DNA of 64,000 bases from Leptothermofonsia sichuanensis E412 (GTDB lineage: Bacteria > Cyanobacteriota > Cyanobacteriia > Leptolyngbyales > Leptolyngbyaceae): positions 5,146,001 through 5,210,000 of the forward strand of contig NZ_CP072600.1 of assembly GCF_019891175.1 (NCBI RefSeq), in the 5' to 3' direction. Positions 1-64,000 of this stretch are shown here, piece after piece. Both the position numbers and the translations under genes were made by a program. How positions within the stretch are numbered: the first letter of the stretch is position 1; every line of letters begins with the position of its first letter. The notes under the pieces were generated by a model. That model did no database searches. It saw nothing but the letters and a program-made list of their open reading frames with translations, and was not told where the DNA came from.

Positions 1-770
1 TCCTGTCGTGCGGCTGTAAAGCCTCCTGATGCACCTCCCAGGGCTTTTCCAAGCGTACTGGTGATGATATCCACTCGACCCATCACATCCCAGTGTTCAA
101 TGGAGCCACGCCCTGTTTTGCCTAACACCCCGGTTGCATGGCTATCATCTACCATCACCAATGCCTGATATTTTTCAGCCAGATTGCAAATTTGTTTGAG
201 GTGGGCAATCTCTCCATCCATACTAAAAACGCCATCAGTTGCTACCAGCCGGATTCTTGCCGATTGAGATTCCTGCAACGCATGTTCCAATTCCTGCATA
301 TCGCTGTGGGTAAAGCGATAGCGCCTGGCTTTACACAACCGGATGCCGTCAATGATGCTGGCGTGATTGAGTGCATCACTGATCACAGCACAATCTGAAT
401 CCAGCAGGGTTTCAAACAGCCCGGCATTCGCATCAAAACAGGATGTATAAAGAATGGCATCATCCATGCCCAGAAACTGAGCAATGGCGGTTTCCAGTTG
501 TTTGTGAACCGTTTGGGTCCCACAAATGAAACGGACTGAAGCCAGTCCATAGCCATATCGGGCAATTCCCTCTTGCGCAGCCGCAATTACGGCTGGATGG
601 TTGGCAAGCCCCAGGTAATTATTGGCGCAAAAGTTCAGCACGTCCTGCCCGGTCTGAAGCCTGATCTCGGCTCCCTGGGGAGATGCCAGCACGCGCTCCG
701 GTTTGGTCAGACCGGACTGCTGGATTTCGTTCAGAATGGGTTGGAAAGCTGAAGGGGTGGCGGTGAGCAT
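1..770 (-). CDS. kbl: 2-amino-3-ketobutyrate CoA ligase (glycine C-acetyltransferase), C-terminus cut by window edge
   Basis: PLP enzyme of the alpha-oxoamine synthase family. It cleaves 2-amino-3-ketobutyrate with CoA to glycine and acetyl-CoA, the second step of threonine breakdown. The visible 256 residues align along the family N-terminus: an [14 protein letters not shown] segment near residue 46, the substrate and PLP pocket ([12 protein letters not shown] near 131, DDSHATG near 208) and the PLP lysine at about residue 242 in STLGKALGG. The ATG at 768-770 gives a normal N-terminus. It lies inside the end of the upstream dehydrogenase gene, a 40-nt overlap that suggests translational coupling. 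The paired threonine dehydrogenase supports the specific name over other oxoamine synthases such as BioF. The last ~140 residues lie outside the window. Confidence 0.93.
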
Positions 771-1729
771 GGCTGAGCCTCCGGGTGTAGCAGGGGATAG
801 GGGGTAGGCGATAGCTTCGATACCATATCTTTCACGATGGCAGGCAAATCATAGGTCGGTTTCCAGCCCCAATCTGCCCGTGCCCTGGCATCATCTATCA
901 CAGAAGGCCAGGAATCTGCGATCGCCTGCCGAAAATCTGGCTGGTAGTCACACTTAAAGTCAGGCAAATGGTTCTGAATTTCTGTGGCTAACTCTGCGGC
1001 TGAAAAACTGACGGCGGCTACGTTGTAGCTGGAACGAATGGTGATTGTCGCCGGGTCTGCCTGCATCAGCATCAGGATGGCCGCGATCGCATCCGGCATA
1101 TACATCATGGGTAGCCGGGTTTCGGGGCGAACAAAGCAGGTATAAGTTCTATGGTTGATAGCTGCCTTCAACATTTCGATGGCAAAATCCGTCGTGCCTC
1201 CCCCCGGTGGGGCACTGTAGCTGATGATGCCAGGTAAGCGAAGACTGCGGACATCCACCCCCCAGCGGTCGGCATAGTAGTGGCAGAGCAACTCTCCGGT
1301 GACTTTTGTTACACCGTACATCGTAGAAGGATCTTCAACTGTAATTTGAGGCGTATCTAATTTGGGGGTATGGGGGCCAAACACTGCAATGGAACTGGGA
1401 AAGAAGACCTTAATGTGATGGGATCTGGCAATTTCTAAAACATTTCTTAAGCCATTGATATTAATGTGCCAGCATTGATCGGGATTATGTTCCCCCCTAG
1501 CAGATAGCAGACTTGCCAGGTGATAGATCGTATCGATCTGGTACTGATCAACCACAGCCTGAAGTCGGTTGTGATCTGTCACATCCAGCACTTCATAGAG
1601 AAACGAGTTTTCTGATGGAGCAGAACGCCCACTTTCGATCACCCGGGTGGCTCCAAAACGATGACGCAGAGCCATAACCAGGTCACTTCCAAGCTGACCT
1701 CTGGCTCCCGTCACTAAAATTCTGTTCAT
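731..1729 (-). CDS. tdh: L-threonine 3-dehydrogenase, SDR/epimerase type
   Basis: NAD-dependent extended short-chain dehydrogenase (NAD-binding epimerase fold). It has a Rossmann motif VTGARGQLG at residues 6-14, Ser112/Ser113, and the catalytic pair Tyr138 and Lys142 in YGVTK. The C-terminal half carries the substrate region [10 protein letters not shown]. This matches the bacterial SDR-type threonine dehydrogenases, which oxidise threonine to 2-amino-3-ketobutyrate, and the overlapping kbl gene fits that role. The last ~20 residues are proline-rich ([10 protein letters not shown]...), like nearby intergenic low-complexity DNA, so the gene may have been extended into kbl. A sugar epimerase is the alternative but is less likely given the partner. 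Confidence 0.87.
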
Positions 1730-1815
1730 TGCGGTCGGTCCTTTTGACTGATCCGGAGACTGAAGTTGGAAACCAGAAACCTCGCGATCGCCCGGTCCAT
1801 TCTGGCTCCTGGCAC

Positions 1816-3096
1816 TTAAGTCATCTGGAGGGTTGGAGGGCGTGTCGATGCCCGTTGAGTCAGTTCATCTAACTGATTGAGGAGAAGATCAATTTCTGCC
1901 AGCGTGTTGTAATGGACTAATCCAATCCGCAACAGTCCACCGCTGGCTTCAATGCCCAGGGCTTCGGTTAGACCAGGAGCATAGAAGTTGCCGTTCCAGG
2001 TAAAAATACCGCGATCGCCCAACGCTCTGGCGACCAGTTGAGGGCTGTATCCCCGGACTCGAACACCGACCGTGGGCGTTCGCCAGGCAAAGCGATCGCG
2101 ATCCGTAATGCCATATACCGTAATTCCAGGAATTTCCAGCAATCCGGGGATTAACCGCTGACTTAACTGCTGCTCATAGGTTTGAATGGCCTCCATCCCG
2201 GCTATCAGAGCTGCCCGACGATTTTTCCCATCAGGGACAACCTGATGCCCGATCGCAGCCAGGTAGTCAATTGCGGCAATTAAACCGGCCATACTTTCGT
2301 AGTTTTGTGTGCCGGTTTCCCAGCGGGACGGCCCATCATCAGGGGCAGGCTGCACCTTATAGGGACGCAATCGTGTCAGGTGCTGACGCTTACCATACAG
2401 AATGCCAATGTGGGGACCAAAAAACTTGTAGGCAGAACACGCGAGAAAATCGCAATCCAGTGCCCGCACATCAATCACTCCGTGTGGGGCATAGTGTACC
2501 GCATCCACAAAGACCATTGCCCCGGCGGCATGGGCTAACTGGGTCACCCTGGCAACATCATTGATAGTGCCCACTGCATTGGAGGCATACCCAACGGCAA
2601 CCAGCCGTGTCCGTGAATTCAGCAGACGCTCTAAATCTGCCAGGTTGAGGGTGCAGTCGGTCACCTGGATATCGATGGCATGAACCACAATCCCCTGTTC
2701 CTCCAGGGCTTTCCACGGAGATACATTGGCATAGTGATCCAGTCTGGTCACGATAATTTCATCCCCCGGCTGGAGTTCACGGGCGATCGCCCGGCTAAAA
2801 GAAAAAGCGAGGGTGGTCATGTTTGCACCAAACACAACTTCATCACCCTCGCATCCCAGGAAATCTGCAATTGCCTGTCGTGCAGCCGTAACCAGCGCAT
2901 CGGTTTGTGCGCTTGTGACAAAGGCTCCGTGGGCATTGGCATTTGAATGAATCAGATAATGGCTGATCGCTTCAATCACTCCCCTGGGCACCTGAGTCCC
3001 ACCAGGTCCATCAAAAAACACAGCCGGTTGACCATTGACTTCCTGAGTCAATGCCGGAAACTGAGCGCGAATCCAGCCAGGGTCAAGGTCATTCAT
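1816..3096 (-). CDS. Cysteine desulfurase-like PLP protein (VC1184 subfamily)
   Basis: Class V aminotransferase-fold protein of 426 residues, a normal length. The N-terminal FFDGPGGTQVP segment and overall pattern fit the VC1184 subgroup of cysteine-desulfurase-like proteins. PLP-binding residues are visible: Asp198 and His201 in FVDAVHYAPHG, and Lys224 in CSAYKFFGPH. The C-terminal active-site region has YNTLAEID. True SufS/IscS enzymes carry a catalytic Cys in an Arg-x-Gly-x-His-Cys loop; here the equivalent region shows no such Cys, so a sulfur-transfer role is doubtful and the true substrate is unknown. It sits between the dioxygenase gene (69-nt gap) and tdh (86-nt gap) on the same strand, suggesting an amino-acid-processing operon. 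Confidence 0.8.
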   Translation of the reverse strand: MNDLDPGWIRAQFPALTQEVNGQPAVFFDGPGGTQVPRGVIEAISHYLIHSNANAHGAFVTSAQTDALVTAARQAIADFLGCEGDEVVFGANMTTLAFSFSRAIARELQPGDEIIVTRLDHYANVSPWKALEEQGIVVHAIDIQVTDCTLNLADLERLLNSRTRLVAVGYASNAVGTINDVARVTQLAHAAGAMVFVDAVHYAPHGVIDVRALDCDFLACSAYKFFGPHIGILYGKRQHLTRLRPYKVQPAPDDGPSRWETGTQNYESMAGLIAAIDYLAAIGHQVVPDGKNRRAALIAGMEAIQTYEQQLSQRLIPGLLEIPGITVYGITDRDRFAWRTPTVGVRVRGYSPQLVARALGDRGIFTWNGNFYAPGLTEALGIEASGGLLRIGLVHYNTLAEIDLLLNQLDELTQRASTRPPTLQMT

Positions 3097-3165
3097 AAAA
3101 ATTTCCTTCGAGGTTTACTCAATCAGAACTCTCAATTCTCAACCCTCAACTCTTCCCTGCCGTTA

Positions 3166-3843
3166 TTACTCATCGGGTGGAAACAATCCGGGACAGGTAA
3201 AGACAAACACATCACGAACTCCCGGTTCAGTGCCACTGGTATTGACCGGAGAGGTGTAGTGGAAATACTGCGCATCTCGAAATACCAGAAACTCACCAGG
3301 GTGAAGTACCTTACTGATGGCAGGACGCCCGGTTTTTTCTTTGTAAAGGTGCGTTTCGCCACCCTCAATGCCTTCTCGATGGCAGGAGAAGATTCCCACC
3401 AGATCCACCCCATCTCTATGGATGCCTTCTGGTGCAGGGTTACCGATCTGTTGAGAGGTTGCCGTCGTTCTAATTTGGTGAACCGCCACTTCATTGCGAT
3501 CGGTACAAAGCTGACAAAACTGGAAAAACTCCCAGATCACTTTCTGAAAATCTTCCAGATTGATTAACCCATCTTCCATCTCTTCATATTCACGCACCAC
3601 ATCCCCCAGGATAGGGTTGTATTGTTTGGATTGAAATAAGCGTCTGTGGGGAAGCTTGACCAGGCGATCGCCAGCGATTTGGAAGTGAGAAAGCCGCCGA
3701 AAGCGATAGTTTCCCTCTAAGTAAGGATCGATTGGGAGATTGTTGAAGAATGGCTTAAACTGATCAACATTGATTTCAGTCAGCATTTCTAAAACATAAC
3801 TGGCCAGACAATTGAATTCTTTCGGCTTAGATAAACTCAACAT
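3166..3843 (-). CDS. 2OG-Fe(II) dioxygenase family protein (amino-acid hydroxylase type)
   Basis: 225-residue protein resembling the 2OG-Fe dioxygenase family (PF10014) that includes Bacillus L-isoleucine 4-hydroxylase. The iron triad is visible: His142 and Asp144 in GIHRDGVD, and His195 in AQYFHYTSP. Arg210 is placed to bind 2-oxoglutarate. The ATG at 3841-3843 follows a stretch without other genes. It is probably the first gene of a minus-strand operon with the VC1184-type PLP protein, tdh and kbl. By family, it hydroxylates the side chain of a free aliphatic amino acid using O2 and 2-oxoglutarate; the actual amino acid cannot be told from sequence. Confidence 0.82.
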   Translation of the reverse strand: MLSLSKPKEFNCLASYVLEMLTEINVDQFKPFFNNLPIDPYLEGNYRFRRLSHFQIAGDRLVKLPHRRLFQSKQYNPILGDVVREYEEMEDGLINLEDFQKVIWEFFQFCQLCTDRNEVAVHQIRTTATSQQIGNPAPEGIHRDGVDLVGIFSCHREGIEGGETHLYKEKTGRPAISKVLHPGEFLVFRDAQYFHYTSPVNTSGTEPGVRDVFVFTCPGLFPPDE

Positions 3844-3888
3844 ACTCTATCTTCCTTAACTTCAAACCAACATCAGCACAAAGAATTA

Positions 3889-3936
3889 CTTAGAACACTA
3901 CTTGGAACACTGCTTGGAACGTTGTTTGGAATCTTG
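3889..3936. repeat. Tandem repeat, four 12-bp units
   Basis: Four consecutive 12-bp units of the form CTTGGAACACTG with point differences (3889, 3901, 3913, 3925). It lies about 45 bp upstream of the dioxygenase start codon, so it may alter promoter spacing if the copy number slips. Confidence 0.8.
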
Positions 3937-4010
3937 AGGTCAAGCTGCCCTCATTATCAGGTTCCCAACCAGAACAACATCGACCTGAACAGAACGATTA
4001 CTCTGTAAAT

Positions 4011-4066
4011 TTATGGACATCAGGTTATGGACATCAGGTTATGGACATCAGATTTATAGACATTGA
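4011..4066. repeat. Tandem repeat, four 14-bp units
   Basis: Units of TTATGGACATCAGG. Two are perfect (4011-4038), followed by one near-perfect and one diverged unit. It is in the same spacer as the 12-bp array. Confidence 0.85.
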
Positions 4067-4770
4067 TTGTGAGTACTGAAAGAGGACAGTTCAGCATCTC
4101 AGGCATGGCAGAAGTGGCTTGATCAGCCTTGAATTGGTAGGTCTGGGATAGAAAGAATTATTATTTTGGAAGTTGAAACCCCCAAAATAATTCCTGGCAA
4201 ACCACCAGTCTGTTATGCCCACCACCTTGTCACGGCTAACTTTCTCATGTCTGACTTTGTCACGTCTATCAGAACGTCTATCAGACAGGGCAACACCAGG
4301 TAAAATTCACTGGTTTTTAGAGACAGTAACTTCTGGAACCAGAGATAGACTGGCTATCACTTTCGTTTTACAGAACGAGAGCCATCCTTGACAGCAGGAA
4401 ACACACCTTTTCAGCTTCTTCGAGTTGATTTGGCGATGTGTCAGCCACTATCCAATGGCTTCAAACAACAGCTTTACTTGAGAGAGACTACTGACTTAAT
4501 TGTAGTTATATTTTTCAGGGTTGTCGATCCCGGACTGGTTAGCATCAGGTTTTTACACATTCTTCATGCTTTTTCGCTTTCTGAGGGAATCGCTGAGAAG
4601 TTTTCTTAAGCAACAGTCTCGACTATACACACATTCTTTTTGTCATTTTGTTAACAGATAACTTTTTAAGAATGGTTATAATGAAAATATCCTTTCTACC
4701 CTGGTTAGAATATTTAGAGATATTTAGATCCATCTAAAAGTGGCATGGAAGAAGTTAGAAAATAACAATC

Positions 4771-4806
4771 AATCTGCAATCTATATACAATCTGCAATCT
4801 ATATAC
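4771..4806. repeat. Perfect 18-bp tandem duplication
   Basis: AATCTGCAATCTATATAC occurs twice head to tail (4771-4788, 4789-4806) without mismatch, suggesting a recent slippage event. Confidence 0.85.
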
Positions 4807-4954
4807 AGCCGTCCTGTCTGGATGGTGAAGTGAGATCGACAGAAACTCGTCAATAACTTATACCGGTTCGCTGCTTCATACCAATTCGCTGTCATGTTAC
4901 AAAGAATCAGGTATCCAATGGCACTGACATATGGCACTGACATAAAGGATTAAA

Positions 4955-4985
4955 GATCTTCAACTTCTCGAAGAAGTTGGAGATC
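4955..4985. repeat. Intergenic hairpin, 14-bp arms
   Basis: Left arm GATCTTCAACTTCT (4955-4968), 3-nt loop, right arm AGAAGTTGGAGATC (4972-4985) with a single G/T wobble. It may be a dispersed palindrome or a structured element; no downstream T run makes it a classical terminator. Confidence 0.65.
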
Positions 4986-5046
4986 CGAGCGAGCGCATCT
5001 AGCTTAATTCAACGGCATTTAATCAGGTATCCACTATAAAACCTGA

Positions 5047-5103
5047 TATAGCAGTAGCCATCAACGGCAGGACAAATTAGAACGCTCAACCCCTGATCCT
5101 GTC
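5047..5103. repeat. Dispersed repeat family E, copy 1
   Basis: About 55 bp beginning TATAGCAGTAGCCATC and ending CCTGATCCTGTC. Related copies lie at 29929-29985 and 62650-62703. All three are intergenic or at a gene edge, and two (this one and 29929-29985) are followed by the C/T-rich low-complexity sequence seen in many spacers here. Confidence 0.75.
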
Positions 5104-5203
5104 ATTCTTCTTTCCCTGTCCCCTGTTCCCCGTTCCATGCCCCCTATCCCCTGCTATAAGTCCTGGGGAGGTTGGGTTGAGGCGATTGCGAAATTCAGAT
5201 TAT

Positions 5204-6046
5204 ATGGATCCAGAAACTTTTTTTAGCCATCTCTGGCAGGACTATATCCAATTAGCACCCCAGGCAGAGCGGATTCAGCAGGCGTTTCGCGATCGCCATG
5301 AGCCAATCATTAACGATCACGTCGCCATTCGCACCCTCAACCTGGAACCGATTTCCCTGTCTGCCCTGGAGCCACACCTACTGGCAATGGGATATCAACG
5401 GTTTGAACCCTACCGCTTTCCTGAGAAAAAACTGAATGCCTGGAGCTATGTGCCCCCAGATGACAGACTACCCCGCCTGTTTTTGAGTGAACTGGACTGT
5501 GGCGCACTGACTCCACCAGCCCGGTCAATTCTGCAACAAATTTGTGGTCAGGTTGATCCAGAACGAGTCAGGCAGATCACCATATTTTGGGCGGGCTGCT
5601 TGTGGCAACCCATTTTCTGGGCTGACTATCAAACCTTACTCCAGGAAAGCGAATATGCTGCCTGGGTGGCATCACTGGGGCTGCGGGCTAATCACTTCAC
5701 GCTGAGTGTGAATCACCTGAAGCAAGCCTCCACGCTGGAATCTGTCTTACAGATTGTGAGCGAGTCCGGTATCCCCATGAATGAGTCTGGTGGACGGATT
5801 AAAGGCTCTCCAGAAGTCCTGCTGGAGCAGGCTTCTACCCTTGCCGATCGCCTCCCGGTTGAGTTTGCAGGGGGCGAAAAGCACGTCATCCCAACCTGTT
5901 ATTACGAATTTGCCCGACGCTATCCTGTCTCCAACGGCAGACTTTACCAGGGATTTGTCCCTGCCAGTGCCGATCGCATCTTTGAATCAACCCATGCCTC
6001 AGCAGGTCTTCAGACCTCAGAGGTTTCCAAAACCTCCGAGGTCTAA
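5204..6046 (+). CDS. hglS: 2-oxoadipate dioxygenase/decarboxylase (HglS/DUF1338 family)
   Basis: DUF1338-family Fe(II) enzyme, related to the Pseudomonas putida enzyme that turns 2-oxoadipate into D-2-hydroxyglutarate in lysine catabolism. The metal and substrate residues are in the expected order: His39 and Arg43 in NDHVAIRTL, His164 in RANHFTLSVNHL and Glu235 in CYYEFARR. The ATG at 5204 is preferred; an in-frame TTG at 5177 would add nine residues. The next two genes encode an ALDH7 dehydrogenase and a pipecolate-oxidase-like protein, which strongly supports the lysine-pathway role. The last ~12 residues (QTSEVSKTSEV) are encoded by a palindromic repeat that also supplies the stop region, so this tail is probably not ancestral. 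Confidence 0.87.
   Translation: MDPETFFSHLWQDYIQLAPQAERIQQAFRDRHEPIINDHVAIRTLNLEPISLSALEPHLLAMGYQRFEPYRFPEKKLNAWSYVPPDDRLPRLFLSELDCGALTPPARSILQQICGQVDPERVRQITIFWAGCLWQPIFWADYQTLLQESEYAAWVASLGLRANHFTLSVNHLKQASTLESVLQIVSESGIPMNESGGRIKGSPEVLLEQASTLADRLPVEFAGGEKHVIPTCYYEFARRYPVSNGRLYQGFVPASADRIFESTHASAGLQTSEVSKTSEV
6012..6044. repeat. Palindromic repeat family C, copy 1 (inside hglS 3' end)
   Basis: AGACCTCAGAGGTTT faces AACCTCCGAGGTCT across a short loop. A second copy lies at 12365-12396. Here it forms the final codons of hglS and the TAA stop follows at its edge. Confidence 0.8.
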
Positions 6047-6081
6047 ACCCAACCCCCGACTCTCTCACTCCTCACTCTCCT

Positions 6082-7656
6082 ATGACTTCAAACCTGACCA
6101 ACCCCGCAACTGCTCCTGACCTGGCTGAATTGGGATTAGAGCCTCTGGATCGAGAACGAAAACATCCTGGACTACGCATTGGCAATCAAAAAGAATGGGG
6201 TAATGGAGATACTCTTGCCCTCACCACACCCATTGATGGCACCAGGATTGGCTATGTTCAGTTAGCAACGGCTGAAAATGTCAATCAGGCTGTGGCGGCA
6301 GCCCACCAGGCTTATTTAGACTGGCGACTGGTTCCTGCACCCAGGCGGGGAGAACTGGTGCGGCGCATTGCTGAGCAGGTGCGGCAACATCAATCGGCAC
6401 TGGCTCAATTAATCACCTTAGAGGTTGGTAAAATCCCGGCAGAGGCAGCCGGAGAAGTTCAGGAGTGGATTGATCTGTGTGATTTCGGGGTTGGGCTTTC
6501 CCGTCAACTGTACGGGCTGACGATCGCCAGTGAACGTCCCTCCCATCGCCTGATGGAGCAATGGCATCCCCTGGGGGCAATTGGGGTCATTACCGCCTTT
6601 AACTTTCCGGTGGCGGTCTGGGCATGGAATGCCATGATTGCGCTCGTGTGTGGTAACACGGTGGTCTGGAAACCATCGGAGAAGACGCCTCTGTGTGCCC
6701 TTGCCTGCCATCATCTGGTGCAGCAGGCGATCGCGACTATGCCCGACATTCCACAGAACTTATGCAGTGTGGTGTCTGGCAAAGCAGATGTGGGACAGGC
6801 ACTGGCAGCCCATCCCCAACTGCCCCTGATTTCGGCCACGGGGTCTGTGGCAATGGGGAGGGCAGTGGCGACCACTGTGGCACAACGGTTGGGACGTACC
6901 ATCCTGGAACTGGGCGGCAACAATGGCATGGTGGTGACTCCCTCTGCCGACCTGGATCTGGCGATACGGGCGATCGCCTTTGCTGCCGTTGGCACCTGTG
7001 GGCAGCGATGTACCACCCTGCGACGGCTGATTGTTCACCACAGCATTGCTGATCGGTTGCTGCAACGATTGCGAAAGGTTTATCAAAGCCTTGTTATTGG
7101 CGATCCGACAAAGCCTGGGGTGCTGGTTGGGCCGCTGATTGATGAACCCGCTTACAACCGGATGCAGGAGGCTCTAGAGCAGGCGCGTCAGCAGGGGGGT
7201 GTCGTCTACGGGGGCGAACGCCTCCAGGAAAAGGTGCCTGCGGGAGGATTTTACGTTCAACCCGCGATCGTCCAGATTTCACCCGATGCTCCGATTGTCC
7301 AGGAAGAAACCTTTGCCCCAATCCTGTATCTGATGACCTATGACCGGTTGGAAACGGCGATCGCCCTGCACAATGGGGTACCCCAGGGGTTGTCTTCTGC
7401 CATTTTTACAGAACAACTGCAAGAAGCAGAATGGTTTCTCTCTGCTGCCGGATCTGATTGTGGCATTGTCAACGTCAACCTTGGCACCTCTGGGGCTGAA
7501 ATTGGTGGTGCCTTTGGTGGTGAGAAAGCCACTGGCGGCGGACGCGAATCAGGTAGCGATGCCTGGAAAGGCTATATGCGCCGCGTCACGACCACCATTA
7601 ACTATGGTCACGCCCTGCCTCTGGCACAGGGAATTCGATTTGATGTGGAAGGATAA
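6082..7656 (+). CDS. amaB: Aldehyde dehydrogenase, ALDH7 (antiquitin/piperideine-6-carboxylate dehydrogenase) family
   Basis: 524-residue NAD(P)-dependent aldehyde dehydrogenase. The GGNNG segment after the catalytic Glu276 (LELGGNNG) and the GTCGQRCTTLRRL loop with nucleophile Cys310 are hallmarks of ALDH7. It also has FNFP (Asn174) and WKPSE (Lys197) for cofactor binding. The family oxidises 2-aminoadipate semialdehyde, in equilibrium with piperideine-6-carboxylate, to 2-aminoadipate. It sits 35 nt after the HglS-like gene and 3 nt before the flavoenzyme, an operon order that reconstructs the pipecolate branch of lysine degradation. No aminoadipate aminotransferase is linked. Confidence 0.88.
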   Translation: MTSNLTNPATAPDLAELGLEPLDRERKHPGLRIGNQKEWGNGDTLALTTPIDGTRIGYVQLATAENVNQAVAAAHQAYLDWRLVPAPRRGELVRRIAEQVRQHQSALAQLITLEVGKIPAEAAGEVQEWIDLCDFGVGLSRQLYGLTIASERPSHRLMEQWHPLGAIGVITAFNFPVAVWAWNAMIALVCGNTVVWKPSEKTPLCALACHHLVQQAIATMPDIPQNLCSVVSGKADVGQALAAHPQLPLISATGSVAMGRAVATTVAQRLGRTILELGGNNGMVVTPSADLDLAIRAIAFAAVGTCGQRCTTLRRLIVHHSIADRLLQRLRKVYQSLVIGDPTKPGVLVGPLIDEPAYNRMQEALEQARQQGGVVYGGERLQEKVPAGGFYVQPAIVQISPDAPIVQEETFAPILYLMTYDRLETAIALHNGVPQGLSSAIFTEQLQEAEWFLSAAGSDCGIVNVNLGTSGAEIGGAFGGEKATGGGRESGSDAWKGYMRRVTTTINYGHALPLAQGIRFDVEG

Positions 7657-7659
7657 TTT

Positions 7660-8907
7660 ATGCAACCCACTTCGTCTTTCTGGTTAAAAAATTCGCCCTA
7701 TGATCAGGTTCACACTACCCCTGAACTGCCGCGGCGATCGCCGGTGGTGGTGATTGGAGGCGGCATTACAGGAGTCAGCACGGCCTACTGGTTAGCCAGA
7801 TTGGGCATGGGCGTAACCTTGCTGGAACAGCGGGGGGTGAGCGGAGGAGCCACGGGTCGCAATGGGGGACATATTGCTCCAGCCCCGATTGAAAAATTCA
7901 TTGCCACGCTGGAACGGCATGGGAAAGAGACTGCCTGTGCCCTGCGGCAATTTTGTGAGAAAACGGTTGCCGCCATTCAGGCATTCGTGTCAGAGCACCA
8001 GGTCGATTGTGACCTGCGCTTTACGGGTGGGGTTGAATTAGCCAGCAGTCCAGAGGAACTGGTTTACCTGCAACAGGCGGCTGAAGTACTGGCAAAGCAT
8101 GATATTGCATTTGATTTTTGGAACGCGGATCAGTGTGCCGAACAAACCCGCAGCCCGGATTTTTTGGGTGGACTTTACATTGCAACGCGGGGGCAGATCT
8201 GGGCAGCCAGGCTGGTGTTTGCGATCGCAGAACAGGCCATGCAATTGGGAGTAAACATCCAGACGCAAACCCAGGTGCAATCGGTTGAGACTATTAACGG
8301 CACGCTAAACGTCATAACCAATCGAGGTACCATTCAGGCAGATCAGGTGGTTCATGCCACCAATGCCTGGGCAAGTCACCTCCTGCCCTGGGTAAGCAAT
8401 ATCATCATCCCCATTCGGGGGCAGGTCCTGGTGACGGAACCCGTTCAGCCCATGTGGGATTTTTGCTTTTCCACCAATTTTGACTACGAGTATTGCATTC
8501 AGCGTCCCGACGGACGCATTGTACTGGGTGGGATGCGCTGGCGATCGCCCACGATGGAAGAAAATATTGATGATGACAGTGAAGTGAATTCCTTTGTCAG
8601 CCGGGGGCTGCGAAGTTTCTTACCCACCCATTTCCCTGATCTGAACTTTATCCAGATTGAGCAGGAATGGACCGGGATTATGGGATTTAGCCCCGACGGC
8701 AATCCCTTAATTGGACCGTTGCCCAACCGTCCGGGGGAATGGATTGCGGCAGGGTTCACCGGGCATGGGATGTCACGGACTTTTTATGCCGGGAAGGCGA
8801 TCGCTGAAATGATTCTAGGAAAAGAGCCAGAGGTTTTTGTCGAAGCATTTCTACCGTCCCGATTCCTTGATCAGGACAGTCAGCGGCTTCTGCAAAAAGC
8901 AGGATAA
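7660..8907 (+). CDS. amaA: FAD-dependent oxidoreductase, DAO family; probable L-pipecolate oxidase
   Basis: 415-residue D-amino-acid-oxidase-fold flavoenzyme. The dinucleotide motif GGGITG lies at about residue 33, followed by the acidic residue ending the second strand (LLEQRG) and the GGATGRNGGH motif common to GlpD/DAO-type pipecolate and GABA-related oxidases. The C-terminal FAD contact is GFTGHGMSRTFYAGK. It begins 3 nt after the aldehyde dehydrogenase, so co-translation is likely. In Pseudomonas, AmaA makes piperideine-6-carboxylate, the substrate of AmaB. The substrate here is inferred from neighbours; oxidation of another amino acid or amine is possible. Confidence 0.75.
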   Translation: MQPTSSFWLKNSPYDQVHTTPELPRRSPVVVIGGGITGVSTAYWLARLGMGVTLLEQRGVSGGATGRNGGHIAPAPIEKFIATLERHGKETACALRQFCEKTVAAIQAFVSEHQVDCDLRFTGGVELASSPEELVYLQQAAEVLAKHDIAFDFWNADQCAEQTRSPDFLGGLYIATRGQIWAARLVFAIAEQAMQLGVNIQTQTQVQSVETINGTLNVITNRGTIQADQVVHATNAWASHLLPWVSNIIIPIRGQVLVTEPVQPMWDFCFSTNFDYEYCIQRPDGRIVLGGMRWRSPTMEENIDDDSEVNSFVSRGLRSFLPTHFPDLNFIQIEQEWTGIMGFSPDGNPLIGPLPNRPGEWIAAGFTGHGMSRTFYAGKAIAEMILGKEPEVFVEAFLPSRFLDQDSQRLLQKAG

Positions 8908-8912
8908 CTGAG

Positions 8913-8954
8913 ATCTTGCACCATTCTCAACAAGCCTTGAGAATGGTGCAAGAT
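8913..8954 (+). terminator. Perfect 18-bp stem-loop after the lysine-catabolism operon
   Basis: ATCTTGCACCATTCTCAA (8913-8930) pairs perfectly with 8937-8954 across a 6-nt loop, five bases after the stop of the flavoenzyme gene. The stem is very strong but is not followed by a T run, so it may act as a 3' end stabiliser or a factor-assisted terminator. Confidence 0.7.
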
Positions 8955-9120
8955 TTGAGATAACCCAAGGTGGTTCTGATACCGATTTAAACAGCGGATC
9001 AGACAGATTCCCGATTGAACACTTTGTGCGGTGCGACTTCTAAAATCTAAAATCGCAAATCTAAAATCGCATTTCACGCAGCTTTCACGGTTGCCATTAT
9101 CTCAATTGCCAGATTGCTGC

Positions 9121-12100
9121 TTACGCAGTGCGCCAGTATTTCTGGATTGCGGCAGTGATTGCCAGAATTGCCAGCACAATGTTCAGTATTGATAGACCTG
9201 CAATGGCAGTGAGGGCAAGGTGCAAACGCTGTTTGACCGCCACATGACGCTCCTGCTCCATCTGCAAACGCTGTTCAAGCACACTCCTTAATTTTTCCTC
9301 TGTAGTCAACTGTTGTTGCAACTCAATGCTCCCCTTTTCCTCTGACTGCTTACGCTTGTCACGCTCGCGTTCCAGTTCTTCCACCAACCCGGTCCTGTAC
9401 TGCTGCCGAATGAAACTGACCAGGTAGTCATGCACCAACTGATAGAGGTTAGCAGGGGATTGGGGGATTTCGAACACAAGCCCAGAGCCGACCAGGACTT
9501 CCAGCACCAGGTCGAGTTTATCAAGGTCATGGGTCATGCCCAGATCCACCAGGTCCGCTTCCAGATCGTCGCGAGTTTTGAGGGGGCGAGTGCCATTTTC
9601 GTTGGTGAGCAGGAATAGCAGAATGCGGGCAATGTCTTCGTTTTCGGGGCCACAGTCCCGTACCACGGCCTCCAGGGAACGTTCCACCAGTTTTTCCTTG
9701 GGGCCTTTTTGCCGGTACGCAGCCAGAGTCGTGATGCCTTCTGCCTGGAGTTGGGCACCGACCACCTGAAGTTCGATCGGACGAATTGTCCCCAACTCTT
9801 CCGCCAGGTCATCGACCAGTGCCTCCACCAGGTCATCGTCCAGGTAAAACTGGGCGTGGGCAGTCAAGCTTTTGATCACCGATCGCGCATCTTCAAGGGT
9901 AAAGTCCCCCAGGGGGTAGCGAATATCCTTACTGAGGATGTCGTTGTTGAGGATGTCCAGGTTGGTCAGGCGCTGAAACTCCAGCAGGTAGTGGAGATAG
10001 TCTTCCCGCAAGGAAAGGATGACTTTGACGTAATCCAGGTTGATGCACTCGCTCAGGAAGTTGTAGAAAAGTCGGCGTTTTGAAATCGTTTCGTAGACAA
10101 AGAAGAATTCCTCAAACTGGTCAAAGATGAGGACAGGCAGAAGGCTGGCACTGGTGGCCTGTTGGAGGCGGGAGAGGAGGTCAGGTGAGGGGATAGGGGT
10201 AAGGAGGGAGGAGGGAGGGGTACTGGATTCTTCTCCTTCTGCTTCCGCGTCTTTTTTCCCCACTTCCCCCCCTGGCAAATAACTTGCCAACACGGCCTGC
10301 CAGTCTGTATAGCGGTCTACGACAATGGGTACGGCGATGCGATCGCCAATTACCCTGTCCCTCAAGGCGGGAACCAGTCCGGCACTCACAATTGAGCTTT
10401 TACCGACCCCGGAGGGACCGTGGATCACCGTGAGTTTGTAGTCTCGCCTTTGCAGACGGGCAATCAAACGATTTACATCCTGCTGGCGACCGGAGGCGGC
10501 AATTTCCTGTGCCAGCAGGGTTGTGGCATCGACTGTATCTGGTAATGCCAGAGTCTGCTGTGGCTCCAGACGTAAGGCTCCGACAAAGGCGCGGAAGCCA
10601 AACTGCTGCTCCAGCGATCGCCGTAGCTGCTTGGTGTGAAATGCCTCCCGGTAGTGCTTCTCATCAAAGTAGGATCGTTCCAGAAATTGCAGGATCTGAA
10701 TGTAAAGTTGAGGGTCATTTTGGGGATAGGTCTGATCTCTGGCGGTTTCCAGATGGGCGATCGCCGTGGCTCGTTGCCCCAGGTGGGCTTCTGCCTTTGC
10801 CAGCAGCAGTAAGTACCAGCCGGAATGATAGCGATGGGCAATGTCCAGGCTGGCTTCCAGATGGGGATGGGGATGGTCGTGGTCAGCCAGAATTTGCTCA
10901 GCCGTGTCCAGAAGACGGCGGGCAGCTTCCAGGTGATGTTTTGCCTCTGCCCATTTAGCGTAGTTGATCGCCACTTCGGCCAGAAAGCCGTGGTCCCGTG
11001 CCTGGCGCACCAGGTCCCTGTAAAGCTTGTGCAGCACCAGTGCCTTCCTTGCTAGTTCCCCCAGTTCCGGCCACTGCCCCAACTTTTGCAATACCTCTGC
11101 CTCTGCTGTGATGAACTTGGCAACCAGGTCTTGCCGGTTAATGTGTTCAAATAACTCCCGACTCTGCTGAAAGTAACTATGGGCGCGGCGACAGGCTGGT
11201 TCATAGATCGCTCGTTGCAACACCGCATTGGAACGCCAGAGCAAGCCGAGGTGGACCAGAACACAGGCAGCCCGTTCTGTGTGGGGAGCGGGGCGGAGGG
11301 TATAGGGGATGGGGGGATAGGTGGGGGGAGAGTCAGCAGGGAAGGGAGGCAGGGGTACTTCTTCCCCTTCGCTTCCCTGCCCCTCCCTGTTTCCCTCTCC
11401 TCTCTCCTCTCTCCTCTCTCCTCCCTCCTCTCTCCTCTCTCTTCCCTTCTCTCTTCTCCCTCCTCCCTCCTCCCCCATCCGGCTTCGCCAGAACTCCAGG
11501 CTACGCTCATAGTAATGGCGGGCAGTTTCCAGTTGAGCCTGAGTGTGTGCCTCCTGTCCCAGAAGAAAGTCCAGGTTGGCACGCAGGGCCGGGTCAAGGG
11601 GTTGACCGCTGTTGGTGATGCGGTTGAGGGCAAATTCCAGTTCGGTGCGGCGGAGAGAGTTGGCGGGGGGCGCGGCTACCCAGTTGGGCAAGAAGTATTC
11701 ATCCCCAGAGTCAAGGATTCTGGCAAAGACCCGATTGGTGTGGTCCCGCAGGGAATCGATCAGGTCGGCGATCGCCAGGTCAAATTCAATCACCGTCCCC
11801 CAACTTCTAAAGTCTGGTGCCAGCCGTGATAACCGCTGCAACACCCAGTCATTCACCCACAGCACCAGTGGATATTTCAAATGCTTGGGAAACTCATCCC
11901 GCACCTGATTGGTCGATACCAGAACCGGATCAAGGTGAGTGAGGGATTCTAAGCCGAGGATGAGGAGGGCAGAAGGATCAGGGACCGTGGGGGAGCTATC
12001 GGGGGAGGGGGGAGGGGGGAATGGGGAATGGGGGGTGGACTCTGGACTCGACATTCGGTCCCCTTCTTCCCCACCCGATACCCGGTACCCGGTACCCGGT

Positions 12101-12339
12101 AGCCTGTTCTGAATCATCGTAAACAGGGTGTTAGCTGACTCTGGGAGGGTGATTGTCTGAATTGGGAAGGGGCTGATTTCGTGCAAACGCTGGATCAGGC
12201 GATCGCGCAGGCTGGTGTAATTGCAGCGTGCCAGAATCAGCGAAAACTCTCCCTGGGACAACTGAATCGTGCGCACCAGGGTAGTGAGCGATCGCTCGTT
12301 CAGCGCTTCTGCATCCTGCAACTGCCTTGCATCGGTCAT
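9121..12339 (-). CDS. Large STAND-type NTPase with TPR region and C-terminal membrane helix
   Basis: About 1072 residues. The N-terminal ~230 residues (ILARCNYTSLRDR..., LVLWVNDWVLQRL) look like a degenerate NTPase-like domain found in cyanobacterial partners of small P-loop ATPases. A TPR-like helical region follows, then an nSTAND-type NTPase domain with Walker A GPSGVGKSS (about 10396-10420), Walker B LLPVLIFDQFEE, a helical sensor region, a coiled coil (RERDKRKQSEEKG...) and one C-terminal transmembrane helix (about 9130-9210). The start at 12339 (MTDARQL) is preferred, because an upstream GTG-type extension would be read from a palindromic repeat. Three low-complexity inserts (about 11971-12108, 11275-11480, 10170-10275) look like intergenic DNA captured in frame. 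It follows a P-loop ATPase gene on the same strand. A signalling or defence role is inferred only. Confidence 0.72.
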   Translation of the reverse strand: MTDARQLQDAEALNERSLTTLVRTIQLSQGEFSLILARCNYTSLRDRLIQRLHEISPFPIQTITLPESANTLFTMIQNRLPGTGYRVSGGEEGDRMSSPESTPHSPFPPPPSPDSSPTVPDPSALLILGLESLTHLDPVLVSTNQVRDEFPKHLKYPLVLWVNDWVLQRLSRLAPDFRSWGTVIEFDLAIADLIDSLRDHTNRVFARILDSGDEYFLPNWVAAPPANSLRRTELEFALNRITNSGQPLDPALRANLDFLLGQEAHTQAQLETARHYYERSLEFWRSRMGEEGGGRREKGRERREEGGERREERGEGNREGQGSEGEEVPLPPFPADSPPTYPPIPYTLRPAPHTERAACVLVHLGLLWRSNAVLQRAIYEPACRRAHSYFQQSRELFEHINRQDLVAKFITAEAEVLQKLGQWPELGELARKALVLHKLYRDLVRQARDHGFLAEVAINYAKWAEAKHHLEAARRLLDTAEQILADHDHPHPHLEASLDIAHRYHSGWYLLLLAKAEAHLGQRATAIAHLETARDQTYPQNDPQLYIQILQFLERSYFDEKHYREAFHTKQLRRSLEQQFGFRAFVGALRLEPQQTLALPDTVDATTLLAQEIAASGRQQDVNRLIARLQRRDYKLTVIHGPSGVGKSSIVSAGLVPALRDRVIGDRIAVPIVVDRYTDWQAVLASYLPGGEVGKKDAEAEGEESSTPPSSLLTPIPSPDLLSRLQQATSASLLPVLIFDQFEEFFFVYETISKRRLFYNFLSECINLDYVKVILSLREDYLHYLLEFQRLTNLDILNNDILSKDIRYPLGDFTLEDARSVIKSLTAHAQFYLDDDLVEALVDDLAEELGTIRPIELQVVGAQLQAEGITTLAAYRQKGPKEKLVERSLEAVVRDCGPENEDIARILLFLLTNENGTRPLKTRDDLEADLVDLGMTHDLDKLDLVLEVLVGSGLVFEIPQSPANLYQLVHDYLVSFIRQQYRTGLVEELERERDKRKQSEEKGSIELQQQLTTEEKLRSVLEQRLQMEQERHVAVKQRLHLALTAIAGLSILNIVLAILAITAAIQKYWRTA

Positions 12340-12364
12340 ATAGTCATTCTCAGAGATGAGTCCC

Positions 12365-12396
12365 AGACCTCCGAGGTTTTCAAAACCCGGAGGTCT
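12365..12396. repeat. Palindromic repeat family C, copy 2
   Basis: AGACCTCCGAGGTTTT faces CAAAACCCGGAGGTCT (12365-12396), about 70% shared with the copy at 6012-6044. It lies between the two NTPase genes, directly upstream of the chosen start of the large one. Confidence 0.8.
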
Positions 12397-12456
12397 AAAC
12401 CTGACCAATTAATTTGTTTAACCTGGTTAACTTTCAACTCTCAAACTTCACCCCCC

Positions 12457-13791
12457 TCATTCCCCATTCTGCCGCTTCAACCCGAATCGCGTCTGGTACT
12501 TTTGGGTTTCTTCCAACACTGGATTAATTCCATACCATCCCCCCTGCTCATCCCGATACTCGAAAATAAACATGCTGCGGAGTAGGGCTTGAAACTCAAG
12601 ATCTCCCCGCACGCTCTGCCGTTCGACAACCTGAAAAATCAGTTCCCACTCATTCTCATCGATCGCCCGCTCTAACGAATCCCGCTGTTCCCGAATTACA
12701 GTCTCCAGAACCGCTCTGGAAAAGGGCGGATTGTCCTGACGCAGGCAGTTATACATCAATGCCAGTAAGTTCCTGACATGACCGCCACTGACCAGACAGA
12801 GCCGATCCAGGGTTTCCGGTTCCTGGAAGATTTCGGGAATCAGGATCACCCGCTGCGCTGGTTCAATGCTGGGAAATGCCCGTGCCAGGATCATCTGGCG
12901 CAGAAGCGCCAGTCCCTGTTCGTAAACCTCTCCACTCCGTTTACGGGCAGGAACCATCGGCAGCACCTGGGGGGCAATGCCGCCACCTAACCGCTGGCGC
13001 AGGGTTTCAACTTCATTGGAAAAGACCAGCGCCAGAGGAATGGTATACACCACATGGCAATTTAACCGTGCCAGTTGTTCGCCCCGATCAATGAACAGGT
13101 ATTCGGGCTGGGTACGCCCGGATTGAAGTTGCCGCTGGTCAACGCGATCGAGGTTGTCAATGATTACCACCAATCCCTGTTTGCCCTGTTGCTCGAGCCG
13201 GATTTTCGCCTGCCCCAATAGCTCATCGTTGATCGATTGCAACAGGCTATTGGTACGCGGCTCTATCCGCTGGCGCAGTTGGTCCCGCAGACGGGGGCTG
13301 TCTTTGGTACGGGCAGTAATTTTGGCAATTCCGACTGAAAAATCAACCTGGGAAATGTCAATCGGGGTTTGGAGAATGTCTCCAATTTCGGCAAACAACG
13401 TCCTGAAGTAGTTGGGCTTGATTCGAATGCCGTCTGCTTCCAGGCGTTCACTCACTCGCTGGGCGATCGCCAGCAGGATGTCTGTAATGTCCACATCTGC
13501 CATATCCAGAAGCTGGCTGGACTCAAAGTAGACGACATAAAACCCCTCCTGCTCCAGTTCTGCCTTCAGCCGAAACAGTTCAGTTGATTTGCCACAGCCA
13601 ATGTGTCCAGTGAATAACTGACAGGTCGTTTCATCTGCCCGCAACTGGATCTCCCGCTCCATCAAATGAATCAGGTTCGTACCTCGCACAGGTGCAAAGT
13701 CAATGTAAAACCGCCGTTCGGCGGGATTGTCATAGGCGATCGTCTTACTGGGATTGCAGGCTTTGAAGAAACGGGGAATGTCCAGGGGCAT
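12457..13791 (-). CDS. P-loop ATPase (STAND/AAA-like), partner of the downstream STAND protein
   Basis: 444 residues. The P-loop is GHIGCGKST (residues 62-70) and Walker B is LVVIIDNLDRVD (207-218), with an N-terminal RFYIDFAPVRG segment. A downstream arginine/lysine region (MVPARKRSG) may serve as a sensor, and a winged-helix-like C-terminal part follows. Three consecutive ATGs sit at 13797, 13794 and 13791. The last has the best spacing from the AGGAG ribosome site (6 nt) and is chosen. The first overlaps the stop of the Ca2+-ATPase gene as ATGA, implying translational coupling. The pairing with a large TPR/nSTAND protein recurs in cyanobacteria as far as I recall; its function is not established. 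Confidence 0.75.
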   Translation of the reverse strand: MPLDIPRFFKACNPSKTIAYDNPAERRFYIDFAPVRGTNLIHLMEREIQLRADETTCQLFTGHIGCGKSTELFRLKAELEQEGFYVVYFESSQLLDMADVDITDILLAIAQRVSERLEADGIRIKPNYFRTLFAEIGDILQTPIDISQVDFSVGIAKITARTKDSPRLRDQLRQRIEPRTNSLLQSINDELLGQAKIRLEQQGKQGLVVIIDNLDRVDQRQLQSGRTQPEYLFIDRGEQLARLNCHVVYTIPLALVFSNEVETLRQRLGGGIAPQVLPMVPARKRSGEVYEQGLALLRQMILARAFPSIEPAQRVILIPEIFQEPETLDRLCLVSGGHVRNLLALMYNCLRQDNPPFSRAVLETVIREQRDSLERAIDENEWELIFQVVERQSVRGDLEFQALLRSMFIFEYRDEQGGWYGINPVLEETQKYQTRFGLKRQNGE

Positions 13792-13793
13792 CA

Positions 13794-16715
13794 TCATCTC
13801 CTTTCGCCCTTCCTGCGAGTTGAGAACCGGATTGCCCATTTTTCCAGTTCGATCGCCCAAAAGCCGATCGTACTGGCAGCCAGGCTCAAACCGAGGGCAG
13901 GAGCAGACAGTGCTTGAGTTTTGAAGATTGCCTGGAGCCAGGGGACGTAAATCACCGCCATTTGTAGACCAAAGGTGAGTATAACTGCAACCAGCATAGG
14001 AATGTTGCTGGTCAACCCAATGCTCACCAGGGAGTCTCGCTCTGATCGCATCGCCAGTGCCAGACTCATGCGGGAAAATGCCAGCGTCACAAAGATCATG
14101 GTTTGCCAGTTGGTCTGTCCGGCGGACCACAGTTCGTAGCCCAGAAACAGCAGGACTAAACCCACCAGTAGCCCAACCCAGACAATATCTCTCGCCACAC
14201 CCCGACCAAAAATGTTCTCATTGGGACGGTAAGGGGGACGCTGCATCGTTTCCTGCTCAGCAGGCTCTACACTGAGGGCGATCGCCAGTAGCCCATCCGC
14301 CAGCAGATTAATCCACAAAATCTGAAGCGGCAACAGGGGCAGGGGCATTGCCAGAAAGGGAGCCAGCAACATTATCCAGACACCGCTGGCGTTGCCCGTC
14401 ATGCTGTACTTAATGAACTTGCGGATATTGTCATAAATGACTCTGCCCTCTTCCACCGCTGCCACAATCGTGGCGAAGTTGTCATCCAGCAGCACCATAT
14501 CCGCGGCTTCCTTGGCAACATCAGTTCCGGCAATACCCATTGCCACACCAATATCTGCCTTTTTTAAGGCGGGAGCATCATTCACCCCATCCCCCGTCAT
14601 GGCCACAATATGCCCCCGCGCCTGGAGTGCCTGCACAATTTTGAGCTTCTGCTGGGGAGACACCCTAGCATAGATCGGCACACTTTCTACGCGCTCTTCT
14701 AACTCCTGGAGTGAGAGCTGGTTTAAGTCCTTACCAGTCAGCAAATGTTGATTGGCAGAAATCCCTAATTCTTGGGCAATGTGTTGAGCCATTAAGGGGT
14801 GGTCCCCCGTAATCATGACCGGGCGAATTCCCGCCTGCCGACAGGTCTGCACCGCTGCCGCCACCTCCGGGCGAGCAGGGTCCCACATCCCAATCAGTCC
14901 TAAAAACACCAGCTCTCGTTCCACTTCCGCTTCCTGGAGTGCCTCTGGCACTGCTTTAAGCCAGCGGAAAGCTGCCCCCAACACCCGCATTCCCGTTTGT
15001 GCCAGCTCATCGTTAGCCGTCTGGATTCGAGCTTGCCAGGTGACATCTAGAGGAACCACGCCCTCCGGCGTCCAAACCTGGGTGCACACCGCCAACAGGT
15101 TGGCGACAGAGCCTTTGGTGAAAGCCAGGTAAGACGGGAGAGAAGAATCGGGGAGCGGGTATGGAGGATCGAGGAGTGAAATTTTATCTCCTGTCCTTTG
15201 TAGCCTGTAGCCTGCCCCCTGACGACCGCTGCCCACCCAATGAATCGTCGTCATGCGGGTGCGATCGGAGTCAAAGGGAACCTCAGCGACCCGGGGAAAT
15301 TGCCGCTCCAGATCCAGCTTATGCAATCCCAGGCGGGCAGCAGCAGTAACCAGCGCAATTTCAGTGGGGTCGCCCAGTGCCGTTGCCAGGTCTGACCCAT
15401 TCGGGCGGGACAGTAGAGTATTGTTGCAAAGCGTGGCGGCGGTGAGCAGCAAGGTGGGTAGGGAATGTTCCTGGGAACCATTCCTTTCTGGAGAGGCCCG
15501 GCTGGCATCCGCTGAATCTGCCTTATCTGAATCAGTATCTTCTGAATCAGCACCCTCTGAACTGGAGATATCTAAATCCACGTTCTCTGGATTCAAGCTC
15601 TCTGGATTCAAGTTCTCTGGATTCAAGCTTTCTGGATTCGCTGCTTGGGAAAGCAGGTCTTCTAAATTGATCCGTTGACCGGCACCTTCCAGGGTAACGA
15701 CCGTCATTCGATTTTCGGTCAGGGTACCCGTCTTATCAGAACAGATGACCGTGACTGAACCCAGGGTTTCCACTGCGGGCAACTGCCGGATCAGAGCCTG
15801 ATGCTTTAACATGCGCTGGGAGCCGATCGCCAGCGCAATGGTCACAACTGCTGGCAGGCCCTCTGGAATCACGGCAACGGCGAGACTGACAGCCGTCAGA
15901 ATCATCAGGTGGACGGGTTCTCCCCGCAGCAGTCCCAGCCCAAACAGGATAGTCACCAGGGCAAGCGTGGCGATCGCCAGCTTCTGCCCCAACTGCTCCA
16001 GACGCTTCTGTAAAGGGGTTGGTTCGGACTCCAGGGTTTGAATGGCATCCGTAATCTTACCCAACTGGGTATTCATGCCAGTTTCAACAACCACAGCCTG
16101 CCCTCGTCCGGCTGTAATCACTGTGCCGGTATAGACCATACTGTGGTGGTCACCCAGGGCAAGATCGTCCCCAACTACCGCCGCCGTTTGTTTCTCAACA
16201 GGTTCCGACTCCCCCGTAAAGGCTGATTCCTGCACTCGCAGGTTAACACTCTTCAGCAATCGGCTATCTGCTGGAACCAGTTCTCCAGTTTCCAGCATGA
16301 CAATATCTCCGGGGACCAGTTGAGATGCCAGAACCTCCTGCCAGCAGGCTTCTCGAAGGACTTTAACCTTTGGGACTGTCAGCTTTTTTAATGCTGCAAA
16401 GGCTTGCCCGGCGCGGCGTTCCTGACTGACTCCCAGAATGGCATTAAACCCCACGATCGCCAGAATGGCTGCCGTATCTTTGTAGTCACCCAGCCCGGCT
16501 GAAATCATCGCGGCGGCAATCAAAACCAGCACGGCTGTCGCTGTTAACTGCTCCCACACCATGACCCAGAGACTTTTAGGCGGTTGTTCAGTCAGTTCAT
16601 TCGTCCCATACTGCTCTAAACGACGGTTAACCTCTTCCTGGGTTAGTCCAGAAACCGCATCTGTTTCCAGTTTTTGCAAGACCTGGGCTGGATCAAGTTG
16701 GTACCAGTTATTCAT
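13794..16715 (-). CDS. Cation-transporting P-type ATPase, PacL/SERCA-like Ca2+ pump
   Basis: 973-residue P2-type ATPase. It has the actuator TGES (167-170), the transmembrane ion-site [14 protein letters not shown] (283-296), and the phosphorylated Asp327 in SDKTGTLT. The hinge [17 protein letters not shown] and a C-terminal six-helix bundle follow. Glu and Asn positions in the membrane motifs fit the Ca2+ (or Mn2+) pumps of the PacL group. Two insertions in the nucleotide-binding domain are unusual. Residues about 360-412 contain a repeat of Asn-Pro-Glu-x-Leu. Residues about 496-528 read like translated intergenic low-complexity DNA. The gene ends in an ATGA overlap with the P-loop ATPase, so pump and NTPases are likely made together. 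Confidence 0.9.
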
Positions 16716-17011
16716 AGGCGAATCAACAAGCTTGTTTAAAGCATGAAAGAGTTGCTTAGAAAACAGCCTTCGTTGTTACAGAGGTTAATGATGAGCTTGA
16801 ACCTTTTGGGCATCCAGTCCGTCTATTTGTTCAAGTTGTTCAAGACAGAGACGCTTTCCAGGTGCACTGGAGGCAGAGCTTCTAAACCTCCATTCCAGGC
16901 TAGAAGCCTGGAACAAGGCAACCAACAACTAATAACTAAACAACTAACAACTAACAATTTCTCCTATCTCTGTCCCCTGTCCCCTATCTCCTGTATTCAT
17001 GAGGAACATCG

Positions 17012-17770
17012 ATGCTGGCTTACCAGGTTGCCCTATCCAATTTTGTAAGAAACCCGGTTCAACCTGTTGAATGGCTTGAACACTGTAGAACCCTTGACAC
17101 GCCTGAGGCGATCGCAGTCAAAAACTTAGGAATAGTACTGGGCACTGCCAGTGAGCCATTTCAGGCATTGCAAGGCATTGATCTGACAGTACAGTCGGGC
17201 ACCATCCAACTTTTGATGGGACCCTCTGGCTCTGGTAAAACCACGTTGCTATCCATTCTGGCGGGGTTGCTGACTCCCACCCAGGGTAGTGTGCATCTGT
17301 TGGGGCAGGAAATTACTGCCATGTCCAAAGCGCAGTTAGCCCGGTTTCGGTTGGAAAACCTGGGGTTTATTTTTCAAGACTTCAATCTGTTTCCAGCCTT
17401 AACAGCCCTGGAAAATATTGAAGTGGCTCTGAATATCAAAGGAATTCGCGGTGCAAAAGCCCGCAAACAGGCCCAATCTCTCCTGGATCAGGTGGGATTG
17501 ACAGACAAAGCCAGACAGTTACCGCGTAACCTCTCAGGTGGGCAGAAACAGCGGGTGGCGATCGCCCGTGCCCTGGCAGGCAATCCCAGGCTGATCCTGG
17601 CAGACGAACCCACCGCCTCCCTCGACTCCCACAACGGCCATAGTGTCATTGAAATGCTGCGCCAGTTGGCGAAGGAACAGGGACGGACTGTTCTTATTGT
17701 CACCCACGATCCGCGTATCCTGGATGTTGCTGATCAGGTTGCCTATCTAGAAGATGGTAAATTAACCTAG
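17012..17770 (+). CDS. ABC transporter ATP-binding protein, DevA/MacB-like
   Basis: 252 residues. Walker A GPSGSGKT (70-77), Q-loop FIFQDFNLFPAL, signature LSGGQKQR (174-181), Walker B LILADEP (194-200) and the H-loop VTHD are all present. Sequence features match the LolD/MacB/DevA branch, whose members power export through DevBC-type adaptor/permease pairs. No DevB or DevC gene is adjacent, so it is an orphan subunit that must pair with proteins encoded elsewhere. A GAGGAA ribosome site lies 7 nt before the ATG. The first ~35 residues precede the conserved domain and may be an extension. Confidence 0.85.
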   Translation: MLAYQVALSNFVRNPVQPVEWLEHCRTLDTPEAIAVKNLGIVLGTASEPFQALQGIDLTVQSGTIQLLMGPSGSGKTTLLSILAGLLTPTQGSVHLLGQEITAMSKAQLARFRLENLGFIFQDFNLFPALTALENIEVALNIKGIRGAKARKQAQSLLDQVGLTDKARQLPRNLSGGQKQRVAIARALAGNPRLILADEPTASLDSHNGHSVIEMLRQLAKEQGRTVLIVTHDPRILDVADQVAYLEDGKLT

Positions 17771-17907
17771 TCCATTCCAACCCGATAGCCCCAGATATCA
17801 GGCATCGTCAGTATCAAGAGTACTCTATTCACGGAAGACTCTACCGACACCAACAACTGCCCTTCCCACCCCTCACTCCTCACTTCTCACCCCTCACTTC
17901 TCACTCC

Positions 17908-18225
17908 TCACCCCTCTCCGGCCTCCGCCAGCAGCCCATCCAGTTTTCCTTCAGAATCCAACTGATAAAGATCATTACAGCCACCAATATGGCGCTGGTT
18001 AATGAAAATTTGAGGAACCGTGCGACGCCCGTTCGCCCGTTGAGCCATTCTGACCCTGGCGGCTCCATTTCCATCAATTTTGTACTCGGTAAAGTTTACC
18101 CCCTTCCACCACAACAGCATCTTGGCGCGGATGCAGTAGGGGCAGGTTTGCCAGGTGTAAATTTCAACCTGGGCTTTTACCTGTTCAGGATGTCTCCCCA
18201 GCAGAGAGTTAAGGGACTTTAACAT
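17908..18225 (-). CDS. grxC: Glutaredoxin 3
   Basis: 105-residue dithiol glutaredoxin with active site CPYC (Cys28, Cys31), cis-Pro region RTVPQIFINQ and the glutathione-binding GGCNDL. It reduces disulfides and glutathione mixed disulfides using GSH. The N-terminus has about 15 extra residues before the first strand (VEIYTW), so initiation slightly downstream cannot be excluded, but no better ATG is seen. Confidence 0.92.
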   Translation of the reverse strand: MLKSLNSLLGRHPEQVKAQVEIYTWQTCPYCIRAKMLLWWKGVNFTEYKIDGNGAARVRMAQRANGRRTVPQIFINQRHIGGCNDLYQLDSEGKLDGLLAEAGEG

Positions 18226-18369
18226 GATGAGACTACCTGGTAAGCGTTTTGGAAACAGGGTGTTCTCAGATTTTATCTGGTTTCAAGAGTGATTAAAGAG
18301 GGGTGACAGCAAACATGCAGGCAACGGTTTCCTGTTCGCTTACGCTCATCCACCATTTCCCAGATCTCT

Positions 18370-18927
18370 TCATTCAAGGTTCTGAACAATCTGTAGCAGA
18401 CATCGATCCAGGGCTTTGCCCGTTGCCAGTAAGTGCTTGACCTGATTGAACCCTACCCACTGCCATTCAGACTCATATTCCTCCGGACTGAGGACTAATT
18501 GCTCCTTTTCCATGTCTGACAGGTCAACCTGATAGGTCAAATTGATACTGTGAGAGCCATTGTTCATCGGTTCCTGGTCGCGCAAGGCAAAACAGGTGGA
18601 ATAGGCTCCAATGTAGCGAAAGCGTTCAGGTGACAGATCTGTTAATTGGGCTTCCTCAGTTGCTTTTCTTCTGGCGGCATCCAGGGGGCTTTCTCCCGCT
18701 ATGATTCTGCCACCCACAATCCACCAGGATTTTCTTGGGTAGCGGTTGCGTTTTGCCAACAAGAGCTGACGGTTGCAGGTAAAAGCCAGATCCACACACG
18801 TAAACACTATGTAGTCCAGGGCGGTGGCATAGGCTGTGGCGGGCATCCTGTCCCCGGGTTTAACTGGATTTATCCGCCCTTCTTCTTCAAAATGAGGAAC
18901 GTGAGATTGAGTCATTACTATGTTCAA
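18370..18927 (-). CDS. NUDIX hydrolase
   Basis: 185 residues with a complete Nudix box beginning at residue 73 (GRIIAGES...RKATEEAQL), giving the Mg2+-binding Glu pair. The flanking fold (LLLAKRNRYPRKSWWIVGG) is typical of nucleotide-diphosphate hydrolases. Its substrate cannot be predicted. It starts 22 nt after the stop of a small membrane-protein gene on the same strand, so the two may be co-transcribed. Confidence 0.85.
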   Translation of the reverse strand: MNIVMTQSHVPHFEEEGRINPVKPGDRMPATAYATALDYIVFTCVDLAFTCNRQLLLAKRNRYPRKSWWIVGGRIIAGESPLDAARRKATEEAQLTDLSPERFRYIGAYSTCFALRDQEPMNNGSHSINLTYQVDLSDMEKEQLVLSPEEYESEWQWVGFNQVKHLLATGKALDRCLLQIVQNLE

Positions 18928-18949
18928 GCCAGTGAAGGACTCCTGATGG

Positions 18950-19216
18950 CTAAGCTGGACTGGGGAAAGGAATCAGAATCAACAAACTGAGTCCTGTGAG
19001 GGCGATCGCCCCTGAAACCACCAGAAGCTTCCAGCGGCTCCACCCTGGGGCAGGGGCGATTGGACTGTCTGCTTTCTTTGACCTAGCAGATGAAACGGGC
19101 ACTAGCCAGAGCAGCAGGCTACCGACAGCCATCAGGCTGCCCAAAATTGTGCAAGTCCCCCCGATCCAGGCGATCGCAATCCATAGAATCTGATGCATCG
19201 GTTTCAACGTGGGCAA
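18950..19216 (-). CDS. Small two-helix membrane protein of unknown function
   Basis: 88 residues with two hydrophobic helices (about residues 9-40 and 62-82) joined by a basic, proline-containing loop. No family is recognised. It lies just upstream of the Nudix gene and is divergent from the F/SBPase gene. A second ATG (MHQILW, six residues in) is an alternative start. The good helix pattern and operon-like spacing favour a real gene, but the evidence is limited. Confidence 0.5.
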
Positions 19217-19388
19217 TCGGCACCCTCAACAACTCAACCTTCCAGCACGAAATGGCAGGCTCTCAGTAAAACTTAACACAGTCGAAATACAGGATTGGCT
19301 TCAAGGGCGGCTCCGCCTTTTGGTAGACTTAGCACTGAGGTCAATATTTCAGAAATCGCGCAATTCAGCAGTTGGGAGGACTTTCTTC

Positions 19389-20429
19389 GTGGAAAACACG
19401 CTTGGTCTGGAAATTATCGAGGTTGTTGAGCAAGCTGCCATTGCGTCTGCTCACTGGATGGGCAAGGGCGACAAAAACACTGCTGACCAGGTTGCTGTAG
19501 AGGCAATGCGAGAGCGCATGAACAAAATCTACATGCGGGGTCGGATTGTGATTGGGGAAGGGGAGCGAGATGAAGCTCCCATGCTTTACATCGGGGAAGA
19601 AGTCGGGATCTGTACCCGCGAAGATGCCAAAGCTTACTGCAACCCGGATGAACTGGTTGAGATTGATATTGCGGTTGATCCCTGTGAGGGCACCAATCTG
19701 GTTGCCTACGGGCAACCCGGTTCCATGGCCGTACTGGCAATCTCAGAAAAAGGCGGCTTGTTTAACGCGCCCGACTTTTACATGAAGAAGCTGGCAGCTC
19801 CACCCGCGGCTAAGGGCAAAGTTGATATCAATAAATCTGCGACTGAAAACCTCAAAATCCTATCCGAATGCTTAGATCGGAGTATTGAGGAACTGGTGGT
19901 AGTGGTGATGAAGCGCGATCGCCACAATGAGTTGATTAAAGAAATTCGGGAAGCGGGTGCCAGAGTTGCTCTGATCACTGATGGAGACGTGGGGGCTGCC
20001 CTCAACTGTGCCTTTGCGGGAACCAACATTCACGCCCTGATGGGGATCGGTGCGGCTCCCGAAGGGGTCATTACTGCGGCTGCTATGCGAGCACTGGGCG
20101 GGCACTTCCAGGGGCAACTGGTCTATGATCCCGAAATTGTCCAGACTAAAGAATGGGCAAATAAGACCAAGCAAGAAAACCTGGCCCGGCTCAAGGAAAT
20201 GGGAATTACCGACCCCGACAAGGTTTATGACACGCACGAATTAGCATCGGGGCAAACCGTCCTGTTCGCGGCGACTGGAATTACCACCGGCAACCTGCTG
20301 CAAGGGGTTCGCTTTTTCCACGGGGGTGCCAGAACCCAAACCTTGGTTATTTCCACCCAATCGAAGACGGCTCGATTCGTAGACACAATTCACATGACTG
20401 ACAAGCCAAAGAGCATTCAGTTGCGCTAG
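19389..20429 (+). CDS. glpX: Class II fructose-1,6-bisphosphatase / sedoheptulose-1,7-bisphosphatase
   Basis: 346-residue Calvin-cycle phosphatase of the cyanobacterial F/SBPase type, removing the C1 phosphate from both sugars. It begins with the almost invariant cyanobacterial N-terminus [20 protein letters not shown]. The metal site is visible: Asp33, Glu57 in GEGERDEAP, and Asp97 and Glu100 in DPCEGTN. The start is a GTG at 19389 with a strong GGAGGA ribosome site 8 nt upstream. Upstream in-frame sequence to 19209 is not family-like and is excluded. The enzyme is essential for carbon fixation in this group. Confidence 0.96.
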
Positions 20430-20540
20430 GTTTGCCAGTGACCGTCAGCAATTAACAACCCGGCTCCGCCGCTTGAACACCGATTGTTGACGGTTCATCC
20501 TTTACCCTTCGTTTAAGAACCTCCCATTTATCGTTCAGAT

Positions 20541-21833
20541 ATGAATATTGCTGTTGTTGGGTTGAGTCACAAAACTGCGCCAGTTGATGTTCGAGAGAAG
20601 CTCAGTATTCCTGAAAATATCTGTGATCAGGCGATCGCTCAGCTTTGTAACTACCCCCACATTGAAGAAGTTGCTATCCTCAGCACCTGCAACCGATTAG
20701 AAATTTATCTGGTCACCACTGAAACAGAGCATGGTGTACGGGAAGTTTGTCAGTTTTTGGCAGACCATAGCAAGCTACCCGTAACAACCTTGCGCCCTTA
20801 CCTGTTCACATTGCTGCACCAGGATGCGGTCATGCATCTCATGCGGGTGTCAGCCGGGCTGGATAGTCTGGTACTGGGTGAAGGGCAGATTTTAGCCCAG
20901 GTGAAAAACTGCCATAAACTGGGGCAACAGCATCAGGGGGTGAGCCGCACCCTCAATCAATTATTTAAACAAGCCATTTCTGCGGGTAAGCGGGTACGAA
21001 CCGAAACCAGCATCGGTACGGGCGCAGTTTCAATCAGTTCGGCTGCCGTAGAGCTGGCACAGATGAAGGTGCAAAACCTGGCAGCCTATCGGGTGGCGAT
21101 TGTGGGAGCGGGCAAAATGTCCCGTCTGCTGGTACAACACCTGTTGGCCAAAGGCGCTGCCCAGATTTCTATCCTGAACCGATCGCAGGAGCGGTCCAAG
21201 GAACTGGCAAACCAGTTTCCCAATGCAGACCTGCACCTGCATCCCCTGTCAGATATGATGGCCGTAATTGCCAATTCAGACCTGGTGTTTACCAGCACTG
21301 CTTCTACAGAACCCTTACTGGATCGGGCAAAGCTGGAAATGACTCTGGCTCCCGGGCAGCATCTCATGCTGTTTGATATTTCAGTGCCCCGAAATGTTGA
21401 TGCGGATGTGAACACCCTGCCCCATGTGCAGGTGTTCAACGTGGATGACCTGAAGGCCGTGGTGGCACAGAACCAGGAAGCTCGTCGCCAGATGGCAATG
21501 GAAGCCGAGGCTCTACTGGATGAAGAAGTGGAGGCATTTGATCTGTGGTGGCGATCGCTGGAAACCGTTTCTACCATCAGCAGCCTGCGGGAAAAAGTGG
21601 AAACCATTCGCACCCAGGAACTGGAAAAAGCCCTCTCCCGCTTAGGCTCCGAATTTGCAGAAAAGCATCAGGAAGTGATTGAGGCGCTGACTCGTGGCAT
21701 TGTCAACAAGATTCTGCATGATCCAATGGTGCAACTCCGTGCCCAGCAGGACATTGAAGCCCGTCGCGCCGCCATGCAGACCCTTTCCATGCTATTCAAT
21801 CTGGACCCGTCATCGAACAAGCAGTTTGGCTGA
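20541..21833 (+). CDS. hemA: Glutamyl-tRNA reductase
   Basis: 430 residues. First committed enzyme of C5 tetrapyrrole (chlorophyll, haem, bilin) synthesis, reducing glutamyl-tRNA to glutamate-1-semialdehyde with NADPH. The N-terminal catalytic domain has [14 protein letters not shown] and nucleophile Cys50 in STCNRLEIY. The NADPH domain has GAGKMSRL, and a C-terminal dimerisation helix region follows. The length is normal. It follows glpX by 111 nt on the same strand. Confidence 0.97.
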
Positions 21834-22198
21834 GGATGGATTGCTGAATGGGGATAGAATGCCCGTCAGATTACACTCCTTGCCAGGTTCCTGCCTGGCA
21901 ATGCCAGAGAGGAAACTCAAGCCTCCACCTGCCACCTGCCAGGCGTTCTATCTACTTGCCGAGGGACTCTGGAAGCTGGACTTCCATGCACTGTTCCCAC
22001 ACTGGAACCTGGCAACGAGACTATAAGCGGACACTAATCGCATACCAGGCTTCAGCCTGGAAACAAGGTTATAAGCATACGCTAATCACCTATGAAGGCT
22101 GGAATGAGGGTTGGTTAAATTTTTCCAGCAGGCGTGACAGGAGCGAACTAAATTAACTGCGCTAAAGTTTATAAAGCGTACTCTTGACCCCTGGCAGC
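21834..22198. other. Intergenic region with CCAGG-type inverted repeats
   Basis: 365 bp without a gene. It contains several short inverted repeats built on CCAGGTTCCTGCCTGG-like and CCAGGCTTCAGCCTGG cores (21886-22060) and a repeated AAGCGGACACTAATCGC / AAGCATACGCTAATCAC segment (about 22026-22090). These match the CTGG...CCAGG motifs also seen near 16885, 29365 and 42710. Confidence 0.65.
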
Positions 22199-24019
22199 AT
22201 GGCGGATTCCTACCTCTCAGAAACTTCTAGAAAACGTCCGCCCCGGGAAACCGATTGGCGCTTATTTTCCCGGCTAATTCCTTACGGTATGCGGCATCGG
22301 CGGCTATTTATCGTCTCCATGCTGCTGCTGATTCCTGCCTCAATTGCAGGCGCAGTTCAACCCATCCTGGTTGGTCAGGCAGTTTCCCTGATCGGTCAGG
22401 AACCAAACACCTGGGAATTTCTGCGCCAGTTCCCCTTATCGACTGGAATCAATATACTGGCTGGCTTACTGCTGTTGACCCTGCTGGTAAGGGGTGTGCT
22501 GGATGCCTGGCAGGGGTTTCTGGTACAGAAGGTGGGGCAGCAGATCACGGCAGATATTCGGGATGATTTATTTCACCATGTCACCTCACTGGCAATGCGG
22601 TTTTTTGATCGCACGCCAGTCGGCAGACTCATCACCAGGCTCACCAGTGATGTGGAGGCGCTGGGGGATGTCTTCTCCACCGGCGCGATCGGTATTCTTG
22701 GTGATCTATTTTCCATTCTGGTACTGGTGGTCATCATGTTTTTGCAGCAGTGGCAACTGGCGTTATTGCTGGTTGTGATGCTGTTGCCTGTGACTATTCT
22801 GATCATTTACTTTCAAAATCAATATCGGCGGGCAAACTATCGTGCCCGGGAAGAACTGTCTGCCCTCAACTCAATGTTGCAAGAAAATATTGTGGGTATC
22901 GGAGTAGTGCAGCTCTTTCGTCGGCAGGCGTTTAATGCTGATTTGTTCCGCACTATTAATCAGCGCTACATCAAAGAAGTGGATCGCACCATCTTTCACG
23001 ATTCAGCAATTTCAGCCACACTGGAATGGATTTCGCTGGTGGCGATCGCGGGTGTCCTCTGGGTTGGTGGCATTTTTATCTTGAATGGCACGCTGGACTT
23101 TGGATTGCTGGCAACCTTCATTCTGTTTGCCCAGCGTTTATTTGACCCCCTGCGCCAGTTTGCCGAGAAATTTACGGCAATCCAGGCGGGACTGACTGCC
23201 ATTGAACGAGTCAGTGACGTGTTGAGTGAGCCAATAGAGATCCGCGATTCAGATACACCTCAATCCTTTTCACCCGAGACGGATGCAGCGACTGGTGAAA
23301 TTCGGTTTGAACATGTCTGGTTCGGGTACAAGCCAGATGAATACGTCCTGAAAGATCTGGATTTTGTTATTCATCCTGGAGAGAAGGTCGCCCTTGTCGG
23401 ACCGACCGGAGCCGGGAAAAGTTCCATCATTCGACTGCTCAGTCGCCTCTATGAAGCAACTGAAGGACGCATTCTGGTAGATGGGATTGATATCCGCGAA
23501 CTCCCCCAAACCGAACTGCGCCGCCATGTTGGTGTTATTCTCCAGGATGGGTTTGTGTTTGCCGGCGATGTCAAAAGTAACATTACATTGGGCGAAACTT
23601 ATTCATTGGAGCAAATCCAGGCAGCGGCTCGCAGCACCAATGTTGATCGTTTGATTGAGCAACTGCCCCAGGGTTACAGTACCCCCCTGCGAGAACGAGG
23701 CACTAACCTGTCGGGGGGGCAGAAACAACTCCTGGCATTTGCCCGCGCCGCCATCCGTGACCCGCGCATCCTGGTGCTGGATGAAGCCACCGCCAGTCTG
23801 GATGTGGGCACTGAGGCATTAATCCAGGAAGCCTTAGATCACCTGTTAGAAGGCAGGACAGCAATTATTATTGCCCACCGACTGTCTACCATTCGGAATT
23901 GCGATCGCATCCTGGTGCTTAAACGTGGGCAACTGGTTGAATCTGGTAGCCATGAAGAACTCCTGGCACAGGGGGGACTGTATGCCAGCCTTTATCAGCT
24001 CCAAATGCTGGAAAACTGA
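22199..24019 (+). CDS. ABC exporter, fused permease and ATPase (MdlB/MsbA-like)
   Basis: 606 residues. A six-helix ABC exporter transmembrane domain occupies about residues 30-330. The nucleotide-binding domain follows, with Walker A GPTGAGKSS, signature LSGGQKQLL, Walker B ILVLDEATAS and the His switch IIAHRLST. It probably forms a dimer and exports lipids, peptides or drugs; the substrate is unknown. The ATG at 22199 is preferred over an in-frame TTG at 22184. The next gene, rnc, begins 34 nt later on the same strand. Confidence 0.9.
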   Translation: MADSYLSETSRKRPPRETDWRLFSRLIPYGMRHRRLFIVSMLLLIPASIAGAVQPILVGQAVSLIGQEPNTWEFLRQFPLSTGINILAGLLLLTLLVRGVLDAWQGFLVQKVGQQITADIRDDLFHHVTSLAMRFFDRTPVGRLITRLTSDVEALGDVFSTGAIGILGDLFSILVLVVIMFLQQWQLALLLVVMLLPVTILIIYFQNQYRRANYRAREELSALNSMLQENIVGIGVVQLFRRQAFNADLFRTINQRYIKEVDRTIFHDSAISATLEWISLVAIAGVLWVGGIFILNGTLDFGLLATFILFAQRLFDPLRQFAEKFTAIQAGLTAIERVSDVLSEPIEIRDSDTPQSFSPETDAATGEIRFEHVWFGYKPDEYVLKDLDFVIHPGEKVALVGPTGAGKSSIIRLLSRLYEATEGRILVDGIDIRELPQTELRRHVGVILQDGFVFAGDVKSNITLGETYSLEQIQAAARSTNVDRLIEQLPQGYSTPLRERGTNLSGGQKQLLAFARAAIRDPRILVLDEATASLDVGTEALIQEALDHLLEGRTAIIIAHRLSTIRNCDRILVLKRGQLVESGSHEELLAQGGLYASLYQLQMLEN

Positions 24020-24053
24020 ATGACGAAACTCTGTAATTACTCTGTGAATAGAC

Positions 24054-24728
24054 ATGCATGAATTGTTGAACTTCCGAGATCAACAGCTCCTACTACAGGC
24101 ATTGACCCATCGTTCCTATGTCAACGAGAATCCTGGTGCAGTGCATAATGAGCGCCTGGAATTTTTAGGCGATGCTCTGTTGACCTTCATCAGTGGTGAC
24201 TATCTCTATCAGCAGCATCCAGAGCTGGCGGAGGATGAAATGACCCGCCGCAGAGCGGCCCTGGTTAATGAAAAACAACTGGCTAAATTTGCCCTCGAAA
24301 TTGGACTGGATTCAAGAATGCGGCTGGGAAGAGGAGCAATCCAGGATGGAGGTTTTCAGAATCCCAATTTGCTAAGCTGTACGTTTGAGTCAGTCGTCGG
24401 TGCCTGGTATCTGGATCGCGATCGCAACCTTGAGGCAGTCCGCCCAATTATTGAAGATCTGTTTAATTCGGTATCGCTGACTCCAAATCAAATCCGCTCC
24501 AATGTCGATCCCAAAAATCAATTGCAAGAGTGGGTACAGGCAAATATAGGACCTGTGTTGCCCCAATATATTACGAAGCGAATTGGAGGGCCGGATCACG
24601 CACCAGAATACCTGGCGCAGGTTTTAATTGGTAATCAACTGTATGGAGAAGGCACAGCCTGCGGCAAAAAAGAGGCAGAAAAGCGTGCCGCTGAAAACGC
24701 TTTATCTAAGCTAAGGAGCGTGGATTAA
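24054..24728 (+). CDS. rnc: Ribonuclease III with an atypical active site
   Basis: 224 residues: an RNase III domain (NERLEFLGDA at 32-41) then a C-terminal double-stranded RNA-binding domain (PKNQLQEWVQ..., KKEAEKRAAENAL). Of the four usual metal-binding residues, Glu36, Asp40 and Glu112 are present. The position matching E. coli Asp114 is Cys109 (LLSCTFESVVGAWYLD instead of a D-x-x-E motif). This may weaken or alter cleavage; many cyanobacteria carry more than one RNase III gene, so this copy could be specialised. The last five residues and the TAA stop are supplied by a dispersed repeat that begins at 24711. Confidence 0.9.
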   Translation: MHELLNFRDQQLLLQALTHRSYVNENPGAVHNERLEFLGDALLTFISGDYLYQQHPELAEDEMTRRRAALVNEKQLAKFALEIGLDSRMRLGRGAIQDGGFQNPNLLSCTFESVVGAWYLDRDRNLEAVRPIIEDLFNSVSLTPNQIRSNVDPKNQLQEWVQANIGPVLPQYITKRIGGPDHAPEYLAQVLIGNQLYGEGTACGKKEAEKRAAENALSKLRSVD

Positions 24729-24842
24729 ATAAACTGAAAAACTGAAAAACTTAAGGTTCTACCGCAGGGACACATAGGAATTGCTCTGTGTTCTCTGTGC
24801 CTCTGTGGTAAAATTTCAGGTTATAAAGTTTTCATTCCGAAG
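24711..24842 (+). repeat. MITE-like repeat family A, copy 1
   Basis: Starts CTAAGGAGCGTGGATTAAAT, has the internal palindrome built on CCTCTGTGG/CACAGAG, and ends with a worn copy of AATCCTCATTCCTAAG. Its first 18 bases encode the C-terminus and stop of rnc. Confidence 0.85.
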
Positions 24843-24898
24843 AAACCCTTTGTAAAGGAATATAGATTGTAAAAGAATATAAACGCTATATAAACGCC

Positions 24899-26086
24899 TC
24901 AAAAATTGACACGAAGATTTTGCACTTTATCTGCCCGATTGACTGTAATTACCATTGAACTTGGACGCTGACTCAGGAATTCCTGCAATTGTCCAAATCC
25001 TTCGATTTGAATGCCATCCACAGCAACCAGGCGATCGCCCACTCGGATGCCAACAGTCTGAGCAGGTGAGCCACGTTCAACCGACTGAACCTCCAGAGTC
25101 ATCTTGTCAATCACAAGTCCTAAACGGGAACCGGAAGGCATTCTACCAGGAGAATGCATCCCAGGCTGAAACGGTTCAGTTGGCACTGGATAGGCTTCAG
25201 GAGGCATCATGGGAAACCGTTCCATAGGCATTGGAGGTTCCATCGGGTAGGACGGGACTGGATAGGAATCCCCATAGGACGGTTGAAAAGACTCTGGTTG
25301 AGGATAGTTCGGACGAGAACTGTAGTAATTTCCACCAGTTCCCCTCTGGGCGATAAAGTTACGGGCAACTGCAACGTTGGTCGCAAAACTAATACCGCTG
25401 TTTTCACCAGAGGGAGATTGCCAGATTGCCTTGTTCACGCCGATCATTTCCCCCTGTTGATTCAGCAGGGGTCCTCCCGAATTTCCAGGCTGCAAAACGA
25501 GGGCAGATTGTAAGTCGCCGTTGCGCCGCACGGTTGTTAACTGCCCCCGGGTTAAAACACCAGGCCGGGCAAAAGGACTCCCAATCGCGCAGACCGGCTG
25601 ACCCAATTGAATCGCTGAAGGATTGCCAAAACGAATGGCAGGCAACCGCTCCTGGGTATTCAATTTAACCAGGGCAAGATCGTTGACAGGGTCTGCTGCG
25701 ATGACCCGCCCCTGATACTGTTTACCATTGATGAGCTTGACCCCGATCACCCCACTCCTGGCAGGTCTGACCACATGGTGGTTCGTAATCACCAGTCCAT
25801 CAGGACTGACAATACTTCCAGACCCAAAGGCCTGACCAGCATGAATGGTTACAACGGAAGGACCCGCTTCCTTGCAGTCTTTGCCCGTTTGCCCACTCGT
25901 CTGATTTGGCTTGGTTTGTTTGACCGATGCCTCTGGTTGCTGGGCAAATTCGTCCTGCCATTCAACTCCAATTCGCTTCAAACCTTCCGTCAATAAAGGA
26001 ATATCAGCATTAGAGGGGATGGCTGACGCAATAGTGCGTGCAACTAGAAAAAAAGAACCTGCGAAAAGCCAGGGCAGAAGTTTCAT
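24899..26086 (-). CDS. HtrA/Deg-like serine protease, periplasmic
   Basis: 395 residues. An N-terminal signal sequence (LLPWLFAGSFFLVARTIASA) is followed by a trypsin-like domain with catalytic His104 (TNHHVV), Asp136 (NDLALV) and Ser203 (PGNSGGPLL). A proline/methionine-rich linker (about 245-310) follows, then a PDZ domain (about 320-395). It is a typical Deg-type quality-control protease. Cyanobacterial homologues include HtrA, HhoA and HhoB, but it is too diverged to assign to one. A related gene lies immediately upstream on the same strand (197 nt between them), suggesting tandem duplication. Confidence 0.88.
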   Translation of the reverse strand: MKLLPWLFAGSFFLVARTIASAIPSNADIPLLTEGLKRIGVEWQDEFAQQPEASVKQTKPNQTSGQTGKDCKEAGPSVVTIHAGQAFGSGSIVSPDGLVITNHHVVRPARSGVIGVKLINGKQYQGRVIAADPVNDLALVKLNTQERLPAIRFGNPSAIQLGQPVCAIGSPFARPGVLTRGQLTTVRRNGDLQSALVLQPGNSGGPLLNQQGEMIGVNKAIWQSPSGENSGISFATNVAVARNFIAQRGTGGNYYSSRPNYPQPESFQPSYGDSYPVPSYPMEPPMPMERFPMMPPEAYPVPTEPFQPGMHSPGRMPSGSRLGLVIDKMTLEVQSVERGSPAQTVGIRVGDRLVAVDGIQIEGFGQLQEFLSQRPSSMVITVNRADKVQNLRVNF

Positions 26087-26282
26087 AGGAGTCTAAGTCT
26101 GATTTGCCAGCAGGGGAGGAGACTTCAGCGTTTGTTGGCGACGATCGCCCGAAAAACGCAGGCCAGGTGAAATGTAATCAGAAGAACACTCAGCAGATGG
26201 TACAAAAATACTATTCATCTATCTCTGGTCTATTATGCACCAAAACTGAAAGGTTGGTGTATGCGGTTTACAGCCCACAAAC

Positions 26283-27326
26283 TTAGAAATTGACCCTGAG
26301 GGTCGCCTCTTTCCAGTTTCGATTAATAGTAAAGACGGCTGATGCCGGTTTTTGGTTCAAAAATGCCTCCAACTCTTCCATTTGCCTCAGGAAATCCCCG
26401 TTGACAGCCACCAGCCGATCGCCTGGCTTGAAGCCACTGATAGCACTCAGAGAACCTGCCTGCACCCGGCGCACAATTAAATGCTTGCGATCTACAATCA
26501 GCCCTAACAGTTCCCTGGATCCCAAAGAACTCTGCTTCAGTATTGGGGGAGACTCCCGGACAAAGGGTGATGTGGGCAATGAAGTCCGCTCACGGAGACG
26601 GGATTGAGCGTTTGGAATTCCCCTGCCTGAGGGTGCTCCAGGAACTGATGGTCTGGGCTTGAGCGGTGCGATCGCCCCCCAATGGGTTGACTCAATCAAC
26701 TGTCTGGCAACCCCAATGCCAGTGGCCAGGCTGGAGCCACTGTTCTGTCCAGAGGAAAACTGCAACATGGCTTTGTTAATTCCAATCAACTCTCCTTGCC
26801 CGTTGAGCAATGGGCCACCAGAGTGTCCAGGATTTAACATCACTGTGGATTGCAGATCTCCGTTGGGCCTAATCACACTTAAAACTCCCACAGTCAGCCC
26901 CCCTGGAACCCCAAAAGGACTGCCGATTGCCCACACATTCTGTCCAGGTTGAGCATCTCTTCCCCTGGCGATGGGCACCGTAGGCAACCGTTGATGGGTA
27001 GTCAACTGAATCAATGCCAGGTCGTTGCGGCGATCGCTGCCAACCACCCTGCCGGAATAGCAGGTTCCCTCAAAGGTTTGAATCACAAGCGGCTCACCTC
27101 CCGGATGGTTGATTACACTCTGAACGACATGATAGTTGGTGATGACCAGCCCTTCTGCCCGGATAATACTACCAGAGCCAATTTTGTTTCCGGCATGAAC
27201 AGTCACCACCGCTGATTCCACTTTCCATCTATGCTTAAGCACAGATGCCGGAAAAGTCCTTGCTTCCATTTGCTGGCTGTCAACAACTTGAACAGCGGTG
27301 TCGGCACGAATGAATTGATAGATCAA
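26283..27326 (-). CDS. HtrA-like serine protease, paralogue with unclear N-terminus
   Basis: 347 residues. The trypsin-like triad is intact: His66 (TNYHVV), Asp102 (NDLAL) and Ser169 (PGHSGGPLL). A basic linker and a C-terminal PDZ domain follow. The upstream protease is clearly related in sequence and layout, so the two are tandem paralogues. The start is poor: a TTG at 27326 inside a hydrophobic stretch (VLFTIGYPVLLIYQF) that would make a signal peptide or anchor. No in-frame ATG precedes it before a stop at 27372-27374. The N-terminus has probably been damaged by a small mutation or uses a rare start codon. Confidence 0.75.
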   Translation of the reverse strand: MIYQFIRADTAVQVVDSQQMEARTFPASVLKHRWKVESAVVTVHAGNKIGSGSIIRAEGLVITNYHVVQSVINHPGGEPLVIQTFEGTCYSGRVVGSDRRNDLALIQLTTHQRLPTVPIARGRDAQPGQNVWAIGSPFGVPGGLTVGVLSVIRPNGDLQSTVMLNPGHSGGPLLNGQGELIGINKAMLQFSSGQNSGSSLATGIGVARQLIESTHWGAIAPLKPRPSVPGAPSGRGIPNAQSRLRERTSLPTSPFVRESPPILKQSSLGSRELLGLIVDRKHLIVRRVQAGSLSAISGFKPGDRLVAVNGDFLRQMEELEAFLNQKPASAVFTINRNWKEATLRVNF

Positions 27327-27465
27327 CAGAACTGGATAGCCAATCGTAAAAAGAACGTTGGAGAAAGAATTTCAAATTCAATGTCAGAAAAACATTTGAA
27401 GCTGATTTAACTTTACAAAACCGATCGCACCCAATCCGGATATTCCCTGACAGCTACTTTTACCC

Positions 27466-28047
27466 ATGCAGTATTCTGTCCATGCACCCAGCCAATTCAT
27501 TCGCCTCCACAAAGACAGATTGCTGCCCACCTGGTCGCGTCCAGTCTCATCTGTCCTGGTTATCCTGCAACCAGCCAACTGCAAGCTGTGTGAGCAATCT
27601 TCAGCCGCAGAGCAGCAGAAACAAATACTGCGCCAGAAATTTCTTGACCTTGGCTACCCGATTGCCCATCAACTTCAGCAACAGGGATATCTGGCAGATC
27701 TATTTGACCCCCGCACTGGTATACCGCTTCTCTCCCAGCCCGGTCAATTGAGGCTGGATGATGTGGCCGTTGCCCATGCCTGCCTGGGCTATCCCAAAAT
27801 GGTGAGTGCTGGCTGCTCAGTCCTGGTGCATCCGACCTGGGGAAGTGCCGTTTATCCCTCCACGCTGGTGTCGTCAGCCAACACAGAAACAGTGGAGCGG
27901 GTGGTTCAGGAGGTGCAAAGGGGTTCAGGCAGACGGCGGCACCTGTCTGAATGCCACCAATCTCTGACTGGTTGCGGCAGATTGACCGAGTACAGGGTGA
28001 TCACCATCGGTTCTGACGAACCCTGTCCAACAATTTCAACGCTATAG
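27466..28047 (+). CDS. MMADHC-like protein (methylmalonic aciduria and homocystinuria type D family)
   Basis: 193 residues matching the cyanobacterial branch of the cobalamin-trafficking MMADHC family (PF10229). It has characteristic segments VLVILQPANC, YLADLFDPRTGIPLL, LRLDDVAVAHACLGYP and VHPTWGSAVYPSTLVSS. Its function in cyanobacteria is not established; in animals the family channels vitamin B12. The conserved part ends near residue 150. The last ~45 residues are basic and cysteine-containing and are read through the end of a convergent gene, so the natural stop may have been lost. Confidence 0.75.
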   Translation: MQYSVHAPSQFIRLHKDRLLPTWSRPVSSVLVILQPANCKLCEQSSAAEQQKQILRQKFLDLGYPIAHQLQQQGYLADLFDPRTGIPLLSQPGQLRLDDVAVAHACLGYPKMVSAGCSVLVHPTWGSAVYPSTLVSSANTETVERVVQEVQRGSGRRRHLSECHQSLTGCGRLTEYRVITIGSDEPCPTISTL

Positions 28048-28280
28048 GAAGGATGATTGCGGGTTGCCAGATCAGCAATAAACCGTCTGCCAATTCGCCG
28101 CCAACTGGGTTCTTTACCACGCCACTGCAAGCGACAACAGGGGTAGGGAAGTTGTTCGCGATCGAACAGACGACAACAGGGACCAATTACCCGATAGCTA
28201 AAATGGCAACCAGGACTAAAAAAAATTTGCCCATGATTCAGCGGATGGGACAATGACACGATTTTCTCAGCCTGGCTCAT
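27906..28280 (-). CDS. Conserved hypothetical protein
   Basis: 124 residues with a compact, non-random composition (FSPGCHFSYRVIGPCCRLFDRE, GRRFIADLATRNHPSYSVEIVG, EPMVITLYSVNLP). I do not recognise a named domain. Several Cys and His residues in the first half (including a Cys-Cys pair) could bind metal. It overlaps the end of the convergent MMADHC-like gene by 142 nt; one of the two is probably longer than its ancestor. Confidence 0.6.
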   Translation of the reverse strand: MSQAEKIVSLSHPLNHGQIFFSPGCHFSYRVIGPCCRLFDREQLPYPCCRLQWRGKEPSWRRIGRRFIADLATRNHPSYSVEIVGQGSSEPMVITLYSVNLPQPVRDWWHSDRCRRLPEPLCTS

Positions 28281-28318
28281 AACTTCCCTGGGAAAATCAA
28301 GAAATTAAAATTTGCATC

Positions 28319-28672
28319 CTACCCAAAGGTAGACCCATTCCACCCCCACATTGCCCCCTTTGCATCAGCAAACTCAATGTAGATGCGGTTCGCTGGCACC
28401 CCTAAAGCTTGGTTGAGTTGGGCACAAAAATCCTGGCTCATTGCTTTTGTCTGAGCTGAACTCATCGTACCTACATTTTTAATCTCAACGTAGCAAACTG
28501 GATCGTCCGTACCTCCAAAGGTCATGGCAACCCCCAGTTCCAGTGCTGTCATAATATAGGACTCCGGTTTTCCCAGATGGTTGGACAGACTGACTGAAAG
28601 GCTCTTTAACAACCCATTCACCTGGGACTGATCCAACCCATCCACAGAAGTCTGCACTTTAATCAAAGGCAT
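28319..28672 (-). CDS. Tautomerase of the MIF family (phenylpyruvate tautomerase-like)
   Basis: 117 residues with Pro2 directly after the initiator Met, the catalytic base of the tautomerase superfamily. It has MIF-type segments YIMTALELGVAMTFGG, CYVEIKNVG and RIYIEFADAKGAMWGWNGSTFG. It probably forms a trimer and catalyses keto-enol tautomerisation of phenylpyruvate-like compounds; the physiological role in bacteria is unknown. The length is normal. Confidence 0.88.
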   Translation of the reverse strand: MPLIKVQTSVDGLDQSQVNGLLKSLSVSLSNHLGKPESYIMTALELGVAMTFGGTDDPVCYVEIKNVGTMSSAQTKAMSQDFCAQLNQALGVPANRIYIEFADAKGAMWGWNGSTFG

Positions 28673-28758
28673 GGCTACACTGCTCTCCTGATCACCTTAC
28701 TCCTCACCCCACCCTGCGGGAACGCCAAAGGTGAACACCCCTACTCCTTACCCCCCAA

Positions 28759-29304
28759 TTAACCTCCATACTGCCAACCTGTGCTTTCCAACAGGAGCGG
28801 ATCTCCTTCCCGGTGGACTCCCGCCGCAATCACTTCCCCCACAAAAACCGTGTGGTCACCTTTTTCAACACTGCCAACGACCTGGCATTCCACATACCCC
28901 AGCGTATCGGAGATGATGGGACATCCGGTTTGGCCCAGATAAAACTCCACATCCTCAAACTTATTGCCCACACGCCGTTGGGGTTTGAAGAATTTTTGAG
29001 CCAGTTCTTTCTGCCCGGCTTCCAGGATGCTGAGTGCAAAAACGCCACTGGCTTTAATCATGGCGTGGGAGCGGGAATCTTGCTTGACGCAGTTTACGAC
29101 CAGCGGAGGGGTAAAGGATGCCTGCATGACCCAGCTTGCGGTAAAGCCGTTCACCTCGTCGCCATCTTTAACCCCACAGACGTAAAGACCGTGGGGGATC
29201 TTTCGTAGCAGGGTTTTCTTTGCCTGTTCGTCTAACAAGGGTAGCTGCCTCTCAGAACTACATTGTTCAGTGTATCGGTTGAGATGAACCGTCGCAAACA
29301 ACAT
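28759..29304 (-). CDS. Flavin reductase-like FMN-binding protein
   Basis: 181 residues with the split-barrel flavin reductase fold (IPHGLYVCGVKDGDEVNGFTASWVMQASFTPPLVV, SVEKGDHTVFVGEVIAAG). It probably binds FMN and uses NAD(P)H. Homologues also form the C-terminal domain of cyanobacterial flavodiiron proteins, but here it stands alone. The family-like part begins at LDEQAKKTLL; a TTG at 29238 preceded by GAGG would give exactly that N-terminus and is a good alternative to the ATG at 29304. Confidence 0.8.
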   Translation of the reverse strand: MLFATVHLNRYTEQCSSERQLPLLDEQAKKTLLRKIPHGLYVCGVKDGDEVNGFTASWVMQASFTPPLVVNCVKQDSRSHAMIKASGVFALSILEAGQKELAQKFFKPQRRVGNKFEDVEFYLGQTGCPIISDTLGYVECQVVGSVEKGDHTVFVGEVIAAGVHREGDPLLLESTGWQYGG

Positions 29305-29343
29305 TTCGATGCCTGATGCCTGCCCTGCCTGGATGAAACAGCT

Positions 29344-29532
29344 TCAACGGTTGGTGGTCTTACTTGTTACCAGGCTCCAGGCTGGTAAGGTCGAACCACA
29401 AAGGCACGAAGGACACAAAGCTAATCGGGTTAGCTCTTCCTGCCGTTCTAAAAGCCTATCCCAAAGGGACTTGGCAACAACTCCTGCGACCACACCAAGA
29501 CCGCTCACCACTAATGAGAAGAAACTTTCCAT
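29344..29532 (-). CDS. Small hypothetical membrane protein
   Basis: 62 residues with one N-terminal hydrophobic helix (SFFSLVVSGLGVVAGVVA) and a short charged segment. The second half (LALCPSCLCGS...) is read from sequence resembling half of the family A repeat and a CCAGG inverted repeat, so the original gene may have ended sooner. It starts 5 nt after the stop of the upstream gene on the same strand. Confidence 0.4.
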   Translation of the reverse strand: MESFFSLVVSGLGVVAGVVAKSLWDRLLERQEELTRLALCPSCLCGSTLPAWSLVTSKTTNR

Positions 29533-29536
29533 GCTT

Positions 29537-29866
29537 TTAACCGGACCTCTGGGCGATTGGCACAGAGCACAATCGGTCGATCGCCTGGTCTGCGGTAATC
29601 AACCGTTTCAATACAACCTGCCCAATGTTCTGACTGGCGCGGTCCAGTTGGACCTGGGCAGTTGGTTTCACCTCCACCATCAGCACAGCTTCTTCAACCC
29701 GGTAAAGCCACAGCTTTTCACCATTCTCCCAGATGCACAGGTCTAACTGGCAAATCTCCGGTTTGCGCCTCCAGGCAGCCTCGTTCCATAGACCGCCCAG
29801 TTCCCAGACCCTGCCTATGATCCACCCATCTGATAAAAAAAAGTACTTCACCGATAGTTCTAACAC
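29537..29866 (-). CDS. Conserved hypothetical protein (109 aa)
   Basis: Acidic-aromatic protein with a regular pattern (YFFLSDGWIIGRVWELGGLWNEAAWRRKP, LCIWENGEKLWLYRVEEAVLMVEVKP). The pattern looks conserved and cyanobacterial, but I cannot name a domain. The start is a GTG at 29866. The opposite strand also has a long open frame here, but with a composition typical of an antisense shadow. Confidence 0.62.
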   Translation of the reverse strand: MLELSVKYFFLSDGWIIGRVWELGGLWNEAAWRRKPEICQLDLCIWENGEKLWLYRVEEAVLMVEVKPTAQVQLDRASQNIGQVVLKRLITADQAIDRLCSVPIAQRSG

Positions 29867-29928
29867 CTTGAAACCAATTGCTTACAACACTGTACGCGAT
29901 CGCGAGAATTCCCGACTGTCAAACTTGT

Positions 29929-29985
29929 TATAGCAGTCGCCATCCAGGTCAGGACACATTAGAACACTCACAGCCTGATCCTGTC
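29929..29985. repeat. Dispersed repeat family E, copy 2
   Basis: TATAGCAGTCGCCATCCAGG through CCTGATCCTGTCC, matching copies at 5047-5103 and 62650-62703 with a few substitutions. Confidence 0.75.
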
Positions 29986-30100
29986 CCCTTTCCTCTGCTA
30001 CATAGAGTTTCCTTTCTGGGTGGGGTACACTCAATGGTCTGACTCCAGGGTTCTCCAGCTATGCATACCCCACTGCATTCAAAAACGCTATAGATTGCAC

Positions 30101-30220
30101 AGGATCGCAAATTAAATCAACCGAAAAACTCAGGTTTATACCCCAGAGACACAAAGCAGTTTCTCTGTGCTCTCTGTGTCTCTATGGTGAAGTTTCAGGT
30201 TATAGAATCCTCATTCCTTA
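30101..30220 (+). repeat. MITE-like repeat family A, copy 2
   Basis: Worn left end (AGGATCGCAAATTAAATC), AACCGAAAAACT core, palindromic CAGAGACACA...CTCTGTGTCTCT centre, right end GAATCCTCATTCCTTA. Same order of blocks as the other copies. Confidence 0.8.
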
Positions 30221-30312
30221 CCCATAATTTCAACTAAAACGGTATCTTTAGATGAAGTTGCTGCTTTTACCCTGCAAGGGCAGAACGTTTAACCACTTTT
30301 CCCTCTAAATTC

Positions 30313-30828
30313 ATGGACATTAAGGCTCTGATTCGCGAAATCCCAGACTTCCCCAAGCCGGGAATTAACTTCAAAGATATCACCACCCTTCTGCGGGATC
30401 CGGAGGGGTTGCAGTATACCATTGACGCGCTGGCAGAAAAATGCGCCCCGCTGGAAGCGGATTTTGTGGTTGGGATGGAGTCCCGTGGGTTTATTTTTGG
30501 TGCGCCCCTGGCGTGCAAACTGGGAACTGGTTTTATTCCTGTCCGTAAGCCAGGAAAACTTCCGGCAGCCGTCCATTCCGTGGAATATCAGCTAGAGTAC
30601 GGTATGGATCGGTTAGAGGTGCATCAGGATGCCCTGCACCCACCAGAGAGCAAAATTCTGATTGTGGATGATGTGATTGCTACTGGCGGCACGGCGGGTG
30701 CAACTGCCAGGCTGGTGCAACAAACAGGGTGTACTCTGGTCGGGTTTGCTTTTGTGATTGAGCTAACAGCTCTGAATGGACGTAAACATTTGCCCGATGC
30801 ACCCGTCATTACCCTTGTGGAGTTCTAG
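30313..30828 (+). CDS. apt: Adenine phosphoribosyltransferase
   Basis: 171 residues. A salvage enzyme making AMP from adenine and PRPP. It has the N-terminal [21 protein letters not shown], the ESRGFIFG loop, RKPGKLP, and the PRPP-binding signature [15 protein letters not shown]. The length is standard. The stop is 5 nt before the start of an ABC permease gene, so the two share a transcript. Confidence 0.96.
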
Positions 30829-30833
30829 AAATA

Positions 30834-31943
30834 ATGACTACCTCTCACCAGAGCAGGCTAGAAGTTTGGCTGGACGCGCTATCTGCATTCTTCACGAGTG
30901 ACACCTTCACCTACATTGTTAAGCGGGTATTGCAGGGACTCCTCACCTTGCTTCTGGCTTCGATGTTGTCTTTTCTTGTGATTCAACTCGCCCCAGGAAA
31001 TTACCTGGATACTCTGAGGGAAAACCCCAAAATTTCCCCAGAGCGCCTCCAGCAGCTCAGCCAGCAATTTGGGTTAGACTGCACCTGGGCAGAGGAGTAT
31101 GTGGCGGGTTTGAACGGACCAGCCTGGCTGGCAACGGCTCTCTGCTGGGCGCGGCAGTATATACGCTGGCTCTGGCAGGTGGTCACCCAGGGCAATTTTG
31201 GTACCAGCTTTGTCTACCAGCGCTCTGTGGCATCCCTATTGTGGGAACGGGTACCCGCGACGCTGTTAATGGCGATCGTCTCTCTGATTTTTACCTGGTC
31301 AATTGCTATCCCACTCGGCATCATTGGTGCCGTCAATCAAAACCGTCTGGCGGATCGAGCTTTACGGGTCATCAGTTATATCGGGCAGGGCTTTCCCAGC
31401 TTTATTGCGGCACTCATGCTGTTGATCCTGGCACAGAATACCGCGCCCCTGTTTCCAGTGGGTGATATGACCAGTATCGACCATGCGGATCTGACTCCCC
31501 TCGGCAAAATTCTGGATATTGGCTGGCACTTGATTTTACCGACTATTGCCCTCAGTATCACCAGTTTCGCTGGGCTGCAACGGATCACGCGGGGACAACT
31601 CCTGGATGTTTTGCGTCAGGACTACATCCAGACTGCCCGTGCCAAAGGACTGCCTGAGAATAAGGTGATCTATGTTCATGCCCTGCGAAATGCGGTCAAC
31701 CCTCTGATTACCTTGTTAGGGTTTGAGTTTGCCAGCCTCCTCAGTGGTGCTTTCATTACAGAATATTTCTTTAACTGGCCCGGGTTGGGACGCCTGATTC
31801 TCCAGGCAATGCAGGCACAGGACCTCTATCTGGTAATGGCAAGTCTGATGATGGGGGCAGTGATGTTGATTATTGGCAATCTTCTGGCAGATTTACTGTT
31901 GAAAGCCGTTGACCCCCGGATCAAACTTGATAGTACAGGTTAG
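30834..31943 (+). CDS. ABC transporter permease, DppB/OppB type
   Basis: 369 residues with a first transmembrane helix after about residue 30 (VLQGLLTLLLASMLSFLVIQLAPG), a periplasmic loop and five further helices. The cytoplasmic EAA-like loop (DYIQTARAKGLPENKVIYVHALRNAVNPLITLLG) marks a binding-protein-dependent peptide/nickel-type importer. It is longer than typical DppB because of the extended N-terminus and loop. No matching DppC, ATPase or binding-protein gene is in the window, so it is an orphan subunit co-transcribed with apt. Confidence 0.88.
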   Translation: MTTSHQSRLEVWLDALSAFFTSDTFTYIVKRVLQGLLTLLLASMLSFLVIQLAPGNYLDTLRENPKISPERLQQLSQQFGLDCTWAEEYVAGLNGPAWLATALCWARQYIRWLWQVVTQGNFGTSFVYQRSVASLLWERVPATLLMAIVSLIFTWSIAIPLGIIGAVNQNRLADRALRVISYIGQGFPSFIAALMLLILAQNTAPLFPVGDMTSIDHADLTPLGKILDIGWHLILPTIALSITSFAGLQRITRGQLLDVLRQDYIQTARAKGLPENKVIYVHALRNAVNPLITLLGFEFASLLSGAFITEYFFNWPGLGRLILQAMQAQDLYLVMASLMMGAVMLIIGNLLADLLLKAVDPRIKLDSTG

Positions 31944-31993
31944 TCAGAAACCGGGCATGGCGGATTCTGGGGATGGATGGAGAGTTGGATGAA

Positions 31994-32102
31994 CTAGTGT
32001 TCCGTCAGGAAAATTTTGACGGGTCGCAGACCCTCAAAATTTAACTTCAATCAGCCTTTCAGTATTGAGTTATCTGTCAAATTTAATTTGACAGATAACT
32101 AG
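31994..32102. repeat. MITE-like repeat family B, copy 1 (109 bp)
   Basis: Bounded by CTAG at both ends. Left end CTAGTGTTCCGTCA, right end TGACAGATAACTAG, and an internal perfect palindrome CTGTCAAATTTAATTTGACA. Almost identical to the copy at 40775-40883. Confidence 0.9.
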
Positions 32103-32161
32103 AAGATTAGGGCCAATTCATGCTGCGATGCCGCAACACCGAAACTGTCTGAAAACCACCC

Positions 32162-32473
32162 ATGCATTCTCAAACCTATTACCTGGTCCGCTCCAAGCAA
32201 GATGGCAGTTATCTGGTTGCCCGTCCCCATTCAGGCAACCAGACCCAACCGGCAACTCAACCTCCAGGTTACTTGCTCGTCTTTTCGGAGCATTATGATG
32301 CTTTGAGTTACTTGAATACCCATGGAGCAGCGGTTGCTGATCGATTTGGTGTTGAGTCAGTTCCCAGTCATCAACTAGAAGGTCTGCTCACGCGGTGGGG
32401 GTTTGCAGGGATTGGGATTGTGCAAGATCCGCTGATTCCCAGGGTTGAGTTTTTAACCCGTCAGACAACGTAA
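32162..32473 (+). CDS. Conserved hypothetical protein (103 aa)
   Basis: Starts MHSQTYYLVRSKQDGSYLVARPHSG and ends in VEFLTRQTT. It is a single small soluble domain with mixed strands and helices and no recognised motif. It is convergent with thiG, whose stop is 15 nt away. Composition and codon use match neighbouring genes, which favours a real protein. Confidence 0.6.
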   Translation: MHSQTYYLVRSKQDGSYLVARPHSGNQTQPATQPPGYLLVFSEHYDALSYLNTHGAAVADRFGVESVPSHQLEGLLTRWGFAGIGIVQDPLIPRVEFLTRQTT

Positions 32474-32487
32474 GGGGGGCTGATTTC

Positions 32488-33315
32488 TTACCCTGTAACG
32501 GTTCCGGTAATGGGTGAACTGGCACTGGCGTAAGCTTTGATGGGAATGCGCCCAGCCAGATGGGCAAGACGACCTGCCTGGGTTGCCAGGTTCATGGCCC
32601 TTGCCATCGCAACCGGGTTTTGCGCCTGGGCGATCGCCGTATTGATGAGCAGGGCATCGGCTCCCATTTCCATCGCCTGGGCTGCTTCACTGGGAGTACC
32701 AATTCCAGCATCTACCACAACAGGCACCGTTGCATTTTCTATAATGATCTGAATATTGGCCGCATTTCTTAAGCCCTGCCCGGAGCCAATGGGAGAACCC
32801 AGCGGCATCACTGTAACGCAGCCAACGTCTTCCAGGCGTTTTGCCAGCAGGGGATCGGCATTGATGTAGGGCAGAACTGCAAAGCCTTCATTTACCAGTG
32901 TTTCAGCCGCTTGCAGGGTCCCGATCGGGTCTGGTAGGAGATACTTGGGATCGGGAATCACTTCCAGCTTGACGAAGTTATTGTCTTCCTGCCCTAACAG
33001 TTTTGCCATTTCCCGCCCCAGGCGGGCAACCCGAATGGCGTCTTCAGCCGTCTGACACCCAGCCGTATTGGGCAACATCCAGATCCTTGTCCAGTCCAGG
33101 GCCTCTGCCAGCCCTTCGTGACCAGGGGCATTTGTCTGCACACGACGCACGGCCACAGTTACAATTTCACACCCACTGGCAGTAATGCTTTGCCGCATCT
33201 CATCGAAATTACGATATTTACCAGTCCCGGTCATCAGGCGGGAGCGGAAGGTTCGTCCGGCAATGACCAGTAAATTATCCAGCGAATGTTCTAACGATTT
33301 ATCCAATGTCTGCAT
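32488..33315 (-). CDS. thiG: Thiazole synthase
   Basis: 275 residues. It makes the thiazole phosphate of thiamin from deoxyxylulose phosphate, dehydroglycine and ThiS thiocarboxylate. The TIM-barrel signature is complete: [12 protein letters not shown], the Schiff-base lysine in [24 protein letters not shown], and [32 protein letters not shown]. The ATG at 33315 is preferred to a TTG two codons earlier. In many cyanobacteria ThiG is fused to ThiO; here it stands alone with no ThiO domain. No TPP riboswitch pattern was found upstream. Confidence 0.94.
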
Positions 33316-33454
33316 CTTCAAACCTCAGTTCAAACCTCAAGTCCCTCAAGTCCGGGTATCCATGATAATCTTTTGTGTTTTCCTATCCCTCACTAAATTA
33401 GCTTGATTCCATATTTTCCCCTTTCATACCCGTCCCCTTCCTGGCACCATACCC

Positions 33455-34936
33455 ATGACAGCAGCAGAATCATTGGCTTCATTTGAACAACGGTTGGATG
33501 CATCGGACAGAACTCGGATGATGTGGTTTTTGTGGGCACTGTCCGCTGGTCTGATTGCCCTGGATGGTTTTGATTTTTTCATCATTGGCATTGCTCTGCC
33601 TTTCCTGCGGCGGGATTTTAGCCTGAGCACGGTTGAAGTGGGCAGTGTGGCGGTAGCGGCGATCGCAGGTTCACTGATTGGGTCCCTGACATTGGGTGCT
33701 ATCACCGACCAGGTAGGGCGACAACGGATGCTGATTGTAGATGTCGCCCTTTTTGTCGTGGCAACGGCTGGAACTGTCCTGGCATGGAATGCCGTCTCAA
33801 TGATTGCCTTTCGCTTTCTGGTTGGAATTGCGATTGGTGCCGACTATCCCATCAGCGTTGCCTATGTCACGGAAAATGTTCCTTCCCGGTTTCGCGGACG
33901 AATGGTGATTGGTGCATTCACGTTTCAAGCTGTCGGTGCCCTCCTGGGGGCTTTAACTGGAATCGTGGTCATCCAACTGTTCCAACGATTCTATCCAGAT
34001 TCTGTGCAACCTGCGATTCAATACGCCTGGCGCTGGATGCTGGGTGTAGGACTGGTGCTGGCGATCGCGGTCGGAATTCTGCGCTCCAATTTTCTCCTGG
34101 AAAGTCCCCGTTACTATATCGCCAGAGGCGAGTACGCTGAAGCGTCGAAAGCTGCCACCGAACTCCTGGAGGAGCCAATCACAATCACCGCAGAGACGGA
34201 CCCGCCAGAACGAGAACCCAGGCTGCCCTACACCGCCCTGTTTTCTGCCCGTTATCGCAGAAACACTCTCTTTGCTGCCCTTCCCTGGTTTCTGCAAGAC
34301 ATTGCCACCTATGGGATTGGAATCTTCACCCCTGCCATCATTGGAGTTTTAGCCTTCGCCCAGGAAAGCAACTTCATGATCAGGGAAATGGCTTCCGTCA
34401 GAGGATCGGCGATAGTCGATTTATTCTTGATTGGTGGCTTTTTGATTGCGGTTCTGGTCATTGATCGAGTGGGCCGAATTCGCTTACAAATCATTGGCTT
34501 TGCAGGCATGGCACTCGGACTGGTGATTCTGGCCGCATCCAGTTTTCTGCCCAATGGCTCTAATATCGTCGTCGTGTTTATTGGCTTCTTTATCTTTAAC
34601 CTGATGATGAATGCGGGTCCCAACTCCACTACTTTTCTGCTGTCAGGTGAAGTATTTCCGACTTCAATTCGAGCCAGTGGTGCCGGTTTTGCCGCTGCCT
34701 TTGCCAAAGTCGGAGCCGTATTGGGTACCTTCGCCCTCCCCGTTTTGCAGCGATCGCTGGGCACCTTTCCCCTGATGCTGATGCTGGCTCTGGTCTGCGT
34801 GCTGGCAGCTGGACTGACCTATGTGTTTCGGATAGAAACAACCGGGCGATCGCTGGAAGCAGTCTATACCGATGATGAGCATTCATCCTGTGACGCAACA
34901 ACCAGACGCCAGTTTCCAGGAGATTTGGCAAACTGA
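33455..34936 (+). CDS. MFS transporter (sugar/phosphate porter-like)
   Basis: 493 residues with twelve predicted helices. It has MFS signatures after TM2 (GAITDQVGRQRM) and in the second half (DRVGRIRLQ), and the sugar-porter-like segment ESPRYYIARGEYAEASK between halves. It probably uses proton symport for a sugar, phosphate or organic acid; the substrate is unknown. A methyltransferase gene begins 31 nt later on the same strand. Confidence 0.85.
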   Translation: MTAAESLASFEQRLDASDRTRMMWFLWALSAGLIALDGFDFFIIGIALPFLRRDFSLSTVEVGSVAVAAIAGSLIGSLTLGAITDQVGRQRMLIVDVALFVVATAGTVLAWNAVSMIAFRFLVGIAIGADYPISVAYVTENVPSRFRGRMVIGAFTFQAVGALLGALTGIVVIQLFQRFYPDSVQPAIQYAWRWMLGVGLVLAIAVGILRSNFLLESPRYYIARGEYAEASKAATELLEEPITITAETDPPEREPRLPYTALFSARYRRNTLFAALPWFLQDIATYGIGIFTPAIIGVLAFAQESNFMIREMASVRGSAIVDLFLIGGFLIAVLVIDRVGRIRLQIIGFAGMALGLVILAASSFLPNGSNIVVVFIGFFIFNLMMNAGPNSTTFLLSGEVFPTSIRASGAGFAAAFAKVGAVLGTFALPVLQRSLGTFPLMLMLALVCVLAAGLTYVFRIETTGRSLEAVYTDDEHSSCDATTRRQFPGDLAN

Positions 34937-34967
34937 TAAATGTATCATCCTGTTCGGCTGACCTGCT

Positions 34968-35627
34968 ATGCCCCTCAATCCTGCCCAGCGCAACAAACTC
35001 GATCCCACAGACGATAGCCAGTTCTACGAATTTCCCCGCTTTGTTACCCATGTCGATGAGAGCTTTATTCAGCAGTTGACTGACCTCTACCGGGAACGGC
35101 TCAAACCCAACACCCGCATTTTTGACCTGATGAGCAGTTGGGTTTCTCACCTGCCTGATGACCTGGAGTTTGCCCATGTCGAGGGGCATGGCTTGAACGA
35201 GGAGGAACTGGCCCGCAACCCCCGCTTAAATCACTATTTCATCCAGAACCTGAACCGGACCCCTCGATTGCCCCTGGAGGATCAGTCCTTTGACGCTGTC
35301 TTAAATGCTGTCTCAGTTCAGTATTTGCAGTATCCCGAAGCCATCTTCAGCGAAATTCACCGGGTACTCAAACCGGGCGGGATTGCTATTGTTAGCTTCT
35401 CGAATCGGATGTTTTTTCAGAAGGCAATTCAGGCATGGCGGGAAGGCTCCGAGAGCGATCGCATCCACCTGGTACAGCAATATTTTGAAACCACCCCCGG
35501 ATTCACCAAACCAGAAGTCATTGCTCGCCCATCTTCTTTGCCCACAATTTTGAGGATGATGGGGCTGCCAGGAAGCGACCCTTTCTATGCGGTTATCGCC
35601 AGCCGTCAAAGTTCCCGCAGTGATTAA
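34968..35627 (+). CDS. Class I SAM-dependent methyltransferase
   Basis: 219 residues. The SAM-binding region is diverged (RIFDLMSSWVSHLP, then VEGHGLNEEELARNP). Motifs LPLEDQSFDAVLNAVSVQYL and EIHRVLKPGGIAIVSFSNRMF are typical of Methyltransf_11 enzymes. The glycine-rich loop usually found in motif I is replaced by DLMSSW, as in a subgroup of small-molecule methyltransferases. The substrate is unknown. Confidence 0.82.
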   Translation: MPLNPAQRNKLDPTDDSQFYEFPRFVTHVDESFIQQLTDLYRERLKPNTRIFDLMSSWVSHLPDDLEFAHVEGHGLNEEELARNPRLNHYFIQNLNRTPRLPLEDQSFDAVLNAVSVQYLQYPEAIFSEIHRVLKPGGIAIVSFSNRMFFQKAIQAWREGSESDRIHLVQQYFETTPGFTKPEVIARPSSLPTILRMMGLPGSDPFYAVIASRQSSRSD

Positions 35628-35728
35628 TTGATTTCACCACACCCAGTACCCGGTACCCAGCGCCCAAAAAATCTGGCTTCCTCATCTGAAAATCGCTGTA
35701 AGAGCGCCAGAACGGATTGCCTTCTACA

Positions 35729-35893
35729 CTAACGACGAAAATTAGGTTGAGCCGGACTGGAATTGATGTTGAGTGGGAACGGAAGGTGGGCCAGTGTACT
35801 CAGCGGTAGTTGACCAGAGAGGATAGCAAGGGCGATCGTAATGGCGATTGTGTTGACCACGACGGCACTTCTGTTCAGGAATGAGTTAGACAT
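35729..35893 (-). CDS. Possible small secreted or membrane-anchored peptide (54 aa)
   Basis: ATG at 35891-35893, stop TAG at 35729-35731. The product begins MSNSFLNRSAVVVNTIAITIALAILSG, a good signal-anchor pattern, followed by a short proline-rich tail. There is no clear ribosome site and no recognised family, so it could be chance. It is the only open frame with protein-like character in this spacer. Confidence 0.35.
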   Translation of the reverse strand: MSNSFLNRSAVVVNTIAITIALAILSGQLPLSTLAHLPFPLNINSSPAQPNFRR

Positions 35894-36010
35894 GGCGACT
35901 TCAGGAAGTATATCCGATGATCTAGTTATGTCATCTCTCCTGAGCCTGAGGCGTGACTGATGCCAGGCTTAAATTACGATTTAAATCACCTTGATCCAGG
36001 ATATAAATCA

Positions 36011-36143
36011 CTTAGGAGCGTGGATTCAATAAACTGAAAAGCTTAGAAGTCTACCCCAGAGGCACAGAGGGTACGGAGGGATTGCTCTGTGTTGTTCCCG
36101 TCTCTGGGGTGAAATTTCAGGTTATAAAATCCTCACTCCTGAG
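36011..36143 (+). repeat. MITE-like repeat family A, copy 3
   Basis: Begins CTTAGGAGCGTGGATTCAAT, contains the GAGGCACAGAG centre and ends AAAATCCTCACTCCTGAG. The left end is nearly identical to copy 1. Confidence 0.85.
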
Positions 36144-36239
36144 GAGATTCCAGTTCAGAATTGACCTCCTGCTCTGTAGACTGCGTATAGCCCGCGGCAT
36201 GGCTACGCAGGCGTACCTGCTTAACTCATCGATTCAATC

Positions 36240-37235
36240 ATGCAGAACAACTCAAACTCAAAAGCCCGGACTCTGGCCTCAAACCTGACAGTTGTGGTGA
36301 TTGGAGCTGGTGCCTGGGGAACGACGCTCGCCAAGCTGGCAGATGCCGGAGGACACGAGGTTCGTCTGTGGTCGCGTCGAAGTGGCGATCGCCTCCAACC
36401 GCTCCTGGAGGGAGCAGATATTGTCGTGTCCGCAGTGTCCATGAAGGGAGTGAGGACAACGGTTGAACAGGTGAGGCAGGCAGGGGTGGCACCCCACACA
36501 ATTTTTGTCACGGCCACGAAAGGACTTGACCCCGACTCTGGAAGTCCCGAACAATTGCCCCTACTCCCTTCTCAGCTCTGGCAAACTGCCTTTCCGGCTC
36601 ACCCGGTTGTAGTTCTGTCAGGCCCCAATTTGTCGAAGGAAATCCAGCAGGGATTGCCCGCCGCAACAGTTGTTGCCAGTCAGGATATTCCCTCCGCTGA
36701 GATCGTTCAGCTCGCCCTGTCTTCACCCAGCTTTCGCATCTACACCAATCCAGATATTCTGGGTGTGGAGTTGGGTGGAACCCTGAAAAACGTGATTGCG
36801 ATCGCCGTTGGTACCTGTGACGGCTTACAACTGGGCACCAACGCCAAAGCTGCCCTGGTCACCCGTGGTCTGGCAGAAATTATTCGGGTAGGCACCTGCT
36901 GGGGAGCCAGACCCGAAACCTTTTATGGTCTGGCAGGGTTAGGAGACCTGCTGGCAACCTGCAACAGCCCCCTCAGCCGCAACTACCAGGTAGGTTATGG
37001 ACTGGCTCAGGGCAAATCCCTGGAGCAAGTCTTGGCGCAGTTAGAAGGCACCGCTGAAGGCATAAACACCACCCAGGTTCTTGTTAAATTAGCTTCCCAG
37101 CAAGGAATTCCAGTCCCCATCTCCCATCAAGTCGATCGCCTGCTGCAAAACAAAATCACCCCTCAAGCCGCCGTAGAAGCATTAATGCTGAGGGACTATA
37201 AACCAGAAATGGAGGAGAGGGAAGTTGAAAGTTGA
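36240..37235 (+). CDS. gpsA: Glycerol-3-phosphate dehydrogenase [NAD(P)+]
   Basis: 331 residues. It reduces dihydroxyacetone phosphate to sn-glycerol-3-phosphate for membrane lipids. The Rossmann motif GAGAWGTTLA lies at about residue 22. SGPNLSKEIQQGLPAATV, the catalytic lysine in GGTLKNVIAIAVG, and NAKAALVTRGLAE and GLAGLGDLLATC complete the signature. The segment between the first strand and the substrate domain is shorter than in E. coli, common in cyanobacteria as far as I recall. Confidence 0.95.
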   Translation: MQNNSNSKARTLASNLTVVVIGAGAWGTTLAKLADAGGHEVRLWSRRSGDRLQPLLEGADIVVSAVSMKGVRTTVEQVRQAGVAPHTIFVTATKGLDPDSGSPEQLPLLPSQLWQTAFPAHPVVVLSGPNLSKEIQQGLPAATVVASQDIPSAEIVQLALSSPSFRIYTNPDILGVELGGTLKNVIAIAVGTCDGLQLGTNAKAALVTRGLAEIIRVGTCWGARPETFYGLAGLGDLLATCNSPLSRNYQVGYGLAQGKSLEQVLAQLEGTAEGINTTQVLVKLASQQGIPVPISHQVDRLLQNKITPQAAVEALMLRDYKPEMEEREVES

Positions 37236-37410
37236 AAAGTTGAGAGTTAAGAATTGAGAGGATGTTTTAATCGCTGCCTTCCCTCGATTTTGGATTTGCG
37301 ATTTTAGATTTTTGATTTTGCCCTTTACCCTCTTCCTCCTTCCTCCTTTCTAACAACTAACAACTAATGACTCGTCCCTCCTCCCCCCTCTCTCCCCTGA
37401 AGCAGAACCC

Positions 37411-37689
37411 ATGCAAACCATCCAATTGATCACTGATTTATTTGCAAAGCCCCCTATTGCCTTTGACCCGGCAAAAAGCACCCTGAAAGCCTGGGCAATG
37501 TACTGTTTGCGCGATCGCGGTTTCAAAGTGGTCTATGCCGAAAAAGGAGACTTTGCTATTGAGAAGCGTGGTGGCGAAAAGATTTATTGCCGTGTCACCG
37601 ATGCTGCCGCAAACGTTGATGACTCAGTAATCTGGATTGTGCATGACCCCAGCAGCAACACCACCAGGGTAATCGCCCCTGAACCCTGA
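37411..37689 (+). CDS. Conserved hypothetical protein (92 aa)
   Basis: MQTIQLITDLFAKPPIAFDP start; the rest is a compact alpha/beta pattern (FKVVYAEKGDFAIEKRGGEKIYCRVTD...). The E-K-x-x-G-x-x-I-x-C-x-V-like spacing recalls small nuclease-fold or restriction-endonuclease-like proteins, but this is weak. No function is assigned. Confidence 0.58.
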   Translation: MQTIQLITDLFAKPPIAFDPAKSTLKAWAMYCLRDRGFKVVYAEKGDFAIEKRGGEKIYCRVTDAAANVDDSVIWIVHDPSSNTTRVIAPEP

Positions 37690-37759
37690 TTGCCTCCACT
37701 ACACCCGATACCTGCTACCCCTCAGAAGCTACGCTTACAGGGCGAAGGCATCCCTTCCA

Positions 37760-38371
37760 TTAGCTGACCCTGGCTCCTCTGGGTGCAGAGCGCAGTGCCA
37801 ATGGTTTATGTCGGGATGCTCTACCCGGTTGTCTGAAGGATTGTACCTGAGGCAACTTGACAGGTTGACCAGCGTTTTTACGAATCCCGACGATCTCTTC
37901 AATCTCGTCCCAGACGGGAAGTTTGGAATTGTGAAGCTCAACCAGGGTTAAACCGACGCCTGCGAGCAGCCCGGTTACACTCACCATAAACAATCCCAGG
38001 GCAAACCCAATCAGCCAATCACCCTGAATCAGAGTCCTTAAGGTCAGGGTGAAAATACTGAAAATAGAGAACAGAAAAGCATAATAGGTCGCCAGCAGGC
38101 TGTAATAACTCAGGAGGTAATGCTGCTGTTGCTGGCGTAAAACTTTCTTTGCCTGAACCAATCGATGCTGGAATGACGAACGCTGCTGACTCCCCTTCGC
38201 TTCCCCCGCCACCTGCCAGAGGGTTGCATACCGTCGCGTGGTGGCTTTCAAGGTTTCCTCAAGGGATGCCTGCCGGACTCCCAATCGCCCCAGAGCAATC
38301 ACGCACACGACCATTAGAAGCACCGAGTTTAAGATTAACTGGATTAATTGAGTTGTTTGCTCAACACTCAT
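37760..38371 (-). CDS. Multi-helix membrane protein of unknown function
   Basis: 203 residues: an N-terminal helix (LILNSVLLMVVCVIALG), a long amphipathic region (RRYATLWQVAGEAKGSQQRSSFQHRLVQAKKVLRQQQ), then two or three helices (about 88-150) and an acidic patch. The layout resembles DUF2721-type proteins, but similarity is too weak to name. The basic tail (RASRHKPLALRSAPRGARVS) looks like translated intergenic sequence. Confidence 0.55.
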   Translation of the reverse strand: MSVEQTTQLIQLILNSVLLMVVCVIALGRLGVRQASLEETLKATTRRYATLWQVAGEAKGSQQRSSFQHRLVQAKKVLRQQQQHYLLSYYSLLATYYAFLFSIFSIFTLTLRTLIQGDWLIGFALGLFMVSVTGLLAGVGLTLVELHNSKLPVWDEIEEIVGIRKNAGQPVKLPQVQSFRQPGRASRHKPLALRSAPRGARVS

Positions 38372-38595
38372 GGAACTTTCTTAGGGAGTAGGTCATGGGA
38401 TTAAATGAACTGGAGGGATTCTGGGGTTGAGGTGATGTGAAACTTAGAATATAGTTCAATTGTACTACATTCTAGCGTTCCTGCACTGGCAGTGCCAGTC
38501 CTTAGAGCTAACCTGCAACCCATTCTATAGGGGTGAAAAAACAAATTAGTTGTTCAGATTACACCAAATATAGCGATTTCATCTCTAACTTTTCG

Positions 38596-38728
38596 TTAAG
38601 GAATGAGGATTTTATAACCTGAAACTTCACCACAGAGACACAGAGGGCACAGAGGAACTGTTCTGTGTTCTCTCTGCCTCTCTGGTAGAACCCTAAGTTT
38701 TTTGGTTTATTCAATTCCCGATCCTAAA
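38596..38728 (-). repeat. MITE-like repeat family A, copy 4 (reverse orientation)
   Basis: Reads TTAAGGAATGAGGATTTT...CCGATCCTAA on the plus strand, i.e. the consensus inverted. It lies in the 452-bp gap before murJ, where no gene is seen. Confidence 0.85.
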
Positions 38729-38823
38729 TAGGGGATTTTTAATAGGGGATTTTTCCCCTGTCTGCCCGTCCTCTCCCAATTCACGGTTAAATAAGAAAGT
38801 TCCTTAACCCAATTGTCCTTCGC

Positions 38824-40494
38824 GTGACTGAATCGAAAAAAACTTCCCGGTCTCTAATGGGAATTGCTGGCATTGTGGCGGTTGCCACGTTGATCAGCAA
38901 AATCTTTGGGCTGGTGCGGCAGCAGGCGATCGCGGCTGCATTTGGTTCCGGTCCCGCATTTGGGGCGTTCAACTTTGCTTATGTTATTCCGGGCTTTCTG
39001 TTGATTTTGCTGGGTGGGATCAATGGTCCATTTCACAGTGCGATCGTCAGCGTGCTGGCAAAAAAGAAGCGGGAGGATGTAGCTCCGGTTGTAGAGAGCA
39101 TCACCACTCTGGTCATTTGTATTTTGTTGCTGGTCACCGTGGGCCTGGTCATCTTTGCAGAACCCCTGATGCATCTGGTGGCACCTGGTTTGTTTCTGTC
39201 CCCAGAGCAATCTAGAGAGTTGGGCTTAGAACCGGGCGTGATCGAGCTAACCCGACAGACGCGCGAGATTGCCATTCAGCAATTCAGGATCATGGCTCCA
39301 ATGGCTGTTCTGGCAGGGCTGATTGGGATTGGATTTGGCACCCTGAATGCCGCGGATCAATACTGGTTACCCTCAATTAGCCCTCTGTTTTCTAGTGTGA
39401 CAGTGCTGATTGGGATTGGCGGCCTGGCGCTTGCCCTCGGCAGCCAGATCACCCTACCCCAATATGCGGCATTGGGAGGTGCCGTGCTTGCCTGGACTAC
39501 GCTGGGAGGTGCCGTGCTGCAATGGCTGGTACAGCTTCCGGTACAGTGGCGGGCTGGGTTGGGCAGTCTGCGTCCACGCTTTAACTTTCGCCAACCAGAA
39601 GTGCAGGAAGTTATCAGAATTATGGGACCTGCCACCTTCTCATCCGGGATGATGCAAATCAATGTCTGGACAGACCTGTTTTTTGCATCATTCATTCCCA
39701 ATGCCGCCGCTGCCGTATCTGCCATGAGTTACGCTGGACTACTGGTGCAAACTCCATTGGGCATCTTATCGAATGTCATTCTGGTGCCTTTGATGCCAAT
39801 TTTTGCCAGACTGGCAGCCCCAGAGAATTGGGAAGAGCTGAAACTGCGCATCCGGCAGGGTTTGATGATGACTGCCGTGACCATGCTGCCTTTAAGTGGC
39901 TTTATGATTGCCCTGGCACTTCCGATTTCACGGGTTGTCTATGAGCGCTATGCATTTACCGTTGAGGACTCTTACCTGACGGCATCGGTACTGGTTGCCT
40001 ACGCTGTAGGCATGTTTGTTTACCTGGGGCGGGATGTGCTGGTGCGTGTGTTCTATGGGCTGGGCGATGCCGATACCCCGTTTCGGATTAGCATCGCCAA
40101 TATCTTTCTGAATGCACTGCTGGACTTTCTACTGGTGAGATCCCTGGGTGCTCCCGGTCTGGTGCTGGCAACAGTTGGGGTTAATCTGATTTCAATGGTG
40201 GTGATGTTATGGATTTTGAACCATCGGCTAAACGGACTACCTCTGCGGGAATGGAGTAAGCCTGCACTGGGACTGGTAGCCGGAAGTGCGATCGCGGGGT
40301 TTGCCTGCTGGGGCACACTGTGGGCAACTCAACAAGTATTCGGGACTGAAGGCTTGCTGGTTCAACTGGTACAACTGTTGATTTCCGGCACCTTAGGAGT
40401 AATTGTGTTTACCCTGTTCGCACTTCAGTTACGTTTGCCTGAAGTTGACCTGTTAGTCAACCGTTTGCGCCAACGCCTCTTCCAGCGAAACTAA
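38824..40494 (+). CDS. murJ: Lipid II flippase MurJ
   Basis: 556 residues with about 14 transmembrane helices. The N-terminal signature (GIAGIVAVATLISKIFGLVRQQAIAAAFG) and the polar, arginine-containing helices of the MviN/MurJ family are present. It flips lipid-linked peptidoglycan precursor across the cytoplasmic membrane. The GTG start at 38824 gives a normal N-terminus. It is a single gene; the following 385 bp are filled by repeats. Confidence 0.92.
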   Translation: MTESKKTSRSLMGIAGIVAVATLISKIFGLVRQQAIAAAFGSGPAFGAFNFAYVIPGFLLILLGGINGPFHSAIVSVLAKKKREDVAPVVESITTLVICILLLVTVGLVIFAEPLMHLVAPGLFLSPEQSRELGLEPGVIELTRQTREIAIQQFRIMAPMAVLAGLIGIGFGTLNAADQYWLPSISPLFSSVTVLIGIGGLALALGSQITLPQYAALGGAVLAWTTLGGAVLQWLVQLPVQWRAGLGSLRPRFNFRQPEVQEVIRIMGPATFSSGMMQINVWTDLFFASFIPNAAAAVSAMSYAGLLVQTPLGILSNVILVPLMPIFARLAAPENWEELKLRIRQGLMMTAVTMLPLSGFMIALALPISRVVYERYAFTVEDSYLTASVLVAYAVGMFVYLGRDVLVRVFYGLGDADTPFRISIANIFLNALLDFLLVRSLGAPGLVLATVGVNLISMVVMLWILNHRLNGLPLREWSKPALGLVAGSAIAGFACWGTLWATQQVFGTEGLLVQLVQLLISGTLGVIVFTLFALQLRLPEVDLLVNRLRQRLFQRN

Positions 40495-40565
40495 CAGCCA
40501 AAGCCCAAACCTAGACCAGGGAAGTTTTCGGATAGGCTTTAAGACCTATTGGCCTAGCCTGCCCA

Positions 40566-40650
40566 GAGGTCAACAGCACCAAGGAACTTACTTTGTGTCC
40601 TTTGTGCCTTTGTGGTTATTTCTCCAGGTTATGAAATCCTCGATACTTAG
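40566..40650 (+). repeat. MITE-like repeat family A, copy 5 (5' part lost)
   Basis: Centre CTTTGTGTCCTTTGTGCCTTTGTGG-like followed by CCAGGTTATGAAATCCTC and a terminal CTTAG shared with copy 6. The left half is eroded. Confidence 0.65.
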
Positions 40651-40778
40651 GATCCTGGATCAAATAAACCGAAAAACCTAGTGTTCTACCACAGAGGTGC
40701 AGAGAACATAGAGCAATTCCTCCGTGTCCTCTGCACCTCTGTGGTGCAGTCTCCAGTTATAAAATTCTCATTTCCTAG
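40646..40778 (+). repeat. MITE-like repeat family A, copy 6
   Basis: CTTAGGATCCTGGATCAAAT to TTCTCATTTCCTAG, with a strong internal palindrome (CCACAGAGGTGCAGAG / CTCTGCACCTCTGTGG). Its right end CTAG is also the left end of the family B copy that follows. Confidence 0.88.
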
Positions 40779-40883
40779 TGTTCCGTCAGGAAAATTTTGA
40801 CGGGTCGCAGACCTTCAAAATTTAACTTCAATCAGCCTTTCAGTATTCAGTTACCTGTCAAATTTAATTTGACAGACCACTAG
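40775..40883. repeat. MITE-like repeat family B, copy 2 (109 bp), ends in the ndhJ stop codon
   Basis: CTAGTGTTCCGTCA at the left, TGACAGACCACTAG at the right, the same 109-bp length as copy 1 and almost identical inside. The terminal CTAG contains the TAG stop of ndhJ on the minus strand (40880-40882). Confidence 0.92.
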
Positions 40884-41437
40884 TAAGCATCCTGCAACTC
40901 GTAGAAGTCAGGGGAAATGTAGTCCTTGCGGAGAGGATAACCCACCCAATCCTCTGGCATCAAAATTCGCTTCAGATTAGGATGCCCTTCATAAACAATG
41001 CCATACATGTCATAGGACTCCCGCTCCTGCCAATCGGCGGCTTTCCAGATCCAGTAAACGGAAGCTACTCGAGGATTGTCCCGCGGCAAAAACACCTTCA
41101 CGCGGACTTCCTCTGGCTTCTCTGCGTTATCACTGACTTTAATCAGGTGATAGAAGCTGACCAGATCCTGTCCTGGACCTGAATCATAAGCGCCCTGACA
41201 TTGCAGGTAGTTAAAGCCATAGGCATACAACGCAGTTGAAAAGGGAATCAGGAATTCCGGGTCCACCTTCAGCATTTCAACCCCGGAAGCATCCAGACCC
41301 AAAAACTCATGTTCAAAACCATTTTGAGCCAGCCATTTAGAAACATTGCCAGCTTCTACAACCGCAGCAGAATCCGCAGGGGTGATGCTGGAAGTCTCAG
41401 GGGCAGACTTGGACTCTTCTTCAGGCACGACGCTCAA
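40880..41437 (-). CDS. ndhJ: NAD(P)H-quinone oxidoreductase subunit J
   Basis: 185-residue NuoC-like 30-kDa subunit of the cyanobacterial NDH-1 complex in the thylakoid membrane. The family signature is [53 protein letters not shown], and it ends in the usual DFYELQDAY. The N-terminal ~25 residues are variable. It overlaps ndhK by 17 nt. The stop codon coincides with the end of a family B repeat, but the C-terminus looks complete. Confidence 0.96.
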
Positions 41438-42164
41438 CCTCCTTCTCAGCCGTCAGTAGGGCAGGGGGAACTGGCATTCCCATGGCTTCCATCAATTCCT
41501 TGGGAGGAGCTTCCCGCTCACTCGATTGCATATACTTGCCCGTCAAAATGGGTTCCACACTCTTCATCGTATGGGTTGTACTGTAGTATCGGTGAGTCTG
41601 TCTCAGAGTTCCCCGCTCCTGAATTGACTCATTAGATATTTTTTTGCGAAGTTTGATGATGGCATCAATGATTGCTTCGGGACGGGGTGGACAGCCTGGC
41701 AGATAAACATCTACTGGAATCAACTTATCAACGCCGCGGACTGCCGAAGGAGAATCGACACTAAACATGCCCCCTGTAATGGTACAGGCGCCCATAGCAA
41801 TCACATATTTGGGATCGGGCATTTGCTCGTACAATCTGACCAGAGCAGGAGCCATCTTCATCGTGATTGTGCCTGCCGTAATGATCAAATCAGCCTGGCG
41901 GGGAGTGGAGCGGGGTACCAGACCAAATCGGTCAAAGTCGAAACGGGAGCCAATCAGAGCCGCAAATTCAATAAAGCAGCAGGCTGTCCCATAGAGCAGG
42001 GGCCAGAGGCTAGACAACCTTGCCCAGTTATAGAGGTCATCTACTGTAGTCAGAATGACGTTTTCTGAAAGTTCCTGAGTCACCCGGGGACGCTCGATTG
42101 GATTCAGGATCAGTTCAGATGAGTCAGCAGCATTTTGGGCGGCAATGTCTGAGTTCATGACCAT
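41421..42164 (-). CDS. ndhK: NAD(P)H-quinone oxidoreductase subunit K
   Basis: 247-residue NuoB-like subunit carrying the terminal [4Fe-4S] cluster N2. Cluster ligands are seen in [10 protein letters not shown] (two adjacent Cys), GACTITGG and [10 protein letters not shown]. It starts 10 nt inside ndhC and ends 17 nt inside ndhJ, the standard cyanobacterial ndhC-K-J order. A second Met two codons on (MNSDIAAQ) is an alternative start. Confidence 0.96.
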
Positions 42165-42517
42165 TCTAAGGCTCCTTTACGCCAGGCGTAGACAAGACCA
42201 ACTACCAGAATCGCGACAAAAATCAGGGCTTCGACAAACGCCAGCAGTCCCAACTGATTAAAGGCAACTGCCCAGGGGTAAAGAAAAACCGTCTCAACGT
42301 CGAAGATGACAAAAATGAGAGCAAACATGTAGTAGCGAATGTTGAACTGAATCCAGGCACCCCCAATCGGCTCCATTCCAGATTCATAGGTAGTTCGCCG
42401 TTCTGGACCACGACGGCTGGGTCGAACCAGTTTGGAGGCAGTCAATGCCAGAAGGGGAACTAGACTACAGACCAGGAGAAAACCCAGAAGATATTCGTAA
42501 CCACTGAGAACAAACAC
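42155..42517 (-). CDS. ndhC: NAD(P)H-quinone oxidoreductase subunit 3
   Basis: 120-residue, three-helix NuoA-like subunit ([41 protein letters not shown]) of NDH-1. The GTG at 42517 gives the family N-terminus [12 protein letters not shown] and lies 8 nt after a GAGGGG ribosome site. A GTG at 42526 has no room for ribosome binding and is rejected. Confidence 0.95.
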
Positions 42518-42863
42518 AACCAACACCCCTCAGGTGATATGGACAATGACGAGGCTCATGTTACTTGTCCTTAATATTATAGGGATGTTGCTTCACAAGC
42601 GGTATCGAAAAACCAGGGCAGGTTGCCATCTTCGATTGAGACTGCCCGATGTCAGGTATAAGGTGAACATATAGCAGAGGCCTGGGGTTTAGCGCCATTT
42701 ACGCTCGTTGCCAGGCGAGAGCCTGATAACGAGGCTATGAGTACCATTGGTTCTAACCCTCAGGTTATTGCTATAAAAGCTTACACAGAGATAGGTTACA
42801 CAGACATAAAAACAGGGATGAAAGGCGTCATCCCCGTCCAGCTACTTACTGAGAGTTTCGAGA
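42518..42863. other. Spacer between ftsH and ndhCKJ
   Basis: 346 bp without a supported gene. It holds a CCAGG-type inverted repeat (about 42705-42736, TTGCCAGGCGAGAGCCTG...) and a possible -10 box for ndhC at 42576-42581. Confidence 0.6.
42576..42581 (-). promoter_or_regulatory. Candidate -10 box for ndhCKJ
   Basis: TATAAT on the minus strand (preceded by CCC), 59 nt before the GTG start of ndhC. No matching -35 hexamer is evident, so this is tentative. Confidence 0.3.
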
Positions 42864-44750
42864 TTATAACTGTGGAGTATACTGTTCCTTTTCAGGTATA
42901 TCTGTATACTCAGCCACGATCTGGCGAAACTCTTCACCATCAATGGTTTCACGCTCAATTAGCAGATCCACCAGACGGTCAATCACGGTCCGATTATCCC
43001 GGATCAATCGACGAGCTTCGTCATAACAATGCTCGACAATGGAGCGTACCTGGGCATCGATTCGAGAAGCAATTTCCTCGGAATACTCAGAGCGAGTCAT
43101 CCAGTCACGTCCCAGGAATACCTCCCCGGTCTGACTTTCCAGAGACACCGGACCCAGGTCAGACATGCCAAAGCGTGTGACCATCTGACGTGCCATTCCT
43201 GTAACCTGTTGCAGGTCGTTACCGGCACCCGTGGTCACCTCTGCATCCCCAAATACAACTTCCTCAGCGGCCCGTCCACCCAGAGCACCCGTGATGCGTG
43301 CCAGGATTTGGGCGCGGGAAATCAGGCTCTGGTCTTCACCGGGGGTGAACCAGGTCAAACCCCGTGCCTGCCCACGCGGTACCAGGGTAACTTTCTGTAC
43401 CGGGTCGTGGTCTTTTACCAGTGTGCCAATAATGGCATGACCAATTTCGTGGTAGGCGATCAGGCGCTTGCTCTTGCTATCAACCAGGGGAGTACCTTCC
43501 ATGCCAGCAACTACCCGATCCACCGCATCATCGATTTCCAGCATGGTGATGGCTTCTTTCCGACGACGGGCCGTTAGAATCGCTGCTTCATTCAGCAGGT
43601 TTGCCAGATCTGCCCCCGTAAAGCCTGGAGTGCGGCGGGCAATCGCTTCCAGTGAGATTTCGGGAGCCAGTTTCTTGTTGCGGGCATGAACCTTCAGGAC
43701 TTCCAGACGACCTTTAATGTCGGGTGGATCAACCGTTACCTGGCGGTCAAACCGACCGGGGCGCAGCAGAGCAGAATCCAGCACATCCGGGCGGTTCGTT
43801 GCTGCAATGATGATGATACCCGTATTGCCTTCAAACCCGTCCATCTCTGTCAACAACTGGTTGAGGGTCTGTTCCCGCTCATCGTTTCCACCACCAATGC
43901 CAGCACCCCGCTGCCGACCCACCGCATCAATTTCATCAATAAAGATGATGCAGGGGGCATTTTCTTTGGCTTTCTTGAACAGGTCACGCACCCGTGAAGC
44001 CCCAACTCCAACAAACATCTCAACAAACTCGGAACCAGAGATGCTAAAGAAGGGCACTCCAGCTTCCCCAGCGATCGCCTTTGCCAGCAGCGTTTTCCCG
44101 GTTCCTGGAGGACCAATCAGTAGCACCCCTTTGGGAATCCGAGCACCAACGGCTGTGAAGCGTTCCGGCTTCTTAAGGAAGGTCACCACTTCCTGGAGTT
44201 CTTCTTTGGCCTCTTCAATCCCGGCTACGTCATCAAACATGATGCCGGTCTTGGCCTCCATCTGGAAGCGGGCACGGGATTTGCCAAAATTCATTGCCTG
44301 CCCGGGACCACCCGGTACATTGCCCGAACGACGGAATAAGAAAAACAAGCCGCCGATAAGCAGAATGGGGAAGATCAGGTTGCCCAATAGCCCCCAAATT
44401 GCACCGTCATTCCGCACAGGGTGAGAGTCAAAGCTGATCTTCGATTCCCGCAGTCTGGAGATGAGTTCTGGAGCATTGCCAGGCAGATCTACCCGCAGGC
44501 GTTGCAGGCGATTATCCAGTTCAGGGTCAACGGCTTCCACAATGGCTGTTCTGCCACCATCGTAGAAGTCAACACTGGCAACTCGATTTGCATCCAGATA
44601 CTCCAGAAACCGACCGTAGGTCATCCGGGTGCTGGCAGCATTACGCCCCATGTTTACCGACGAGGGAACCATTGAACTTTGCCAGATGAAAAATCCAATC
44701 ACCAGTGCGGGTAACGCCCACAGTACAACCGTTCTCCAAGAAAATTTCAT
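42864..44750 (-). CDS. ftsH: ATP-dependent zinc metalloprotease FtsH (FtsH2/Slr0228-like)
   Basis: 628 residues: two N-terminal membrane helices (10-23 and 118-140) around a lumenal domain. The AAA+ domain has Walker A GPPGTGKT (213-220), [15 protein letters not shown] and a second-region-of-homology arginine pair ([10 protein letters not shown]). The protease domain has HEIGH (434-438). Sequence and length match the cyanobacterial FtsH2 group that removes damaged photosystem II proteins. It is transcribed toward ndhCKJ but separated by 346 bp, so probably an independent unit. Confidence 0.95.
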
Positions 44751-44855
44751 AAATTAGCGCCCTCTCAATACAGCCACCTGAACACCAGCGGCAAGGAACC
44801 GAAACCCTGGCAGGCGTTGGTGTGACCTGAAACCATTGACATCTATACCTGTAAG

Positions 44856-44906
44856 GTTTTTCACAGGCTCCTGCTTGCCTGGCAGAAGCAGGTCCGTGTG
44901 AAAAAC
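44856..44906 (-). terminator. Stem-loop terminator after the secreted-protein gene
   Basis: GTTTTTCACAGGC...GTGTGAAAAAC inverted repeat with an inner CCTGCTT/AAGCAGG stem. Flanking A/T runs give a U tail in either direction. It lies 59 nt after the stop of the 44965-45480 gene and upstream of ftsH. Confidence 0.7.
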
Positions 44907-44964
44907 AATTGTTAATTAAATTTAACGTAATTATCAGGATCGAAGCAACTGAGGGGAAAAACCA

Positions 44965-45480
44965 CTACCTTCCCTCTGCAATGCGGAGCACATAACCGGG
45001 ACGGCGGTTTCTATCATGGGCCGTCACCCAAATGCGGTAAGTACCGGGTAGCCATTGCCCGGCTACTCCAGGATTATGGCCCTGATAGTCATCATTACAC
45101 CAGACTCCACCGGGTCCTTTGATTGCCAGAGCTGTATCCTCGGATGCCTGGACTTGCAGGCTAAGCGAGGAAAAAAACGACGTGAGAACCAGTGTGTGAT
45201 TTGGGCTGGTAGAGGCGAACCCGGCACAGGGTCCTGTTGGCGTCTCAGAAAGACCGACCAGGTCTCTGGCGGGGGAGGTTCCTCCAGCCTGCCCACGAAC
45301 CTCCAGGGGATTGGGAGAAAACCGGGGACCGATGGTGATGTTGTCCAGGTTGGGGGGAGCTTGAGCCAGGGCAGGCTGATGGAAGATTGGAGTGGAAACG
45401 GTTTGACCAGACAGGACCTGGGCGATCGCAACCAGTAACCCAGGTCCTGGCCAGTATTTCAGGGGATGTTTCTCAGGCAT
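44965..45480 (-). CDS. Secreted hypothetical protein with pre-peptidase-like beta domain
   Basis: 171 residues. An N-terminal signal sequence ends near ALAQAPPNLD. The mature part has GPGGVWCNDDYQGHNPGVAGQWLPGTYRIWVTAHD and ends in GYVLRIAEGR, a pattern common in cyanobacterial periplasmic beta-sandwich proteins. Two cysteines (GPCAGF and WCNDD) may form a disulfide. The function is unknown. Confidence 0.65.
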   Translation of the reverse strand: MPEKHPLKYWPGPGLLVAIAQVLSGQTVSTPIFHQPALAQAPPNLDNITIGPRFSPNPLEVRGQAGGTSPARDLVGLSETPTGPCAGFASTSPNHTLVLTSFFSSLSLQVQASEDTALAIKGPGGVWCNDDYQGHNPGVAGQWLPGTYRIWVTAHDRNRRPGYVLRIAEGR

Positions 45481-45555
45481 GATCCTAGACGTTAACTGTC
45501 CTAAACTGTTCTAATTCAGGGGGACGTCAGTCAGTCCAGAGAGTTCCTGACTGCA

Positions 45556-47007
45556 TTATCCCTGGGCCGTTTCCAGGGCAGCTCGTAATCGAATGGTGTC
45601 CCATCCACGCTGGTGTAAAAGCAACCAGGATTGTATTAGGTCAGGACCGCGGGTCTCTCCAGTCAGGGCGACCCGCAGGACTGGTTTGAGCTGCCCTTCC
45701 TTGCGTCCTAAGCGGGTGGCGACCTGCCTGATCAGGTCTTGAGCACTGGCTTCTGACAGGGATTCAGAGCCAGCGAGGGCATCCATAACCCCCTCAATGA
45801 TTGCCACGGAACCATCCTGCCGCAACTTTTTAATGGCGTCCTCTGTAAAGCCGACGGTTTCCACAAACAGGTAGCGGGTCATTGCAACGGCTTCATCCAA
45901 CCGGGACAGACTGGGACCAATTAGGGCCGCCACCTGCTCTAACCAGGGACGATTTGCGGCCCAATCAAATTTGTACTCGGCTGCCTGCCAGTAAGGAATC
46001 AATAAATCAGTCAGCTCAGCCGTGGGCATGGAGTGGAGGTACTGGCTGTTGAGCCAGTTCAATTTATCCCAGTCGAACTTTGCCCCTGCTTTGTTTACTC
46101 GCTCAAAGCCAAACACTCTGGCGGCCTCTTCCAAGGTAAAGATTTCATTCATCCCTTCCGGTGGGGACCAGCCAAGCAGAGTCATGTAGTTTGCGATCGC
46201 GGCGGCGGTGTAACCCATCTGCTGAAACTCTGAGATGGAGGTAACACCATCCCGTTTGGACAGCTTGGCTCCCTTTTCATTCAATATCAGAGGCGTATGC
46301 CCAAACTCAGGTATTTGGGCACCCAATGCCTGGTACAGCAAAATCTGCTTGGGTGTATTGCCAATGTGATCTTCGCCCCGAATGATGTGGCTGATGCCCA
46401 TGTCAATATCATCGACCACAACGACAAAATTGTAGAGGGGTTGACCGACCTCCTGACCCGAAGCTGCACGGGCAATTACCATGTCCCCACCCAGGTCGCG
46501 CCCTTTCCAGGTGACCTTGCCTCGCACCAGGTCATTCCAGCTAATTTCCTGCTCATCATCAATCATGAACCGGATTACTGACGGACGCCCTTCCGCCTCA
46601 AATGCAGCCTGTTGCTCTGGGGTCAGATGACGATGGCGATTGTCGTAGCGAGGGGCTTCGCCCCTGGCTTTTTGGGCTTCCCGCATGGCATCCAGTTCTT
46701 CTGGAGTGTCATAGGCACGGTAAGCCAGCCCCTGATCCAGTAAAACCTGCACGTTTTTCCGGTATAAATCCAGGCGTTTTGACTGAAAAAAAGGACCTTC
46801 ATCCCAGGTCAAACCCAACCAGGTTAAGCCATCCAGAATGTTTTGGGTAAATTCCGGACGCGATCGCTCCAGGTCAGTATCCTCAATTCGCAAAATGAAC
46901 TGCCCGTTATTGTGATGGGCAAACAACCAGTTAAATACAGCCGTTCTGGCAGTACCAATGTGCAGATTTCCAGTAGGGCTGGGAGCAATTCGAACGCGAA
47001 CAACCAT
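45556..47007 (-). CDS. gltX: Glutamate--tRNA ligase
   Basis: 483 residues. It charges tRNA-Glu (and in cyanobacteria usually tRNA-Gln) with glutamate, and supplies Glu-tRNA to HemA. The class I signatures are HIGT (16-19) and KLSKRDG. The ATG at 47007 matches the family N-terminus ([16 protein letters not shown]); an in-frame extension to 47037 is not family-like. The gene lies next to tRNA-Asp on the same strand. Confidence 0.96.
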
Positions 47008-47064
47008 AGGGAGAGTGATCCAAGATTTACCCTTCAAATTCTAACGGTTGATGGCAGATTCTAC

Positions 47065-47137
47065 GGGACTGACGGGGCTCGAACCCGCAACTTCCGCCGT
47101 GACAGGGCGGTGCTCTAACCGATTGAACTACAGTCCC
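47065..47137 (-). tRNA. tRNA-Asp (GTC)
   Basis: 73-nt cloverleaf on the minus strand. The acceptor GGGACTG pairs with CAGTCCC. The anticodon stem CCGCC/GGCGG encloses the loop CTGTCAC with anticodon GTC. The T arm is GCGGGTTCGAGCCCCGT. The 3' CCA is not encoded. Confidence 0.97.
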
Positions 47138-47253
47138 TCGAAAGAGGCGATCTTTATTGTGGCGATCGCCGGTATTTTTGTCAAATACTTTTCAAAAATT
47201 TCTTTAATCTCTATCCAGTTCCCAGCTTTTCCATCCAGTACTCAGAGAATTAG

Positions 47254-47403
47254 CCCAGGAGGCGGATTAAATAAACCGAAAACCTTAGAGTTCTACCACA
47301 GAGACACAGAGGAGGGCACCGGGGAACTGCTCTGTGTTCTCTGTGCCGCTGTGGTGAAATTTCAGGGGTGAAATTTTCAGATTATAAAATCCACATTCCT
47401 AAG
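47254..47403 (+). repeat. MITE-like repeat family A, copy 7, ends in the M48 protease stop codon
   Basis: CCCAGGAGGCGGATTAAAT to ATCCACATTCCTAAG. The right third carries a short duplication (GGTGAAATTTCAGG). The terminal CTAAG contains the minus-strand TAG stop (47399-47401) of the next gene. Confidence 0.88.
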
Positions 47404-48247
47404 AAAGCGATCGCAGTCTTGCCTGATAGGCCGCATTGTCCAGGCCATCCCCTACATCTGCCCGACTGGGATCAATCATTTGTTGCAACCGGGCTACCCG
47501 GTCAGAGGTGGCCGGGTGAGTGCTCAGAAAAGTGGGTACCGAAGATGACCGTTGCAGCAGCTTCGCCATAAATGAAACCATTGCTGACTGAGCATAGCCT
47601 GCCTGCGTCAGGGTTTTCAGCCCCAGTTGGTCTGCTTCAAACTCATCATTGCGGCTGTTGGGTCGCCGGAGTGCCAGTTCTACCCCCAGGTTGACCAGGG
47701 TGTTCCGGTTGACCCCCGCCAGGGATGCCACCCCACGAGCCAGTGCCATATCCTTCATTTGTTTCAGCGCATGTTTTGCCGCCACATGCCCAATTTCATG
47801 CCCAATCACACTGGCAAGTTGAGCCTCGTTGTCTGCCAGCCGCATCAAGCCGGTATTGATGTAGACAAAGCCGCCCATCGTAGCAAAGGCATTCACACTG
47901 GGGTCGTCAACGACCTGAAATGTATAGGGAATATTGGGACGGCTACTGCTGGATGCCAGCCGTTGACCAATACTATCCACATATTGCTGAACTCTGGGAT
48001 CTCGATGGAGCCGGATCTGGCTGCGCACCAGTTGCGCGTTAATTTGCTGCCCAAGCTGGACCTCTTGCCGATCAGAAATGTTGGAAAGCTGAATCACCTG
48101 GATTCCTTGCAGAATCAAGTCACCCCAGGGAATTGCCCTGACAACTAGGGGTTGCCCCAGCCACAGCCCTAGGGCTACTACCAGGGAGAGAACTGGATAA
48201 ACCCAGCGGTGAGAGCGGCGAAACCGGCTGAAAAGCAGATTAAACAT
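47399..48247 (-). CDS. M48-family metalloprotease
   Basis: 282 residues. One N-terminal membrane helix (about 16-34) is followed by a peptidase M48 domain with HEIGH (150-154), the third ligand in NDEFEADQLG, and the C-terminal STHPATSDRVARLQQM motif of the BepA/LoiP group. It is probably periplasmic, in outer-membrane protein quality control. The ATG at 48247 (MFNLLFSRF) is preferred to a TTG 17 codons upstream. The TAG stop lies inside the end of a family A repeat. Confidence 0.88.
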   Translation of the reverse strand: MFNLLFSRFRRSHRWVYPVLSLVVALGLWLGQPLVVRAIPWGDLILQGIQVIQLSNISDRQEVQLGQQINAQLVRSQIRLHRDPRVQQYVDSIGQRLASSSSRPNIPYTFQVVDDPSVNAFATMGGFVYINTGLMRLADNEAQLASVIGHEIGHVAAKHALKQMKDMALARGVASLAGVNRNTLVNLGVELALRRPNSRNDEFEADQLGLKTLTQAGYAQSAMVSFMAKLLQRSSSVPTFLSTHPATSDRVARLQQMIDPSRADVGDGLDNAAYQARLRSLS

Positions 48248-48452
48248 GATAGTTATGGAGGAGGAGAGAGCAACGAACCTATAATCAAGAATGCCCAATT
48301 AAAGGGATGTCTGATCTACATCTGATCTACAGTGTAAGCAAACGTCCCAGATATAAAATGCCCGATACAAAACGAGTATTTAGACTACAAAAGGCAACCA
48401 GTTGTTCCTTGATTGGGGCAGGGCAGGATCGCGCAACTATCGCTTCAAACGC

Positions 48453-48920
48453 ATGGTAGAAAAGACCGAAGGGTACAAAATTATCAGTGACAATCGTCAG
48501 GCTCGATTCCAGTATGAAATTCTGGAAACCTATGAAGCAGGCATTGAACTAAAGGGGACAGAAGTCAAATCGATTCGGGCTGGCAAAGTCAACCTAAGGG
48601 ATGGGTTTGCGCTCATCCGCAATGGGGAAGCTCTCCTGCTTAATGTGCAGATTTCGCCTCATCAAACAACCAATCAGGCGTTTAACCATGACCCACGGCG
48701 CACCCGCCGACTGCTGTTGCACAAAGATGAAATCCGCAAGCTGACTGGCAAGGTCGAACAGCAGGGGCTGACCCTGGTGCCGTTGAAAATGTATTTTAAG
48801 CAGGGCTGGGTCAAGGTTGTGATTGGACTGGTGCGCGGGAAGAAACTACACGACAAGCGAGAGGATGTCCGCAAGCGAGAAGATCAGCGGAATATGCAGC
48901 GGGCATTGAAAAATCGATAG
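48453..48920 (+). CDS. smpB: SsrA-binding protein
   Basis: 155 residues. It binds tmRNA and delivers it to stalled ribosomes. It has [60 protein letters not shown] and the basic tail [25 protein letters not shown]. The ATG at 48453 gives the standard length; upstream in-frame sequence from 48402 is excluded. Confidence 0.96.
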
Positions 48921-48925
48921 AACTG

Positions 48926-49684
48926 TCACTCGATACGCAATGACGAGTGGCTGGACAGAATCACCTGCCACTCTGCCTCAGAGAGGGGTTGCACCTCAAA
49001 CATTGCGCTGAAGCATTGACCGGCTGATCGCACCAGCGCCTCAACGACCATTTCAATCCGTGCCTTTCCTGTTTCCGCCAGAGGCAGGGAAACTGATGGG
49101 ATTGCGCTCCCAAAGACCTGCTGAAACAGGTTAGCATCAGGCTGGAGCTGAATCGAACCGTGCTGTAACACTGCCTGGCGACGGTAAAGCTGGGCACTAC
49201 CAATCAACTTAAACCCATCACCCGTCACCAGATCGGCACCGGTCGCTGTACCAAAGCAGTTGGGATTATGGATATACCCCCGTCCTGCCTGCCCATAGTG
49301 CAGATCTACCCCCAGCGATCGCCACCCCTCAACCAAAAACTCGCATATCGTTTGATACACCTGCATGCGGCTCCCCATCAATCCTGAAGTGATGACCGCA
49401 TAGGTTAAATCGCCACAGTGCAGGACAGCCCGCCCGCCGGTTGGTCGTCGTACCAGCTCGACGGGCTGCCCCTGCCAGGTCAGCCGTTGCCAGTGCTCTG
49501 ACCAGTGACGCTGGTGATAGCCGAGGGAAATTGCCACCGGGTTCCAGGTATAGAATCGCAGAACCGATGGCAGCAACCCCTGCTGGTGCTGCTCCAGCAA
49601 CCAGATATCCACAGCCATTTGAACGGGGCCTGGGGCTTCTAACAATGGGATGAATCGCCAGGGTTGCAGGTCAGCCTGCTCCAT
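48926..49684 (-). CDS. Lipoate--protein ligase A family protein
   Basis: 252 residues of the biotin/lipoate ligase fold. It has the RRPTGGRAVLHCGDLTYAVI lipoate-binding motif, and FGTATGADLVTGDGFKLIGSAQLYRRQAVLQHGSIQL with the lysine that contacts the lipoyl group. It may transfer octanoate or lipoate. The start at 49684 (MEQADLQPW) fits the fold; a longer frame to 49819 would overlap the upstream gene deeply. It overlaps the YbjN gene end by 14 nt. Confidence 0.82.
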   Translation of the reverse strand: MEQADLQPWRFIPLLEAPGPVQMAVDIWLLEQHQQGLLPSVLRFYTWNPVAISLGYHQRHWSEHWQRLTWQGQPVELVRRPTGGRAVLHCGDLTYAVITSGLMGSRMQVYQTICEFLVEGWRSLGVDLHYGQAGRGYIHNPNCFGTATGADLVTGDGFKLIGSAQLYRRQAVLQHGSIQLQPDANLFQQVFGSAIPSVSLPLAETGKARIEMVVEALVRSAGQCFSAMFEVQPLSEAEWQVILSSHSSLRIE

Positions 49685-50159
49685 ACTGGGCTTGCAGCGC
49701 TTCATCGTGATCATCCGCCAGGGTTGCCACAATCGTAATGGCGCGTGAAATTTCACCTGGGGATACATCTGCCAGCGATCGGGTCGAAACCACGACAACT
49801 TCGCCATCCAAAATCGCAAAGCGGGATTCCAGAGTGCTGGACCAGTTCATTTCGAGCAGCTTTCGCATCAGGCTGGGTTCGTCTTTTGCCGGTAACTTCA
49901 GAACTGACGACCAGACCGTGAGCGCATCCTCATCTGTCAACCCGCTTAACTGGACAAACACCTCGACGGTGCCGTACTTGAATTTCCACAGGTATCCCTG
50001 GTCGCTATGGTTGACCATAGCCGTATGGTCACTCGCCAGACTGGCAATCACTGTCTCAATCACCTCAACGGGATTGTTGGCAGTGGTTTCTTCGATCAGA
50101 TGGCTGACCGAATTGTCATTCGTAGAAACGCTATCAGGATTGGATTGGAGGCTGGTCAT
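49671..50159 (-). CDS. YbjN domain-containing protein
   Basis: 162 residues with the YbjN/T3SS-chaperone-like fold: IETVIASLASDHTAM, YLWKFKYGTVEVFVQLSG, LMRKLLEMNWSSTLESRFAILDGEVVVVSTRSLADVSPGEISRAITIVA. The role in cyanobacteria is unknown; the family is linked to stress and motility regulation in enterobacteria. It overlaps the lipoate-ligase-like gene, suggesting an operon. Confidence 0.78.
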   Translation of the reverse strand: MTSLQSNPDSVSTNDNSVSHLIEETTANNPVEVIETVIASLASDHTAMVNHSDQGYLWKFKYGTVEVFVQLSGLTDEDALTVWSSVLKLPAKDEPSLMRKLLEMNWSSTLESRFAILDGEVVVVSTRSLADVSPGEISRAITIVATLADDHDEALQAQYGAG

Positions 50160-50227
50160 AGAAAACTCTGTTCAGTAGCGGTCTGCCTCCATCTACGTTA
50201 CCGCTGATTGATGGATGCCGTCTCCTG

Positions 50228-51136
50228 CTATCCTGATTTCTTTACGTTTGAGGATGAATGGCGCTGGTGATTACGGTCAATCCCAGATAAAAACATTGGG
50301 ACAAATTTCTCCATAAATGCCTTAGGGTCCCGATTCCAGGCACGTCGAGCAATGTTAAAGCGCGTCATTTGCAGATCGGGTGCCAGCAACGACTGGGGTA
50401 ACCGTTCTATCAGGTACTGGGGGCGTTCCCAGAGGGGCAGGGTGTCAGCAATATCCAGCAGTTTCCCAACCCGTCGCAACTCAGCGCCCAGGGTAATATC
50501 CATTCCGGATTCATAGGCTGCCTGCTCGATGATGGCGTATTTCTGCTTAGCCGCCTGTACTTTCTGGCGATGTTCTGGGCTTTTGTCCGCAATTTGAGCC
50601 AGCCAGCGATTACCCCAGCGCACATGGGCCGCTTCTTCAGGGAAAATGCGCTCAATCGTCTCCCGGATCTTAATATTTTCCTCAGTCTGAGGGGCTTGTT
50701 TAAGGGCATGGATATGGGCGGAAAAGTACTCACATCCCCGCTTCTCAGTGATGTTAATCGTCGCCAGAACGCTAATAATACCGTCTTCTAAATTCTGATC
50801 TCTGTAGGAGTCTTGATCCAGTAAGCGCTCGAACTCGTCGATGTAGAGCGTTCCGGGAGGCTTGCCAATATCCGCGCCCAATTCGACCAACAGGTCAGTC
50901 AACCACATAGCATGGCGAGCTTCGTCAGAAATATGGCGAGACAGGTCGCGCACCAGTTCAGGCGGTTTACCATTCAGGCGCTCCGTCACATCAGTGAGGT
51001 CTTTACAACTGCGCTGCTCGCTGAAGCGATAGCGATTCAGGGTAACCAGATGAATTTCGCGATCGCGCACAACCTGCGTCATTATCTCGCGTGCGCCCAG
51101 GCTTTGCTGAAATTTGCGGGGGTAAGCAACGGTCAT
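50228..51136 (-). CDS. Ferritin-like domain protein
   Basis: 302 residues with a long helical core. E-x-x-H pairs (DEARHAMWLTDLL, FPEEAAHVRWGNRWL) with additional Glu residues (NITEKRGCEYF) fit a ferritin-like di-iron site. The ATG at 51136 (MTVAYPRKF) is chosen over a longer frame to 51214, because the added residues look non-coding. It may be an oxygenase or oxidase; the substrate is unknown. Confidence 0.72.
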   Translation of the reverse strand: MTVAYPRKFQQSLGAREIMTQVVRDREIHLVTLNRYRFSEQRSCKDLTDVTERLNGKPPELVRDLSRHISDEARHAMWLTDLLVELGADIGKPPGTLYIDEFERLLDQDSYRDQNLEDGIISVLATINITEKRGCEYFSAHIHALKQAPQTEENIKIRETIERIFPEEAAHVRWGNRWLAQIADKSPEHRQKVQAAKQKYAIIEQAAYESGMDITLGAELRRVGKLLDIADTLPLWERPQYLIERLPQSLLAPDLQMTRFNIARRAWNRDPKAFMEKFVPMFLSGIDRNHQRHSSSNVKKSG

Positions 51137-51381
51137 AACTTTACGCTTCTTTTTCTGGCAACTGACTACTTCATGAATCGTAACGCAGTTTAATAGAACC
51201 GATAGCTTAAGCAAAACAGGAATTTTCTGTTATTCGCCTGACAAACCCACTCCTCACCCCTCACTCCTCACCAACGACCAACACCCTTCGGCTGAGCACT
51301 CAAATCGACGCCCGCTACCCCGCGCCCGGTGCCATCCAACTGTCCACTACTGACTTTTTTTCCGTTCAATTTTGATTAGAA

Positions 51382-53607
51382 ATGCTACAGTCACTAGGAA
51401 GTTCGATCCGGTTTCTGCGAGGAGCAATGCTGAAACGACGGAGAATAAAAGTTTCACTCATGCTGGGAGCGGCATTTGCGGCTCTCCTGTTGGGTAGCGG
51501 GTTTTCCCTTTCTCTGTTAATGGGGTCGCGGGACGATGAAGCGTTTAATGAAGCAGCCCAGGGAGAGATTTCCCGAATTAAGGAGATTGAATCGCTGAAG
51601 GCACTTCCCTCGCCACAGCGGACTGAAAAGCTGGAGAAGCTGGCTCAAACTGAGCAATCTCCTGAGCGCAACCGTGCTCGTTTTTTGCTTGCCAGTGAAC
51701 TGTTGCAACAGGGGCAGGCGAAAAAAGCATTGGAGCAGTTAGAGGGGTTGGACCGCAGTTATCCTGTTCTGGCAGCTCATGTGGTGCGTAAGCAGGCGCA
51801 GGCACAGGCTCTGGCAGGTAATTCGGAACAGGCAAAGGCAAGCTGGCAGGATCTGCTGAAGCGATTCCCGGATGATCCGGTAGCTGCGGAAGCCTTAGTG
51901 GCGCTGAGTCAGATAGATCCCCAATACGGTGATCAGGCGATCGCCCGGTTCCCTGCCCATCCCCGGACGATTGAACTGATCCAGCAACGATTGAAGCAGA
52001 ATCCCAATCAGCCTCAATTACTGCTGGTCATAGCCAGGCATGGACTATATACCTCAAACTACCTGGCTGTTCTGGACAGGCTGGTGAGCCAGTACGCCAA
52101 CCAGTTGACCCCGGCAGACTGGGAAGCGATCGCCTTCGGCTATTGGGAAAAGCAGTTATACGGTAAAGCAGGGGCTGCCTACGCTCGTGCCCCCCATACC
52201 CCCCGCAATGCCTATCGGGTTGCCCGGGGGCTTCAGTTAGGTGAGCGGGGCGGAGCGACCCAGGCTTATCAACGCCTGGTAAATGATTTCCCCAAAGCAC
52301 AGGAGACTGCTCTGGCTCTGTTGCGCTTATCAAGGCTGGTAGAGCCAAAAACGGCAATGGCATACCTCGATCAGTTGATTAGCCAGTTTCCAGTCAAAGC
52401 GAGTGATGCTTTGCTGGAGAAGGTGAAGCTCTACGAAAAGATGAACAGTGCTAAATCAGCACTCCAGATCCGGCAGGTTCTGCTGACCCGCTTTAGCACA
52501 TCGGACGCAGCCGCAGAACTTCGCTGGCAACTGGCAAAGGAACAGGCCGATGCCAGAGATTTCCAGTCCGCTCAACAGTGGGCGAAGCAAATTTTGGATC
52601 AAAATCCCAATAGTGAATATGCTCCAGAAGCAGGCTTCTGGTTCGGCAAATGGGCCAGCAGAGAGGGGAAGCAAGAGGAAGCTCAAAAAGCTTTCAGGCA
52701 GGTAGTCAGCCGCTATCCAGAGTCTTACTATGCGTGGCGATCGGCATCCTTACTGGGCTGGCCGGTCGGTGATTTTACTTCTGTGCGCCAACTGAATCCA
52801 GGAATTGAGCGTCCGGCTGCCCGTTCAGAACTACCCACCGGATCGGCAGCCCTGAAAGAACTACATCAGCTTGGGCAGGATCGAGATGCCTGGGCACTCT
52901 GGCAGGTAGAGTTTGAGTCTCCCATGCAGCCAACTGTTGCTGAGCAATTTACCGATGGGGTGCTGCGACTGGGCATTGGCGATTACCTGGATGGGATTTT
53001 CATGGTTTCCTTCCTGAGTGAGCGAGATGACCCTCAGGAACGCTCCCAGTACCAGGAACTTAAGAAGCAGTTGCCTTACTGGCAGGCACTTTACCCCTTT
53101 CCCTACCTGGAATCCATTGAAGCCTGGTCCCAGGAGCGGCAGCTTAACCCACTCCTGGTAACTGCCCTGATTCGGCAGGAATCCCGCTTTATGCCTGGAA
53201 TTGAGTCGTCAGCGGGGGCAAAGGGATTGATGCAGGTTATGCCGGACACTGGTGCCTGGATCGCTAAACAAATTAATTTGAAGCAATATCAGCTCAATGA
53301 ACCCGAAGACAACATTAAGTTGGGCACTTGGTACCTGGACTACACCCATCGGGAGTATGCTGGCAACTCCATGCTGGCGGTTGCCAGCTACAATGCTGGC
53401 CCCGGTGCTGTTGCTGGCTGGGTTGCTAAAAGGGGGTTGGGTGATCCCGATGAATTTGTAGAGGCAATTCCTTACAGTGAAACCAGGGGATACGTCAAAT
53501 CAGTATTTGAGAATTACTGGAACTACCTGCGGCTCTATAACCCAGAAATCTCCCAGAAAATTGCCCAGGTTTCTGAGGTGCATCCAACGGGAAAAGGTGA
53601 GGGATGA
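51382..53607 (+). CDS. slt: Soluble lytic murein transglycosylase (Slt70-like)
   Basis: 741 residues. An N-terminal signal or anchor helix is followed by a long superhelical TPR-like region (about 90-500). A C-terminal SLT domain (about 580-720) has catalytic Glu600 in IRQESRF and the motifs SSAGAKGLMQVMP and ASYNAGPG. It cuts peptidoglycan to 1,6-anhydro products in the periplasm. A repeat-derived stem-loop follows the stop and may serve as terminator. Confidence 0.9.
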   Translation: MLQSLGSSIRFLRGAMLKRRRIKVSLMLGAAFAALLLGSGFSLSLLMGSRDDEAFNEAAQGEISRIKEIESLKALPSPQRTEKLEKLAQTEQSPERNRARFLLASELLQQGQAKKALEQLEGLDRSYPVLAAHVVRKQAQAQALAGNSEQAKASWQDLLKRFPDDPVAAEALVALSQIDPQYGDQAIARFPAHPRTIELIQQRLKQNPNQPQLLLVIARHGLYTSNYLAVLDRLVSQYANQLTPADWEAIAFGYWEKQLYGKAGAAYARAPHTPRNAYRVARGLQLGERGGATQAYQRLVNDFPKAQETALALLRLSRLVEPKTAMAYLDQLISQFPVKASDALLEKVKLYEKMNSAKSALQIRQVLLTRFSTSDAAAELRWQLAKEQADARDFQSAQQWAKQILDQNPNSEYAPEAGFWFGKWASREGKQEEAQKAFRQVVSRYPESYYAWRSASLLGWPVGDFTSVRQLNPGIERPAARSELPTGSAALKELHQLGQDRDAWALWQVEFESPMQPTVAEQFTDGVLRLGIGDYLDGIFMVSFLSERDDPQERSQYQELKKQLPYWQALYPFPYLESIEAWSQERQLNPLLVTALIRQESRFMPGIESSAGAKGLMQVMPDTGAWIAKQINLKQYQLNEPEDNIKLGTWYLDYTHREYAGNSMLAVASYNAGPGAVAGWVAKRGLGDPDEFVEAIPYSETRGYVKSVFENYWNYLRLYNPEISQKIAQVSEVHPTGKGEG

Positions 53608-53642
53608 AGTAGAAGTTCCAATGCATTTCGACAGAAGTTTTT

Positions 53643-53698
53643 CACCACAAAAGCACAAAAGACACAAAGTTTCTTAGTGCGCTTTGTGTCTTTGTGGT
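53643..53698 (+). terminator. Repeat-derived stem-loop after slt
   Basis: ACCACAAAAGCACAAAAGAC... pairs with ...GTGTCTTTGTGGT around a short loop. It resembles the palindromic centre of repeat family A. It sits 36 nt after the slt stop and may end transcription from both sides. Confidence 0.55.
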
Positions 53699-53730
53699 TC
53701 AAACTAAGTGGTTCAAACTAAAACTGGCGG

Positions 53731-53752
53731 GTTATTTTTGACAAGCCACTAG
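53731..53752. repeat. Remnant of family B repeat (right end), forms the stop codon of the adjacent peptide gene
   Basis: TTTTTGACAAGCCACTAG matches the right end of the 109-bp family B elements (TTTGACAGACCACTAG). The final CTAG holds the minus-strand TAG stop at 53749-53751. Confidence 0.65.
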
Positions 53753-54063
53753 TCTTTGATCGGTGCAGCACCGCCGTTGCCGATTGAAGCACCATCTTCC
53801 AGCTTAGAGAAAGCAGCACTTTGAATAGCCTCTATCAGCCATTCAGCCGGTGTGCCAGCATTAACTCCCGGTTGAGGTGAATCACTCTCTCGATTAGGCA
53901 CAGGCATTACTTCTGCCATCGATCGGAGCAACATCTCAGGAGGCGTTCCAGCATCAATCGTTTCAATTTCAGGAAACTTTGCTGAATGATTGCCTGTCAA
54001 TGAATTTTTAGTAACCGATGTTTTCACTTCACCCTCCGGATTGATTTCAATCATAATACGCAT
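53749..54063 (-). CDS. Small repeat-containing peptide of the S8-protease cluster
   Basis: 104 residues, no cysteine, no transmembrane helix. After MRIMIEINPEGEV there are three diverged copies of an (D/N)AGTP-type motif: IDAGTPPEMLLRSM (about 35), VNAGTPAEWLIEAI (about 67) and GNGGAAPIKD at the very end. The gene has a good AGGAG ribosome site 9 nt upstream and starts 15 nt after the beta-domain gene. The leader-plus-repeat layout beside a subtilisin-like protease suggests a processed precursor or a protease partner; this is inference. The stop lies in a repeat end, so the tail may be truncated. Confidence 0.6.
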   Translation of the reverse strand: MRIMIEINPEGEVKTSVTKNSLTGNHSAKFPEIETIDAGTPPEMLLRSMAEVMPVPNRESDSPQPGVNAGTPAEWLIEAIQSAAFSKLEDGASIGNGGAAPIKD

Positions 54064-54078
54064 ACCCTTATCTCCTGG

Positions 54079-54333
54079 CTAATTCAGAATTGCGTAGCGG
54101 GCTTCGATATTGACCGGGTTCGATGTCAGATTTTTAATCGTGACCCAGTAAGTCAAATTGGCGGCGGATGCCCTCTCAACCGCAACATCCCATTCAATTT
54201 GTGCTCCCCCAACCTGAGGAGAGGTCGGCACAACATACCACACGACATGTCTACCCTGGGGCCAACTGTGGGTGAACCAGCGGCGTGTAGCTCCAGCGGG
54301 AAGGGTTCCTGTAAATTGAACTCCAACAGTCAT
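54079..54333 (-). CDS. Stand-alone copy of the S8 protease C-terminal beta domain
   Basis: 84 residues (MTVGVQFTGTLPAGATRRWF...VNIEARYAILN). By eye about 50 of 82 positions are identical to residues 519-600 of the neighbouring protease, so it is a separate gene for that domain. It is beta-rich with conserved Trp residues and no signal peptide. An AGGAG ribosome site lies 8 nt before the ATG. It could bind the protease, its substrate or a surface, or act as a decoy. Confidence 0.75.
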   Translation of the reverse strand: MTVGVQFTGTLPAGATRRWFTHSWPQGRHVVWYVVPTSPQVGGAQIEWDVAVERASAANLTYWVTIKNLTSNPVNIEARYAILN

Positions 54334-54382
54334 TGATGTTTCTCCTTTTATGGTTTAAGTGTTTGAGCGTTACTGATTTTGG

Positions 54383-54439
54383 GTACGAAATAGAGGGTGT
54401 GTGAATTGAGTCCCTTTAATTCATAGGACTATTTCGTAC
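54383..54439 (-). repeat. Stem-loop inside the S8-protease cluster
   Basis: GTACGAAATAG (54383-54393) pairs with CTATTTCGTAC (54429-54439) between the protease stop and the small beta-domain gene. It may reduce read-through and set the ratio of the two products. A sequence of similar type (GGGTATGAATTGAGC...AATTCATACTGC) lies at 58981-59040. Confidence 0.6.
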
Positions 54440-54458
54440 CACTTGCGTTTGTGTTAAG

Positions 54459-56267
54459 TTACCAACCCAGGACTGCGTAACGCCCTTCAATATTCACAGG
54501 AACGGGCGTCAGGTTGGTGACGCTGATCCAGTACGTAATGTACTCATCGGAAGCTCGCTCAACCTGCACCTTCCATTCCACCTGGGGCGCACCTGGTCTG
54601 GGGCTGGTTGGCACAACGGTCCAGATCACATGCCAGTGGGCGGGCCAGCGGAAGGTGAACCAGCGCTGGGTTTGATTGGCGGGAACGGTACCTGTGAATT
54701 GAACCCCTACCCAGGTATTTGTTTCTAAGGCACGGGTAATCAGTTGGCGCAGGTTGGGGCGATTGCCAATCCGTTCAGTCCGGGGACGAGCGGGATGATT
54801 TTGAGGATAGCCAGATCCCGTCATATTGGGAATAAAGGTGAAACCGGGTGCATCCTGTTGGGGAGAACCTGTTTCTCGGAGCAACTGTCTCGCTCGCGCT
54901 GGACTCAGCAGAACCCGTCCCCGCGCCCGCAAAATACCTTGCACGCAGGCCAGGGCACCGACGACGATCGGTGATGCACTGGATGTTCCACTGAATTGGT
55001 CGGTGTACCACTGATTGCGATCAGAGCCACCCTGCAAGTCGCCATATCCAGTTGTTGTGACTTCCCATCCCCAGCCCTGGGCATCAATTCTGCTCCCGTA
55101 GTTGGAGAAATAGCAACGCCCCCGGTCGGCATAAATATCCCCCCAACCGGGATGGGCTGTTCTACCGTGGGTGCCGGATGGCGGCATCCCAGCTCCTACA
55201 ACAACCGCTCCTGAACTGGGATTACTGGGATTGAATGGGTTTGTCCAACTGGCGGGGAAGCCTGCCGGACGAGTATCGTAGATCGGATCATCTAAGTTTT
55301 GTCCGCCGTTACCGGCAGCTTCCACGACAATGATGCCTTTGGTTACGGCATAGCGAATTGCGGCAAAGTCATCGGGCCACCATTCAATGCCAATAAAACC
55401 GAATTGCCCACTTCCTGCCGAACTCCTGGGTCCAGAACGATGAACTTCCAGTAAGATGATGTCGCCTGGGCGGAGTCGGTCGGCTGCGATCCGAATGGCT
55501 TCGGCTGTGCCGTGAGTCGTAAGGGAAACAGCCATGGCATGGGCATCGGAGCTAATGCCGGTGACGCCAAAGGTGTTGCGATCGCCACTGTATTCACCTA
55601 ATACAGCGGTTCCGTGATTATCACTGGTAGAACTTGTACCAGAAACAACCCCTCCCTGATTCTGACGTAAGTCTTCGTGGTTAAAGTTCCAACCCCACTC
55701 AATATCAATGATATTGATGCCAGCGCCCCGTCCACCCGGTAACGTCCAGGCATATTGGGCATCAATCCCTGTTGGAGCAGGCTCCAGATAGCCCTGACGT
55801 GCTGTAAAATCTGGTGTAGTTGTCGGTGCCTCTTCAACTCTGGGTGTCATTTCGTTCAGCGTGATCAGAGCGGGTTCGGCTGGCGGTTTGACATAAGCTG
55901 CTGCGATGGTTTCAAGCTGACGTAATTGTTCGGCTAAGGTATCCAGACGTGCATCGGGGGCTTCAACATGGTAATACACCGAAAGATCTGGGATATCGGT
56001 TTCTCCCTCTGTTGCCAGCGCTGCAACTTCCGCCTGCAATCGATCTTCGCTCAGTCCGAACAGGGGTTGCAGGGTCGCTCCCTCAGCATTCAGCAAGTTT
56101 TCCAGGGGACTGACATCTGCTCCCATCACGGATGCAACCCCGTCACGGGTTGCCCGTAGCCCACTATCACTCTTGGCAATTACCACTAACTCTCGTTTGA
56201 ACGGCCCTTCCATCCCTGATGGATGGTCAGGCGAACTGGGGTATCCCATTTCCGATGATGGTGTCAT
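54459..56267 (-). CDS. Subtilisin-like serine protease (S8) with propeptide and C-terminal beta domain
   Basis: 602 residues, no signal peptide. An N-terminal propeptide-like region (about 25-165) includes YHVEAPDARLDTLAEQL and AAAYVKPPAEP. The S8 catalytic domain has Asp188 (NIIDIEWGW), His218 (DNHGTAVLG), Asn320 (AAGNGG) and Ser429 (SGTSSASP). The C-terminal beta domain (518-602) is repeated as a separate gene downstream, and the propeptide part is echoed by a gene upstream. An internal GGQNLDDPIYDTRPAGFPASWTNP insert is typical of Ca2+-binding or substrate loops. Cytoplasmic location or non-classical release is implied. Confidence 0.88.
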   Translation of the reverse strand: MTPSSEMGYPSSPDHPSGMEGPFKRELVVIAKSDSGLRATRDGVASVMGADVSPLENLLNAEGATLQPLFGLSEDRLQAEVAALATEGETDIPDLSVYYHVEAPDARLDTLAEQLRQLETIAAAYVKPPAEPALITLNEMTPRVEEAPTTTPDFTARQGYLEPAPTGIDAQYAWTLPGGRGAGINIIDIEWGWNFNHEDLRQNQGGVVSGTSSTSDNHGTAVLGEYSGDRNTFGVTGISSDAHAMAVSLTTHGTAEAIRIAADRLRPGDIILLEVHRSGPRSSAGSGQFGFIGIEWWPDDFAAIRYAVTKGIIVVEAAGNGGQNLDDPIYDTRPAGFPASWTNPFNPSNPSSGAVVVGAGMPPSGTHGRTAHPGWGDIYADRGRCYFSNYGSRIDAQGWGWEVTTTGYGDLQGGSDRNQWYTDQFSGTSSASPIVVGALACVQGILRARGRVLLSPARARQLLRETGSPQQDAPGFTFIPNMTGSGYPQNHPARPRTERIGNRPNLRQLITRALETNTWVGVQFTGTVPANQTQRWFTFRWPAHWHVIWTVVPTSPRPGAPQVEWKVQVERASDEYITYWISVTNLTPVPVNIEGRYAVLGW

Positions 56268-56302
56268 ATCTCGACATCTCCAAAATGGTTAAACATTAAA
56301 AT

Positions 56303-56572
56303 TCAAGGCATGGCATCAGGCGGCTTAACATACGCCGCCTCAACTGCGTTCATAGGCTGAAGGCGATCGATCACCTGTTGTGCGGTTACCGGGTCAGGCG
56401 CGGCTACTGTGAAATAACTGCGCAGTTCTGGATCAGTAACACCAGGGTGCATTGGTTGCAAAGCCAAACCAAAATCATTGAGCGCTTCTAATAGTTCTTC
56501 GGTTTGGTTCCTGGAACCTGCTTGATAAAGGTTATCTGTCACATCTGTCGAAACCTTGACAATAACTTGCAT
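56303..56572 (-). CDS. Stand-alone propeptide-like protein of the S8-protease cluster
   Basis: 89 residues. It matches the propeptide region of the neighbouring protease: VIVKVSTDV..., ALQPM, RSYFTVAAPD, and the shared ending VEAAYVKPPDAMP (protease: IAAAYVKPPAEP). By analogy with I9-type propeptides it could chaperone or inhibit the protease. The ATG at 56572 follows an AAGGTG ribosome site by 6 nt; a GTG three codons earlier is less good. The gene ends 35 nt before the protease start. Confidence 0.75.
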   Translation of the reverse strand: MQVIVKVSTDVTDNLYQAGSRNQTEELLEALNDFGLALQPMHPGVTDPELRSYFTVAAPDPVTAQQVIDRLQPMNAVEAAYVKPPDAMP

Positions 56573-56895
56573 GGTTATCACCTTGTTTTCAGGATGGTCA
56601 AATCAGTACCAGTCAGTACTGATTCTGACCTGAAATGGTGTGGTGAGTGCAGATGAACAGATAAACAGTTGTTTTCTCTTGTTTGCCGCCTTCTATTTTC
56701 AGTGAACTACTGGTTGGCAGTGAAATATCCGTATTCAGGTCAGTTGCATCGCACTCAACTGGTTTACCAGTATTTACTCTCCTGTTTGCTCTCTGAAGTG
56801 CGCACATCTCCGACTATAGGTCAGGGGACAGGTTTCTGAAGGTACCCCCAAGGGGTGACTTTTTCGGGCTGACTGACTGGCTGGAAGGCAGCCCA
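56573..56895. other. Spacer upstream of the S8-protease cluster
   Basis: 323 bp. A 64-codon minus-strand frame (56613-56807) exists but has an adjoining, unusable ribosome site and no family. This spacer probably holds the cluster's promoter; no clear boxes were found. Confidence 0.55.
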
Positions 56896-57794
56896 TTACT
56901 GTGATTGCAACTGAGCATTCAGGGTTTTGTCGATGCGATCGCGGGTTTCTTCTAAATGGGCACGGGTGTAGGCATCCAGTTTATTTGCTTTGCGAAGGGT
57001 TCTATCCAGGGCACTGCGCAATTGCCTCAGGTTGTACCAGGCCAGGGTGCGTGCGTCTTCGGGGGCTGCGATCGTGCGTCGAACCATGTCCGACATCAAC
57101 CTTAAATGCTCCCGCTGTAGACCCCGACGCAGGCTGGAAAGACGCGGCGTGCCTTCCGGCTGCAACACTTCTCGCCAGACGGCCATCTGTAACGTCTCAA
57201 ATAGCTCTGGAATGGTTAATGCGTGGTCAGGGCTTCTCAGTTCGGCATCTCGCAGGCGAGCCAGACGATTGTAGTCCAGCAGTTCTTGCAAAATGGCCGA
57301 TTGCAAAAACAGGACGCGATCGTGAATCGGGTAGTCGAGTGTTACCACCTCAGGCACCTCACCCCAATGGTTCCAGCGAGAAGGAGCCAGCCGGTTGAGG
57401 AAGCTGGGTGAGAAGTGGAACTGATTTTCATCAAGCACATATTTTTGCACCAGCACCAGTGCCTGACGCTGCTTTTCCAGGGAAACAGGCTCAAACGGAA
57501 GCCGGTCGCTCCTATCTCCGCTGCTGGCAAACCGGTTAAAGGATTGCCCCCCCACATAGCGGGTGAGAAAGCGGGCATATTGAAAGTAATACTCAAAAAT
57601 TTCGTCAAACATGACTCGCCCATCTCCAAAATGCTGACCCAGGGTGGGATAGCGTTGTTCCAACCGTTGCCACATTCGACGGGCATTTTCCAGTTGCCAG
57701 GGAGCATAGGTGAGCAGGTCGTCACTGAGGTCAAAGGGGTTGATCTGGGGGGCCAGACGGGCAACCGTGTCTTCATCCGTCGCGTAAGCAAGGT
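56896..57794 (-). pseudogene. C-terminal fragment of a zinc-dependent metalloprotease (DUF4953-type)
   Basis: The frame reads DEDTVARLAPQINPFDLSDDLLTYAPWQLENARR..., then YVGGQSFNRFASSGD, PFEPVSLEKQRQALVLV and FLNRLAPSRWNHWG, the C-terminal part of large DUF4953/5117 metalloproteases. The catalytic HExxH part is missing. The frame begins where an efflux-adaptor gene breaks off (about 57795), so both were cut by one deletion. An ATG at 57675 leaves a 259-residue open frame, but a functional protease is not possible without the missing part. Confidence 0.75.
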
Positions 57795-59030
57795 CGGCTT
57801 CAGCAGGTCGCTGGTATTCACCAGCTCGGCTGTCACAGGAATGGTGCGCTTTTCGCTATCCACCACTGCTCCAACCACAATCACTCGCCCGTTAAAGATT
57901 CGCCCTGGCAGACTGGCAACCGTTGCTCTCACGCGCTGCCCAGGGGCGATCGCCCCCAGATCCTTTTCGTAGACATTCGCTGTCACCAACAGGCGATCGC
58001 CATTTACGATCTGCATCAGCGGTGTTACCGCCTCTTCTACTGCCTGTCCCAGAGTAACGGTGCGATTGACAACGACTCCATCAATCGGTGCCACAACGGT
58101 TACCAGCCCCTGGTTTGTGGCAGGGCTATTCAGTTGCTGCAAGCGCGTTTCATAGGTGGCGGTACTCAACCGCATCTGAGCCTGGGCGGCATCCAGAGCT
58201 GCTTTTGCCCGATCCAGTTCTGCCTCTGCCTGCAATACAGACTCTCGACTATTTGCCCGTGTCAGTTGACTTTGAGCTGTTGCCAGTTCTGCCTCTGACC
58301 CCAACACCTGCTGCCGGGCGATCGCCCCTGCCTGCACCAGTTCGCGATCGCGGTTGTAGCGATCCTGAGCAAAATGCAATTGTCCCTGAGCTGCTTTAAT
58401 TTGGGCACGGGCGATGGTCACTTGCCGTTGATAGTTGCGTTCTGCCAGAGTCAAATTTGCCTGAGCCTGACGCAGCGCTGCCTGTGCCTGGGTGCGGTTG
58501 GTTTGAGCATTCACCCGTAGCTCAATTAACTCGGGTGCCACCACCACTGCCAGGAGTTGTTCTTTTTTGACGCGATCGCCCGGTTTCACCCGCAGTTCCG
58601 TCACCGTTCCGTTGATTGGGGCATTCACAGAGACTTGCTGATCGGGTTGGGCAGCAATTTCGGCAGTCGTGCGAATGCCAATATCCAGAAACTCACGGCG
58701 GACTGGCTCCACCACTATTCCCAGCCGTTTAGCGGTTTGACCATCCACCTGGATACCCTGCACCGACGGGCTATTTCCTGGCTGAAAGTCAGAACTATGA
58801 TCATGGCCACCGTGGGCAAACACCAGGTTCACAGGCGACAGCAAAAACACTCCCAGCACCGTCAAGGGCAGGTAATGCTTCCCATACCATGACCCAATAG
58901 ACCTGCGCAAACCGCTCCCATCTATACGGTTCAGCCCGGTTTGCCCTATTCCTATCGTCTTTTTCGGCGTTGCTGATTTCGGGTATGAATTGAGCGTTGT
59001 ATGAATTGAAACTTTGAAACTTCGGTCCAA
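57342..59030 (-). pseudogene. Truncated CusB/HlyD-type efflux adaptor running out of frame into the metalloprotease remnant
   Basis: Residues up to about 412 are a metal-efflux RND periplasmic adaptor: signal sequence ending in NLVFAHGGHDHSSD (His-rich), biotinyl-lipoyl halves (VNAPINGTVTELRVKPGDRVKKEQLL...APIDGVVVNRTVTLGQAVEE), a long coiled-coil hairpin, and a beta barrel to SDLLKP. From about 57794 the frame continues out of phase through the metalloprotease remnant to 57342 and is meaningless. The end of the adaptor and any RND pump gene are lost. No ATG exists; TTG at 59030 or 58910 would start it. The neighbouring CopM/CopR/CopS-like genes suggest a former copper-efflux adaptor. Confidence 0.8.
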
Positions 59031-59085
59031 TTCATACTGCTATTCAGCACCACCTCTTTTTCCACTGCATCATTTTCCATACCAA

Positions 59086-59760
59086 TCATTTTCCATACCA
59101 GTTGTTGCGCCACTGTCGCATCTGAGCAATTTCCTGTTGTTGAGAACTGAGAATATCTGCTGCCATCTGACGGATTTCAGGGCGATCGCTCTTTTCCAGG
59201 GCTGCTTGCGCCATCACCAGTGCCCCTTCGTGGTGAGGGACCATAGCCTCAATAAAGCGCCGATCAAACTGGTCATCTGCCAGACCCAAATCCCTAGCCA
59301 TCATCATGGCGGACCGCATTTCTCGCGTCATGGGCATCATGTGATTCATATCACTGTGCCACATGACAGGTTCTTGCCCCGCATTGGGATACCAGTCTTT
59401 GCGCCAGCCTTGAAGCAGACGAATTTCCTTCTGTTGAACATTAATGATAGCCTTTGCCAGCGTCCGAATTTCAGGACGGCTCGACTTTTGTAAGGCTTCC
59501 TGGGCCATCAGCACAGCCCCTTCGTGGTGAGGGATCATGCCGTCAATAAACCGGAGATCGAAAAACTCATCCTTAGGACCCAGACTCATGGAACCATGAT
59601 TCATCCCAGAATGGCTACCAGACTGATGACCATCCTGTGCCACTGCCAGATCCCCAGACGGGTCTTGAAGGGACAACCGCCTGGAACTTGTCTGGCAACC
59701 GTTGGTTAAACTGACGGCTCCCATCAGAACAAGCAACAACCATACTATTTTAGAATTCAT
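59086..59760 (-). CDS. DUF305 lipoprotein, CopM-like copper-binding protein
   Basis: 224 residues. A lipoprotein-type signal (LVLMGAVSLTNGC) is followed by two DUF305 units, each with D-x-R-F-I-(D/E)-x-M-(I/V)-P-H-H-E-G-A (FIDGMIPHHEGAVLMAQEAL; FIEAMVPHHEGALVMAQAAL). Met/His-rich linkers (HSDMNHMMPM) are suited to Cu(I) binding. The ATG at 59760 is chosen because upstream in-frame residues precede a clear signal peptide. It is divergent from the regulator gene, as in copM-copRS systems of Synechocystis, so copper induction is likely. Confidence 0.85.
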   Translation of the reverse strand: MNSKIVWLLLVLMGAVSLTNGCQTSSRRLSLQDPSGDLAVAQDGHQSGSHSGMNHGSMSLGPKDEFFDLRFIDGMIPHHEGAVLMAQEALQKSSRPEIRTLAKAIINVQQKEIRLLQGWRKDWYPNAGQEPVMWHSDMNHMMPMTREMRSAMMMARDLGLADDQFDRRFIEAMVPHHEGALVMAQAALEKSDRPEIRQMAADILSSQQQEIAQMRQWRNNWYGK

Positions 59761-60032
59761 AGTCCTGACAGATTCCTGCTCTCGATACTGAGTGGATGCA
59801 ATCTTGCTAATTAGCATGTCAGCTAAAAATAAAATCAGGATGAAATCCCAAGCGGGATAACCCATGTCAGGAAGTACACAGGAAACCTAATGTAGATAAG
59901 CTGGTGAATTTTTTCTGAAACACCAGTTCATGACTGAGCCGATAGGTTAACAGTGATTCAGGAAGTGGAGGACCACAAAAATGAGGAACAAGCTTAAGTA
60001 TCAAATGGTGATTCAGTGGTCAGAGGTAGCCT

Positions 60033-60749
60033 ATGAGAATTTTGCTGGTTGAGGATGAACCTGATCTGGGTGCAACGATTGAGCGCACATTGCTGCGGGA
60101 AAAGTATATTGTCGATTGGGTGATGGATGGTAAGACGGCCTGGGAGTATCTTCAGCATCCCTGGACTCACTACACCGTCGCCATTTTTGACTGGCTGCTG
60201 CCTGGACTATCCGGCATCGAACTGTGTCAGCGGTTGCGTGCCAGGAAAAATGCCATCCCGGTGCTGATGTTGACTGCCAAAGACCGGATTGAGGATAAGG
60301 TGATTGGGCTGGATGCCGGAGCCGATGATTACCTGGTCAAACCCTTCAGTAATGTGGAACTGCTGGCACGGTTGCGTGCATTGCAGCGGCGATCGCAATT
60401 CCTGCAATCCGCTCAACTGCAAGTCGGGAATCTGACTCTGGATTACAGTACCTTTGCGATCGCCGTTACCGATAGTCAGGCAAATTCCCAGCCAGTTCCT
60501 CTAACGGCTAAGGAATTTCAAATTTTAGAATACTTAATGCAACATCCCAACCAAATCCTGAGTCGCGACCAGATTATGAATCAGGTATGGTCCATACAAG
60601 CTGACCCAACTAGTAATGTGGTTCCTGCCCAGATGCGACTGTTGCGAAGAAAGTTAGCAGAATCGGGCTGTGCCGGACTGAGTGAAACCGTTCACGGCAT
60701 TGGCTACCGTTTGAAAATGCCCCCACCCCCTGCCTCCTCTGAATCATGA
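60033..60749 (+). CDS. OmpR-family response regulator (CopR-like)
   Basis: 238 residues. The receiver domain has acidic pair Glu7/Asp8, phosphoacceptor Asp53 (IFDWLLPG), Thr81 and Lys103 (LVKPF). The C-terminal winged-helix domain recognises DNA (LTAKEFQILEYLMQHPNQILSRDQI). The stop overlaps the sensor-kinase start as ATGA. The divergent DUF305 gene and nearby efflux-adaptor remnant support a heavy-metal, probably copper, response. Confidence 0.9.
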   Translation: MRILLVEDEPDLGATIERTLLREKYIVDWVMDGKTAWEYLQHPWTHYTVAIFDWLLPGLSGIELCQRLRARKNAIPVLMLTAKDRIEDKVIGLDAGADDYLVKPFSNVELLARLRALQRRSQFLQSAQLQVGNLTLDYSTFAIAVTDSQANSQPVPLTAKEFQILEYLMQHPNQILSRDQIMNQVWSIQADPTSNVVPAQMRLLRRKLAESGCAGLSETVHGIGYRLKMPPPPASSES

Positions 60750-62100
60750 ACCATAACCGAGCCTTTTTTTCACCCGCAGGCGACTCGCTGTCCTTTATGC
60801 TGGAACAATAGGGATAATTCTGGCAGTTTGTGGAATTGGGTTTTATCAGCTAATCGCCCAGGAACAATGGCAATCCCTCAACCGGAAACTGGCCACCATC
60901 GCTGGCACCCTGCATGATGGCATTGAACCTGCCCTTAGCGAACCAGGAAAAGTCGAGCCGATTATGGATCACTTCCTCCCGGGTTTGGTCTGTATCAACC
61001 ACACCCCCTGCCCGGAACCAGTGGCGATCGCCGAACGCCATATTGCCGGAGTGGTGCACCAGCAGGATTATTACATTCGCTTCATTGACCCCGCAGGAAA
61101 CCTGCTGGCCACCGCCGGACGACAACCTGTGGGATTACCCACCCCAATCGCCTCAGTCTCCCACCAGACCCTGAAAGCAGCGGATGGTAACTCCTATCGG
61201 CAAATATCTGTCTTTCTCAAAACCCAAACTCAGATTCCCTGGGGCTACATCCAGGTCGGGCAATCCCTGGCAGCCTATGAAACCTATCTGGCGGGCATCC
61301 GCTGGACACTGATGCTGGGCTTACCTGTTGCCATGCTGTTGGTGGCTGGGGCAAGCTGGTGGCTATCAGGGATAGCCATGCGTCCGGTTTACCAGTCCTA
61401 TCAGCAGATTCAGCAGTTTACGGCAGATGCCGCCCACGAACTCCGCACTCCTCTGGCGGCTATCCGCTCGACCGTTGAATTTACGTTAGATGAGCCAGAA
61501 CTCTCTGATACCGAGGTGCGCAGTACCCTCCGCCTGATCGAACGGCAAAACCATCGCCTCTCTAACCTGGTTCAGGATTTGTTATTGCTGTCGCGGATTG
61601 GTTTACACACTCATCCTCTGAACCTGCGTGCGTGCAGCCTCAATACCCTGGTGGAAGATCTGGTCGAGGAGTTTTCTGCCCTGGCGATCGCCGCTGACCT
61701 GGTATTGAAATCCAATCTTCAAACAGCCCAATCCTTAACTGTTTTGGGAGATGAAGAACAACTGTATCGCCTGTTTGCCAACTTAGTCACCAATGCCATT
61801 CAATACACTCCAGCGGGCGGAACGGTGACCCTTCATCTCCACCAGGAAGAAGGAACTGCCGTGTTAGCCGTTCAAGACACGGGTTCAGGCATTCCCCTAT
61901 CAGATCAATCCCGAATTTTTGATCGGTTTTACCGGGTGAATCAAGACCGCGCCCGACATACGGGCGGCTCTGGGTTGGGTTTAGCCATTGCTCAGGCGAT
62001 CGCCCAATCCCATCAGGCAATCATTCAGGTTCAGAGTGCACTTGGTCAGGGAAGTACCTTCACAGTTCGTTTACCCCTGAAACCGTCCAGGATAGTCTGA
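60746..62100 (+). CDS. Sensor histidine kinase (CopS-like) with an apparent frameshift at its start
   Basis: The ATG at 60746, overlapping the regulator stop, reads MNHNRAFF and then goes out of frame at a run of seven T (60764-60770). With eight T it would continue as FTRRRLAVLYAGTIGIILAVCGIGFYQ, a normal first membrane helix that is present in the other frame from 60757. Intact downstream: a periplasmic sensor region, a second helix, the H-box with phospho-His at 61435-61437 (AAHELRTPL), N-box NLVTNAIQYTPAGG, and GGSGLGLAIA. The first in-frame ATG is 60964, after the helix. Explanations include sequencing error, a real mutation, phase variation or transcript slippage. Confidence 0.8.
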
Positions 62101-62166
62101 ACTGTTCGTTCCCAGGCTCCAGCTCTACCCGGATACTTCAGCTTAACGGGTAGTCCATTAGCTCAA

Positions 62167-62634
62167 CTATTGAGTTTTCGGTATTGGGTTGTTTGCTAAA
62201 GCTGCCATTACTCTGCCGTGTGCCCTGTGGTACCGCTGTAAACGCTCTAAATCCTTCTCTTCCAGAACGTTCATGCGGGTCAGCGTCATATTATCTTCCA
62301 GGTCGTAGCGCTTGACACGGGCTGCCAGAGGATTAAGTAGGATACGGTCAATAAATTCGTCATAGGTTTCGTCAGGCCGACGCGTGAGACAATCGATCGC
62401 GGCGATCGCCTCATGGGGAAACCCTTCGTCTGCCAGTCGCTCCAGGGTCCAGTCAGAATCTTCGACAACATCGTGCAGGACGGCAACAATTTGCTCCAGT
62501 GTTGTTTGGCAGCGCATCATGATCCGAAGTGGGTGCATGATGTAAGGGGCACTGGCTTTATCAAGCTGCCCCTGGTGGGCGGTTGCGGCGATAGCGACTG
62601 CACGCCCCAGTAAATCTGTCAACGGCGGATTCAT
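62167..62634 (-). CDS. HD-domain phosphohydrolase (RelA/SpoT hydrolase-like)
   Basis: 155 residues. The HD-type signature is AHQGQLDKASAPYIMHPLRIM, LHDVVEDSDWT, and a downstream Asp in DLEDNMTLTR. It resembles small (p)ppGpp hydrolases of the MESH1 type, but this is inferred. The ATG at 62634 is chosen; an in-frame ATG at 62664 would add ten residues read from repeat family E. Confidence 0.8.
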   Translation of the reverse strand: MNPPLTDLLGRAVAIAATAHQGQLDKASAPYIMHPLRIMMRCQTTLEQIVAVLHDVVEDSDWTLERLADEGFPHEAIAAIDCLTRRPDETYDEFIDRILLNPLAARVKRYDLEDNMTLTRMNVLEEKDLERLQRYHRAHGRVMAALANNPIPKTQ

Positions 62635-62649
62635 GTCAACGTTCTCATA

Positions 62650-62703
62650 TGTAGCAGTAGCCATCCAGGTTAGAACAAATTAGAACGCTCAAAGCCTGAT
62701 TCC
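62650..62703. repeat. Dispersed repeat family E, copy 3
   Basis: GTAGCAGTAGCCATCCAGG...AGAACGCTCAAAGCCTG. It matches copies at 5047 and 29929. It reads into the 5' end of the HD-domain gene in the reverse direction. Confidence 0.75.
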
Positions 62704-62797
62704 ATGATCTTTACTTTCCCGGTCCCCTGCCGTAAAGGTACTTAAAAGTACTTAATTGATCCAACTCTAAAATCTATTCCCAGAATCAGCCATATCA

Positions 62798-63877
62798 TTA
62801 ACAAAGCTCACTAGAGCGGATGCGATTTCCAGGCTGGGGCTGAAAAATCTTCCACACCAGTTCCATTGCTCTGACAGCTTTTTCTCCCAATTCCAGAATC
62901 AGGGATGGAACAGTCAACTCTTCCTGGATCTGTAAACTCTGGTAAGGGGGTATCCCAAGTGGATGTCGGTGATCTTGGCGCACCTGAGACAGCAACAGGG
63001 GTAGATCTTTCCTGACTTCAGCCCAATAAATTTGGGGAAATTGCACATAGTCAAAGTGACAACTGCGAAAAACCCGTTCAATTCGCCGATAGCGATAGAA
63101 TGACCAGTCCCGCCAGATGCGCCAGGAGGGGTGTAAATCCCTGGCCGCTAAAAGATCATCCATTTTTTGATGAAACACTGGCAGATAGTCATCTAACCAG
63201 AACTGCATCATTGTGAAATAGTTGGGATTTTGGCAGGCGGTTAGCTGCAAAATTTCATTACGGCTGACTCCAAATCGCTCCAACAACTCAGCAGGCAGGT
63301 AGCAAATTCCCCGTTCAGCGTCTTCCCGCATATCTCGCAGATTGTTGAGGAATTGATCCAGTGCTCCAAAAGAACGGGCAATCTGCCAGTGGGATTCTCC
63401 CAGGAAAGGAAGTGTTTGAAAGCAAGAGCCAGAAAGGGTTTCCATCATTTCCTGATATTCCTTCAGGGTACCAATGACCAGACCTGGTTTGTGATAGCGA
63501 GCCGTCGCTGCGAGAAAGCAATCCCAGGATTGAACAGAGAGACGATCGCCCGCCGTGGCAAACGGCCCAAACCAGCGGTGGCGGATGCTGGTCAACACTT
63601 CCTGATAGGGATGATCGGGGTCTATCCATCCCTGGTTGAGTAACTTTTCCCAGCCAGTATAAAATTTATGGAACTCAGAACTTCCCGAATGGATTAATTC
63701 ATTTTCTGCCAGGCGATCCACCAGACGAATCCAGCGGATTCGCTCAACCCACTCAGTTTGCTCATGGGATTCCAGTGTCATCACCCAGGCAGCATTATCC
63801 TCGTCTTTAAGGGAATCATCTGCAACCGCTTCGTATCGTGAAGAACCTACTAAATCTGAAATTGTCGGTGTATCCAT
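62798..63877 (-). CDS. Squalene/phytoene synthase family protein
   Basis: 359 residues of the trans-isoprenyl diphosphate synthase fold. The second Asp-rich motif is clear (FLNNLRDMREDAERGICYLPAELL). The first is weak (IRLVDRLAE, only one Asp of the usual D-x-x-x-D), so catalysis may differ from CrtB/SqS. Possible roles are carotenoid, hopanoid or another terpenoid step. The ATG at 63877 is used. Confidence 0.82.
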   Translation of the reverse strand: MDTPTISDLVGSSRYEAVADDSLKDEDNAAWVMTLESHEQTEWVERIRWIRLVDRLAENELIHSGSSEFHKFYTGWEKLLNQGWIDPDHPYQEVLTSIRHRWFGPFATAGDRLSVQSWDCFLAATARYHKPGLVIGTLKEYQEMMETLSGSCFQTLPFLGESHWQIARSFGALDQFLNNLRDMREDAERGICYLPAELLERFGVSRNEILQLTACQNPNYFTMMQFWLDDYLPVFHQKMDDLLAARDLHPSWRIWRDWSFYRYRRIERVFRSCHFDYVQFPQIYWAEVRKDLPLLLSQVRQDHRHPLGIPPYQSLQIQEELTVPSLILELGEKAVRAMELVWKIFQPQPGNRIRSSELC

Positions 63878-63937
63878 GAGCTTCGTTCACTCTAAGCCTT
63901 AATTCAAGGGTTCCCACCTTTTGGTAGAATTAACTTT

Positions 63938-64000
63938 GTGTCATGGATCACACTGAAAACAACTAGCTTCCGCTGGGAAGCCGAACTGATGCAGCAACTA
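63938..64000 (+). CDS. Start of a probable DUF2007-type protein, cut by window edge
   Basis: GTG at 63938 opens MSWITLKTTSFRWEAELMQQ, which resembles the N-terminus of small DUF2007 (putative signal-transducing) proteins of cyanobacteria. Only 21 codons are visible. Confidence 0.4.
   Translation, partial: MSWITLKTTSFRWEAELMQQL

Follow-up and report, generated by a model that had tools for sequence, protein, structure and literature searches.

A subtilisin-like protease accompanied by free copies of its propeptide and C-terminal domain in Leptothermofonsia sichuanensis E412

Introduction

Why would a subtilisin-like protease be encoded beside small, separate genes that repeat its two ends? 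The question is raised by a four-gene cassette of Leptothermofonsia sichuanensis E412, which lies within a 64,000-nucleotide stretch of DNA (the window, meaning the whole stretch analysed). An original prediction, made from the sequence alone, described a protease with stand-alone copies of its propeptide and C-terminal beta domain and a peptide of AGTP-like repeats. All four predicted open reading frames are present; they lie on the minus strand, each with a ribosome-site-like stretch (AGGAG-, GGAG- or AGGTG-like) just 5' of its ATG. Reading of the N-termini by eye likewise agreed with the prediction that none of the four proteins has an apparent signal peptide.

56303..56572, minus strand: free propeptide-like protein (I9-like), 89 aa; open reading frame, terminus AAYVKPPDAMP
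54459..56267, minus strand: S8 subtilisin-like protease, 602 aa; alignment and Pfam Peptidase_S8 match (PF00082, E 1.9e-14)
Protease residues about 23-136: pro region
Protease residues about 150-510: catalytic domain
Protease residues about 517-602: beta domain X
54462..54716, minus strand: beta domain X at the protease C-terminus, by alignment
54079..54333, minus strand: free copy of domain X, 84 aa; identity to the fused copy, model pLDDT 88.0
53749..54063, minus strand: acidic peptide, 104 aa, with an MRIMIEI start and three (D/N)xGxP-type repeats; similar to Lunatibacter and Haloferax peptides

An alternative GTG start 9 bases upstream of the 89-aa frame would give a protein of 92 aa. A promoter scan was uninformative (5 promoter-like sites, 3.0 expected).

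Results

By homology, the 602-aa protein belongs to peptidase family S8. Residues D188, H218, N320 and S429, which we take to be the S8 catalytic Asp-His-Ser and the oxyanion Asn, are invariant in all seven aligned proteases. The structure model of the protease (mean pLDDT 55.6) was mostly poor outside the pro region; there, blocks of ten residues between 21 and 130 scored 75-92, except for a dip at 71-90. C-terminal modules are swapped among the proteases of this clade, which carry X, Y (a tail domain seen in actinomycetes), hemopexin repeats (8 Pfam stretches in locus L040), a Lys/Glu-rich coil, or none. The protease had no match in viral contigs.

The proposal that the 89-aa protein is a stand-alone propeptide was borne out by profile-profile comparison. 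Beyond the AAYVKPP motif common to both proteins, six free propeptides (the 89-aa protein included) aligned with seven protease pro regions in hhalign with a probability of 98.4% and an E value of 8.9e-15. The Lunatibacter free propeptide is 48% identical to the 89-aa protein, which itself matched no Pfam family at E up to 1, propeptide and inhibitor models included. Homology identifies the 89-aa protein as an I9-like, separate-gene relative of the subtilase propeptide. Across nine aligned free propeptides, the distance from the AY/AF of the motif to the C-terminus is 8-14 residues, which fits a tail entering the active-site cleft.

A free propeptide adjoins the protease in 8 of 18 clade loci, whether upstream, divergent or downstream, and one more adjoins a truncated protease (L062). 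In two Bacteroidota loci (L040 and L041) the homologue lies downstream of the protease and bears a lipoprotein-type N-terminus, as read by eye; the protease starts show no lipoprotein-type sequence. The free-propeptide profile found matches in 3 of 166 Bacteroidota. Two of these adjoin a protease, and the third is a partial match inside a 403-aa frame. The L005 free propeptide is weak (E 0.0034 in one comparison and 0.00054 in another) and its start codon ambiguous. That of L040 reached a single-sequence E of 0.017, and a profile built without it recovered it as the sole match in its genome (E 0.0069). A frame at 7717-8283 of L037 (E 0.0011 to the pro region) has no AYxKP end and was not counted; frames in L034 (E 0.016) and L038 (E 0.009) were also set aside, and their matches indicate that single-sequence E values near 0.01 are at chance level in this comparison.

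The 84-aa protein had been described as a copy of the protease C-terminus, and the two indeed share 50 identical residues (61-62% identity). Its model contains six strands, and X is predicted to be a beta sandwich. Free and fused copies are 80% identical within Lunatibacter, 79% within Haloferax and 62% within the window. As copies from different genomes share 57-74% identity, the window pair is no closer than copies from separate genomes. Six alignment columns differ by genome yet match between free and fused copies. Wherever an examined protease ends in X (3 loci) or Y (6 loci), a free copy of that same domain adjoins it, 9 of 9 in all; the Blastococcus and Streptomyces-like tail domains were assumed here to be one family, Y, and a single model was trained on both. 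Searched with the X model, none of the Y loci gave a match up to E 1.

Domain X was rare in the samples searched. Its profile matched 1 of 161 sampled cyanobacteria, namely the genome studied here with its two known copies only, and a single plasmid record, from Haloferax; in the genome samples searched, X was never seen apart from the protease. A named family for X was sought without success, with 0 matches in Pfam and none in NCBIfam or PHROGs. PDB sequences gave only a 13-bit match (E 0.65), and 32 pattern matches in viral contigs yielded none that was confirmed. In a fold search the best Z score was 7.1, weak and tied among the matches listed. GOLD, YPM, collagen-binding, pyocin fibre tip, KP-43 C-terminus and H-type lectin folds fell within about 2 Z units, and tailspike domains were also among the weak neighbours listed. 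A match at Z ≤7.1 can reflect no more than a common arrangement.

For the 104-aa peptide, the predicted repeats held in number and partly in form: the motif [DN][AGV]G.{0,2}P occurs three times, while the third repeat, NGGAAP, departs from AGTP. Three occurrences were reached by 0 of 20,000 shuffles, and of the 154 window ORFs of at least 80 aa this one alone contains two or more copies. In a four-sequence comparison without composition correction, the peptide matched its Lunatibacter counterpart at E about 1e-9 and that of Haloferax at about 2e-6. The (D/N)xGxP motif is missing from the Blastococcus peptide, so the peptides may be analogous only. Repeats vary between genomes, and Cys occurs in none of the four peptides. 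Each of the nine X or Y loci also encodes a segment of repeats or low complexity, either as a separate peptide (the window, L003, L009 and L005) or as a Gln-rich part of the free-Y protein (the Streptomyces-like loci L034, L035, L036, L038 and L039; 26-36 Gln per best 60 residues).

The complete layout recurs in a distant genome. Lunatibacter, a bacteroidete, has all four genes in identical order with a protease 73-75% identical, and the archaeon Haloferax mediterranei has, on plasmid pHME505, three of the four (protease, X copy and repeat peptide), with an ABC transporter and a solute-binding protein upstream. Contrary to expectation, this is no cyanobacterial layout: the protease clade occurs in 1 of 386 sampled cyanobacteria, and the complete or nearly complete matches come from a bacteroidete and an archaeon. 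Because the protease is this rare and its occurrence patchy, the cassette probably spread horizontally. Base composition bears no mark of foreign origin (G+C 0.522 in the cassette, 0.518 in the window). All three family relatives keep one flank gene, for an SLT transglycosylase, without the cassette next to it; no insertion scar or clean empty site was readable in these three, where the second flank is not conserved.

Our clade census comprised 18 loci, leaving out L012, whose pro region and catalytic part are in different frames. Five loci have a free propeptide without a domain copy (L006-L008, L040 and L041), a domain copy without a free propeptide was found in L009 and five Streptomyces-like loci, and neither companion accompanies 4 of the 18 (L004, L010, L011 and L037). 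The relative in Pelomonas has a RimK-like ATP-grasp gene nearby, and no repeat peptide was seen there. Homologues of the small genes scattered without the protease, which would have spoken against a functional link, were not found among 161 cyanobacteria (X) or 166 Bacteroidota (propeptide). The prediction of real companions is upheld by the order kept in another phylum and by the recurrence of free propeptide and C-terminal domain elsewhere. Judged by this conservation, the small genes are companions of the protease rather than noise; the self-regulated processing or intercellular-conflict system that the prediction proposed is a candidate role.

Discussion

Our preferred reading, to which we assign a probability of about 0.4, is that an inhibitor guards the protease and the protease's tail domain serves as a docking hub, joining the free domain copy and a tethered peptide within a self-contained, horizontally spread cassette. 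The S8 protease would be made with its own pro region. By analogy to I9-type inhibitors, the 89-aa protein would bind the same active-site cleft in trans and hold the protease off, with the tail just past the AYxKP-type motif sitting in the active-site groove. The hub would be the last domain of the protease, X in the cassette and Y in actinomycetes; the free copy, presumably alike in surface, could co-assemble with or cap the protease's own domain and so set the number of proteases per complex. The repeat peptide may be a flexible tail tethered to the hub, and the first substrate or bait once the inhibitor is removed. Genes, homology, linkage and recurrence are observed; we infer inhibition, co-assembly and the role of the peptide. 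Propeptide-only and domain-copy-only loci indicate that either companion can occur without the other, and the two may not form one machine.

A wider extension is possible, if doubtful. The cassette could represent a class of its own, a protein-only module for conflict or assembly across bacteria and archaea, combining free copies of both protease ends with a tethered-bait peptide, and applying the like-with-like logic of apoptosis-type systems to exchangeable beta-rich domains without an NTPase.

The same genes could instead serve conflict between cells, a somewhat unlikely account in which an exported protease is the weapon, its C-terminal modules bind the surfaces of targets, the free propeptide confers immunity, and free X and the peptide aid delivery or block self-binding. 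The lipoprotein-type propeptides downstream of the L040 and L041 proteases are at the site expected of immunity against an incoming protease. The exchange of C-terminal modules fits as well, as do the X fold neighbours (pyocin fibre tips, tailspike domains, H-type lectins and the KP-43 C-terminus), although all of these matches have Z ≤7.1. A contractile-injection (eCIS) marker, PF14065, was found in 7 of 16 records, equivalent to 7 of 14 whole genomes, and in 0 of 14 control genomes, which give no background rate for the phyla concerned. One Lunatibacter match is on the cassette contig about 42 kb off, whereas those in the genome studied here are at least some 690 kb away, and none of the genes next to the cassette was recognised as a secretion gene. 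Intracellular defence is unlikely. Here a phage cue would free the protease from its inhibitor and client cleavage would stop growth, as in NucA-trypsin systems or IetAS, an anti-phage pair of an AAA ATPase and a subtilase. Plasmid carriage and patchy spread favour this account, as does a Paenibacillus locus where the protease adjoins two more peptidases, one trypsin-like and the other a further subtilase. In Rhizobium johnstonii, a free propeptide and protease remnant are flanked by a trypsin-NucA fusion on one side and a SIR2-HerA pair on the other, but that protease is truncated. S8 domains are reported in some NucA-trypsin polypeptides by Kaur et al. (PMC7159879). Against defence, 0 of 5 window proteins (the four of the cassette plus a neighbour) were matched by PADLOC 2.0.0 models at E up to 1, and the genes scanned on the flanks of the cassette (SLT with TPR, DUF4953/HlyD and DUF305) include no defence gene and no NTPase that could act as a sensor.

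Two further explanations concern the small genes themselves. Maturation of the repeat peptide as a precursor trimmed by the protease, as with NisP or PatA/PatG, is improbable. A short acidic repeat peptide does adjoin a subtilase, and there is a very weak NCBIfam PatA/PatG match (E 0.089); at 11.5 bits against a curated cut-off of 421 for TIGR03895, cyanobactin PatA/PatG identity was rejected. No modification enzyme was recognised beside the peptide in the window, L003 or L009, the Cys-free peptides have repeats that differ among genomes, and maturation leaves free X and the free propeptide unexplained. Decay of tandem duplications into functionless fragments is hardly credible: the copies resemble leftovers of partial duplication, but two bacterial phyla and an archaeon keep the frames open, the window genes have ribosome-site-like stretches, free propeptides vary in position and orientation, and different tail domains each have a copy, in 9 of 9 loci.

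If the inhibitor-guarded reading is true, the cassette, most of which Haloferax mediterranei has as well, is a compact case in which separately encoded copies of a protease's own parts control it, and free copies of protease terminal domains become a search rule for more such modules. The parts are of known kinds, and their combined layout looks undescribed, no description having been found in open-licence papers. Like IetAS, the cassette would place a subtilase within a small defence gene set; unlike IetAS, it has no ATPase, and none of the PADLOC models, that for IetS among them, matches the window protease. NucA-trypsin (System 3) and nuclease-protease pairs offer a similar multi-peptidase conflict setting, and the Rhizobium free propeptide adjoins such a fusion, whereas the window cassette has neither nuclease nor trypsin. 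IPI, a small all-beta partner of the Bacillus intracellular subtilisin Isp1, is likewise paired with a subtilase (PMC3901451), but the abstract of that paper does not present it as a copy of its own protease's domain, as free X is.

Stand-alone propeptide-like proteins are potent subtilase inhibitors, including SUB1-ProM, POIA1, the yeast peptidase B inhibitor and TgMIC5 (PMC6993865). The 89-aa protein resembles these MEROPS I9 inhibitors or mimics as a small separate propeptide-like protein, and SUB1-ProM too is encoded beside subtilase genes (same paper). Those named there are eukaryotic, whereas the cassette gene is bacterial and adjoins its protease, is detectably homologous to that protease's own pro region, and has a free C-terminal domain and a peptide alongside. 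With the effector-associated domains (EADs) of bacterial conflict systems (Kaur et al. 2020, 2021) the cassette shares the principle of a domain common to protease and partner, presumed to bind like with like; such repetition is seen in all nine X or Y loci. Nine of 12 EADs are helical, and EADs serve larger core systems, whereas the fold predicted for X is a beta sandwich, and among the scanned genes flanking the window cassette no linked NTPase core was found. If the reading is true, the like-with-like adaptor principle of conflict systems extends to beta-sandwich domains and to archaea.

Organization of the cassette

As read from open frames, the window cassette comprises four minus-strand genes transcribed from 56572 to 53749, with a ribosome-site-like stretch at every start and, in gene order, gaps of 35, 125 and 15 bases:

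Gene 1, minus strand: free propeptide-like protein, 89 aa
Gene 2, minus strand: S8 protease, 602 aa
Gene 3, minus strand: free beta domain X, 84 aa
Gene 4, minus strand: repeat peptide, 104 aa

The S8 domain was the sole Pfam match among these proteins. PADLOC and PHROGs named none of the small ones, for which NCBIfam returned a single 13-bit match, to X, at chance level.

All four genes recur in the same order in the bacteroidete Lunatibacter (L003):

7866-8138: free propeptide
8175-10007: protease
10042-10296: X copy
Start at 10308: peptide beginning MRIIIE

Downstream of this cassette is a gene for a metalloprotease of the astacin/matrixin type (11253-12398). The archaeon Haloferax mediterranei (pHME505, L009) encodes the protease, an X copy (7806-8060) and a 213-aa peptide frame that starts MRIIIEI at 8074 and carries five (D/N)xGxP-type repeats; no free propeptide was detected within 6 kb on either side. 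Most of this repeat-peptide homologue, open from ATG 8074 to 8715, is missing from the annotation, which covers 8563-8715 only.

In Blastococcus (L005), the protease carries another C-terminal domain (Y). Its companions are a weakly matching free propeptide, a stand-alone 73-aa Y (9699-9920) and a Pro-rich peptide of 110 aa that begins MDPVIVINIYL. At five loci from large actinomycete genomes (L034, L035, L036, L038 and L039), labelled Streptomyces-like by judgement, the protease terminates in a Y-like domain, and the neighbour downstream carries a copy of this domain behind a Gln-rich part. Treating the Blastococcus and Streptomyces-like tails as one family Y is an assumption, made with one model trained on both.

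Free copies of the protease ends

The pro region and C-terminal region of each protease were compared with the remaining frames of the same locus. Among 18 clade loci (protease at least 45% identical to that of the window), nine carried an adjacent copy of the C-terminal domain, and these were exactly the nine with a protease that terminates in X or Y (E 6e-45 to 4e-6). Neither domain is present at the end of the remaining nine proteases: the tail is little, absent or a short truncated one in L004, L010, L011 and L037, a Lys/Glu-rich coil in the beta-proteobacterial L006-L008, and hemopexin repeats in the Bacteroidota L040 and L041 (Pfam E 1.7e-98 for L040).

An adjacent free propeptide was found at 8 of the 18 loci (window, L003, L005, L006-L008, L040 and L041). 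It is divergently transcribed in L006-L008; in L040 and L041 it lies downstream and, by eye, has a lipoprotein-type N-terminus. L004, L010, L011 and L037 (4 of 18) had neither kind of copy. Beyond the 18, Rhizobium johnstonii (L062) has an intact 87-aa free propeptide next to a protease that is truncated. At 13 distant subtilase loci (L031-L033, with short flanks, and L052-L061), no copies were found at E <= 0.01 save one 48-residue frame of 5.5 bits.

Some of these loci have further features. In L006 (Pelomonas; 7845-11615), L007 and L008, an unknown gene comes after the protease, and then an ATP-grasp-like gene, which Pfam places as RimK-like in L006 and which looks similar by eye in the other two; the Lys/Glu-rich coil could be a substrate of this enzyme. 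In L041 (4731-8057), hemopexin-like repeats are also seen by eye within the catalytic domain, where the GYGxLQG motif precedes them and GTSSASP follows. On a Serratia plasmid (L056, 4824-7688), a trypsin-like gene lies upstream of the distant subtilase, and the next annotated gene is labelled cytolethal distending toxin subunit B family.

Proposed mechanism

We commit to a biochemical mechanism only, not to a biological role. The free propeptide would inhibit the protease, its C-terminal tail entering the active-site groove. In known complexes, the propeptide tail reaches into this groove of the subtilase. The training set of the free-propeptide model consisted of the window, Lunatibacter and L040 proteins, whose own scores are no test. 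Outside this set, it recovered free proteins from L005 (E 0.0034), L006 (6.5e-8), L007 (8.9e-5), L008 (3.3e-5) and L041 (1.3e-14, although this one closely resembles the L040 training member). A six-free-propeptide profile without L040 matched only L040's gene in its genome, and profile-profile comparison of free propeptides with protease pro regions gave E 8.9e-15. All nine aligned free propeptides end 8-14 residues past the AY or AF of their motif. Passages of PMC6993865 describe potent subtilase inhibition by stand-alone propeptide-like proteins; with this precedent, the clear homology and the position of the C-terminus, the propeptide step is the firmest of the mechanism.

The free domain protein would act as a hub, making the contacts that the protease's tail also makes. 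This step draws on the copy rule, as differing tail domains each have a free copy. Free and fused X are 80% identical in Lunatibacter, 79% in Haloferax and 62% in the window; X copies from different genomes share 57-74%, so that the Lunatibacter and Haloferax within-genome pairs exceed every between-genome pair. Six columns vary among genomes and are identical in both copies of each, while one splits free (Y) from fused (T) copies in all three. The pattern fits copies that may change together through conversion, fresh duplication or a common partner. The free X structure model has six strands (mean pLDDT 88.0). Among solved structures, even the nearest matches are weak and closely spaced (Z <= 7.1); tail-fibre, tailspike or H-type-lectin proteins are frequent among the viral neighbours that have a name, and many have none. 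The predicted X can be read only as a binding-type beta sandwich, nothing narrower.

The peptide step is the weakest, its best support being the low-complexity part fused to the free domain in Streptomyces-like loci. The peptides of the window, Lunatibacter and Haloferax all begin with MRI(I/M)IE and contain the (D/N)xGxP-type motif, in 3, 3 and 5 copies respectively, numbers never reached in 20,000 shuffles per peptide; the Blastococcus peptide has zero. The three are probably disordered, being acidic and 43-59% Pro, Ser, Thr, Gly and Ala.

Distribution and genomic context

Scanning genome contigs gave six protease relatives (Lunatibacter, Spirosoma, Blastococcus, Pelomonas, Roseateles and a beta-proteobacterial MAG). 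Among plasmid records there were 17 at E <= 1e-10, headed by Haloferax mediterranei pHME505 and a Nostoc commune plasmid. Whole-genome tallies, each counting its centre genome, were as follows:

Cyanobacteria (E <= 1e-30): 1 of 386 sampled; 0 beyond the centre
Class of Blastococcus (Blastococcus query, E <= 1e-40): 7 of 296 sampled; 6 beyond
Phylum of Lunatibacter (E <= 1e-40): 6 of 345 sampled, three at just 40-43% identity; 5 beyond
Phylum of the beta-proteobacterial MAG (E <= 1e-40): 1 of 349 sampled; 0 beyond
Family of G773 (L040 query, E <= 1e-60): 1 of 120; 0 beyond
Order of Pelomonas (L006 query, E <= 1e-60): 1 of 150; 0 beyond

A tree built from 25 catalytic domains placed the window protease with Lunatibacter and Spirosoma (support 100/99), with 81% identity to Lunatibacter over 340 columns; the Nostoc plasmid protein fell outside this group. 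This grouping, together with the patchy distribution, suggests spread by horizontal transfer.

Context evidence on role is split. On the Rhizobium plasmid (L062, 1949-8562), the free propeptide and truncated protease are flanked by a trypsin-NucA fusion on one side and a SIR2-HerA pair on the other, a setting resembling NucA-trypsin systems, in which S8 domains occur according to parts of PMC7159879. The lipoprotein-type inhibitors of L040 and L041 suggest envelope protection, as an immunity protein would provide. The scanned window flanks (a lytic transglycosylase, an efflux-type adaptor with a met-zincin remnant and a DUF305 protein) held no hint of defence or immunity; other window genes were read by eye. 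Just upstream of the cassette (56896-59030, minus strand), the CusB/HlyD-type adaptor frame (57342-59030) continues, out of frame, into the DUF4953 met-zincin remnant (56896-57675), and the junction resembles the scar of a deletion that brought two genes together. Elsewhere in the same genome, PF14065 (Pvc16_N) matches near 1457229, 3548327 and 4513535 of contig C1, suggesting up to three putative contractile-injection loci.

Comparison with known systems

Every part of the cassette has known cousins. Within open-licence literature, we found no protease described with free copies of both its ends plus a peptide. Like-with-like adaptor logic is already known as the EAD principle, described in portions of PMC8195603; there, the domains are mostly helical and lie within larger systems, whereas the X of the cassette is a predicted beta sandwich.
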